Assembly (NCBI GenBank): GCA_003244095.1
Contig: QHCA01000407.1
Location: forward strand, 1-37,440
From: Pseudonocardiales bacterium
GTDB taxonomy: Bacteria > Actinomycetota > Actinomycetes > Mycobacteriales > QHCA01
Direction of reading: 5' to 3'
DNA: 37,440 bases
The position numbers and the translations under genes are program-made. The notes below the pieces were generated by a model. The model was not told where the DNA came from. It saw only the letters and a list, made by a program, of their open reading frames with translations, and made no database searches. Shown here one piece after another: positions 1-37,440 of the stretch. Every line of letters starts with the position of its first letter. Within the stretch, counting starts at the first letter, position 1.

Positions 1-515
1 TCGGCCCAGTGCACGTCCTCGACGAGCAGGAGCAGCGGCGCGGCCCGGCTCAGCTCGCCGAGTGCGGCCCGGATGCCCTCGAACAGGTCGGCCCGGTCGA
101 TCCGCAGTGCCGGGCTCTGGTGGGGGTAGGGGACGGGGTCAGGCTCGGACAGCAGCCGGCGGACGGGCATCAGGCTCGCCACGGCCGGGCTGGCGTCGAC
201 GAGGGAGGTCGCGAGGTCCGGCGCCTCCGCGACGAGCCGCCCGAAGGCCTCGCTGAACGGCAGATAGGCCAGCGCACTGTCGCCGAAGTCCAGGCAGTGA
301 CCGACGAGCACCCGCCAGCCGGCCTGTTCCGCGCGCTCGCGCAACTCGGCCAGCAGGCGGGTCTTGCCGACCCCCGCATCGCCGGAGAGCAGGACTGCGG
401 ACTGGCGCGTGTCGGTCGGCTCGATGCCGGCCAGCTGTAGCAAGCGGGCGAGCTCGCCGGAACGGCCGACGAGCTGGCTGCGGGCGACCGGTGCGGCGGG
501 CATGTCCTGCATCAT
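1..515 (-). CDS. LuxR-type AAA ATPase regulator, N-terminal part (runs off the left edge)
   Basis: The reverse strand encodes about 171 residues with no stop before the window edge. After a short leader comes VGRSGELARLL, then the Walker A loop GDAGVGKT (residues 45-52), a typical AAA arm with HCLDFGDSALAYLPF, and a Walker B-like strand LLLLVEDVHWA at the edge. This order is that of the AAA_16 ATPase module of large LuxR-family (LAL/MalT-like) regulators, which usually run to 900 residues or more with a C-terminal HTH. The HTH would lie outside the window, so the LuxR label is inferred. Three in-frame ATGs lie close together (515, 512, 503). The first is preceded by a purine-rich GGCAGGCGGG. 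A 55-codon gene lies 68 bases upstream in the same orientation and may share its transcript. Confidence 0.75.
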   Translation of the reverse strand, partial: MMQDMPAAPVARSQLVGRSGELARLLQLAGIEPTDTRQSAVLLSGDAGVGKTRLLAELRERAEQAGWRVLVGHCLDFGDSALAYLPFSEAFGRLVAEAPDLATSLVDASPAVASLMPVRRLLSEPDPVPYPHQSPALRIDRADLFEGIRAALGELSRAAPLLLLVEDVHWA

Positions 516-583
516 CCCGCCTGCCACCGACAGGACCGCCCCGATCGCCTCCTCGACACCCAGCGCAGCGCGCACTGACAGGC

Positions 584-751
584 TCAGATGTTGCTGGGAC
601 GCTGCAGGACGTGGTTCCACCGCGCCGGCCGGCGGTGCGGACGGCCCCGCCGGCTGCGGCCGTACCGCTCGGCCGAGGTGAGCGGCTGGTAGGCGGCCCG
701 GATGCGCTCCGTGCGGTAGTCGATCTCGGCGCCGAGCAGATCGTGCAACAT
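584..751 (-). CDS. small 55-residue basic protein upstream of the ATPase regulator
   Basis: This short reading frame starts at an ATG preceded by AGGGAG with good spacing and ends in TGA. The product begins MLHDLLGAEIDYRTERIRAA, a likely amphipathic helix. A strongly basic segment follows (YGRSRRGRPHRRPARW) and then HVLQRPSNI. There is no signal peptide or membrane segment. The clear ribosome site, the shared orientation and the 68-base gap to the next gene suggest a real gene, possibly a leader or accessory protein of the downstream ATPase regulator. I do not recognise a named family. The basic tail could bind nucleic acid, but that is inference. Confidence 0.55.
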   Translation of the reverse strand: MLHDLLGAEIDYRTERIRAAYQPLTSAERYGRSRRGRPHRRPARWNHVLQRPSNI

Positions 752-819
752 GATGGGCTCCCTTGTCAGGCTCGTTCTTGACGTACTCAGCCTGCGCGTC
801 TGAGGAGCCCGGCCACATC

Positions 820-831
820 GGGACTATGTCC
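820..831. promoter_or_regulatory. short palindrome in the promoter region of the small-gene/ATPase operon
   Basis: GGGACTATGTCC has GGAC/GTCC arms around TAT, about 70 bases upstream of the 55-codon gene. It resembles a half-degenerate NarL/DevR-type box (GGGAC...GTCCC), but the spacer is one base shorter than in the DevR consensus. It may be an operator for the LuxR-type regulator encoded downstream. No experimental or statistical support is available. Confidence 0.25.
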
Positions 832-882
832 TATCTACGGGTACGGGCGCCCGAGGCCTCCTTAGTCGCGGCTGATCGTCGT

Positions 883-1431
883 TTACCCGAAGGACACGTC
901 CGTGGCCGGTAAGACTTCGACGAACCGGTCCGGGTATCTCAGGGTCGCCATGCGGGAGTTGACGAACCCGCTGACGGTGGCCGCGTCGAGCTGCCTGCCT
1001 GAGATGACGGCCGACTCGGCGGCGTGGCCGTCGGCGACGAGCGCAATGTCGTAGCCGTGTGCGAGCGCCGACAGCGCTGTGGTCTGGACGCAGTAGTCCG
1101 AATGTGCTCCGGTGACCACGAGCCGACGGGCGCCGGCCTGCCGCAGAACTTCGTCGAGATCAGTCGCGGCGAACGCGTCGCGGAACGTCTTCTCCACCAC
1201 GACGTCCCCCTCGCGATGGTCGAGGCGGGAATCGAGCTGCCACGCCTCGCTGCCGGGCGGCAGGTCCTCGTCCTGATGGCGTACGAAGACAAGTGGCGCC
1301 GCGGACCGCCGCGCATCGGCGATCAGTCCGTTCACCGTTGCGAGCACCGCCCTGGCCGCCGGGCACGTTGCCATCACGTCGCGCTGCATGTCGATCACGA
1401 TCAGAGCGGAAGTCACCGAGTCATTGTTCAC
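883..1431 (-). CDS. isochorismatase-like cysteine hydrolase
   Basis: The 182-residue product has the cysteine hydrolase (isochorismatase/nicotinamidase) layout. The first strand ALIVIDMQRDV carries Asp14, VVEKTFRDAF carries Lys81, and TGAHSDYCVQTTA carries Cys114. Together these form the Asp-Lys-Cys triad of the family. FRDAFAATDLDEVL and the length (about 180 residues) match the soluble small-molecule amidase group. The real substrate cannot be told from sequence, and true isochorismatases lack the Cys. The GTG start at 1431 was chosen because GGGAG sits 9 bases upstream. An in-frame ATG at about 1487 would add some 20 residues but begins in front of that ribosome site. The gene lies downstream of the TIGR03084 gene with a 15-bp inverted repeat between them, so it is probably transcribed separately. 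Confidence 0.85.
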   Translation of the reverse strand: MNNDSVTSALIVIDMQRDVMATCPAARAVLATVNGLIADARRSAAPLVFVRHQDEDLPPGSEAWQLDSRLDHREGDVVVEKTFRDAFAATDLDEVLRQAGARRLVVTGAHSDYCVQTTALSALAHGYDIALVADGHAAESAVISGRQLDAATVSGFVNSRMATLRYPDRFVEVLPATDVSFG

Positions 1432-1522
1432 CGCAGGATGCTCCCGCTCGAGGATCGGCAGTCGGACCAGCGAGTCGCGCGCCGCCATGTTCGTGGCAAT
1501 CCAGTGGCGCGACGGTTTTCGC

Positions 1523-1578
1523 CATGATCCAGGGAAGATCGGTGCTGCCGGAGCCGCACGAGACTTCCCTGGATCATG
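1523..1578. terminator. perfect 15-bp inverted repeat, likely terminator of the SMP-30/TIGR03084 operon
   Basis: Arms 1523-1537 and 1564-1578 (catgatccagggaag / cttccctggatcatg) are perfectly complementary, with a 26-base loop. The repeat lies in the 248-base gap between two minus-strand genes, downstream of the TIGR03084 stop at 1680. No U-tract follows, which is common in actinobacterial terminators. A regulatory or mobile repeat is an alternative. Confidence 0.45.
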
Positions 1579-1679
1579 AGTGCGGAGACCGGCACCAGGG
1601 TCCCGCTCGTCGTCTTCGCCTTCCAATCCCAACTGCTCACCGTGACGATCTGACCGGACTCTTCGTGCGAGCCGCAGGC

Positions 1680-2441
1680 TCAGGCGTAGGTACGGACGAG
1701 TGCGAGTACGCCGGCCGCATCGGGCCCGTCGGCCCTGAGTGTGGTTTTCGCGGGGTCCAGGCGCCGGGCGGCGACGAGGCAGAACTCCACGGCCTCCCCG
1801 CGTACGGTGGTCGCCGCGGCGCCCTCGCCGAAGGTCCACTGCCCACCGCCGGGGGCATCGAGTACGACGGCAACCGGGCCGGCCAGGTCGGCACCGGCCC
1901 GGGCGAAGGCGTAGGGCACGGTCCGCCACGCCAGGCGGGCGATGTGCCGCAGCCGGTCGTCCTGCGCGACGTCGGCGCCGAGGGCGTCGGCGACGTCGCC
2001 GGTGTGGATCCAGCCCTCGGCGAGCCGGGTGGTGGCCAGGGTCCGGGCGGACAGCAGTCCGGTGACCCAGGTCAGCCGTTCGCCGGGGTCGCAGGCGGCA
2101 AGCGCGTGCCGCTCGGCGGCCGCGGCGGCCCGCCACCGGCTGAGCAGCTCCGCTGCCGGCACGCCGCGCTCAGCGTCCACAGCGGTCGCCGCGGCATCGT
2201 CGACGGTGGCACCCGCTTGCCGATCCGCCGCCGTCCAGCCGGCCCCGGCTCCCGCCTCCGCGAGGCGGCCCCGCGTCGTCGCCGCGGCCAGCTCGTCGGT
2301 CTGGGCCAGATGCAGCACCACGTCGGCCACGGTCCAGCCGGGGCAGCGGGTCGGCGCATTCCACCCGGCGTCACCCAGACCCGCGAGCAGGGCGTCGAGC
2401 TCGGCATGCTGGGTGGCCAGGCACCCCACGATCTCGTTCAC
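1680..2441 (-). CDS. TIGR03084-type protein of the mycothiol-dependent DinB/maleylpyruvate isomerase fold
   Basis: The 253-residue protein starts with a DinB-like four-helix segment containing CPGWTVADVVLHLAQTDE (about residues 34-50). The middle holds LSARTLATTRLAEGWIHTGDVADALG, and the C-terminal half has a beta-rich portion (VAVVLDAPGGGQWTFG...AVEFCLVAARR). This pattern is that of the TIGR03084 family related to mycothiol-dependent maleylpyruvate isomerase. In that family the His residues of HLAQTDE and WIHTGD help bind a divalent metal. Substrate and reaction are unknown. The start is the GTG at 2441, which overlaps the stop of the upstream SMP-30 gene in GTGA, implying translational coupling. 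A mycothiol-linked enzyme fits an actinomycete host. Confidence 0.85.
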   Translation of the reverse strand: MNEIVGCLATQHAELDALLAGLGDAGWNAPTRCPGWTVADVVLHLAQTDELAAATTRGRLAEAGAGAGWTAADRQAGATVDDAAATAVDAERGVPAAELLSRWRAAAAAERHALAACDPGERLTWVTGLLSARTLATTRLAEGWIHTGDVADALGADVAQDDRLRHIARLAWRTVPYAFARAGADLAGPVAVVLDAPGGGQWTFGEGAAATTVRGEAVEFCLVAARRLDPAKTTLRADGPDAAGVLALVRTYA

Positions 2442-3475
2442 AACTCACCGACTGTCAGTTCGAACGCTCCGACGGCACCGCCGTGCAGGGTGCCCAGCCA
2501 GACCGTGCCGTCGTGCTCGCGAACGCCGGTCACCGTCGACACGCCGGCCACCTTCGCCTGCAGATCGTGCACCACGTCGCCGCCGGCGTCGACGGCCTGC
2601 ACCCAGGTGGTATCCACCGGCTTGGGACGCAGTGCGTCGGGCAGCGCCCAGAGCGCACGGCGAAGCGCCGGGTGCCGGGGTGAGAGGAGGTCGAGGGCGG
2701 CGTTGCGCGGGGCGGCCAGAGCGATCCAGATGAGCCCGTCGCCGCCCAGGGAGATGTTGTCGGGAAAGCCCGGCAGGTTATCCACCAGCCGGTCCACCTC
2801 GCCGGCCCGCTCGCCGGTGAACCAGAGCCGGGTGAGCCGGTAGGCGCCGGTCTCGGCGACGGCGACGAAGGACTCGTCGGCGGCCAGCGCCACCCCGTTG
2901 GCGAAGTGCAGCCCGTCGAGGAGCACCTGGCAGGAGCCGTCGGGGTCACGGCGGAGCAGCCGGCCGGTGCCGGAGTGCTCCAGCAGGTCGGCCTCCCAGT
3001 GCTTCAGCGCGAACCGCTGCGTGGAGTCGCTGAAGTAGATCGCCCCGTCGGCGGCGATCGCGGCGTTGTTGCACACCCGCAGTGGCGTGCCGCCCGCGTC
3101 GTCTCCGGCGGCGATGAGGCGCTCGATCCGGCCGCCGTCGTCCGGGTGGATCCGCAGGAGCCCGCGTTCGGCATCGCAGACGACGAGGGTGCCATCGCGG
3201 TCGACCTCTATCCCGAGGGGCCGGCCGCCGGTGTCGGCGATCACGTCGACACGCTCACCGCCGGCGGACAGCCGCAGCACCCGACCGTCCTCCAACCCGG
3301 CCAGCAACCGCCCCGAGGCATCGCGGGCGACATCCTCCGGGCCGCGGCCGGGCACGGGCAGCAGTCGTACCGGTGGCAGGGGTTCCGTACCGCGAGCACT
3401 GCGAGCGCGTGCGGGAGCGGACGGTGGCTGCCAGACAACGGGACGGATGCGCGGTCGGGACACGCTGGACATCAT
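2438..3475 (-). CDS. SMP-30/gluconolactonase/strictosidine-synthase-like beta-propeller protein
   Basis: The 345-residue product reads as a six-bladed propeller. GPEDVARDASGRLLAGLEDG begins the first blade. Later features are RVCNNAAIAADGAIYFSDST, LDGLHFANGVALAADESF, DNLPGFPDNISLGGDGLIWIAL and a closing DGTVWLGTLHGG. The acidic and Asn residues in PED, CNNA and FANG match the metal-binding centre of SMP-30-like hydrolases. Many such proteins act on lactones, but the strictosidine-synthase-like branch in bacteria has no assigned substrate. There is no convincing signal peptide. Tandem ATGs at 3475 and 3472 are the likely start, since upstream sequence in frame has no plausible coding character. 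The stop overlaps the next gene by four bases, so the two proteins are probably made together. The gene is divergent from the SPFH gene across 246 bases. Confidence 0.8.
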   Translation of the reverse strand: MMSSVSRPRIRPVVWQPPSAPARARSARGTEPLPPVRLLPVPGRGPEDVARDASGRLLAGLEDGRVLRLSAGGERVDVIADTGGRPLGIEVDRDGTLVVCDAERGLLRIHPDDGGRIERLIAAGDDAGGTPLRVCNNAAIAADGAIYFSDSTQRFALKHWEADLLEHSGTGRLLRRDPDGSCQVLLDGLHFANGVALAADESFVAVAETGAYRLTRLWFTGERAGEVDRLVDNLPGFPDNISLGGDGLIWIALAAPRNAALDLLSPRHPALRRALWALPDALRPKPVDTTWVQAVDAGGDVVHDLQAKVAGVSTVTGVREHDGTVWLGTLHGGAVGAFELTVGEL

Positions 3476-3721
3476 GCCTGGCGAGGGACACAAATACCGC
3501 GTCGCCGGACGAAGGGCGCTCCGGTACGCTCCCCGGCCAAGGGCCTCCCGGCTCGGCTCAGTAGCGAGCGACATTACGGCGGCTGTGCGATTGGACTCAA
3601 TCATCCTCAGCTGACAGCCGCCTCTCACCAAGCTCGTCCTGCATATGGGGCGGAGTGCCGGGAGTGCCCGCCTCATTCGGTACGACAGGATCCCGACGAT
3701 CAGGACAGGAAGCAGACCGAC

Positions 3722-4591
3722 ATGGCCACGACGCGCGCGATCCACAGCGACGAGGTGATCGTCCGCAGCACCCACCGCGGGCTGCGATACGAGGACGGCC
3801 GGCTGGTCACGATCCTCGAGCCCGGCCGCTACCGGCTGCCCAAGGGTGGCCGGCGCGGCCCGGTGGTCGAGATCGTCCAGGTCGACATGCGCGAGCGCGA
3901 GATCACCATCAAGGGGCAGGAGATCCTCACCGCCGACAAGGTCGCCCTGCGGGTCAGCGTGATCACGCAGTTCCGGGTGACCGACCCGGTGGCCGCCCTG
4001 GAGTCCGTCGCCGACTACGAGAACCGGCTCTACAGCGACGTGCAGCTCGCCGCCCGGCGTTCCCTGGCCACCATGCAGCTGTCGGACATCCTGACCAACC
4101 GCAACCAGCTCTCGGAGGACATCCTCAGCGAGGTCACCGACGCGGCGGCCGGCTACGGCGTGTCCATCTCCCGCGCGGACGTCAAGGACCTGGTCTTCCC
4201 GGGCAACCTGCAGGAGATCATGAACCGCGTCCTTGCCACCGAGCGGCTGTCGGAGGCGGCGCTGGTCGAGTCGCGGACCAAAGCCGAGCAGGACCGGATC
4301 GAGTCTGGCGCCCGGGCCGAGGCCGAGCAGCTGGAGTCCCAGGCCCGCCGGCAGGCGTCGCTGCTCACCGCGCAGGCCGATGCCGACGCGATGCGGATCC
4401 GCGCCGACGCCGACGTCGACGCGCTGCGCCGACGGGCCGAGGCGGCCTCGGCCTACGCCGATCACCCCGCGCTGCTGCGGCTGCGCGAGCTGGAGACCCT
4501 CTCCGCCCTGGGCGCCAACTCCAACGCCCGGCTCTACCTCGACTTCGACCGGCCCGCCGCCTCGGCCGACGGCGCTGCGCGACGCGACTAG
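3722..4591 (+). CDS. SPFH/band-7 (slipin-like) protein
   Basis: The ATG has AGGAAG upstream. The 289-residue product lacks the N-terminal membrane hairpin of classical stomatins and begins in the cytoplasm-like sequence ATTRAIHSDEVIVRS. An SPFH domain covers about residues 10-190 (GLRYEDGRLVTILEPGRYRLP, VDMREREITIKGQEILTADKVALRVSV, YENRLYSDVQLAARRSLATMQLSDIL). A long alanine/glutamate-rich helix follows (AEQDRIESGARAEAEQLESQARRQ...ADADVDALRRRAEAA), the coiled-coil stalk on which these proteins oligomerise. Band-7 proteins scaffold membrane microdomains or protease complexes, but no partner is encoded next to it. It is single, between a divergent SMP-30 gene and a broken transglutaminase gene on the other strand. 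Confidence 0.9.
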   Translation: MATTRAIHSDEVIVRSTHRGLRYEDGRLVTILEPGRYRLPKGGRRGPVVEIVQVDMREREITIKGQEILTADKVALRVSVITQFRVTDPVAALESVADYENRLYSDVQLAARRSLATMQLSDILTNRNQLSEDILSEVTDAAAGYGVSISRADVKDLVFPGNLQEIMNRVLATERLSEAALVESRTKAEQDRIESGARAEAEQLESQARRQASLLTAQADADAMRIRADADVDALRRRAEAASAYADHPALLRLRELETLSALGANSNARLYLDFDRPAASADGAARRD

Positions 4592-4617
4592 CGGTGCGTC
4601 GGCCCGCGCGCCGGCGG

Positions 4618-5250
4618 TCAGCGCAGGCGGGTCAGCTCGACCGTGGCGCCCAGGGACTCCGCCGGCGGGCCGTGGTAGACGCCCGAGAGCGGCCGGACGT
4701 CGGCGTAGTCACGGCCGCGGGCCACCCCCACGTGCCGCTCCCCCACGGCCGCGAGACCGGTGGGGTCGGCGGCGATCCAGTCGCCGGACCAGAACTCCAC
4801 CCACGCGTGGCTCTCACCGCTCTTCGTCATGCCGACCGCCGGGTCGCTGCCGTCGACGAGTGGGTAGAGGTAGCCCGACACGTACCGGGCAGGCAACCCC
4901 ATCGCCCGCAGGACGGCCAGCGCCACGTGGGCGTAGTCCTGGCAGACCCCCTTGCCTACGGCCCGGGCCTCGGCCGACGTCGTGTGCACCGGCGGCGGGA
5001 GGGCGGCAGCACCGGTGGTCTCGACCACCGACGATGCCGTGACCTCCGGCTCGGTGTGCGGCACGTGCACGTCGAAGGCGTCGACCAGGGTCCCCAGTGG
5101 TCGGCGTAGCGCAGCGGCCGCGAGCCGGGCGAGACGTCGAGCCTGAACTCCAGCGTGTGCTGCCCGCGGGTGGAGGCCGGCGTCATCCTCGCCTCGTTGT
5201 AGGAGACCCGCACCGCGGTGGCGTAGTGGTAGGCCGTGCGGTGCGACAGC
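4618..5250 (-). pseudogene. transglutaminase-like protein, frameshifted and lacking a clear start
   Basis: Read on the minus strand, the N-terminal part (HRTAYHYATAVRVSYNEARM, LEFRLDVSPG, RYADHWG) lies in one frame. The rest (DAFDVHVPHTEPEVTASS, GKGVCQDYAHVALAVLRAMG, GESHAWVEFW, DWIAADPTG, GRDYADVRPLSG) lies in another. The two join at about 5090-5095, where one extra base in CACTGGGG/ACCCTGG would restore continuity (HWG-TLVDAFDV). The Cys-His-Asp triad of the superfamily is present in the second frame (VCQDYAH, SHAWVEF, AADPTG). Homology begins abruptly at about 5250 with no start or ribosome site, exactly where a second transglutaminase fragment on the opposite strand begins. Such proteins usually sit with alpha-E and ATP-grasp partners, which are absent here. 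A sequencing error could explain the frameshift but not the lost start. Confidence 0.75.
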
Positions 5251-5469
5251 GGCACGCACGCCTGGATCGAAGTCGTGGTGGCTGATGGGGACCGGGCGCG
5301 GGCCGTTGCCCTCGACCCCTGCAACGGCCGCCAGGCCGGCTCGCGGCACCTGCCTGTGGCCGCCGGTCGCGACTACGCCGACGTCGCCCCGACCTCGGGA
5401 CGGTACGCCAGCGCAGCCCGCGGCCGCCTGACGGCCGACAAGCAACTCGGCGTGACGCTCGCGGCGTGA
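5251..5469 (+). pseudogene. C-terminal remnant of a second transglutaminase-like gene
   Basis: About 72 codons encode GTHAWIEVVVADGD, VALDPCNGRQAG, HLPVAAGRDYADVAPTSGRY and LTADKQLGVTLAA, then TGA. This is the C-terminal third of a transglutaminase-core protein, beginning at the catalytic His motif (S/T-H-A-W) and including the Asp motif (DPCNG). The catalytic Cys region is missing. It is not a copy of the minus-strand gene: aligned positions differ substantially (THAWIEVVVADG against SHAWVEFWSGDW), so it derives from a paralogue. It joins the broken 5' end of the minus-strand gene at about 5250 with essentially no spacer. No start or ribosome site precedes it. Confidence 0.7.
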
Positions 5470-5574
5470 CCGGACCTCGCACCCAGGGAGGTCGGTCCTG
5501 CCACGACACGCCGTCGTGGGGGTACTCGCCGTTGCCACTTACACTGCTGGCGGCTGGGAGGAGATGAGCCCGCA

Positions 5575-6756
5575 GTGGACAGTCAGCTCGATGCCGTTAG
5601 CCGCCCGTCGCGCGTGGCCGAGGCCGGTGAGGCGATCTCGGCCGAAGAGCTCCAACTCGCCACCCGCAACCACGGCTTGCCGCTGGAGGCGCTGCGCTTC
5701 GACATCACCCCGCCCGGCCTGCACTACCTGCTGACTCACTACGACATCCCGGTGGTCGATCCGGCCACGTACCGGCTGACTGTCGACGGCCTGGTGGACA
5801 CCGCGCTGACGCTCGACCTGGACAACCTCCGGTCCAGGCCGAAGGTGTCGATGGTCGTGACGTTCGAATGCGCCGGCAACGGCCGGGCCCGACTGCTGCC
5901 CCGGCCGGTCAGCCAGCCGTGGCTGGTCGAGGCGGTCGGCAATTCGCGCTGGACGGGAACACCGCTGGCACCCCTGCTGCGCGAGGCGAGCCTGCACGAC
6001 CGCGCCCTCGACATCGTCTTCACCGGCATCGACCACGGTGTCGAGCGGGGCATCGAGCAGGTCTACCAGCGCAGCCTGTCGGTGTCGGAGGCGCTGCGCG
6101 GCGACGTGCTTCTGGTGTACGAGATGAACGGCGCGCCCCTGCCTCCCCAGCATGGGTACCCGCTGCGGCTGGTCGTGCCGGGGTGGTACGGCATGGCTCA
6201 GGTGAAGTGGCTCGACCGGATCAGCGCAGTCGCTGAGCCGTTCGACGGCTACCAGATGCGCGCCTACCGGCTGCGGCAACATCCGGACGACCCGGGCGTG
6301 CCGCTGACCCGCATCGAGCCACGCGCCCTGCTCGCCCCTCCCGGCTTCCCCGACTTCATGTCGCGGGCGCGCGTGCTGCGGGCCGGCCCCACCCTCGTCG
6401 AGGGGCGAGCCTGGTCTGGCTTCGCCCCGGTCAGCGCCGTCGATGTGAGCGTTGACGGGGGCTTGTCGTGGTCCGCCGCCACCGTCGAGCCCGCGCCGGA
6501 CCGGTGGGGCTGGGTCCGGTGGATCTGGCCGTGGGCGGCCACCGAGGGCAGCTATGTGCTCACGGCCTGCGCCTCCGACGCCAGCGGCCGCAGCCAGCCG
6601 ATCGAGCAGTCGTGGAACCGCGGCGGATTCGCCAACAACCTCGTCCAGCGCGTGCCGTTGACCGTGATCAGCCCTGCTCCGAACGGCGGCAGAGCGGGAT
6701 TGTCGGGCCGGGACCGGACCGCGGCTCCGCCTTCCCACCCCGACGGGAGCGCCTGA
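5575..6756 (+). CDS. sulfite oxidase-like molybdopterin-dependent oxidoreductase
   Basis: The 393-residue product has the sulfite-oxidase fold. The molybdopterin domain covers about residues 30-235, with VVTFECAGNGR holding the Mo-ligand Cys99 and GNSRWTGTPLAPLL, YEMNGAPLPPQHGYPLRLVVPGWYGMAQVKWL following. A C-terminal Mo-co dimerisation domain follows (VEGRAWSGFAPVSAVDVSVDGGLSWSAA, WGWVRWIWPW, ASDASGRSQP). There is no Tat signal or haem domain, so it is probably cytoplasmic and uses an external electron acceptor. Sulfite is the best guess for substrate. The start is the GTG at 5575 behind GGGAGGAG (5556-5563), with a somewhat long spacer; the ATG at 5564 is out of frame. It ends three bases before a convergent gene. 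Confidence 0.88.
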   Translation: MDSQLDAVSRPSRVAEAGEAISAEELQLATRNHGLPLEALRFDITPPGLHYLLTHYDIPVVDPATYRLTVDGLVDTALTLDLDNLRSRPKVSMVVTFECAGNGRARLLPRPVSQPWLVEAVGNSRWTGTPLAPLLREASLHDRALDIVFTGIDHGVERGIEQVYQRSLSVSEALRGDVLLVYEMNGAPLPPQHGYPLRLVVPGWYGMAQVKWLDRISAVAEPFDGYQMRAYRLRQHPDDPGVPLTRIEPRALLAPPGFPDFMSRARVLRAGPTLVEGRAWSGFAPVSAVDVSVDGGLSWSAATVEPAPDRWGWVRWIWPWAATEGSYVLTACASDASGRSQPIEQSWNRGGFANNLVQRVPLTVISPAPNGGRAGLSGRDRTAAPPSHPDGSA

Positions 6757-6759
6757 GGA

Positions 6760-7866
6760 TCAGGGCTGGACGCGCGCCCAGCTGAACGGCCCGAACGCCT
6801 CGGAGCTCGCGGGGTTGGACGCCTTCGGGTCGACGGTCAGCCGGAGCCATTCGAGTGGCGTGGTGCTGCCATGCACCACGACGCGGTGGAAGTTCGCCAC
6901 GTCATAGGTCCCGCCCGGCGGCGCGTGCAGGCTGTTCAGCGGGTCCGAGGCGGCCAGCGGGTTGTCGGAGCGGTAGACGTGCGAGTCGCCGTTGAACATC
7001 AGCACCGGCCGGCCGAAGTCCTGGGTCGCGGCCGCGACGGCGGCCACGAAGGGGTCGTACCCGGCCAGATGGTCCGGCGTCTTGCCGTCGAGGTCCCACA
7101 TGTCGGCCTGGTCGATGATCACGACTGCCTTCGCGTCCTCGCCCCTGGCCTCGGCGAACGCTGCGGCAAGCCAGCGCAGGTCGGCACCGGTCCGGTTGGC
7201 GACCTCGTCGCTCTGTTGCGTCGTCAGCGGCTGGCCGAACCACGGATCCTGGTCGTTATTCGACCCGCCCGGGATGTTGAGAGTCACGAACACGACCTTC
7301 GCCTGGCGCCACCGGACGTTCTCGACGTACGCGGCGTCTCCGGGATGGGCGCAGTCGAACTCGCGGGCCTGGGAGGTCACGTGGTCCTTGGCGCCCAGAG
7401 TGCCGCCCGGGCGGGGGAAGAAGACGGAGCGGACCAGCGCCAGGTTGGCCGCGGGATTGCCGTCGGCGTAGTCCACCCCGAGGCCTCCGCCCTCGGCCGC
7501 CTTGTGGCAGTCGGCCCACTCGTTGTCGCCCGGGGTGTAGACAAGCGGATCGGCGAAGCGCGTCCACAGCGCGGCGATCGAACGGTCGTAGGACTCCGTG
7601 CAGAACTGCTTGCCCGAGTGGATGTCGCCGACGTGCACCGCGCGCGAGACGGCGGGATCGGCGTTGATCGAGTCGATGAACGCCGGCGTCGCGTCGAACT
7701 GCGCCGTGTCGGTCGGGCTGATGCCGTACGGCGAGTCGCCGTACACGGCCAGCGTGGCGACCTTTCCGAATCCATCGGCGGCGGCAGTCCCATTGCCCGC
7801 GTACGCGCTGGTGGGGGTGAGGACCGCCAGAGCGACGGCGACGGCGAGCCCGATGGTCTTTCTCAT
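6760..7866 (-). CDS. secreted metallophosphoesterase-like protein
   Basis: The ATG has GGGAG six bases upstream. The product (368 residues) begins with a cleavable signal peptide (MRKTIGLAVAVALAVLTPTSAYA, cut after Ala23). The mature part carries calcineurin-like metal motifs: VYGDSPYG (Asp44), HVGDIHSGK (Asp81, His83), YTPGDNEW in place of the usual GNHE, a later VVIIDQADMW, and MFNGDSHVYRSDNP near the end. The GDNE variant and the length fit the group of exported metallophosphoesterases of unknown substrate found in actinomycetes and proteobacteria. Four Cys residues (FCTES, ADCHK, FDCAH) suggest extracytoplasmic disulfides. It converges on the sulfite-oxidase-like gene without room for a separate terminator. 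Confidence 0.8.
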   Translation of the reverse strand: MRKTIGLAVAVALAVLTPTSAYAGNGTAAADGFGKVATLAVYGDSPYGISPTDTAQFDATPAFIDSINADPAVSRAVHVGDIHSGKQFCTESYDRSIAALWTRFADPLVYTPGDNEWADCHKAAEGGGLGVDYADGNPAANLALVRSVFFPRPGGTLGAKDHVTSQAREFDCAHPGDAAYVENVRWRQAKVVFVTLNIPGGSNNDQDPWFGQPLTTQQSDEVANRTGADLRWLAAAFAEARGEDAKAVVIIDQADMWDLDGKTPDHLAGYDPFVAAVAAATQDFGRPVLMFNGDSHVYRSDNPLAASDPLNSLHAPPGGTYDVANFHRVVVHGSTTPLEWLRLTVDPKASNPASSEAFGPFSWARVQP

Positions 7867-8136
7867 AGCGCTCTCCCGGAGTCGTGCGCTGACGGCCGAA
7901 GCCGGACCGAAACGCTGAGGATCCGTCGGAACGTAGCAATCCGGCCCCGCACAGTGCACTGCCGGGGAGTGACTATCAAGTGAACTCCCGGTAGCAACTT
8001 GCCGAGCGCGACCACGCGCCGGTCGAGACGGGAGGGGTGGGGCGGAGCTGGATGTTCACGCCTGTTTTGCGCTGGCCTGATCTCCTGGCGACCTCGCGCT
8101 GAACGCACTCGGGGGGGACTTGGTGAGCAGCCTTTC

Positions 8137-8793
8137 ATGGTGGGTTTCACCCACCACGGATCGCCGCTGTCGCTGTTCGAGCGGCTGTCGGTACCGCGCG
8201 GCGAGCGCGGTCGCCTGCGGGAGGCCTTGCGCGACGCCGGGTCTCCGGAGGCCGTCGTGCTGTCCACCTGCAGTCATACCGAGATCCATGCCGGTCCGGC
8301 TGCTGGCGGCCCGGCCGGCCTGCTCACCGTGCTGGCCGCCCACGCCGGATGCGGGCCGGATGAGATCAGGGCCGCCGCCGTCGGCGTGCCCGGCGTGCGA
8401 CTGGTCGACGTGACCGGCATGAACGACGACGCGGTGGCCGATCCCCGACTCGCGGCCGCGATCGAGGCGGCCGTGTCGATCGTCGGCGAGGACGTACGCG
8501 GTTACGCCGACGATGCCGCCGCACGCCGGGCCGGGCCGGTGATCGCCGCTCTGCGGCAACAAGTCGAGAACACCTGCCTTGCGGAGCTGACCCGGGTCAC
8601 GGGAACGCGCACGATCGAGCCCGACGCTCTGGCGCGCGCCGCTCATGCCATCGCCGGCAAGTTGCTGCACCGCCCGACCATCACCGCGCGGACGGCCGCC
8701 GCGGCCGGCGACACCGGCACGCTGCTTTCGCTCTGCGAGGTCTTCGGTGTCCGCGTGCCCGGCCTCGGCACCGAGGAGACCCTGAACGGCTGA
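8137..8793 (+). CDS. glutamyl-tRNA reductase homologue lacking the central and NADPH domains
   Basis: The 218-residue product starts like HemA (VGFTHHGSPLSLFERL) and keeps the catalytic motif VVLSTCSHTEIHAG with Cys45. At about residue 78 it jumps to VPGVRLVDVTGMNDD, which in normal HemA (about 420-450 residues) lies just after the Rossmann domain. It then continues through the C-terminal dimerisation helix (AIEAAVSIVGEDVRGYADDAAARRAGPVIAALRQQVEN...LLHRPTITARTAAA). About 200 residues holding the rest of the substrate domain and the whole NADPH domain are absent, yet the frame is intact. It cannot be a normal reductase. A GTG at 8123 (VSSLS...) better resembles a HemA start but is out of frame by one base, so the start at ATG 8137 is uncertain. 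It may be a pseudogene with an in-frame deletion or a repurposed paralogue. Confidence 0.75.
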   Translation: MVGFTHHGSPLSLFERLSVPRGERGRLREALRDAGSPEAVVLSTCSHTEIHAGPAAGGPAGLLTVLAAHAGCGPDEIRAAAVGVPGVRLVDVTGMNDDAVADPRLAAAIEAAVSIVGEDVRGYADDAAARRAGPVIAALRQQVENTCLAELTRVTGTRTIEPDALARAAHAIAGKLLHRPTITARTAAAAGDTGTLLSLCEVFGVRVPGLGTEETLNG

Positions 8794-8927
8794 CCAGCCG
8801 GCCTCAGACCCGGGCGTGAGCGGGCCCGCCGACGGTCTCGTACAGAGCAGCCGACAGTGATCAACGATGTCGACGTGAGCTCCCTGTTCAGCGGAGTCTG
8901 ACCCGGCGCCGCCGGCTACCGCTACCG

Positions 8928-9809
8928 CTAGATGCTGGTGAGGCCGGCCGCGATTGCCAGACCGACCCGACCCGACAGGTTGGGGTGGAAGGTCGCGGCC
9001 GGCGGCACCGCCCCGGGCTGGTAGAAGAAGCTCGACGTGGAGCACAGGTCGTGCCTGACGAAGAACGGCGCGGGGTCGGCGACCCGGAAGCCATGGGCGC
9101 GGGCCCGTTCGGCGATCACGGCATTGAGCTGGGTCTGCACCTGATTGCCCAGTGCGATCTCAGCGGTGTCGAACTCCGGACAGAACGGCCCCACCGGCGC
9201 CCCGACGGCCGGCAAGAGGCGCGGGTAGAGCTCGACGATCACGCGGGCCGCCGGTGCGTGTGCGCGGACGGCGTTGTAGGCGGCGTCGAGTTTGGGTGCC
9301 AGCACGGAGATGAGTTGCATGCTGGCGGCCGGGATCGGCGTCTTGTCACAGTCGGTCTGGATGAAGCATGCGCTGAGCGTGCCAAAGTTGATGTCGTTGC
9401 CGCCGATGATCACGTACACCAGACCCAGGCCGGGATCGAGCTGCTCGGCCTGCGGCGGCTCGCCGTACTGGCCGGTCGTGGTGACGTTCGTGGTCGTCGC
9501 CCCGGAGCAGCTGGCGTCGACGGCGACCCTGATCAGGCCGGTCCGCTCCACCAGCCTGGCCGGGGAGGTTGCCGAGCGATGGCACTTGTCGGTCGCCGTA
9601 TCGCTACCCGGCGCGTACGGGCCGGTCTCGATGCCGCCCTCTCCGCTGCCGAACGAGTCCGCGACGTTGCCCGCGCGCACCGGAGCGCGGTGGGCGGTCG
9701 AGGCAGGCACCCGTGAGGTGGGGGGACTTGCCCAGGCGGTACCCGATGCCACAATGGTGAGCACCAGGGCGGCACCCCCAACGACCACACCGCTGCCCCT
9801 GCGTCGCAT
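8928..9809 (-). CDS. secreted SGNH/GDSL-family hydrolase
   Basis: From the ATG at 9809, preceded by GGGAG, the protein has 293 residues and a signal peptide (MRRRGSGVVVGGAALVLTIVASGTAWA). Block I is ADSFGSGEG with nucleophile Ser52; the usual Gly before Asp is Ala here. Block III is VIIGGNDINFG, and block V is TFHPNLSG with the catalytic His. Several Cys residues (DKCH, DASCSG, SACF, TDCDK, FCPEF, DLCS) fit the three-disulfide pattern of Streptomyces-type SGNH lipases. It is probably an extracellular esterase or lipase. In-frame ATG 9830 and TTG 9839 upstream are less likely because the ribosome site favours 9809. Confidence 0.85.
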   Translation of the reverse strand: MRRRGSGVVVGGAALVLTIVASGTAWASPPTSRVPASTAHRAPVRAGNVADSFGSGEGGIETGPYAPGSDTATDKCHRSATSPARLVERTGLIRVAVDASCSGATTTNVTTTGQYGEPPQAEQLDPGLGLVYVIIGGNDINFGTLSACFIQTDCDKTPIPAASMQLISVLAPKLDAAYNAVRAHAPAARVIVELYPRLLPAVGAPVGPFCPEFDTAEIALGNQVQTQLNAVIAERARAHGFRVADPAPFFVRHDLCSTSSFFYQPGAVPPAATFHPNLSGRVGLAIAAGLTSI

Positions 9810-9937
9810 CTCGGCTCCCGTTCGTCGCATAAACGCCAATACGTTTTCGAATCTAATGCATCGGGTCCGTTCCCGGCTGCCAGGGAATCACGAATGCTAG
9901 ACATGTTCCTGCCCGGTACGGATGGATGGGACTGCCG

Positions 9938-10534
9938 ATGACCAGAGTTACCTGCAACATCTCGGTGTCCGTGGACGGCTTCGCCGCAGGCCCGAGGCAG
10001 AGCGTCGACAACCCGCTCGGCGAAGGTGGCCTGCGCCTCCACGAGTGGCACTTCACACCGCAGGGCCAGGACCAGGCGGTCATCGACGAGTGGCAGGAGA
10101 CGCCCGGCGCGTACGTCATGGGACGCAACATGTTCGCCCCGGGTCGCGGCGACTGGGACCTCGACTGGAAGGGCTGGTGGGGCGACGAGCCGCCGTATCA
10201 CGCGCCCGTCTTCGTACTGACGCATCACCCTCGCGGGCCGTTGGCCATGGACGGCGGGACCACGTTCCACTTCGTCACCGACGGCCCGGATTCCGCGCTC
10301 GCCCAGGCCGCGGCGGCGGCCGGCGGCAAGGGCGTCGAGATCGCCGGAGGCGCCAGCACGGTCAACGCCTATCTCCAGGCGGGCCTGATCGAGGAGTTGC
10401 ACCTGCACGTGTCGCCGGTGTTGCTCGGCTCCGGAGAGCGTCTGTTCGACGGCGTCCCCGACACACTGCGCCTTGAGCCGGTGCAGGTAATCGGCTCGCC
10501 CGGAGCCACCCACATCAAGTATCGCCTGGGCTAG
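9938..10534 (+). CDS. dihydrofolate reductase/RibD C-terminal-domain family protein
   Basis: The 198-residue single-domain protein starts TRVTCNISVSVDGFAAGP, the usual opening of the RibD_C/DHFR-like group. It continues with AYVMGRNMFAPGRG, PVFVLTHHPR, TTFHFVTDG and the nucleotide-binding end segment VEIAGGASTVNAYLQAGLIEELHLHVSPVLLGSGERLF. Members reduce unknown substrates with NADPH and are not the housekeeping DHFR. ATG 9938 was chosen; an in-frame ATG at 9926 (MGLP) is an alternative. The gene is divergent from the SGNH hydrolase across 128 bases and monocistronic. Confidence 0.88.
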   Translation: MTRVTCNISVSVDGFAAGPRQSVDNPLGEGGLRLHEWHFTPQGQDQAVIDEWQETPGAYVMGRNMFAPGRGDWDLDWKGWWGDEPPYHAPVFVLTHHPRGPLAMDGGTTFHFVTDGPDSALAQAAAAAGGKGVEIAGGASTVNAYLQAGLIEELHLHVSPVLLGSGERLFDGVPDTLRLEPVQVIGSPGATHIKYRLG

Positions 10535-11108
10535 CGCACCGACGCGCACGGCTCCCGCAACACGGCAGGATCGGACTGCTCCGGTTCCTGACCGGGCGCC
10601 GGCTGGTATCGCCTACGCGGGCACGCCATGGGGCGCTGCCTCGATTTTGACGTCGCCGTCCGCGAGCCGCGGTAGCATCACCTGCTCCAACTATGGGCAA
10701 CGGATGGATTCGAGCAGCCCGAGGAAATCCGGACCGACGATCCCTGGGCGAATCAAGGCTAACGCGCCCCCACACGCCCCAGCGACACGACCGGTAGGCC
10801 GCCGTCAGTGCGAATGCACGGGCTGCTACGACAGCCCCGGCATCACCGCGCTGACGGTCACCACGAGCATGGCGCCAGGAACGACTGAGTGATCTCCCTG
10901 GCCGTCGACAATGAGCCAAGCGGCCGCCCACGTCTCTGGACTCGACTCGCGCCGGGCGCGAGAGCATTCACATTCGATCAACGAATACGTCGATGTCCAG
11001 CCGCAGCACCTCATCCCGCGTCGTGGCGTCGTGGCGTCGTGGTCGGCGGTGTTGCGGATGGTCAGGTGGTCCACGCTGGTCAGAATGCCAGCAACCGGAT
11101 GGGGTACG
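10535..11108. other. 574-base stretch without a recognisable gene
   Basis: Open frames exist on both strands, but none has a ribosome site, recognisable domain or consistent third-position GC. A short threefold repeat of the octamer gtcgtggc lies at 11020-11043. The last 100 bases presumably hold the promoter of the lipoprotein gene. Confidence 0.5.
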
Positions 11109-12122
11109 GTGTGCCGCGTGTTCCGGGCAGTCGCAGCCACCACGCTGATCCTCGCGAGCCTCGCAAGCCTCACGGCGTGCGACTCGTCCAAACCGAAGCC
11201 GAACAGCGGTCTGGCCGCCGCGCTGGCGCTGGCGCCGCAGAATGCCACGCTCGTGCTGTTCACCGACTGGGCCGCGTTCGGGCACAAGGATCACGCGCAG
11301 ACCCGTGCGTTCGCCGGCAGCTTGGCCAACTACGACCTGCTTCTTGGCGACGCGTTGGGCTTCAGGTCAACCGATGCAGCCTGGGAGGCCGACGTGACCA
11401 GCGCGAGTGGCGCGCCGGTCACGATCCTGCAGTTCGACGACAAGACCGACCTCGGCGCCGTCGAGGCCAAGTTCGTCGCGCAGGGGTACCACAAGTCCAG
11501 CAGCGACGGCCACGACATGCTGGTCCGCCCCGCACAGCTGTCCGCGGACCCGAACAAGACGTGGGAGATCTCGCTCGGTGCGGTGGCCATCGACAGCAAG
11601 CGGCACCTCATGGTCGCCGCGGGGGCGCCCGACGCAGTGAACCCGATCCTTGGCAACGGGCCGTCGCTGGGCGAGCGGGCCGACGTCAAGGCTCTGGGCC
11701 GGGTCGGGCCGCTGGTCAGCGCCGCGGTTTCGGTCGGCAAGTCGGCCTGCCAACCGCTCGCCCAGTTGAGCGGTGGCCGGATGCCGCCCGCCACCCTGCA
11801 GCAGCTGCGGCAGCGGTTCACCGCGCTGGGCACGCTCTCGCCGTTCACCGCTGACATCGTCGGAGTGCCCGCGGCCGCCGGGACCACCGGGCTCGCGGCG
11901 CTGACCTTCGCGGACGCCGGCGCGGCGCGGGCCAACGCGAAGGCGCGTGCGGCGGCCCCGCCGGTGATGAGCGCGATGATCGGTGCCCAGCCGGACGCGA
12001 TCAAGGTGACGTCGGCGTCGGCCAGCGGCCCGGTGCTAAAGCTCGCGCTGCAGACGTCGCGCCCCCCGGTGCTGCCGGAGGCGGTCGCCAACCGCTCGCT
12101 CGGTTTCGACGTGTGCCTCTGA
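11109..12122 (+). CDS. putative lipoprotein of unknown function
   Basis: The product (about 337 residues) opens with a lipoprotein signal, FRAVAATTLILASLASLTAC, whose lipobox LTAC places the lipidated Cys at about residue 24. The mature chain starts DSSKPKPNSGLAAALALAPQNATLVLFTDW and has no further membrane segments. It is alanine-rich with alternating helices and strands (PVTILQFDDKTDLGAVEAKFVAQGY, LISAAVSVGKSACQPLAQL). I do not recognise a family. Candidate starts are GTG 11109, GTG 11118 and ATG 11085. GTG 11109 has GGGG just upstream and gives a normal-length n-region. A surface location is likely. No neighbouring gene suggests a role. Confidence 0.75.
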   Translation: MCRVFRAVAATTLILASLASLTACDSSKPKPNSGLAAALALAPQNATLVLFTDWAAFGHKDHAQTRAFAGSLANYDLLLGDALGFRSTDAAWEADVTSASGAPVTILQFDDKTDLGAVEAKFVAQGYHKSSSDGHDMLVRPAQLSADPNKTWEISLGAVAIDSKRHLMVAAGAPDAVNPILGNGPSLGERADVKALGRVGPLVSAAVSVGKSACQPLAQLSGGRMPPATLQQLRQRFTALGTLSPFTADIVGVPAAAGTTGLAALTFADAGAARANAKARAAAPPVMSAMIGAQPDAIKVTSASASGPVLKLALQTSRPPVLPEAVANRSLGFDVCL

Positions 12123-12832
12123 GTGCGTTGGATGGGACTCATGACGCGTCCTGGTGGTGGGCGAAGGCCTTCGAGGCTCGGCCGGGAGCGACGGTCGACG
12201 TCCACTACGTTGGCGTCAACCTCGGCCGAGCAAGGAGTTCGACGCCTCCTAGAACCGCGGCCAGTCGACCGAGTTCCCGCGCCGCGGGCTGATTGTCATC
12301 CGATGTCCCCTCCCGGAGGACGGATCAGGGACCGCCCCGTGACCGAATGTATGCGTGACTCTTCCCATGCCGCCGCCTCGGAACCGCGCACGAAAGCCGT
12401 CTTGCGCAGCAAGCAGGGGTCGCCACATTCCGCGCGATGAGCTTCTGGCGTTCGCCGGCGCGTTGCCATGAGCGACGCGCCAGCGCAACATCGCAGAACG
12501 CATGCGGCTCCCCAAATAGCCAGCGTGGGCCGGGCGGGCACACATGGGGCCATTCGTACCCACCGATCACTTTCGTTGATCACCAGCAAAGAGATCCCGG
12601 CCATGAACGAGGAGGTTACGACTCCGGCCGGCCTAGGTCGTGTGTCAAAGTCAGCTTCCCCACTGCATGGCCAACGGCCTTGCCCGGCTGCCCGGACAGG
12701 GTCGGCCCTGAAATCATTTCGCCCGTGCTCGCCTCGTCCGGTACGGTCGCGGGACTGTTTTCACTGCTGGGAGCCCATGAGGTTCGCGTGTGGTCTCCCC
12801 GGCAGTTCCCCGGCTGAGAGCAGGTTTCGTTA
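12123..12832. other. 710-base stretch without a recognisable gene
   Basis: Several overlapping frames of 80-126 codons exist on both strands, but none shows a domain, a convincing ribosome site or a plausible composition. I see no tRNA, terminator with U-tract or clear insertion-sequence end. The stretch could be decayed sequence. Confidence 0.5.
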
Positions 12833-13210
12833 ATGGCATGTCGTATCAGTGAGCTCGTGCTCGGTTGCCGCGACCCTGTGGTGCTGACGCGGTTCTGGTG
12901 CGAGGTCCTGGACTTCGTCGTGCTCGATCGCGAGGACGGCACGGTGGAGATCGGGCCGCGCGAAGGGTTCGGCGGTCCGCAGCCGACGATCATCCTCAGT
13001 CGCAGGGATGAGCCGGAGCAAGGGAAATCGCGGCTGCACATCGACGTCAACGCCACCGACCGCGATCAGGATGCCGAGCTCGACCGCCTTCTGAAGCTCG
13101 GTGCGCGCCCGGCCGACATCGGCCAGACAGGGCAGGAGCAGTGGCATGTCCTGGTCGACCCCGAAGGTAATGAGTTCTGCCTGCTGAAGGCCCGCCTCAA
13201 CCCACTCTGA
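12833..13210 (+). CDS. VOC-family (glyoxalase/bleomycin-resistance fold) protein
   Basis: The 125-residue protein has a vicinal-oxygen-chelate fold. The first motif is ISELVLGCRDPVVLTRFWCEVLDFVVLDRED. Then come PTIILSRRDEPEQGKSRLHIDVNATD and the closing WHVLVDPEGNEFCLLKA. The His of RLHIDV and the Glu of NEFCLL are at metal-ligand positions. It is the common small actinobacterial glyoxalase-like type with no fixed substrate. It stands alone; a transposase remnant follows about 40 bases downstream. Confidence 0.85.
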   Translation: MACRISELVLGCRDPVVLTRFWCEVLDFVVLDREDGTVEIGPREGFGGPQPTIILSRRDEPEQGKSRLHIDVNATDRDQDAELDRLLKLGARPADIGQTGQEQWHVLVDPEGNEFCLLKARLNPL

Positions 13211-13249
13211 TGCTCGAAGTCCGGTGTGACGGGCGTGTCGTGATCGTGT

Positions 13250-13385
13250 AGTAAGTGGGGTCTCCGGTAAAGGGTTCATCGACCAAGAAACCCTGGACAC
13301 CGGAGAACTCGTGGCCACCCCAGCGGTGACCGGCGGCTTGCCCTGACCGATAAGCAGTGGGCGCGGCTGAAACCGGCGTTTGCCT
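13250..13385 (+). mobile_element. remnant of an insertion-sequence end and transposase N-terminus
   Basis: A GTG at 13311 opens VATPAVTGG and soon meets a stop. One base shift gives LALTDKQWARLKP, typical of the N-terminus of IS4/IS5-type transposases (LTDxQWxRLxP). Just upstream, TCTCCGG and CCGGAGA lie as an inverted pair (13260s and 13300s). The similarity stops at about 13385, just before the stop of the MocR gene. It is therefore a truncated, frameshifted relic. Confidence 0.5.
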
Positions 13386-13400
13386 GCGCCCACTGCGGGT

Positions 13401-14873
13401 TTAGATGGTTGGCCAGACGGGATCGGCTGGTGGCCCGTGCCGGGTGAATTCTTCCCAAGCGTGTGTGAGTCTGCGTATTGCTTCGGTAAGTGTTTCTTCC
13501 GGGAACGTATAAGGCAGTCGGAGGTACGAGTCGTGCCGACCGGTGGGGTCGGTGGTGGCGCCCGGGACAATTTCCACGCCGTGGCGTAGTGCGACGGCGG
13601 CGTACACGTGCGCGTCGGCGCCGGGCAGCTCGATCCACAGAGCGGGTCCGCCGTCTGGGATCTGCCATCTCCAGGATGGCAGCGATGCGGCAAGTAGCTC
13701 GGTCGCGTGGGTGAGTTGATGGCGGTGGATTTCGGCGCGGCGGGCGGTCAGTTCGCCAACTCTCGGGATGAGCCGCGCGGCCAGCGCTTGATCCAGGACG
13801 GCGCTGCCGAGGTCTGCGAGAGCTTTGAGCCGCGCCAGGCGATCGATGATTTGGGCAGGCCCGCGTATCCACCCGATGCGTAGTCCACCCCACACGGTCT
13901 TGGCGAGTCCGCTGATAGTGAGAAGTTCCGCGGCGCCGCTGCCGAAGGCGGCAATCGGTGGCAGCGTGTTCTCGGGCTCACCGATGTAGGCGATGTCTTC
14001 GACGAGCGGAAGCTTGTGAAGATCGCACAGTTCGGCCACGCGGCGGCGTCGTGAGAGCGACATCAGTGTCCCGGTGGGATTGTGGAAGGTGGGCATGACG
14101 AACAGCAGATCGAGACGGCTCTGGTTGACCAGTGTGTGTAGCGCATCGGCCCGGATGCCCTCTTCATCCATCGGCACACCGAGCAGGCGGGCGCCCACTG
14201 CTCGGAAGATGTCGACACATCCGGGCCAGCTCGGCGTCTCCACCCCGACCGTGGCGTCACGCCGTAAGTACAGCTGCGCGGCGAGCCCGATGGCTTGGGT
14301 CGCTCCGTTGGTGACGAGGATCTGCTCGGCAACGCTGGGTAGGCCGCCGCGGGTGTAGTAGTCGGCAATGGTCTCGCGCAGTATCGGCAGGCCCCGTGGG
14401 TGGTAACCGGCGTCAGCGAGCAGTGCCGGTAGTTCGTTGTTGGCCAGGTCCAGCAGCTCTGCTGCTAGCTCAGGCATCCCGTCATCGACTGCGAGAGCCA
14501 GCGTAATGATGTCCTTGGGACGATCGGCGAGGCGCTGACGTAGGCCGATAGCATCCCCGCCCGCGAGTCGCCGCTCACCGTGGCCTGGCCCTGAGGGAGC
14601 TGCGATCACAATCGTGCCGCTTCCGCCGCGGCTCGCCACAATGCCGCGGGTCCTCAGCTCTTGGTAGGCGGCGACGATGGTCGAGCGGCTCAACGCCAAC
14701 ATGGTCGCGAGTCGCCGCTCTGCGGGCAATCGGTCGCCACGGACCAAGACTCCGGCGCGCACTGCGTCGCTCAGCGCCTCGGCCAGTGTCCGATAGCGCG
14801 GCCCCGGGGCGCTGACCCAGTCTCCGAGGACCGTCGCCAGGTCGGCTGCCGCCGAATTTCGATCCACTTTCAC
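13401..14873 (-). CDS. MocR-type GntR/aminotransferase transcriptional regulator
   Basis: The 490-residue protein has an N-terminal GntR winged helix (about residues 25-95: YRTLAEALSDAVRAGVLVRGDRLPAERRLATMLALSRSTIVAAYQEL). A full aminotransferase-I-like domain follows (NGATQAIGLAAQLYLR, PSWPGCVDIFRAVGARLLGVPMDEEGI, MPTFHNPTGT, SGLAKTVWGGLRIGWIRGP). Lys325 in SGLAK is the expected PLP-binding residue. MocR proteins sense PLP-linked amino-acid or amine ligands and usually control a divergent neighbour. Here that is the DUF885/LysE operon 47 bases away. The GTG at 14873 is chosen because AAGGAG lies 9 bases upstream; a TTG at 14927 would run into the divergent gene. Confidence 0.9.
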   Translation of the reverse strand: MKVDRNSAAADLATVLGDWVSAPGPRYRTLAEALSDAVRAGVLVRGDRLPAERRLATMLALSRSTIVAAYQELRTRGIVASRGGSGTIVIAAPSGPGHGERRLAGGDAIGLRQRLADRPKDIITLALAVDDGMPELAAELLDLANNELPALLADAGYHPRGLPILRETIADYYTRGGLPSVAEQILVTNGATQAIGLAAQLYLRRDATVGVETPSWPGCVDIFRAVGARLLGVPMDEEGIRADALHTLVNQSRLDLLFVMPTFHNPTGTLMSLSRRRRVAELCDLHKLPLVEDIAYIGEPENTLPPIAAFGSGAAELLTISGLAKTVWGGLRIGWIRGPAQIIDRLARLKALADLGSAVLDQALAARLIPRVGELTARRAEIHRHQLTHATELLAASLPSWRWQIPDGGPALWIELPGADAHVYAAVALRHGVEIVPGATTDPTGRHDSYLRLPYTFPEETLTEAIRRLTHAWEEFTRHGPPADPVWPTI

Positions 14874-14920
14874 CTTAGGTGGCTCCTTACTTGCGCGCCG
14901 ACCGAGTCCAGGATGAGGGC
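14874..14920. promoter_or_regulatory. 47-base divergent control region between the MocR and DUF885 genes
   Basis: Only 47 bases separate the two start codons. They hold the AAGGAG ribosome site of the MocR gene and GGATGAGGG before the DUF885 ATG, so both promoters must overlap coding sequence or each other. This is the usual place for a MocR operator. I could not identify a convincing direct repeat or -10/-35 pair by eye. Confidence 0.5.
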
Positions 14921-16462
14921 ATGTCAATCCACTCGCTAACTGGCCCTATCCAATTACATGATGCGCGGCTGCGCGCGGTCTGTGACCTGTCAGTCCCGGC
15001 GGCTCGGCAAGACGCCGGGCTGCACGCCTATGACGGCGCTATTCAGGATCTGTCGCCCGGCGGGGTCAAGGCGGGACTGGCGGCGTTGGCCGCAACCGAA
15101 TCCGGCGCGCCGCTCGATGATCATGACGAGGCTCAGATCGCCGCTGCCGTCACCGCGGTTGCGGCTCGTCTCGGCGAACTCGAATTGCACCGGGTCAATC
15201 CTGTCTGGCACATCGGCAATCTCGACTTGTCGGTCTATGACCGGGAGTACGCCCCGGCGGACGTCCGTCAAGCGGCACGAGACCAGCATGTACAGCTGTG
15301 GCCGGACGCAGTAGATGCTGCCATCGAGTCGCTTGACCACATGCCCCGCGCCGTCGCCCAGGCCGCGCTACCGCTGGCCCGCGGACTCGCCAGCTTCCTT
15401 GCACCAGGCGAGGACGCAGCGCGACGAGCTCAACAACGATTCGTCGACCATCTCGAGACCAGCGCACAGCATGGTGATCCGACACCCGGGATGGGAGCGG
15501 GAGCCCTGCAGAGCCTGCTCGCGACGTCCGAGGCGTGCGAGGTCGACCTCGAGGAACTCGCGACCCGCGCTGAGGCCGAAGACGAGCGGCTGGCCGCGCT
15601 GTTGGAGGAGGCGTGTCGGCGCCTTGATCCTGAGGCACCGATCGCTGTCACGGTCGCGGCACTGCGCGCCCTGCACCCGACCGCTGACGTCCTGGTACCC
15701 ACCGTCAAAACGATGGTGCGCGAGGCCATCACCTGGACTGCCGAAAGCGGCCTCGTCCCTTACAGCGACGGCGAGTGCGAGGTCGCGCTGATGCCCGAAT
15801 CGCAGCGCTGGGCGGCCGCGGGCATGTTCGCCGCGGCACCGTTCGAACCGGACGCCCCGAGTCGCTTCTACGTCACCCCACCGGATCCGGCACTGGCTGC
15901 CGCGGATCAAGACGCATGGTTGGCGTCCTACTTCAACCGTGCCACCCTGCCGGTGATCGCCGTCCACGAGGTGTCACCAGGGCACTTTGCGCACAGCCGT
16001 GCCCGCCGGCGCGCGACCGGAGAGGCCCGGCGCACCCTGGTATCCGATGGGTTCAATGAAGGATGGGCGCATTACACCGAGCAGTTGTGCCTCGAGGAAG
16101 GGTTCCACGCCGACGACCCAGCCTTCGCGATCGGCGTCGCGCTCGACGCATTACGTCGTGTCGCGCGTCTGCGCTGCGCGCTAGCGCTGCACGCTGAGGA
16201 AGTCTCTCTCGACCAGGCCGCCGACCTGTTCACCCGCAATGCCCACGTCTCCGGACCAGCAGCCCGCTCCGAGACGCGGCGCGGCCTGCTCGATCCAGGC
16301 TACGGCCGCTACACCTGGGGGAAACTGGCGATACTCGACCTGCGCGAGCGGGCCCGCCAAAGCTGGGGTCCCCGCTTCACCCTGACACGATTTCACCGTG
16401 CCCTGCTCGACCTCGGCTCCCCGCCGCTCGGCCTGATCGACGCCGCCATCGAACTCGGCTGA
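14921..16462 (+). CDS. DUF885-family (putative metallopeptidase) protein
   Basis: The 513-residue product carries the DUF885 signature. HEVSPGH (residues 349-355) supplies His-Glu-His ligands as an HExxxGH zinc site, and FNEGWAHYTEQL (Glu380) supplies the downstream acidic ligand. The N-terminal half is helical (LATRAEAEDERLAALLEEACRRL), and WNY-type aromatic motifs near the site (ASYFNRATLPVIAVHEV) are typical. There is no signal peptide, so it is cytoplasmic. The family is thought to hydrolyse peptides or amino-acid conjugates, but the substrate is unknown. A LysE exporter follows after 3 bases and a MocR regulator is divergent, which suggests release and export of an amino acid or analogue. 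Confidence 0.85.
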   Translation: MSIHSLTGPIQLHDARLRAVCDLSVPAARQDAGLHAYDGAIQDLSPGGVKAGLAALAATESGAPLDDHDEAQIAAAVTAVAARLGELELHRVNPVWHIGNLDLSVYDREYAPADVRQAARDQHVQLWPDAVDAAIESLDHMPRAVAQAALPLARGLASFLAPGEDAARRAQQRFVDHLETSAQHGDPTPGMGAGALQSLLATSEACEVDLEELATRAEAEDERLAALLEEACRRLDPEAPIAVTVAALRALHPTADVLVPTVKTMVREAITWTAESGLVPYSDGECEVALMPESQRWAAAGMFAAAPFEPDAPSRFYVTPPDPALAAADQDAWLASYFNRATLPVIAVHEVSPGHFAHSRARRRATGEARRTLVSDGFNEGWAHYTEQLCLEEGFHADDPAFAIGVALDALRRVARLRCALALHAEEVSLDQAADLFTRNAHVSGPAARSETRRGLLDPGYGRYTWGKLAILDLRERARQSWGPRFTLTRFHRALLDLGSPPLGLIDAAIELG

Positions 16463-16465
16463 CCC

Positions 16466-17092
16466 GTGATCAGCGTCAACACCCTGGCCGGATTCACCCT
16501 GACCTCATGCGCGCTGATCCTTATCCCGGGCCCGAACCTGATCTACATCATCACCCGCAGCATGAGCCAGGGCACCCAAGCGGGACTTGCCTCAGCGGCG
16601 GGTGTCGAAACGGCCACACTGCTCTACGTCGTCCTATCCGCCCTCGGCGTCTCGTCAATCCTCGCCAGCTCACACGCCGGGTTCGTCACCGTGAGGTACG
16701 CCGGCGCCGCCTACCTCGTCTACCTCGCAGCCACAGCACTGCGGCACCCCCGAACCATCGAGGCGGTAGCCGGGACCGAGGCTCAGTCCATTCGACAGAT
16801 GTACCGTGACGGCGTCCTGGTCAACGCCCTCAACCCCAAGGTCGCGTTGTTTTTCCTCGCGTTCCTTCCGCAGTTCATCAGCCCGGACGCGACGCCCGGG
16901 TCTGCCCGCGGTCAAATCCTGATACTCGGTGCGCTGTTCTTCACCATCGCCCTCAGCCTCGACATCGGATACGCCTGCGCCGGCGGCGCGACAGGTGCGT
17001 GGCTCAGACGTCACACCAGCGGCCTTGTCTGGTTACGCTGGCCGGTCAGCTCGATTTACCTCGGGCTGGCTGCATACGCGGTATGGCTGTGA
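16466..17092 (+). CDS. LysE/RhtB-family amino-acid exporter
   Basis: The 208-residue integral membrane protein has about six hydrophobic segments. The first is LAGFTLTSCALILIPGPNLIYIITRSMSQG, which includes the family motif PGPNxxxxxxxSxxxG. ASAAGVETATLLYVVLSALG, VRYAGAAYLVYLAATAL and the later NALNPKVALFFLAFLPQFI are also classical LysE/RhtB sequences. It exports amino acids or related compounds by proton antiport. The GTG start lies 3 bases after the DUF885 stop, so the two genes form an operon, most likely controlled by the divergent MocR protein. Confidence 0.9.
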   Translation: MISVNTLAGFTLTSCALILIPGPNLIYIITRSMSQGTQAGLASAAGVETATLLYVVLSALGVSSILASSHAGFVTVRYAGAAYLVYLAATALRHPRTIEAVAGTEAQSIRQMYRDGVLVNALNPKVALFFLAFLPQFISPDATPGSARGQILILGALFFTIALSLDIGYACAGGATGAWLRRHTSGLVWLRWPVSSIYLGLAAYAVWL

Positions 17093-17677
17093 GGTATGGC
17101 CACCCAACACGTCTTCGGCAAGAGGGCATCGCACCTGGCCGGCAACATGGCCCTTCTCGCGACCACAAAGCTTCACCTACGCAGCCGCCGGAGCAGCCCG
17201 AGATCCTCCCAAGGTTCCCGTTGCGAGACGGTTCGCTTCGGTCCTTCCGCCGTCAGCGGTTCGCTGGACGAGGCCGTGACGCTAGCGCGATCACGGGGCA
17301 ATCTGACCGTCATGCCGATGGTCACAGCTTCATAGACAGGCCCGTCGGAGCGATTCAGGAGCACCGTCGCCTGTGAACGCCGTACGAGGCCCTTAGCTCC
17401 CGGCGCTCGGTACCGATTTGCCAGAACGCCGTGAGGAGTGCACCTACATGCCTACCGCGCCAAGCCAGGCGGGCAGATCACCCAACCTCACCTTGCCCAC
17501 GAAATTGACCAGCGCATGATGCCCACCTGAAGCATCATCCTGTGGTCGCCCCGACAGGCCATAACCCGACGGCCCGGGACGATGAAAGCTGGCTGGCATT
17601 GGGAGCGACCGAGGGCGGCGTCATGGCTCCCGTCAGGTGGGCGCCATGACGCTTCCTGCTACAACGCTTACTACAAA
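17093..17677. other. 585-base stretch before the tRNA-derived repeat, no confident gene
   Basis: A 79-codon frame begins at 17096 but is low in recognisable features and has no independent ribosome site. A 10-bp inverted repeat (17618-17627 / 17643-17652, gcgtcatggc / gccatgacgc) is visible. No domain or RNA gene was recognised. Confidence 0.45.
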
Positions 17678-17706
17678 CGCCCCCGGAGAGGATCTCTCCG
17701 GGGGCG
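17678..17706 (-). terminator. 13-bp-stem hairpin downstream of the tRNA(CAU) 3' end
   Basis: Arms 17678-17690 and 17694-17706 (cgcccccggagag / ctctccgggggcg) pair perfectly around a 3-base loop. In minus orientation the hairpin follows the tRNA 3' end by about 10 bases and is followed by GTTTGT. It is the expected terminator of the original tRNA gene. Confidence 0.75.
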
Positions 17707-17715
17707 CTTGTGCTG

Positions 17716-17758
17716 GTAGCGGGGGCAGGATTTGAACCTGCGACCTCTGGGTTATGAG
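17716..17758 (-). repeat. att copy 1: 43-bp 3' part of a tRNA(CAU) gene
   Basis: The reverse complement begins with the anticodon loop CTCATAA (anticodon CAT, Met-type). It continues through the anticodon 3' stem CCCAG, the T arm GCAGG-TTCAAAT-CCTGC and the acceptor 3' strand. This copy continues into an encoded CCA. The 5' half of a tRNA does not follow, so it is a fragment. The same 43 bases recur exactly at 19064-19106, so the pair are the core (attachment) sequences left by site-specific integration. Confidence 0.85.
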
Positions 17759-17774
17759 GAGGAGCCGCCGACAG

Positions 17775-18344
17775 TCACGCCGTTCGACGGGCGGCGAGCC
17801 ACTCGATTGCTCGCTGGGCGCCCGGCTGGAACCGCTCGGGAACCATTGGTAGACGTGCCGCGATGACTGCGGCGTCTACAAGGCCGGCGTCGAGCAGCGC
17901 GCCGACGAAGTTCTGATCCTTCTCGCGCAACGCGCAGAGCTTGGCGACGCAGAGGTCTTCCTTGTCGAGGCACCAGCCCGTGAACTGCGGCTCCTCTGAC
18001 GGTGCGGTGGTGTTGGCGGTTTGCACCTTGACGAGCCGGTTGCGCCAGCCGTCGGGCAGTGCGGACGTGCCCAGGTCGACGCCGTCGATACTGAAGCCAT
18101 GTGTCTGCTCGAACGGTGAGAACTCCCCGGCTACTCCTTCGATGAGGTCGGCCAGCCGTGCCGTCTCTTCGTTGCTCTCGGCGATGGGAAGCACGTCGAC
18201 CTCGACCGACATCGTCGCCGCGGGCGGAAGCTGTTCTTCGCGGTAGGTGCCGAGGATGGACTGGGAACCGACCACGATCACCTCGGGAACCCCGAGGATC
18301 TGGCATGCCGTACGGATCGCGTGCTCCAGCTGGTCGCGGCGCAT
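17775..18344 (-). CDS. nucleotidyltransferase-like protein (DUF6036-type), putative toxin
   Basis: The 189-residue protein has a nucleotidyltransferase core. VIVVGSQSILGTY (Gly26-Ser27) is followed by SVEVDVLP (Glu48/Asp50), then EQTHGFSIDGVDL and DKEDLCVAKLCALREKDQNFVGALL. This matches the DUF6036/AbiEii-related nucleotidyltransferases often encoded beside a small HTH protein. The ATG overlaps the stop of the upstream XRE gene by one base (TGATG), so the pair is translationally coupled. By analogy with AbiE-type and MNT systems it could modify tRNA or protein as a toxin; no activity is demonstrated by sequence. The stop lies 17 bases from att copy 1, so the gene sits at the very edge of the small element. 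Confidence 0.75.
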   Translation of the reverse strand: MRRDQLEHAIRTACQILGVPEVIVVGSQSILGTYREEQLPPAATMSVEVDVLPIAESNEETARLADLIEGVAGEFSPFEQTHGFSIDGVDLGTSALPDGWRNRLVKVQTANTTAPSEEPQFTGWCLDKEDLCVAKLCALREKDQNFVGALLDAGLVDAAVIAARLPMVPERFQPGAQRAIEWLAARRTA

Positions 18345-18862
18345 CAGCTGACCCGGCGCAGGACGTCGGCGCGTTCATCGGCTGATAGGACACCGCCGAG
18401 CGGCGATACTTCGCGCATCTCGATCGAATCCCGGTCAAGGCCGGTGAGGACGCGGCGCAACCCTCGAACGTCACCGGAGTCGACGAGTGACTTCCACCGT
18501 TGCAGGTTCCGTTCGTGCGGTTGGCCCTGCACGCCGCTGCCGAGCCGCTTCAGGTTCTTCCGAATTTCGGGGCGCCACTCGTCCAGCATCGATCGGTTGA
18601 GCCGCAGGGAAAGCTGCCGGTGCAGCTGCCACGAGCGACGCTCCGACCGGGTCAGCTCGGGGACGACCAGACGTCGGACGATTTCGAGGCGGTATCCCAT
18701 GCACGACAGCAGACGATCGAGTTGCTCGTCGCTCATGTCGATCTTGCCGGAGAGGAACTGGCTGATGCTTGGCTGGTGCACGCCGCTGAGCCGGGACAGC
18801 TCTGACTGGGTGGTGCGCGTTTCGCGCATCACCTGCCTCAGCAACTCGCCCCGATCGTCCAC
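18344..18862 (-). CDS. XRE-family HTH regulator, putative antitoxin
   Basis: The 172-residue protein has an N-terminal Cro/CI helix-turn-helix at about residues 18-42 (TTQSELSRLSGVHQPSISQFLSGKI). A basic helical C-terminal domain follows (WRPEIRKNLKRLGSG, LQRWKSLVDSGDVRGLRRVLTGL) that probably contacts its partner. The GTG start at 18862 lies only 6 bases after a TATAGT -10 box, so the mRNA is probably leaderless. A 17-bp palindrome overlaps that promoter, and autorepression is the natural reading. It is coupled to the nucleotidyltransferase gene. The arrangement of HTH gene first, NTase second and autoregulated is that of a toxin-antitoxin locus. Confidence 0.8.
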   Translation of the reverse strand: MDDRGELLRQVMRETRTTQSELSRLSGVHQPSISQFLSGKIDMSDEQLDRLLSCMGYRLEIVRRLVVPELTRSERRSWQLHRQLSLRLNRSMLDEWRPEIRKNLKRLGSGVQGQPHERNLQRWKSLVDSGDVRGLRRVLTGLDRDSIEMREVSPLGGVLSADERADVLRRVS

Positions 18863-18868
18863 TCAGTC

Positions 18869-18888
18869 ACTATAGCAAAATTTGCTAT
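18869..18888 (-). promoter_or_regulatory. leaderless -10 box overlapped by a 17-bp palindromic operator
   Basis: On the minus strand TATAGT (18874-18869) ends 6 bases before the GTG at 18862, which puts the start point at the codon itself. The palindrome ATAGCAAA-A-TTTGCTAT (18872-18888) is perfect with an 8-bp arm and one central base, and shares bases with the -10 box. No good -35 hexamer is visible. It is the likely binding site of the XRE protein. Confidence 0.65.
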
Positions 18889-19011
18889 GATCGACCTTGG
18901 TCACCTGACCTCATCCGCGGGGCTGAATCTGCCGCCCCCATCCTGCCGTCCGACGTCCGCGATGGGCCGTCGAGGACCGCAGCGTGCTTAAAATTTTGCC
19001 TGACAAATGAT

Positions 19012-19045
19012 CAAGGGCTCCAGTGCCGAAGCACTGGAGCCCTTG
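19012..19045 (-). terminator. 15-bp-stem hairpin with a TTCG loop, downstream of att copy 2
   Basis: Arms 19012-19026 and 19031-19045 (caagggctccagtgc / gcactggagcccttg) pair perfectly. In minus orientation the loop is TTCG, a very stable tetraloop, and the hairpin follows the tRNA fragment at 19064 by about 18 bases. It mirrors the hairpin after att copy 1, as if the element brought its own terminator for the tRNA. Confidence 0.7.
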
Positions 19046-19063
19046 TAGATGCTGCCTTGCGTT

Positions 19064-19106
19064 GTAGCGGGGGCAGGATTTGAACCTGCGACCTCTGGGT
19101 TATGAG
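19064..19106 (-). repeat. att copy 2: 43-bp 3' part of a tRNA(CAU) gene
   Basis: The 43 bases are identical to 17716-17758. Outside the repeat the flanks differ: in minus orientation copy 2 continues as TACAAC, so its CCA is not encoded, while copy 1 has TACCAG. To the right it continues as ccggattttcggg rather than the tRNA 5' half, so this too is a fragment. It lies about 180 bases before the integrase gene, the usual attachment-site position. Confidence 0.85.
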
Positions 19107-19289
19107 CCGGATTTTCGGGCTATTTGAGGCCTCTTCCCCTGCGCTCGATCGGGTGCAACAATGGCACATAACCGCAGGTCAGAGGGCTAATCGGCGTTCC
19201 ACTGAGGTCCGTCGCAGTCCGCTGAGATTTGGCAGGGCTTGCGGTCAAGCTGCGGTCATGGACTTGATCTTGAGGATGGAGGCGACCCG

Positions 19290-20414
19290 GTGGCCTGGTC
19301 CCGGAAGCGGGTGGACTCCGACGGTCAGCGCCGGCACACCGGCTACTACCGCGACCCGGCGGGCAAGACCCGATCGGCGGGCACCTTCACCTCCGAACGT
19401 GCTGCGCTGCGCGCCGCCCAACGCCATGAGGTCAAGGTCGAGGACGGCACTTGGTACGACCGGCAGGCCGGTCGGGTCACCTTCCGCCGCTACGTCGAGG
19501 AGCAGTGGTGGCCGAGCCGGCACCTGGAGGCGAGCACGAAGGCGGGCTACCGGTCCTATTTGGACCGGCACTTCCTGCCCTTCTTCGGCGACATCCCGAT
19601 CGCTGACATCCTGCCGTCGGCCGTGCAGGCCTGGGTCACCAAGGCTGCTGCGGACGGCCTCTCGGCGCGGAGCATCGTCAAGTACCACGTGATGCTGCAC
19701 AGCGTCTTCAAGCGGGCGGTCCGCGACCGCGTCATCGGCTACAACCCGTGCGCCGACACCGAGCTGCCCAAGGTCATCGCGCCCAAGACCCGCATCCTCA
19801 CCCCGGAGGAGTTCCAAGCCCTGCTCGCGCACATCCCGCAGCGGTTCGTACCGCTCGTCCTGACCGAGATCGAGACCGGCCTGCGCTGGGGCGAGCTCAT
19901 CGCCCTGCGCCCGCGGCATGTGGACTTCCTGCGCCGCACCATCACCGTCGAAGAGACCATCGTCGAGGTCTCCCGCAAGGTCTCCCCCACCGGGAAGCGA
20001 TTCCTGGTCAAGCACTATCCCAAGGACAACGAGTCGCGGGTCGTCGGAGTGCGGCCCCAGCTGATCAGCGTGCTGAGCCGCCAGATCGAGCGGCTCGGCC
20101 TCGGCCGCGACGACCTACTGTTCCCCTCGGCAGAGACCGCCGGCGGCAACCCGCTCAGCCGCAACACTTTCCGCTCCCGCTACTGGCTGCCGGCATTGGA
20201 AGCCGCCGGGCTCGGCTTCCACGTCCGGATGCACGACCTGCGCCACGCCCACGCCTCCTGGCTGCTCGCCGGCGGCGCCGACCTCAAGACCGTCATGGAC
20301 CGCCTCGGGCACAGCCAGATCCAGACCACCCAGAAGTACCTGCACACGCTGCCCGATTCCCAAGAGCTGGCGCTTGAGGCGCTGACTCGCGTTGAGCGGC
20401 GAGGTGCTGGCTGA
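19290..20414 (+). CDS. tyrosine-type site-specific integrase
   Basis: The 374-residue integrase has an AP2-like N-terminal arm (RRHTGYYRDPAGKTRSAGTF). A SAM-like core-binding domain follows (about residues 65-150, YVEEQWWPSRHLEASTKAGYRSYLDRHFLPFFGDIPI). The catalytic domain has Arg199 (ETGLRWGEL), His315-x-x-Arg318 (HDLRHAHASW), His341 (GHSQIQTTQKY) and nucleophile Tyr350. This is the actinobacterial ICE/phage integrase type that uses tRNA 3' ends. The start is GTG 19290, because GGAGG lies 7 bases upstream. It is placed right beside att copy 2 and very likely made the second insertion. Confidence 0.93.
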   Translation: MAWSRKRVDSDGQRRHTGYYRDPAGKTRSAGTFTSERAALRAAQRHEVKVEDGTWYDRQAGRVTFRRYVEEQWWPSRHLEASTKAGYRSYLDRHFLPFFGDIPIADILPSAVQAWVTKAAADGLSARSIVKYHVMLHSVFKRAVRDRVIGYNPCADTELPKVIAPKTRILTPEEFQALLAHIPQRFVPLVLTEIETGLRWGELIALRPRHVDFLRRTITVEETIVEVSRKVSPTGKRFLVKHYPKDNESRVVGVRPQLISVLSRQIERLGLGRDDLLFPSAETAGGNPLSRNTFRSRYWLPALEAAGLGFHVRMHDLRHAHASWLLAGGADLKTVMDRLGHSQIQTTQKYLHTLPDSQELALEALTRVERRGAG

Positions 20415-20519
20415 CGGTCGTCTCTGACGTGCCGACCCGGGGTGAACCAGCTGGATTGCACGGCCCTTACGTGGATACAACCGTTGCAAGCAAGGCCGCA
20501 GAGCGCAACACTTCTATCC

Positions 20520-21107
20520 ATGACGGGTTGGTGGGATCTACCAGAGACTTTCACCACGCGCGGCGCCCGAGCGAGCGGGGTGCATCCCCGCGACCTCTAC
20601 GCCTGGCGGGACGCCGGCGAGATAACGGAACTCTCGCGGGGTGTCTTCCGCCGGGCGGATGCACCGCAGGCGAGCTATCCGGACCTGCTGGCCGTCTCCT
20701 ACCGCGCCCCGCGGGCAATCGTGTGCTGCGTGTCGGCAGCCGCCGTCCACGACCTGACCGACGCCATGCCGCCAGCCGTACAGATAGCCGTTCCGACCCG
20801 TGATCGTCCGCCCAGGATCACCTACCCCCCGACCGAAACTTTCCGGTTCGATTCGTCCTCCTTCGAGTTCGGCCTGTCCAGCATCGACGCGGCACCGGGA
20901 GAACCCGTCCGCATGTACGACCCAGCCCGGACCGTCATCGACCTGATGCGGCTACGCCACCGCCTCGGCGAACCGGTCGCCCACGGGGCTCTGCAGCGGT
21001 ACCTGCGCCGCCGCGATGCCCAGCCGGCCCACCTGCTGCGACTCGCGACCAGACTCGATGTGCTCGGGCCGGTCAGGTCTGCACTCGACGTGGCTACCGC
21101 AGGATGA
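20520..21107 (+). CDS. abiEi: AbiEi-type antitoxin/regulator (orphan)
   Basis: The 195-residue protein matches type IV antitoxins. The N-terminal winged helix is FTTRGARASGVHPRDLYAWRDAGEITELSRGVFRRAD, followed by the C-terminal antitoxin domain (YPDLLAVSYRAPRAIVCCVSAAAVHDL, VQIAVPTRDRPPRI, YDPARTVIDLMRLRHRLGEPVAHGALQRYL). AbiEi normally represses its own operon and counters AbiEii, a nucleotidyltransferase toxin encoded immediately downstream with overlapping codons. Here the ATGA overlap is present, but the downstream frame stops after 40 codons, so the antitoxin is alone. The ATG at 20520 gives the standard N-terminus; no strong ribosome site precedes it. An orphan may persist as an anti-addiction gene or simply as a relic. 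Confidence 0.85.
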   Translation: MTGWWDLPETFTTRGARASGVHPRDLYAWRDAGEITELSRGVFRRADAPQASYPDLLAVSYRAPRAIVCCVSAAAVHDLTDAMPPAVQIAVPTRDRPPRITYPPTETFRFDSSSFEFGLSSIDAAPGEPVRMYDPARTVIDLMRLRHRLGEPVAHGALQRYLRRRDAQPAHLLRLATRLDVLGPVRSALDVATAG

Positions 21108-21226
21108 CCCGCTCGACTCGCCAGACTGCCGCGGAATCGCTTGTATTCATGTGGAATCCGGTGTCTCGAACACCTCCGACTACGCGATCAAATGCTGGTG
21201 GAGGCCGGCTGATTCTGGAGGCCTGA
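21104..21226 (+). pseudogene. N-terminal vestige of an AbiEii nucleotidyltransferase toxin
   Basis: An ATG overlapping the AbiEi stop (ATGA) opens MTRSTRQTAAE, the typical beginning of actinobacterial AbiEii proteins. After about 11 codons the similarity ends (SLVFMWNPVSRTPPTTR...) and a TGA follows at codon 41. The nucleotidyltransferase core is absent. The rest of the gene was lost, presumably by deletion or insertion at about 21137. Confidence 0.6.
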
Positions 21227-21253
21227 TAGAGGGTGATCGAATCCCAGGCACCC

Positions 21254-22051
21254 TCACTGGTTCGCAACCGCGACCAGCGCTCCCATGACCGCGGCGTACA
21301 GCCGCTTGGTCAACTCCTGCATTCGGTCCGCCTCGCTCTCATCGTCCAGCCAGATGTCGTTCCACGACCCCATGCCACCGAACACCCAGGCTTGGAAGCC
21401 AGCCGCGAGCAGCTGCCGCTGGTCGAGGGCGAGCCATCCCGCAGGCGTGATATCTGGGTTGTAGGGAACCTCGGGGTCAGGGTCGGCGGCCGCAGCGATG
21501 GCCTTGGCGAACCACTGTGCCCAACCCAACAGCTCGTTGGTTAGGGCGAAGGAACGAGCGCCTCTAAGCGCGGCGACGAGTTCGGCTGACGCCTCCGCGA
21601 CCGATCGTGGCGAGCTTTCCGGCAGCGGAGCGAGCGCGAGCGAGGTCATGGTCACGCGCCAGATCTCGCCTTGTGGGTGTTGGGTGCCATGCGTGTCCCA
21701 CCGGCTCGACCACAGCGCCGGGGCGGGGCCGTGCGCCACGAGCCCGCGCGGAACTCCGTTGGCGAACGCGGAAGCGATGTGGGGAGCGAGCGATCCGTCG
21801 ACGAGCGCCGGACTGTACAGCGCCAGGCGCTCCACGCCCTCGGTGCGCTGGACCGTCAGCCATTCTGAAGTGCCCTGCATCTGCCGCTCGCGGCTGAACA
21901 GTCCTTGCCGCGGCTCGACGAAGGTGAGCGAGTGGACGTAGCGGAACGTGGTGTTGTCACGTTCGAGGTTGGGCGCCGGCTTTGACGTATCGGCGAGCCA
22001 GGCGTTGCCGTGCAGCACGACGGCAATCAGTGCAGCGAGCTCTCCGTTCAC
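21254..22051 (-). CDS. hypothetical protein, fourth gene of the DUF4132-type cassette
   Basis: The 265-residue product is soluble with no signal peptide. Visible stretches are LIAVVLHGNAWLADTSKPAPNLERDN, FRYVHSLTFVEPRQGLFS, GVERLALYSPALVDGSLAPHIASAFANGVPRGLVAHGP, RVTMTSLALAPLPE and an aromatic, helical C-terminal third (LTNELLGWAQWFAKAIAAA, GFQAWVFGGMGSWNDIWL). It has no Cys and no catalytic motif I can name. The start is taken as GTG 22051, 23 bases after the preceding gene's stop, although no good ribosome site is visible; translation may be coupled. Its place as the last gene of a four-gene minus-strand run suggests a role with the ubiquitin-like protein and the giant HEAT-like protein. 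Confidence 0.7.
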   Translation of the reverse strand: MNGELAALIAVVLHGNAWLADTSKPAPNLERDNTTFRYVHSLTFVEPRQGLFSRERQMQGTSEWLTVQRTEGVERLALYSPALVDGSLAPHIASAFANGVPRGLVAHGPAPALWSSRWDTHGTQHPQGEIWRVTMTSLALAPLPESSPRSVAEASAELVAALRGARSFALTNELLGWAQWFAKAIAAAADPDPEVPYNPDITPAGWLALDQRQLLAAGFQAWVFGGMGSWNDIWLDDESEADRMQELTKRLYAAVMGALVAVANQ

Positions 22052-22074
22052 AACGGAGACGTTACCGACGCCAG

Positions 22075-22800
22075 CTACTTGAAGTAGTAGTACCAGTTGC
22101 TCGCGTAGTTGGTGTCGAAGTTCTCCTTGCTGTCGACCGCTATCGCGACGTCGTCGCGCGTCAAGTAGCCGAACTCGTCGTGTCGGTTCGCGAGCGCGAA
22201 GTAGGAGTCGGCCCACGCGTCGGGCATCGACGAGTTCATCAGTGCGGCCGCTTGGTCCTCCGTGTGGACAAATACGATCGGTGGCCCAGCGAACCGCTCA
22301 GTACACCAGAACTGCTCACCGAGCCCGAGCGATGCCACCCAGTCATCGAGTTCGGGACGGGGCACCAGGTCGTTCACCTCCCGCTTCGCGGTGCGCTCGA
22401 AGTCGGAGAAGACCACGAAGATTTCGTTTCGCCATGGGTAAGTTCGCGGCGTTCGTCGGGGCATGCCAAAGAGTCGCCGCAGGTCCATGCCGCGCATGGT
22501 GCCGACGAAGAGATCGGCGACCTGACGCTGCTTGCGTGTGTCGTAGTTGGCGAACGGTTCGGGCGACGCGTTGAAGGACAGGCATTGAGAGCTGCGCTCA
22601 AGCACGACGCCGAGCCTCGGCCTACTCCCCGCGCGCTTGGGGCGTTCGATCGTGTCCACTCCAACAGCCAACGGTGGAAAGCCAAATCGGTCGTCGAAGG
22701 ACGCGACGAAGGCGTCGTAGATCGAGTCGAGCAGCGAGGTCCCTTGCTTGAGGCGCTTCGCGCTCAAGTACGCCCGATCGCTTGGAAGGAAGAAGCTCAC
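22075..22800 (-). CDS. hypothetical protein, third gene of the DUF4132-type cassette
   Basis: The 241-residue product starts MSFFLPSDRAYLSAKRLKQG. An alpha/beta core follows: FGFPPLAVGVDTIERPKR, RLGVVLERSSQCLSF, NEIFVVFSDFERTAKREVNDLVPR, PPIVFVHTEDQAAALMNSS, then an aromatic tail (NYASNWYYYFK). There is no signal peptide or membrane segment. Alternating VGVDT/GVVLE/FVVFSD strands could be an enzyme or binding fold, but no family is recognised. The GTG at 22800 follows a GACGGCGG stretch, 70 bases after the stop of the giant gene. Orientation and spacing place it in the same transcript. Confidence 0.7.
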   Translation of the reverse strand: MSFFLPSDRAYLSAKRLKQGTSLLDSIYDAFVASFDDRFGFPPLAVGVDTIERPKRAGSRPRLGVVLERSSQCLSFNASPEPFANYDTRKQRQVADLFVGTMRGMDLRRLFGMPRRTPRTYPWRNEIFVVFSDFERTAKREVNDLVPRPELDDWVASLGLGEQFWCTERFAGPPIVFVHTEDQAAALMNSSMPDAWADSYFALANRHDEFGYLTRDDVAIAVDSKENFDTNYASNWYYYFK

Positions 22801-22870
22801 CCGCCGTCACCACCTATCCGTCCTTTCGGACGCAAGCAATATTCAACGCCAACGACCCCGGGTGGAGTCC

Positions 22871-25800
22871 CTATCCCACCAGCTGTTGCAGGATCGTCGG
22901 GTCCTTGATCTTGTCGTCGCGTGCCAAGAGAACGACCTTGGCCACGACCTCGGCAGTTCGGGGGTCGTCGTCCGCGAATGGCAAGAAGATGCGGCCACGG
23001 TGCTGGGCGGAGACCGGCACTATGCAGACGGCGTTGCCGGGGATTCGATGAACGACACCCGAGCCGAGGTGGATCGAGTACGTACCGAGCATCCCCTTGA
23101 CACGCGCGTGGTGACCGCCGACTTCGACGTTGGTCATGCCGAGCATCGAGGCTGTCTCGTCCACCAGGCGCCCGCGCATGGTGGTGGAAGATTCCGAGGC
23201 TTCGGGGTCAACGCCGCTCGTGTGCGCCACGGAGACGACCAGATCGAGATCCCGCATCGTTTCCGAGAACACCCGGGCAGGGACGTCCGCGAGCGGTAGC
23301 GGCTGCCACCTGCCAGCTGGATGGAACGTGACGTCATCGATGGTGGCGTCCTCGACCTCGGTCGGCGAGCCCCACCCGTTAACCAGGTGGCACCACGCGG
23401 TGATCTTCTGCTGGTGGAACGTTCGGGAGAAGCCCTGCTCGAAGTCGGCGACCCAGCCGCGGGACGTGAAGATTCCGCTGGCGTGTCGACCTTCGACTTG
23501 GTGACCGGCGTACCTGCGGGAGCTCACGCCGGCTTCGTCGCATTCGTTCTCGTTGAGCGTGTAGAGCTCGCGGAAAAGCTGTTTGAAGGGCTGCCGTCGC
23601 TCCGCAGCCATCAGTGCGTGCTGGAAGTCAGGCCAGTCCCCGGACGAGAGAAGGTCGGCCGGGTGTGCAACCCGCAGGGCTCCTATGGCGGCGCTCTCGG
23701 TCCCGTCGGCTGCGGACAGCCTGGTGCCGTCGAGTGGGAAGCCGACCATCCCTTCGTCGTCCACGAGGACGAGATCGCGAAGCATCGGGGCGAGGATCGG
23801 ATGTCGCAGGAGGTCTGCCAACTCGTCCGGGTCGAACGCGTCCCCGAGGACGCAGGCCGATTCCAGCGAGGTTCGCATGCGGCGGATCTGCTTTCGCAGG
23901 GACGTCGCCCGGTCTCGTAGTTCGGCGATCTCGGGCACCTTGGCACTCTTGGCAGGGACGGAGTTCAGCGGCTTGCCGGCCCGGTGGACCGTTAGCTCCG
24001 GCGATCCGGTGGCGTCGATGGAAAGGGCCACGACAAGGTCACCATCTTCGGCTGCGATGGGACCGTCGGCCAGGTCGCGGACCGCCTCTGCCTCCATGGC
24101 CCACACCAGACGCTGAGGGTCGCGGAACCCCGCGGTCCGGGCAAGGTTCTCCAGTCCGACTTCGACGGCGGTGGATTCGGAGGCTCGACGCTGCGAGCCC
24201 GAGGTTCGGTCGGAGGCAACGAACCCGCGGAGGAGCTCGTAGCGGACGAGCAGCGCCTTCTGGTTGGGCAATGGGAGTAGGCCGAGGGCGCGAACCGCGT
24301 CCTGGTGGCGCTTAGCGTGGATCCGCTGTACGACCTCGGCTTCGTCGATCTTCCCCAGTAAGGCGGTAGCGAACAGTTCTGCACGCTTGTGGCCGCCCGA
24401 TGATGAGGCGTACTTCGCGGCCTTGAGTACCTGGTTGAAGCGGTTTTTGCCGAGCGTGCCGATCAGGTCATGGAACCAGACGACATCTGCGGCACCGTTG
24501 ACGAGGTCAGTCGCGTCCAGAGGGGTGTGCTGACTGACCTCGGTCGCCCATTGGGCGCGGATCTCGGCATCGACGGACCAGCTGCCGTCCTTGGTGTGCG
24601 CGTGCACCCACCACACTGCCGACTCGAGCCCGGCCCAGGCGAGGTGTTGCTCAATCAGACGGGACCACTGAGGTGCATACACGGCGGTCTCGATGAGCCG
24701 CTGGTCGGAGACTTTGGCTTCCTTGGCAAGCCGGCCGAGCGCCTCAGCAGTGTCGTCGGATAGCGGTTGGTTGACGCGAATGAGGTGGGAGAGGCTGCTC
24801 TCTCGCGACTGGGTCCAGGCGTAGGCACGGGCGAACGGCCGCTTTCCGAGCGCGGCGAGGCATTGCATGAGTTGCTGCGCGCCGTATGTAGTGCGCAGAC
24901 CATGGGAGGTCTCGGAGAGCTCGGTCGGAAGATCTCCGCGAGCGACCTCCGCCTCAATCACTGCGGCTCGCACCTCGCATACGACGCCCTGAACCTTGTC
25001 GCCTGCGGCCCAAGACTCGGGCCGGAGTCCGGTAAGCACACGGAGGGCGTCCTGCCGTGGCCCATGGGAGAACCAGTAGTGAACGCGCGGAGCGACGACG
25101 AGCGCGTCGATCAGGTCTGCTTTGGTCGCTGCACCCCGGTTGAAGGCCTCGACGAGGATCCTGGCCGGGGGCGGCCATCGGTCGAGTTGGTCAGGCACCT
25201 GCACCGTTCCGCCGGCGCGGCCGTAGGCGTTGCCGACTTCGACCTCGACCTTCGGGCCATCCCAGCGGTCAACGGGCCCTTCCGGCTCATCGATGAACCT
25301 GAGCGCACGCCAGAGCCGAGCAAGCTGGTCGTCGGTCAGACTTAAAGGATCAATGAAGTCCGGGCTGCCGCTGAGCAGGTCCCGGAAGTCGGTGCGATCA
25401 TCGGCGCCGATCGGATTGCCCCAGCGATCCCGTTCGAGTCGCCGACCACGGCGCGCCAGGACTTCCGCTGGTCCTCGAAGCCCGTCGACCGGCAGAGCGG
25501 CGGCCACCGTCTCGAGGAAGCGGAGCAGGGGCTCAGCCCAGGAGTCGCGCTTGGCGTAGTGCCCGATCGCTCTGAATGCCTGCCACTGCAATGCGTTGAC
25601 GTCGGCCATGGGAAACTCCGATGCCACTGGTCCGACAACGGTGCGGGTGACGTCGACCGCCCAGCGTCGGTTCACCCGCGGGATGTACGAGAGGAGAGCT
25701 ACCTCGACCCCACCGTCGGTCAGCTGTGGCTGGATGCGTTCCCACCATGGGCCGAGGACCTCGGGAAGTGGAAGCGCGCCGTCCTTGCCGGAGTGGATCC

Positions 25801-27655
25801 AGCGCATGTTCGCCAACAGGACAACGCCCTGGTACGTCTGAACCTCGACGTCGGCGTGTTCGGCGAGCCAGCCGCTCAGCGAGGTCCACGCGAGTCGGAA
25901 CCGGTCGTGGTGCGGCCCCCACGATGCGGCCGTCGGGGCCGTGGGTCGCTGAGCCAGCGTTCGATCGCCGGCCTTGAACAGGATCGCTGACGGAATCTCG
26001 TCCGGCTGGCTCGCGTCGGTTTCGCTGCGGCCGCCGAGCTCGTCTGCGGCCCTTCGCTGATCGGCGGTCCCGGATGCGAGTCGCTCTATCGAGGCTGCGC
26101 GCGCGGCCGGGCCCTGCCTCTTGAGAATCAAGAGGGCTGTCGCGCGCAGGTCAGCCGCCTTGCGGCTGAGGGCTTCCTCCAAGAGTCGGGCTTCGTCCGC
26201 CGAGATCGCGGGAAGCGACTGAAGGGCACCACCGACGGTGTCGCGCACCATCGTCGAGCGATCCCCCACGAGCGAGAACAGTGCCGCTCGGTTCGCGACC
26301 GGGTCCTTGGCGTACTCGCGGGCCGCGACGGAGCGACCGTCTGCGGACGCCACAGCCACTAGCTTGGGGTCGAGTGGACGGTCGCCGGAGTGGCAGATGA
26401 GCACGTCCGCAGCAAGGGTGCTGCCGACCTTGCGTGGCAAGCTTCCGATCAGCCCGGTGTCGACGTCCTGGACCTTGCCGAGCGTGCGGACGCGCTCGTA
26501 CAGGTTGGTCCGGACCGGTTCAGGCATCGGCACCGGGGATTGCTCGAATCCGTGTGCGTGGGCCGGCCAGGCGGTCACCGCGGCCGCGTACACCGCAAGA
26601 GACGGGTCCACGACCGCGCGGATCAGTCCGGCGGCGGTAGCGGGGATTCCGAAGTCGGTGAGCAGTCGGGCGGCCGCCAGCCTGGTGCGTTCGTTTCGAC
26701 TGCTCTGTAAGGATTCGGCCGCGCCGATGGCCGAGTGAACATCACGGACCGCGATGGACCAGACGCCGAGAAATGCGTCAACCGGGTCAGCGTCGGCGAG
26801 AGCGTCAGCCTGCGAGGGCCTGCGGAGCTGATCGCGGATGATCGCCACAGCCTCCGCAACCTGCTTCTCCTGGCGCACGGTGAGGTCCTCGCCGATCCAG
26901 ACACCCAGGGCGCGCACGGTCCCGGCGAACCTCGCCATCCGGTGTTCGACGACCAAGTCGAGGATGCGGGCGAAAGCGTCGGGATGGGCGAGATCTGCGG
27001 CCTCGAGGATCGTTTGGCGCAGCCCCTCGGAGCGCTGGGCGGCGACCAGGAGGCGCTCTACCTCCGACCAGGCGGCAGGGTCAGGCGACGACAGGAGTGC
27101 GACGTACGCGTGATGCGACGGGCCGCTGATGTCGTGCTCGCCACGAATGCTCGCGGTGACGACCCTGGCGACCTCGGTGTCGCCATGGGCGATGGCGGAA
27201 GCGAAGAGCGAGCCCAGCGGGACGTACTGGCCGAGCTGCAGCGCCCATTCGGCCTGCCATGCCAGAGGCTGGGGGTACTGCACGCCGTGTTGCAGGAACT
27301 GGCGCAGCTCCATCCAGCGCGCGCTGAGGGAGTCGGCGCGGTCCGGAGACCGGTAGGCGCGACGCTGCCAGCCTCGTTGATAGGGCTGCTGCGCGGACCA
27401 GCCCCACCAGCGGGCGAGGTCCTTGCCGAGCTCTGGCGTGAGGGAGCTGAGTACCTTCTCGCGTTTGGGGAGGCTGAGTTCGTCGAGCTGCCGAGCGACT
27501 GGTTGCCAAGGCCTCCGGGTGTCGGCCAACGCGGCGACGATGTCGGAGGCCAGCCTGGGCGCCAAGAACCTGTGGACGCGCACGCCCTTCGCGCGGTCAC
27601 TCTCCGACGCGGCGTACTTCTGCATCTCCGCACGGGCGGCATCCCCCGAGAGCAC
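22871..27655 (-). CDS. giant DUF5724/DUF4132/DUF7737-type protein
   Basis: The 1594-residue protein is all-helical in its first two thirds, with HEAT-like repeated helices (e.g. ERTRLAAARLLTDFGIPATAAGLI, KAADLRATALLILKRQGPAARAASIERLASG). I assign this to DUF5724. A DUF4132-like region lies at about residues 1190-1420 (LFRELYTLNENECDEAGVSSRRYAGHQ, AWCHLVNGWG). The last 95 residues are of the DUF7737 type (TYSIHLGSGVVHRIPGN, CIVPVSAQHRGRIFLPFADD, KVVLLARDDKIKDPTIL). Such proteins have no proven activity; the related E. coli YehI (MolR) is also uncharacterised. The GTG start is one base after the stop of the ubiquitin-like gene, so the two are almost certainly co-translated. It takes up about a quarter of the island. 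Confidence 0.85.
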   Translation of the reverse strand: MLSGDAARAEMQKYAASESDRAKGVRVHRFLAPRLASDIVAALADTRRPWQPVARQLDELSLPKREKVLSSLTPELGKDLARWWGWSAQQPYQRGWQRRAYRSPDRADSLSARWMELRQFLQHGVQYPQPLAWQAEWALQLGQYVPLGSLFASAIAHGDTEVARVVTASIRGEHDISGPSHHAYVALLSSPDPAAWSEVERLLVAAQRSEGLRQTILEAADLAHPDAFARILDLVVEHRMARFAGTVRALGVWIGEDLTVRQEKQVAEAVAIIRDQLRRPSQADALADADPVDAFLGVWSIAVRDVHSAIGAAESLQSSRNERTRLAAARLLTDFGIPATAAGLIRAVVDPSLAVYAAAVTAWPAHAHGFEQSPVPMPEPVRTNLYERVRTLGKVQDVDTGLIGSLPRKVGSTLAADVLICHSGDRPLDPKLVAVASADGRSVAAREYAKDPVANRAALFSLVGDRSTMVRDTVGGALQSLPAISADEARLLEEALSRKAADLRATALLILKRQGPAARAASIERLASGTADQRRAADELGGRSETDASQPDEIPSAILFKAGDRTLAQRPTAPTAASWGPHHDRFRLAWTSLSGWLAEHADVEVQTYQGVVLLANMRWIHSGKDGALPLPEVLGPWWERIQPQLTDGGVEVALLSYIPRVNRRWAVDVTRTVVGPVASEFPMADVNALQWQAFRAIGHYAKRDSWAEPLLRFLETVAAALPVDGLRGPAEVLARRGRRLERDRWGNPIGADDRTDFRDLLSGSPDFIDPLSLTDDQLARLWRALRFIDEPEGPVDRWDGPKVEVEVGNAYGRAGGTVQVPDQLDRWPPPARILVEAFNRGAATKADLIDALVVAPRVHYWFSHGPRQDALRVLTGLRPESWAAGDKVQGVVCEVRAAVIEAEVARGDLPTELSETSHGLRTTYGAQQLMQCLAALGKRPFARAYAWTQSRESSLSHLIRVNQPLSDDTAEALGRLAKEAKVSDQRLIETAVYAPQWSRLIEQHLAWAGLESAVWWVHAHTKDGSWSVDAEIRAQWATEVSQHTPLDATDLVNGAADVVWFHDLIGTLGKNRFNQVLKAAKYASSSGGHKRAELFATALLGKIDEAEVVQRIHAKRHQDAVRALGLLPLPNQKALLVRYELLRGFVASDRTSGSQRRASESTAVEVGLENLARTAGFRDPQRLVWAMEAEAVRDLADGPIAAEDGDLVVALSIDATGSPELTVHRAGKPLNSVPAKSAKVPEIAELRDRATSLRKQIRRMRTSLESACVLGDAFDPDELADLLRHPILAPMLRDLVLVDDEGMVGFPLDGTRLSAADGTESAAIGALRVAHPADLLSSGDWPDFQHALMAAERRQPFKQLFRELYTLNENECDEAGVSSRRYAGHQVEGRHASGIFTSRGWVADFEQGFSRTFHQQKITAWCHLVNGWGSPTEVEDATIDDVTFHPAGRWQPLPLADVPARVFSETMRDLDLVVSVAHTSGVDPEASESSTTMRGRLVDETASMLGMTNVEVGGHHARVKGMLGTYSIHLGSGVVHRIPGNAVCIVPVSAQHRGRIFLPFADDDPRTAEVVAKVVLLARDDKIKDPTILQQLVG

Positions 27656-27656
27656 G

Positions 27657-28058
27657 TCAGCCTCCCGCGAGTGCGACCAAGCGCACCAAGCGCAACGTCG
27701 AGTCCGGACGTACCGCGATGGGCGCGTCTAGGTCCTCAACCTGGACGTCATCGACGAAGACGAAGAACAACCCGTCACCGAAGGCTTCAAGGGCTCGCTC
27801 GATCGCCTGAGCCTCCGAGGGCGGAGCCGGGACCGCACGTGCCTCACGCCCGTAGGTTCCCGTGTCGACACCGCGCGCCAGGTCGGCGGGAGTGAGGACC
27901 CGCAAGGTCTTGCTGGCCGTTCGGCGCTGCTCGTAGGACGCGAGTTCATGGCGAACCAGCAGGCCAAGAAGGTCGCGCAGCAATCCGATGTCGACGGGAA
28001 CCGCGACGTCCTGCGTCTCGGTGTCCTTGCTGCCGACCACCTTCGTCTCAACAATCAC
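27657..28058 (-). CDS. MoaD/ThiS/ubiquitin-like protein with C-terminal Gly-Gly
   Basis: The 133-residue product reads like a beta-grasp protein with an insertion. A first strand (MIVETKVVG), a second strand and helix (TQDVAVPVDIGLLRDLLGLLVRHEL) and then about 55 mainly helical or disordered residues come first. The closing part FFVFVDDVQVEDLDAPIAVR and STLRLVRLVALAGG matches the 'VNGxxVxLDTxLxDGDEVxxLPPVAGG' ending of MoaD/ThiS. It stops directly after the diglycine, as in mature ubiquitin-like and sulfur-carrier proteins. It has no E1 or sulfurtransferase neighbour. The GTG start follows AGGGG, and its stop is one base from the giant gene. The fold assignment is mine from sequence layout; it could be a structural partner rather than a conjugated modifier. 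Confidence 0.7.
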   Translation of the reverse strand: MIVETKVVGSKDTETQDVAVPVDIGLLRDLLGLLVRHELASYEQRRTASKTLRVLTPADLARGVDTGTYGREARAVPAPPSEAQAIERALEAFGDGLFFVFVDDVQVEDLDAPIAVRPDSTLRLVRLVALAGG

Positions 28059-28123
28059 GCCCCTACTCTGGCATCGACCGTGCGCAGGGTGTAGCTAACT
28101 AGCGACACGGCGATGTCGTCGCC

Positions 28124-28932
28124 ATGCGACGCCACGTCCCGGCGCCTGACGAACAGATCCGGCACTACCGTGCACCCATGCGCCGCCGCAAGGGACCGCC
28201 TCCGGGATCTGCCGCTGTCGCGGACCGTCAGCACCGCTTCTTCACCGGCCACGCTATAACCGAACGGCATCAGGTGGCCGGGCCTGTGCTGAGCAGGGTG
28301 CCGCACTTCTTCGTCCACGAGATAGCGCCTGGCCGCGCTACGGAGGCTGGACCTACGCCAGCGTCGGCGTCTGGGACGCCGTCCACACCCCCGACGGTCA
28401 CGGCGTCGAGTTCTTGCTCACTGCGGATGAGCCGAACGAGCGCCTTGTAGAGCTCGTTGCGATGACCGCGTATTACCATGCCGGACCGCCCATCCAACAC
28501 CTCGACCTGGGGCACACCGTGCCCATAGGTGAGCCTTGGCTCCCGGGGTCGTCCTGCGACCACCTGCTTGTCAGCCTGCCGTACCCATTCGGGCCAGACC
28601 TGGAGTCATGCAGCTGGGACGGCGGCCACGCCCGCCTTCTCTGGATGCTGCCCATCACCGACGCGGAACGCGAGTACAAGACGCAGAACGGTCTCGACGC
28701 ACTCGAAGAACGGCTCGAACAGGCAGCAGTTCACCCGACTGACGGGGGGCGGCCCTCCGTCAGTCGGGTGCCGCACTGGATCGGTGCTCACTCGGAGTGC
28801 GCAGGACCTGCGGCATCTTCACACGCTTTCGAGGTCTGCCCAGACCCGTTCGGCTGCGTTCAGGAGGGCCTATTACGCAGGCGGCAGCATCGGCGCGGAC
28901 GGGACAGGACCGCTGCGAACCACTGCGAATGA
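28124..28932 (+). pseudogene. suppressor-of-fused (SUFU) domain protein, frameshifted
   Basis: The first frame begins at ATG 28124 (VPAPDEQIRHYRAPMRRRKGPP) and runs to RVPHFFVHEIAPGR. The rest lies in another frame: RYGGWTYASVGVWDAVHTPDG, GHTVPIGEPWLPGSSCDHLL, SLPYPFGPDLESC, LLWMLPITDAEREYK. The join is at about 28332, where a missing C (CGC-CGC read as CGCGC) would restore PGRRYGGWTYASVG. The second frame has no usable start of its own upstream. Its usual end (PTDxxRPSV) is followed by about 60 extra codons before TGA at 28930-28932. Bacterial SUFU-domain proteins are often immunity proteins of polymorphic toxins. A sequencing error cannot be excluded. The gene is divergent from the cassette across 65 bases. 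Confidence 0.7.
28732..28770. terminator. 14-bp-stem hairpin at the end of the SUFU homology
   Basis: Arms 28732-28745 and 28757-28770 (cacccgactgacgg / ccgtcagtcgggtg) are perfectly complementary. Further GGG/CCC pairs extend the stem into the loop. It falls exactly where SUFU proteins normally stop (PTDGGRPSV). No U-run follows. It is a plausible terminator of the plus-strand gene. Confidence 0.5.
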
Positions 28933-29059
28933 GACAGAAACTGAGACGTGCCGCCGGCCCTGTGCTTCCAGGGGTGCCCAACCTGTGTCTTGCCCCCGAT
29001 GATGGCCGAACGGCATGACGCTATCGCCGCCTACCCTGGGCGACTGACGGTAGCGTCGC

Positions 29060-29731
29060 TTACCCGACGCTCAGGTGATAGGTCACCGACGTCTCAAAGC
29101 TTCCGGCGCGGCCCGACAGAGTGACCGTGTGCTGGCCGGGGGTGAGGGCGACGGGGCCAACCCACAGGCCCCACGCGACAACGCTATGTTTGCCGGCCGG
29201 CAGGGTGGTAGACCCGGGCTTGCTCAAGAGATCGAAGGCACCCCCAGAATCCGCTTCGTTGACCCTGAGCGGCTTCCCATCGAGCGTCGCCGTCGAAGTC
29301 GTGGCGGCGACTTTGCACCGTGCGATGGCGCTCTCGACACGCGTGCCTGTGGGCACAGTGCAAACCTGGTTCAGTACCGGAAAATAGATGCTGCGGCGCG
29401 CAGGGATCGAGCAGGACCGAGTGGCGGAGCCGCCGTAAGTTCCAGCCAAGAACCAGATATCCGCCGGCTGCTGGAGGGCACAAGCGGCTCCGGTCCGGTC
29501 GTCGATGGGGTTGCGTGAAGGGTCGATCGACTCGCTCCATTGCCACCAACGAGCAGGGAGGGTGGCCGCGGCGGCCGGTGCTGTCTGGGTCGGGCTGGCT
29601 GCGTGCGTCGTGGCGGTCACCGGCGCCTTGGCCGACGAAGCGCCGCAGGATGTGGAGGCAAGCAACGTCGCGAGGCCGATGGTCAGTGAATACCGACGGA
29701 AGTCACCCCGCCGTCGTTTCGAAGTGAACAC
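29060..29731 (-). CDS. putative lipoprotein of unknown function
   Basis: The product (about 223 residues from GTG 29731) has a basic n-region (FTSKRRRGDFRRYS), a hydrophobic stretch TIGLATLLASTSC ending in the lipobox ASTSC (Cys29), and a Ser/Thr/Ala-rich linker (APVTATTHAASPTQTAPAA). The globular part includes WSESIDPSRNPIDDRTGAACALQQ, DIWFLAGTYGG, RSIYFPVLNQVC and a beta-rich end, WGLWVGPVALTPGQHTVTLSGRAG, that looks like an Ig-type sandwich. I do not recognise the family. ATG 29800 would give a longer n-terminal arm and cannot be excluded. It is monocistronic on the minus strand. Confidence 0.72.
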   Translation of the reverse strand: MFTSKRRRGDFRRYSLTIGLATLLASTSCGASSAKAPVTATTHAASPTQTAPAAAATLPARWWQWSESIDPSRNPIDDRTGAACALQQPADIWFLAGTYGGSATRSCSIPARRSIYFPVLNQVCTVPTGTRVESAIARCKVAATTSTATLDGKPLRVNEADSGGAFDLLSKPGSTTLPAGKHSVVAWGLWVGPVALTPGQHTVTLSGRAGSFETSVTYHLSVG

Positions 29732-30146
29732 CTCATCGGGGACCTCGGGCACGTTGCGGGAGTGAAGCCGCTCGCCCGTCGGGATGAAGGGCAGATTCAT
29801 GCCGCAGATCATGCCTTAACCACCATTGGAAGGTTGTTCCTCTTGCGACGTTCGCTGGAATCCGCCTAACGAAACCCAGGTTCGTACCCCGAAGCAATCA
29901 CCGCCCCATCGGCAGGAAGTTCACCGCACGGGAAGGTGCACGTCAACGAGCCATCGAACTCATCGCGCGCAGCAAGTCGGCCGTGAAGCCGATCATGGCG
30001 CAGGCGGCGCAGGAATGTCCGATCATGCCGATGTGCGGTCGCGTCGACAAGCCGTGGAATGATCTCGGCCTGATCGCGACAATGGCCCAGGTGCTTGTCG
30101 GCGGAAATGGCAGGTTGCCCATGATCCGGCAAGGACGATGCGCCTC
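29732..30146. other. 415-base stretch with no confident gene
   Basis: The first part may hold an alternative N-terminus of the lipoprotein gene. Between 29870 and 30130 frames exist on both strands (one plus frame reads ...RAIELIARSKSAVKPIMAQAAQECP), but none has a start with a ribosome site or a known domain. It also contains the promoter of the methyltransferase gene, which was not located. Confidence 0.4.
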
Positions 30147-30899
30147 ATGAGCGAGCAGTTCTACTCGGATGCGAGGTTGTACGACCGGCTGTTCCCCAGA
30201 GGCGAACCGGCCGTCGACTTTTATAGGGCCGAGGCCGATCGGCAAGGCGGGTGTGTCCTGGAACTCGGGTGTGGCACCGGACACAAGCTGATCCCGATCG
30301 CGTCCGACGGGCATCCGTGCATGGGCCTAGAGCTCTCGCCGGACATGCTTGCCGAGGCTCAGCGCAAGGCGGACGAGCGCGGCGTGGAGGTGGAGTGGGT
30401 GCAGGGCGACATGCGCGAGTTCGACCTGGGCCGAACGTTCGACCTCGTGTTCATCGCCGCCAATTCATTGCTCCATCTGCATGAGGCTGAGGACTTGGTG
30501 GACTGCTTCCGGTCGGTGCGAAGGCACCTGGCGCCCGGAGCGCGGCTCATCTTCGACGTGTTCAACCCGAGCGTGCGCATGCTTGCCCAGGCCGACGGCG
30601 TTCGACGCAGGCGCGACGCGTTGTCGTTCGTGGATCCCGATCGTGGCGTAGTGCATGTCGATGTCGCGGAGACCTACGACGCGGCGGCGCAGGTGACTCG
30701 CGGGAGGTGGTACTTCTCGACCGATTCCGAGGCCGACTTCGTTGTCGCGCCACTTGAGATCAGGAGCATCTTCCCCCAGGAGTTGCCGCTGCTGCTCTCG
30801 CTCGGCGGTCTCCGGGTTCTTGAACGCTTCGGCGACTGGTCCCGTGCGCCACTCACCGCAGATGCGGCGCTCCAACTCTACGTCTGCGAACCGGACTGA
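30147..30899 (+). CDS. class I SAM-dependent methyltransferase
   Basis: The 250-residue protein starts SEQFYSDARLYDRLFPRGEPAVDFY. SAM motif I follows (VLELGCGTGHKLIPIA, residues about 37-50), then GLELSPDMLAEAQ with the acidic end of strand 2, VQGDMREFDLGRTFDLVFIAANSLLHL (motifs II-III) and HLAPGARLIFDVFNP. It belongs to the Methyltransf_25-type group. The C-terminal third is a beta-rich cap (RGRWYFSTDSEADFVVAPLEIRSIFP). The substrate is unknown. ATG 30147 was chosen; ATG 30138 is in frame and closer to AAGGA, so the start is not certain. It stands alone. Confidence 0.88.
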   Translation: MSEQFYSDARLYDRLFPRGEPAVDFYRAEADRQGGCVLELGCGTGHKLIPIASDGHPCMGLELSPDMLAEAQRKADERGVEVEWVQGDMREFDLGRTFDLVFIAANSLLHLHEAEDLVDCFRSVRRHLAPGARLIFDVFNPSVRMLAQADGVRRRRDALSFVDPDRGVVHVDVAETYDAAAQVTRGRWYFSTDSEADFVVAPLEIRSIFPQELPLLLSLGGLRVLERFGDWSRAPLTADAALQLYVCEPD

Positions 30900-30995
30900 A
30901 CCGAGAGCCGGCAGGACTGTCGGTTCAGGTCATCCTCCAGGCACGCTCGTCTGCCGCGCGGCGGGCGGCATGATGAGCGTGGCGTTGATGGCCGC

Positions 30996-31592
30996 CTATC
31001 CGCGGCGGATAAGCCGCCGGAGCAACCGGGTGAGGCGCTTCCGACGTAGCCGCCGCTCACGCTGGTAGGGGTATTCAAAGCCCACCGTTAGCGGTCGGAC
31101 TCGGGCCAGCTCGCGCCGCAGCACATGCTCGTAGCTGCTGCGTTCGAACGCGATGTCCGGGAAGTCGTCAGCGTCTCCGAAGGCAAGGATGTCTTCCTCG
31201 TAGTCGGTCTGAATCCCGATCGCCCGCCAGGTCACCGTGTCGTGTTCCAGCGCGACTCGTGCCGTGAGGGCGCCGCAGCCCAGGCGACCGCACTCGGGGC
31301 ACACGTACAACGAGACTCGTCCGTCAGGCAGGTCGCCCGGACACTGGCCGAGCAATCGCTCGATCGCGGCAACCGTTTCGACGGGCCACGCGTCTTGGAT
31401 GACACCGACGTAGTCAAGGTTCTCTGCGGCGTGAGCGTGCAGTTGCTCGAGCAGCCGGGTCCCGTTGACCGTGAAGTCCAGGTATGCCACCGGTGACTTG
31501 GAAAGCCCGTCCTTGCGCAGCGAAGTCGTCGCACCCCCGGGCATGTCCAAGTCTCGCTCAGCGGAGGTTATGTCAAAGGTGGCGGCATCCAC
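30996..31592 (-). CDS. hypothetical protein with a CxxC-x4-C cluster
   Basis: The 198-residue protein has a potential metal site YVCPECGRLGCGALTARV (Cys98, Cys101, Cys106), then EHDTVTWRAIGIQTDYEED and ERSSYEHVLRREL. A very basic C-terminus follows (RERRLRRKRLTRLLRRLIRRG) that could bind nucleic acid. The central segment resembles a group of actinobacterial hypothetical proteins sometimes labelled oxidoreductase without evidence. The start at GTG 31592 has only a weak CTGGA upstream; the ATG of MPGGATTS further in is an alternative. No operon partner. Confidence 0.65.
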   Translation of the reverse strand: MDAATFDITSAERDLDMPGGATTSLRKDGLSKSPVAYLDFTVNGTRLLEQLHAHAAENLDYVGVIQDAWPVETVAAIERLLGQCPGDLPDGRVSLYVCPECGRLGCGALTARVALEHDTVTWRAIGIQTDYEEDILAFGDADDFPDIAFERSSYEHVLRRELARVRPLTVGFEYPYQRERRLRRKRLTRLLRRLIRRG

Positions 31593-31867
31593 TCCAGCGA
31601 TGGTCTCAGATCGCGGCGCCGTACGCTCTGGGGCTTCGACGCCAGGTCTGTTCCGAGAGACAACGACGATTACGCGCGCTCATGCGGCAGGGCGACTGCC
31701 GCAAGGCTTCCTGCGTCTCTCGGCGGCCCTCTCCCCGCTAAGCGAGAACGCGAGCCCTGACCCGCGGGCAGCGCGAGGAATGACCGAGCAGCCAGATCAG
31801 TCCGATCCCTACGGGGATTCCCAGGTCACCGGGGAGACGTCAGTACGCCGCCTTCGTCCCGGCAGAG

Positions 31868-32680
31868 TCACCGTGTACTCGCGACCGAGGTGAGCCGGCC
31901 GTCCAGGACCGTCCACGCGTCCCTGTCGACGGTGATAACAGCCTGGCGAGCGATGCGCCGGACCAGGGCGTGCTGCTCGGCGTTGAGCTCGACCGCAACG
32001 TCGAAGAAGACCCAGTCGAACTGGCCCGGGGTGAATATGCCGACGTCCAGTGCCTCTCGGATGTCGACCGGATACACCGCGCCGACCTTGGGGTGCTTGC
32101 GCAGCAGCAGGTTGAGCATCGCCTGACTGAAGTCGAGGCCGGCGTACCTCTCGGGCGCAACGAGGCCGAGGTCGAGGACTCGGCCCGTGCCGCAGCCGAT
32201 GTCGAGGACGTGCGGGGGGTACTTGCCGCGCACTTCACCGAGCAACTGCCTGACGTGGTCGGCCTCACCTGCGGCGATCGGGTGCTCAGGATCCCAGAAG
32301 GTGGCGATGCCGTCGTACGGCGACTCAACGCCACTCACTGTGGACTGCGCGTTCTGGATCCCATAGAGCAATTCGGTCGTCGCCCGGTTCACCAACGTGG
32401 TGGCGGTGAAGACGTCATCCTCAGTCCACCAGCGGTGTTGCCCGTCGGGGCTGTGCAGGTAGATCTTGGTCAGCGAGTAGTACTTGCCCGGAGTCCCGAA
32501 GGTGTGGATGACCCGCGCGGCGTGGACCATGTCCTCGTGGGCAACACCAGCCGTGCGGTCCTGCACAACGTAGTGATGCGGCGCGGTCTGCGCGTAGGTC
32601 TTCGCGAAGGTCCACTCCCGCGTGGCAGCGAACTCCAGCCACCAGTCGAGGTCGGCCTTCGTGATCCGGCCCTGAGTCAA
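31868..32680 (-). CDS. SAM-dependent methyltransferase with an N-terminal accessory domain
   Basis: From a TTG at 32680, backed by a strong GAGGAG five to six bases upstream, the product has 270 residues. Residues 1-115 (DLDWWLEFAATREWTFAKTYAQTAPHHYVV, RAARVIHTFGTPGKYYSLTKIYL) form a domain rich in aromatic residues. Similar segments occur in actinobacterial phage and plasmid proteins. The Rossmann part has VLDIGCGTGRVLDLG (about residues 158-172), YAGLDFSQAMLNLLL, VYPVDIREALD and FDWVFFDVAVELN. The methylated substrate is unknown. The N-terminal domain probably supplies substrate binding and supports an origin in a mobile element. Confidence 0.82.
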   Translation of the reverse strand: MTQGRITKADLDWWLEFAATREWTFAKTYAQTAPHHYVVQDRTAGVAHEDMVHAARVIHTFGTPGKYYSLTKIYLHSPDGQHRWWTEDDVFTATTLVNRATTELLYGIQNAQSTVSGVESPYDGIATFWDPEHPIAAGEADHVRQLLGEVRGKYPPHVLDIGCGTGRVLDLGLVAPERYAGLDFSQAMLNLLLRKHPKVGAVYPVDIREALDVGIFTPGQFDWVFFDVAVELNAEQHALVRRIARQAVITVDRDAWTVLDGRLTSVASTR

Positions 32681-32872
32681 CTGACTTCTCCTCGTTCCAT
32701 GCGTCCGGTCTTCGTGGAACCAAGCATGAAGGGCACGTCCGACACTTCTGCGATGTTGCTCGTGCAATACCGGTTCCCGAGGTGCGGTGTCCCCGATCCT
32801 CCTGCCCGCCGGAGGCGCGGTAACCGATGAATACGGTGCTCATGCCGGCGCAAGCGTCCGTTAGGAGATCAA

Positions 32873-33430
32873 CTACTCACGCGCGCGACGCGGGCCCCAC
32901 GAGTAGTGGATCGGTGGCAAATCAGACCCCCGTGGGTCTGGCGGGATCGGCGTCCGTTCGTCGTCACCACTGTCCTCGTCGAACCGCCGCCCGTACTGAT
33001 CGGGCAGGCTCCCCCACCCCCCGTACGCCGTCGGTCGATCCGGAATCTGCCCGAGCACCTCGTACGGATCGACCCGCTCCTCACCAACGGTGCACAAGTG
33101 CATCCAGTCGTCGCCGAGGTCGAAGGTGTAGGCGAACTGCTCACCCAGGGCCAGTCGGGACAGCTTGGTGCGGTCGCTGCGCTCCACCGGCCGGCCCTGC
33201 GGCGGGTCGTCCCATGCGTCGCCAGGGCCGATGAGCAGCATTCCGTCTGCGAGGTCGACGGTGTGCAGGTGCGCCCGGTCCCACCGCCCGAACGCGTCAT
33301 CGATAGCTGCGGCCAGTTGGCCGAAGGTCATGGCGCGGGCCGCCACGAAGATCCTCCCTGGTCTCGGCCAGAGATCCTCGCCACGGCCGCTCACCAGGTC
33401 CGCCCGCACCGACAGCCAGTTTCTCGACAT
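32873..33430 (-). CDS. plasmid pRiA4b ORF-3-like domain protein
   Basis: The 185-residue protein carries the pRiA4b ORF-3 layout: FVAARAMTFGQLAAAIDDAFGRWDRAHLHTV, then LSRLALGEQFAYTFDLGDDWMHLCTV, and a proline/glycine-rich tail with YGGWGSLPDQYGRRFDED. The aromatic FxYTFDLGDDWxH motif is the hallmark of the family, which is common on mobile elements and has no known biochemical role. ATG 33430 is preceded by GGAAGGA. The gene is alone on the minus strand. Confidence 0.82.
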   Translation of the reverse strand: MSRNWLSVRADLVSGRGEDLWPRPGRIFVAARAMTFGQLAAAIDDAFGRWDRAHLHTVDLADGMLLIGPGDAWDDPPQGRPVERSDRTKLSRLALGEQFAYTFDLGDDWMHLCTVGEERVDPYEVLGQIPDRPTAYGGWGSLPDQYGRRFDEDSGDDERTPIPPDPRGSDLPPIHYSWGPRRARE

Positions 33431-33547
33431 CGCTCATCCTTCCGTGGTCTGACGCAACAGCGACGATCACCGCTGCCAGCATGAATCTTGGCGTCATTCG
33501 GTGGCGGGTTACGGCGTGGGCCGCGACCCCGATCGCTGCCCGTATCC

Positions 33548-33784
33548 CTACGCATGCTGGCGAGCTGCCTCTCGGCGGAGGTGATCAGTTGGAAGACGCT
33601 CATGGCAACGTATCCGCCGGTACTGCGACGAGCCGTTGCTGACCAGGAGTCCGGCGGTGGCGAGCTCGGCAAGCGCCTTTCGTAGATGGGGAGCGACAGT
33701 CACGCGCTCGGCGGCCTGCGTCAGATGGATCGGGTGCGCATCGGGCAAGCCGCGGGCGGTGTGAACAAAGGAGAGAAGTCTCAC
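33548..33784 (-). CDS. possible small winged-helix-like protein or remnant
   Basis: A 78-codon minus-strand frame reads HLTQAAERVTVAPHLRKALAELATAGLLVSNGSSQYRRIR, which looks like the recognition helix and wing of a small DNA-binding domain. The N-terminus MRLLSFVHTARGLPD and C-terminal tail are unremarkable, and no good ribosome site precedes the GTG. It could be a fragment of a regulator. Confidence 0.35.
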   Translation of the reverse strand: MRLLSFVHTARGLPDAHPIHLTQAAERVTVAPHLRKALAELATAGLLVSNGSSQYRRIRCHERLPTDHLRREAARQHA

Positions 33785-33810
33785 GCCTGCGGCTTCTACC
33801 GTTGGGCCAC

Positions 33811-34383
33811 ATGCGCTTCTTCACGGCCGACCTGCACCTGGGTCACGCCAACATCATCAGCTTCTGCGACCGACCATTCGCCTCCGTCGAGGCGATGAAC
33901 GATGCGCTGCTGTCCAACTGGGCTGAGACCGTCGGCCAGGACGACGAGATCTGGGTGCTCGGCGACGTCGCCATGGGACGCATCGCCGAGACGTTGCCCC
34001 CGATCGCGTCACTACCGGGACGCAAGCACCTCGTCCCCGGGAACCACGACCGCTGCTGGCCGGGCAACCAGCGCCTTCGTCCCGAAGACGAGCAGATGTA
34101 CACCGACGTCGGGTTCGAGATCCACCCCGGGTCGGTGGAACTCCAAGTCCAGGAGGCCCCGGTGGTGGCCTGCCACTTCCCGGTTGCCGGCGACAGTCAG
34201 ATCGAAGACCGCTTCAGTGATCACCGTCCCGAGGTGCCCCAGGGAGCTTGGCTGCTTCACGGGCACGTCCACGAGAGCTAGAAGCTCAACAAGCGACAGA
34301 TCAACGTGGGCGTCGACGTGTGGGACTTCCGACCAGTGTCGGAGGAGGCGCTGCTCGACCTGATGCGAGCCGAAAGGGGGTGA
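33811..34383 (+). pseudogene. metallophosphoesterase interrupted by an in-frame amber codon
   Basis: The frame from ATG 33811 to TGA 34383 spans 190 codons. All five metallophosphoesterase motifs are present: ADLHLGH (Asp7, His9), LGDVAMG (Asp52), GNHDR (Asn78-His79), CHFP (His122) and HGHVH (His152, His154). At codon 157 (34279-34281) a TAG interrupts GHVHES-*-KLNKRQINVGVDVWDFRP. Relatives have Trp there (TGG to TAG, one change). The C-terminal 33 residues continue in the same frame without decay. Either the gene is freshly inactivated, or a 156-residue product or amber read-through is used. The family is the small YfcE/phage-like phosphoesterase type of unknown substrate. Confidence 0.8.
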
Positions 34384-34446
34384 GGTGTCGCCTCAGATCG
34401 CCTGTTTGCTGGCACAGCAAACAGTCTTGTTCCAGGAAACAGCCAT

Positions 34447-35265
34447 TCAGTCGAGGTCATCCACGGCGTCAAGTAGATCTGCGATCAGGACCGCGACCGA
34501 GCCCCTTACGGTGTCGGGGTCGGCGAGGTTCCCAACGCCGGCACCGGCAAGACTCGCGATGAGTCCTGCCGCATCCCGCCCGTCGCGCTGCAGTGCTGCA
34601 ATCGCAGCCGTCGTCACGGCGCCAGCGAGAGGATCGCGTGCGAGGTCCACGAGCCGCTGCGCCATCGCCTCGGTCGGGGTTGCCTGGAGCAGTCGGAGCA
34701 CGTCGAGGCCGTCCTTGGGCTGATGCCTTGCGGGGTTCTCGCGTCTTTCCTCGATCTTGGTGACCTTGGCGACAAGCAGGGCTGCGGGTCCGGCAACACG
34801 GAGGCGAACCATCCGCGGGTCAGCGCCGTCGAACGCGACGATCTCGTGAACCGCGTTGTCGACCAAAGCTGGTTCGAGGCCTGTCGTACGTCGCGCTGCG
34901 CGGTTGCCGTGAATCGGTAGTCGCGCCGAACGCCGACTACTCCCTCCACAGAGCGCCTCGGGGACCATGAGGTCCACAGCGACGCCGAAGCGTCCGCGCC
35001 ACGCTCCAGGGTTGGCGGCAAGCTCGAACCCCGCGCCACGAAGGGCGTCTTCCAGCAGGGGCTCGTCGAGGAGCTTGCCTGGATACAGGGCAAGGTCAGC
35101 ATCGGTAGTGGTAGGCACGACGATCAGCTCGGCGTCGCCGGTGTGGAAGTACACCGCCTGGGCGCCGACCAAGACCAACGCGTCCAGGTGGGGGTCGAGA
35201 GCTCCGAGGGCATCCAGCAGCACGCACCGCGCGAGCCTGTACTCCGGGGGCGGGACAGAGCTCAT
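34447..35265 (-). CDS. nucleotidyltransferase-type toxin (AbiEii-like)
   Basis: The 272-residue product has an NTase core. LVLVGAQAVYFHTGD (Gly34) is followed by VVPTTTDADLAL with Asp55 and Asp57, a GAQA...DAD variation of the GS-x-DxD motif. Then come LMVPEALCG, IVAFDGADPRMVRLRVAGPAALLVAKVTKIEERR and a helical C-terminal half. KVTKIEERR...RHQPKDGLDVLRLL resembles the helix that carries the second catalytic set in AbiEii-like proteins. The ATG overlaps the stop of the preceding gene in ATGA, so the pair is translationally coupled. By analogy it is the toxin of a type IV-like module. Confidence 0.72.
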   Translation of the reverse strand: MSSVPPPEYRLARCVLLDALGALDPHLDALVLVGAQAVYFHTGDAELIVVPTTTDADLALYPGKLLDEPLLEDALRGAGFELAANPGAWRGRFGVAVDLMVPEALCGGSSRRSARLPIHGNRAARRTTGLEPALVDNAVHEIVAFDGADPRMVRLRVAGPAALLVAKVTKIEERRENPARHQPKDGLDVLRLLQATPTEAMAQRLVDLARDPLAGAVTTAAIAALQRDGRDAAGLIASLAGAGVGNLADPDTVRGSVAVLIADLLDAVDDLD

Positions 35266-36353
35266 CGCGTCCACCCCTCATCCTTGCCGGCCAGAACTTC
35301 GATCAGCGACGCCCCCTCCTCAGGTGCCCGGCCAGGACCGGTGAGCAGATCGACAACTACCTGGCTGGGCGCGGCGAAGATGAGTCGGTCCTTGACCTTC
35401 GCACCGCGATACACCACTGCATCGAAGGGCTCGACCAGGACCACGTTCGCGCCGCGATCCACCGGACGCAGCTGTAGGCTCACAGCCGCGGCGGTGGCGT
35501 CTGGCACGTAGATCGTCAGCAACGCCAGCGGTGCGACCGCGGCTTGTCCCCGCGGTAGGTACGGACGTGTCGCCGCCTCGGCGGTCACCGCGTAGGTCCC
35601 CTCGTAGCGACGGAGGCCAGCGAGCACCCGGTCGATCCCTCTCGCTGCCAACATGGGCACCGCTTGGTTGGACGAACTGAGGCCGTAGTCCGCACACCAT
35701 CGTCGAGCCAGTGAAAGCTTTCGTACGTCGACGACGCGACCGTCAGCGTCCCGTTCGACCAGCTCCTCGCGCACCAGCAGCTCGAGGACACGAGAACTCG
35801 TCGCCGCGCCGACTTCCGCCAAGTCGGCGAGCTGCCTCACCCCGAGCGGCGTCTCGACGTCTAGCAAGGCTCGTACGACGCGAGCAGCTCCCGGTCCCTT
35901 CAGCGACTTGAGCCGTCTATCGTCAGCGTCGGTGAACGGACTTCGGCTTGCGCCAGTACGGTCGATGAAGACGCTCGGCCGGTCGAGCTGAAGCCGCAGG
36001 TTTCCGGTCGAGTCGAACCAACCCGCGCCGGCCTCCTCGAGCAGGTCTCGCACCCGCGGAGAGAGATAGGGCGCCGTCACAAGCAGCGCCGCGTCAGCGC
36101 CGTCACGGTAGGACTCCAACTGACGCAGGGCGCTGGGCACATCACGAGGTTCGAGCACCCGCTTCGCCTCGACAAAGATTTTGCCAGCGGTTTCGTCCGG
36201 TGCGGCGAGCGTAAAAACGGCGTCTACTCGACCACCAGGTGCACCTGCTCCGGGCCTCGACGTGATAGACCAGGCAGACGGCAACGTCTCGCCGAGCTGC
36301 TCAGCCAAGGAGCGTAGCAACTCCGTCTCGCGAACCTGTCTGTTCCGCTTCAC
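35262..36353 (-). CDS. AbiEi-like regulator with a nuclease-like N-terminal domain
   Basis: The 363-residue product begins MKRNRQVRETELLRSLAEQLG. Residues 40-110 look like a PD-(D/E)xK fold (RVDAVFTLA with Asp44, IFVEAKR with Glu62-x-Lys64, ALRQLESYRDGADAALLVTAPYLSPRVRDLL). Then GWFDSTGNLRLQL leads into a winged helix (about residues 150-215: RVVRALLDVETPLGVRQLADLAEVGAATSSRVLELLVREELVER). The last 150 residues resemble the AbiEi C-terminal region (GTYAVTAEAATRPYLP, VVLVEPFDAVVYRG, VVDLLTGPGRAPEEG). The GTG at 36353 is preceded by TATAGT and 7 bases, giving a leaderless mRNA. It is coupled to the downstream nucleotidyltransferase, so it is probably antitoxin and autoregulator. Confidence 0.72.
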   Translation of the reverse strand: MKRNRQVRETELLRSLAEQLGETLPSAWSITSRPGAGAPGGRVDAVFTLAAPDETAGKIFVEAKRVLEPRDVPSALRQLESYRDGADAALLVTAPYLSPRVRDLLEEAGAGWFDSTGNLRLQLDRPSVFIDRTGASRSPFTDADDRRLKSLKGPGAARVVRALLDVETPLGVRQLADLAEVGAATSSRVLELLVREELVERDADGRVVDVRKLSLARRWCADYGLSSSNQAVPMLAARGIDRVLAGLRRYEGTYAVTAEAATRPYLPRGQAAVAPLALLTIYVPDATAAAVSLQLRPVDRGANVVLVEPFDAVVYRGAKVKDRLIFAAPSQVVVDLLTGPGRAPEEGASLIEVLAGKDEGWTR

Positions 36354-36360
36354 GTGGAAC

Positions 36361-36389
36361 ACTATATTTTGCGGTACAGGCTGGCGCAA
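36361..36389 (-). promoter_or_regulatory. consensus-like promoter giving a leaderless mRNA
   Basis: On the minus strand TTGCGC (36389-36384) is separated by 17 bases from TATAGT (36366-36361). The GTG of the AbiEi-like gene begins 7 bases after the -10 box, at the expected transcription start. The AT-rich AAAATATAGT stands out in GC-rich surroundings. Confidence 0.75.
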
Positions 36390-36435
36390 GCTCGCGGAGC
36401 GGTGGCCAGCCGTGCCCCGCGGGCAATCGTGGTGC

Positions 36436-36562
36436 GACGTCCCAGAGGTGGGGGGGTCCAGGGGGTACCGACGTCCCAGAGGTGGGGGGGTCCAGAGGGT
36501 GCCGGCGTCCCAGAGGTGGGGGGGTCCAGGGGGTGCCGGCGTCTCAAAACAGGGGGGTCCGA
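36436..36562. repeat. 34-bp G-rich tandem repeat, three full copies and one degenerate
   Basis: Units at 36436-36469, 36470-36503 and 36504-36537 differ at only a few bases. Each contains gtcccagaggtggggggg then tccagggggt. A fourth copy (36538-36562, gtctcaaaacaggggggtcc) is degraded. Runs of seven and five G on the plus strand could form quadruplexes. The array lies about 45 bases upstream of the AbiEi-like promoter. Confidence 0.85.
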
Positions 36563-36819
36563 GCCCGCTGGCCGCATCCGCGACGTACCGCCCGCTTAGG
36601 CCCAACCGAGTCACGTCCTCAAGCCCGCCATCTCGCATCCCTTCACTTGCTCGATCCGAACTCCACCAAGTCCAACGCCATAGTCGCCTCCGACGACTCG
36701 CCCACGAACCAGCAAGATCATCTGCCACACACCTCCGTCACTCCCGGCGGCTAAAGTCGTTGGCACGAATAATGAGGGATGCGGAGGCGGTCGATGACCG
36801 ACCCGGGAGAGCCCAGCTG

Positions 36820-36911
36820 ACGACCGGCCGGCCTGCAGGAACTCGAGGTAGTCATCGACCAGCGGCATCCCAATCCGCACCACCGGCTCCCCGGACGGTC
36901 CTCGCGAACGG
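36820..36911 (-). pseudogene. possible tyrosine-recombinase N-terminal remnant
   Basis: A minus-strand frame reads GEPVVRIGMPLVDDYLEFLQA, resembling the opening of core-binding domains of actinobacterial tyrosine recombinases (PLVDxYLxFLxA). Similarity stops after about 20 residues and the frame has no start. The IS21-type element begins where it ends on the right. Confidence 0.3.
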
Positions 36912-37440
36912 TGTCGATGCCGCTCGAAAACTGAGCAGATGTGACGCTTGAAAAGTGAGCACCTATCCACGATGGAGAAGTGATCACTTTGGAAGACTGG
37001 GCATTGATCCGCAGGCTGTTTGTGAGCGAGAAGTTGCCGAAGGCGCAGATCGCCAGGCAGCTGGGGGTCTCGAGGAACACGGTGGCCAAGGCGGTCGCCT
37101 CTGTGAACCCGCCGGCCTACTTGCGTTCACAGGTGGTGACGAGTTTCGCGCCGTTGGAGGCGCAGGTCCGGGCGTTGCTGGCGGTGACGCCGTCCATGCC
37201 GGCGACGGTGTTGGCTGAGCGTGTCGGCTGGATCGGTTCGCCGTCGTGGTTTCGTCAGAACGTCGCGGCGATCCGCCCGGACTACGCGCCGGCTGATCCG
37301 GCTGATCGGATCGTCTATCACCCCGTCGAGCAGGTGCAGTGCGATCTGTGGTTCCCGGAACCGAAGATCCCGGTCGGTGATGGGAGCGTGGTGATGCTGC
37401 CGGTGTTGGTGCTGGTGGCCTCGTTCTCCAAGTTCATCAC
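36912..37440 (+). mobile_element. IS21-family element, left end and 5' part
   Basis: A TG-starting end is followed by two similar 16-base terminal repeats (36922-36937 gctcgaaaactgagca and 36946-36961 gcttgaaaagtgagca, 24 bases apart). This is the multiple terminal repeat style of IS21. The istA-type gene follows at 36980. The element continues past the window edge. Confidence 0.75.
36980..37440 (+). CDS. istA: IS21-family transposase IstA, N-terminal part (runs off the right edge)
   Basis: The 153 residues visible start ITLEDWALIRRLFVSEKLPK, then the helix-turn-helix AQIARQLGVSRNTVAKAVAS. A linker follows (LEAQVRALLAVTPSMPATVLAERVGW), and the DDE domain begins YHPVEQVQCDLWFPEP, whose Asp122 is the first catalytic Asp. 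PVLVLVASFSKFI is the second strand. The GTG start is preceded by GGAG at a short distance. IstB would lie to the right outside the window. Confidence 0.88.
   Translation, partial: MITLEDWALIRRLFVSEKLPKAQIARQLGVSRNTVAKAVASVNPPAYLRSQVVTSFAPLEAQVRALLAVTPSMPATVLAERVGWIGSPSWFRQNVAAIRPDYAPADPADRIVYHPVEQVQCDLWFPEPKIPVGDGSVVMLPVLVLVASFSKFI

Follow-up and report, generated by a model that had tools for sequence, protein, structure and literature searches.

A predicted ubiquitin-like protein ending in Gly-Gly and its giant DUF4132/DUF7737 partner: a conserved two-gene unit with a possible link between tail and cysteine

The window, by which we mean the whole stretch of 37,440 nucleotides analysed from this Pseudonocardiales bacterium, has four open reading frames which follow each other on the minus strand, separated by 1, 70 and 23 bases. 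The first one (27657..28058) codes for a small protein of 133 aa with a predicted ubiquitin-like beta-grasp fold, an assignment which draws on the reading frame and its sequence, family alignments, AF2 and Foldseek. It matches no Pfam family. The protein ends in LVALAGG: the codons of its terminal Gly132-Gly133 (GGA GGC, 27660..27665, minus strand) are directly followed by TGA, and one base further we find the GTG start of the next gene. This second gene (22871..27655, minus strand) codes for a giant protein of 1594 aa with three Pfam domains of the same strand, all above the curated cut-offs: DUF5724 (E 7e-160, best stretch in residues 886-1187, 24095..25000), DUF4132 (E 9e-35, residues 1227-1401, 23453..23977) and DUF7737 (E 1e-34, residues 1492-1592, 22880..23182). 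It has no WGR domain in Pfam. The codon of Cys1544 (TGC, 23024..23026, minus strand) lies in DUF7737; in the comparison of columns presented below it is the position which tracks the Gly-Gly tail. The two remaining genes, also on the minus strand, code for proteins of 241 (22075-22800) and 265 residues (21254-22051); the C-terminus of the latter is weakly DUF6966-like.

Close to these genes there is an AbiEi-type gene (20442-21107, plus strand, PADLOC E 5e-92), a tyrosine integrase (19239-20414, plus strand) and an HTH gene adjoining a DUF6036 nucleotidyltransferase (17775-18862, minus strand). They form a mobile-element-like cluster, apparently unrelated to the small protein and the giant. 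No E1 gene is present in the window; the ThiF-family matches of this genome are found on other contigs. We have found no LexA, RDRM or PafBC-type boxes in the window upstream of the small gene. In all these descriptive points, namely the four frames and their spacing, the exact LVALAGG end, the domains of the giant, the missing E1 and the neighbouring integrase and abortive-infection-type genes, our results agree with the first-pass annotation of this DNA.

The conserved unit is formed by two genes, the small protein and the giant, not by four. Relatives were sought in both directions: the small protein as query matched many Actinomycetes, while DUF7737 as query matched the giants. Whichever of them was used, the two genes are found side by side, in actinobacterial and Deinococcus loci usually with a spacing of -1 to 5 bases. 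In the class, 297 genomes were compared: 23 have DUF7737, 22 have the small protein and 20 have both. A tie between the two genes, as first proposed, is borne out; homologues of the small protein are found mainly together with the giant. The four-gene cassette has to be abandoned, because no fetched locus contains a homologue of the genes of 241 and 265 residues; they are missing in the Nocardioides loci, although the giants there are 77-87% identical over their C-terminal part. Across the fetched loci there is no recurrent neighbour of the pair; in particular no E1, E2, JAB or defence gene recurs beside it. In the closest relative, Nocardioides sp. 503, Hen1/Pnkp RNA-repair genes lie directly 3' of the giant (L045:9545-13469). 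This operon does not recur at other loci.

The distribution of the pair is broad. The C-terminal part of the giant was scanned against 84,980 species. From the 537 relatives found we kept 80, which belong to Actinomycetota, Bacteroidota, Planctomycetota, Cyanobacteriota, Chloroflexota, Armatimonadota, Acidobacteriota, Bacillota, Pseudomonadota (metagenome bins), Lentisphaerota and methanogenic archaea. With the Deinococcota loci, which were added from a plasmid collection, the pair spans at least 12 phyla of bacteria and archaea. In every inspected locus of this broad scan with enough flank the small protein adjoins the giant, sometimes downstream instead of upstream of it (L112, L117, L121). 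The plasmid collection gave few matches, none of them predicted to be mobilizable, and searches of phage and viral collections did not find the pair. Some actinobacterial loci depart from this arrangement: in L039 and L149 the small protein has no giant alongside, in L040 the giant is on the opposite strand, and several extra giants have no small-protein neighbour. In three genomes (G182, G240, G362) the giants outnumber the small proteins, with up to three of the former to one or two of the latter; this surplus suggests that one small protein may serve several giants. Remnants are found in L008 (G027) and in G321:C1:261038-261388, where a deletion has fused the start of the small protein in frame to the C-terminal part of the giant.

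For the small protein, a ubiquitin-like beta-grasp fold of the MoaD type is predicted. An AF2 model built with 17 homologues (pLDDT 81) has the order strand-strand-helix-(insert)-three strands, followed by a loose tail. The best PDB match in Foldseek is MoaD (1fm0_D, E 3e-3, probability 0.98); other molybdopterin synthase subunits and ubiquitin-like proteins come next. The first-pass annotation was thus right about the kind of fold, at the level of prediction. It had also stated that the last 35 residues match the closing part of MoaD/ThiS; we find no such match in sequence: ThiS in Pfam matches none of 33 family members and a profile comparison (hhalign) of the family with a ThiS gave no match. 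The likeness is found in the predicted structure only. In the giant, the C-terminal 494 residues also give a confident model (pLDDT 89); it has no match in the PDB (best E 0.42) and does not correspond to any known enzyme fold.

The C-terminal tail of the small protein is found in several classes. We have compared 121 pairs: 59 end in Gly-Gly and 62 do not, having either GA/GM ends or extensions such as GSYW. The Gly-Gly ends predominate in Actinomycetota, Deinococcota, cyanobacteria, Chloroflexota, many Planctomycetota and many Armatimonadota. GA or GM ends are found in Phycisphaera-type relatives, extended ends (GSYW, GRIW, GGIF etc.) in Bacteroidota, Bacillota, Acidobacteriota and archaea. 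On the tree of giants the states other than Gly-Gly form one clade with extended tails and one GA/GM group, so that the Gly-Gly tail looks ancestral, unless the root falls inside the extended clade. It had been expected that most homologues would keep the terminal Gly-Gly; about half of those sampled lack it, and they correspond to two lineages which have also lost the cysteine of the giant.

This cysteine is Cys1544. It is present in 58 of the 59 pairs with Gly-Gly and absent in 61 of the 62 others. The two exceptions are L114, which has Gly-Gly with Phe, and L178, which has Gly-Gly plus one Ala with Cys. Among 248 columns it is the one which best discriminates both classes (frequencies 0.98 and 0.03, as compared with 0.83 and 0.09 for the next one). 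When we take the 48 columns of the giant which are at least 90% conserved across dereplicated giants of the Gly-Gly class, the extended class has lost just one, and so has the GA/GM class: in both cases it is Cys1544. The pattern, first noticed on 57 giants, was then checked with newly fetched loci of five phyla. Here 30 giants with Cys have an adjacent small protein, of which 29 end in Gly-Gly and one in Gly-Gly plus Ala; the sole giant without Cys is accompanied by a GA tail. One genome (G747) holds both states, Cys with Gly-Gly (L161) and Glu with GA (L054).

The same association is apparent when the partner is lost. In G304 the small protein is absent from the whole genome, and Pro occupies this position in the giant, which is intact and falls within the Cys clade. 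Giants from six more genomes without the small protein (G914, G995, G963, G988, G934, G1169) all lack the cysteine, while it is kept in giants which have no adjacent partner when a Gly-Gly protein is present elsewhere in the genome. It is still seen in the giant fragments L135 and L137, from genomes without the small protein; both genes look broken. The MolR-like giants sampled, about 960 residues long, lack the small partner as well as the cysteine. The independent changes are few, two for the tail and four or five when partner losses are counted: pair tests run at about 3:0 in favour of the association and phylogenetic sign tests give p 0.25-0.5; with so few events significance at 0.05 is out of reach. 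As judged from the sequences, this shared fate of the Gly-Gly tail and Cys1544 suggests a reaction or a contact between the two ends.

The pair is also present in Deinococcus radiodurans. DR_A0165 (SEP068184) and DR_A0166, located after trxC, are a member pair, with the small Gly-Gly protein directly upstream of the DUF5724/DUF4132/DUF7737 giant. In the list of the DdrO regulon DRA0165 appears together with an RDRM, and the induction of DRA0166 by mitomycin C depends on IrrE (PMC8533742). DR_A0165 increases after irradiation and H2O2, its deletion gives a higher survival to H2O2, and the protein, for which a MoaD-like fold had been predicted earlier, binds Trx1 (PMC9650054). The two papers handle DR_A0165 and DR_A0166 separately, whereas here they are a single unit; the papers that we found on these genes make no mention of a link between Gly-Gly and Cys. 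The gene has also been stated to be exclusive to Deinococcus and to have no RDRM (PMC9650054). Our results disagree on both points: the pair is found in other phyla, and RDRM-type boxes (TTATGCTATTTACATAA and variants) are found upstream of the small gene in four Deinococcus species (L124, L125, L127, L128). Outside Deinococcus the candidate LexA-like boxes are weak, with one or two mismatches each: a cyanobacterial one in Microcoleus (L050, at -32) and Gram-positive ones in Lysinibacillus (L111 and L120, at about -190).

A stress function of the pair is thus supported by the data on Deinococcus rather than by its location in the window, from which defence or stress had originally been suggested. 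The defence part of that suggestion finds little favour. An AbiEi-type gene and an integrase do lie close to the window copy; however, neither the pair nor the two genes that follow it match a PADLOC model, the neighbours of 26 loci have no enrichment in defence genes and, as already mentioned, phage and viral collections lack the pair. That it is an anti-phage system appears very improbable. The pair is most likely a stress-linked complex of a ubiquitin-like protein with a giant scaffold or enzyme, in which we infer that both proteins bind to each other.

What is directly in hand is the pairing, the predicted fold, the joint conservation and joint loss of Gly-Gly and Cys, and the DNA-damage control boxes in Deinococcus. 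Our preferred reading, which we hold with slightly less than even confidence, is that of a two-protein stress module in which the Gly-Gly end acts with Cys1544, likeliest through a housekeeping E1 and by thioester or sulfur chemistry; binding, covalent link, E1 and the later action of the giant are all inferred. The small MoaD-type protein would have the DUF4132/DUF7737 giant as its dedicated partner. In the ancestral form, which includes the pair in the window, the free Gly-Gly would act together with the cysteine of DUF7737. The C-terminus would be activated by an E1 of the MoeB/MoeZ type encoded elsewhere in the genome and would then be carried on Cys1544, or hand sulfur to it, as a thioester, acyl-disulfide or persulfide; MoaD-like proteins and Urm1, which use reactive cysteines, are the model for such chemistry. 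Two lineages would have given up the chemistry and retained the pair as a non-covalent complex. E1 genes are present in all 16 tested genomes with Gly-Gly, but they are found nearly everywhere else too and do not discriminate. A bolder form of this reading is rather unlikely: the pair would be a minimal ubiquitin-like system of two components, which DNA damage or oxidation switches on. Its giant would be a dedicated Cys acceptor or transferase that takes the Gly-Gly end with no need of E2, E3 or deconjugase, and two descendant lineages would have dropped the covalent step and kept the complex.

The main rival is a structural subunit which does no chemistry. The beta-grasp domain would dock on the giant with its tail buried in a pocket walled in part by position 1544; Cys beside Gly-Gly, and Ser or another residue beside a longer tail, would be alternative packings. 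We consider it possible, on the unlikely side. The pair does outlive the loss of both Gly-Gly and Cys, residues L130 and G132 of the tail are invariant in all tail classes, and Ser is the usual substitute for Cys (42 of 61 giants from pairs without Gly-Gly). On the other hand, in the GA/GM lineage the length of the tail is kept and only the last Gly is altered, yet Cys is replaced by Phe, Glu, Val, Leu or Pro; this pattern fits better with lost chemistry than with altered packing. Furthermore, the cysteine is essentially invariant among giants of the Gly-Gly class which are only about 30% identical to one another, and it is lost where the partner is absent. Of the modifier and the structural subunit, the two roles initially put forward for the small protein, either may be right; the link of tail and cysteine, known from sequence comparison, speaks for a specific role of the Gly-Gly end.

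Gly-Gly and Cys might instead be unrelated ancestral features, lost by chance on the same branches. With just two independent tail changes and formal tests without power this has some room, but the loss of the same single column out of 48 on both branches would occur by chance about once in 48 cases, and the contrast within G747, together with G304 and the MolR-like giants, goes in the same direction: we find a coincidence improbable. About as little credit can be given to a general modifier or sulfur carrier, which MoeB/MoeZ would charge and which would be attached to many proteins or would feed a sulfur pathway, the giant being a ligase, reader or sulfur-using enzyme. The MoaD-like predicted fold, the free Gly-Gly and the E1 genes in 16 of 16 genomes agree with it, and co-immunoprecipitation of DR_A0165 brought down many proteins besides thioredoxin Trx1 (PMC9650054). 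However, that experiment used a C-terminally tagged protein, with its Gly-Gly end blocked, and interactors were still recovered; genes for conjugation, deconjugation or cofactors do not recur nearby and half of the pairs have no Gly-Gly. Finally, the window has GGGAGGC just ahead of TGA and the GTG of the giant, but the idea that the Gly codons persist solely because the coupled giant gene needs them as its ribosome-binding site is largely refuted and has almost no chance as a general explanation: an SD-like stretch is found there in only 18 of 65 Gly-Gly genes. Gly-Gly is also retained in loci without a giant behind the small gene (L039, L040, L149) and in loci whose giant begins about 40-120 bases further on (L050, L114, L164, L182).

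Several known systems share features with the pair. The sulfur carriers MoaD, ThiS and CysO have a beta-grasp fold, in our case predicted, and a free C-terminal Gly-Gly, which the small protein has in the window and in 59 of the 121 pairs. The small protein differs from them by the lack of detectable sequence homology and by a long insert after the first helix; moreover the pair has no neighbours for cofactor synthesis or sulfur transfer, and the giant takes the place of MoaE, ThiG or CysM. Urm1 and the archaeal SAMPs are likewise MoaD-like proteins ending in Gly-Gly. Unlike them, the protein described here has a single co-encoded giant partner and has lost Gly-Gly in two lineages. Bacterial operons for ubiquitin-like conjugation (type II CBASS, Bil and related) also contain a small Gly-Gly protein. 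These operons contain genes for E1-like and E2-like proteins, often with a JAB protein as well (PMC1779556, PMC10097602), whereas in the pair no such gene recurs and two genes alone are conserved. Proteins of the MolR/YehI type (WGR-DUF4132) have DUF4132 in common with the giant, but the window giant has no WGR, and the sampled DUF4132/DUF7737 relatives of about 960 aa have neither partner nor cysteine.

An unnamed family of small proteins and three domains of unknown function are thus joined into one unit, found in 12 phyla. The unit is tied to a laboratory model, D. radiodurans DR_A0165/DR_A0166, for which a deletion strain and a tagged protein have been published, and a hypothesis at the level of residues, from the terminal Gly to Cys1544, is now available. 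Should the link prove covalent, the pair would count as an unusually simple ubiquitin-like system. A non-covalent link would still explain a widespread pair, induced by DNA damage, whose parts have been studied apart.
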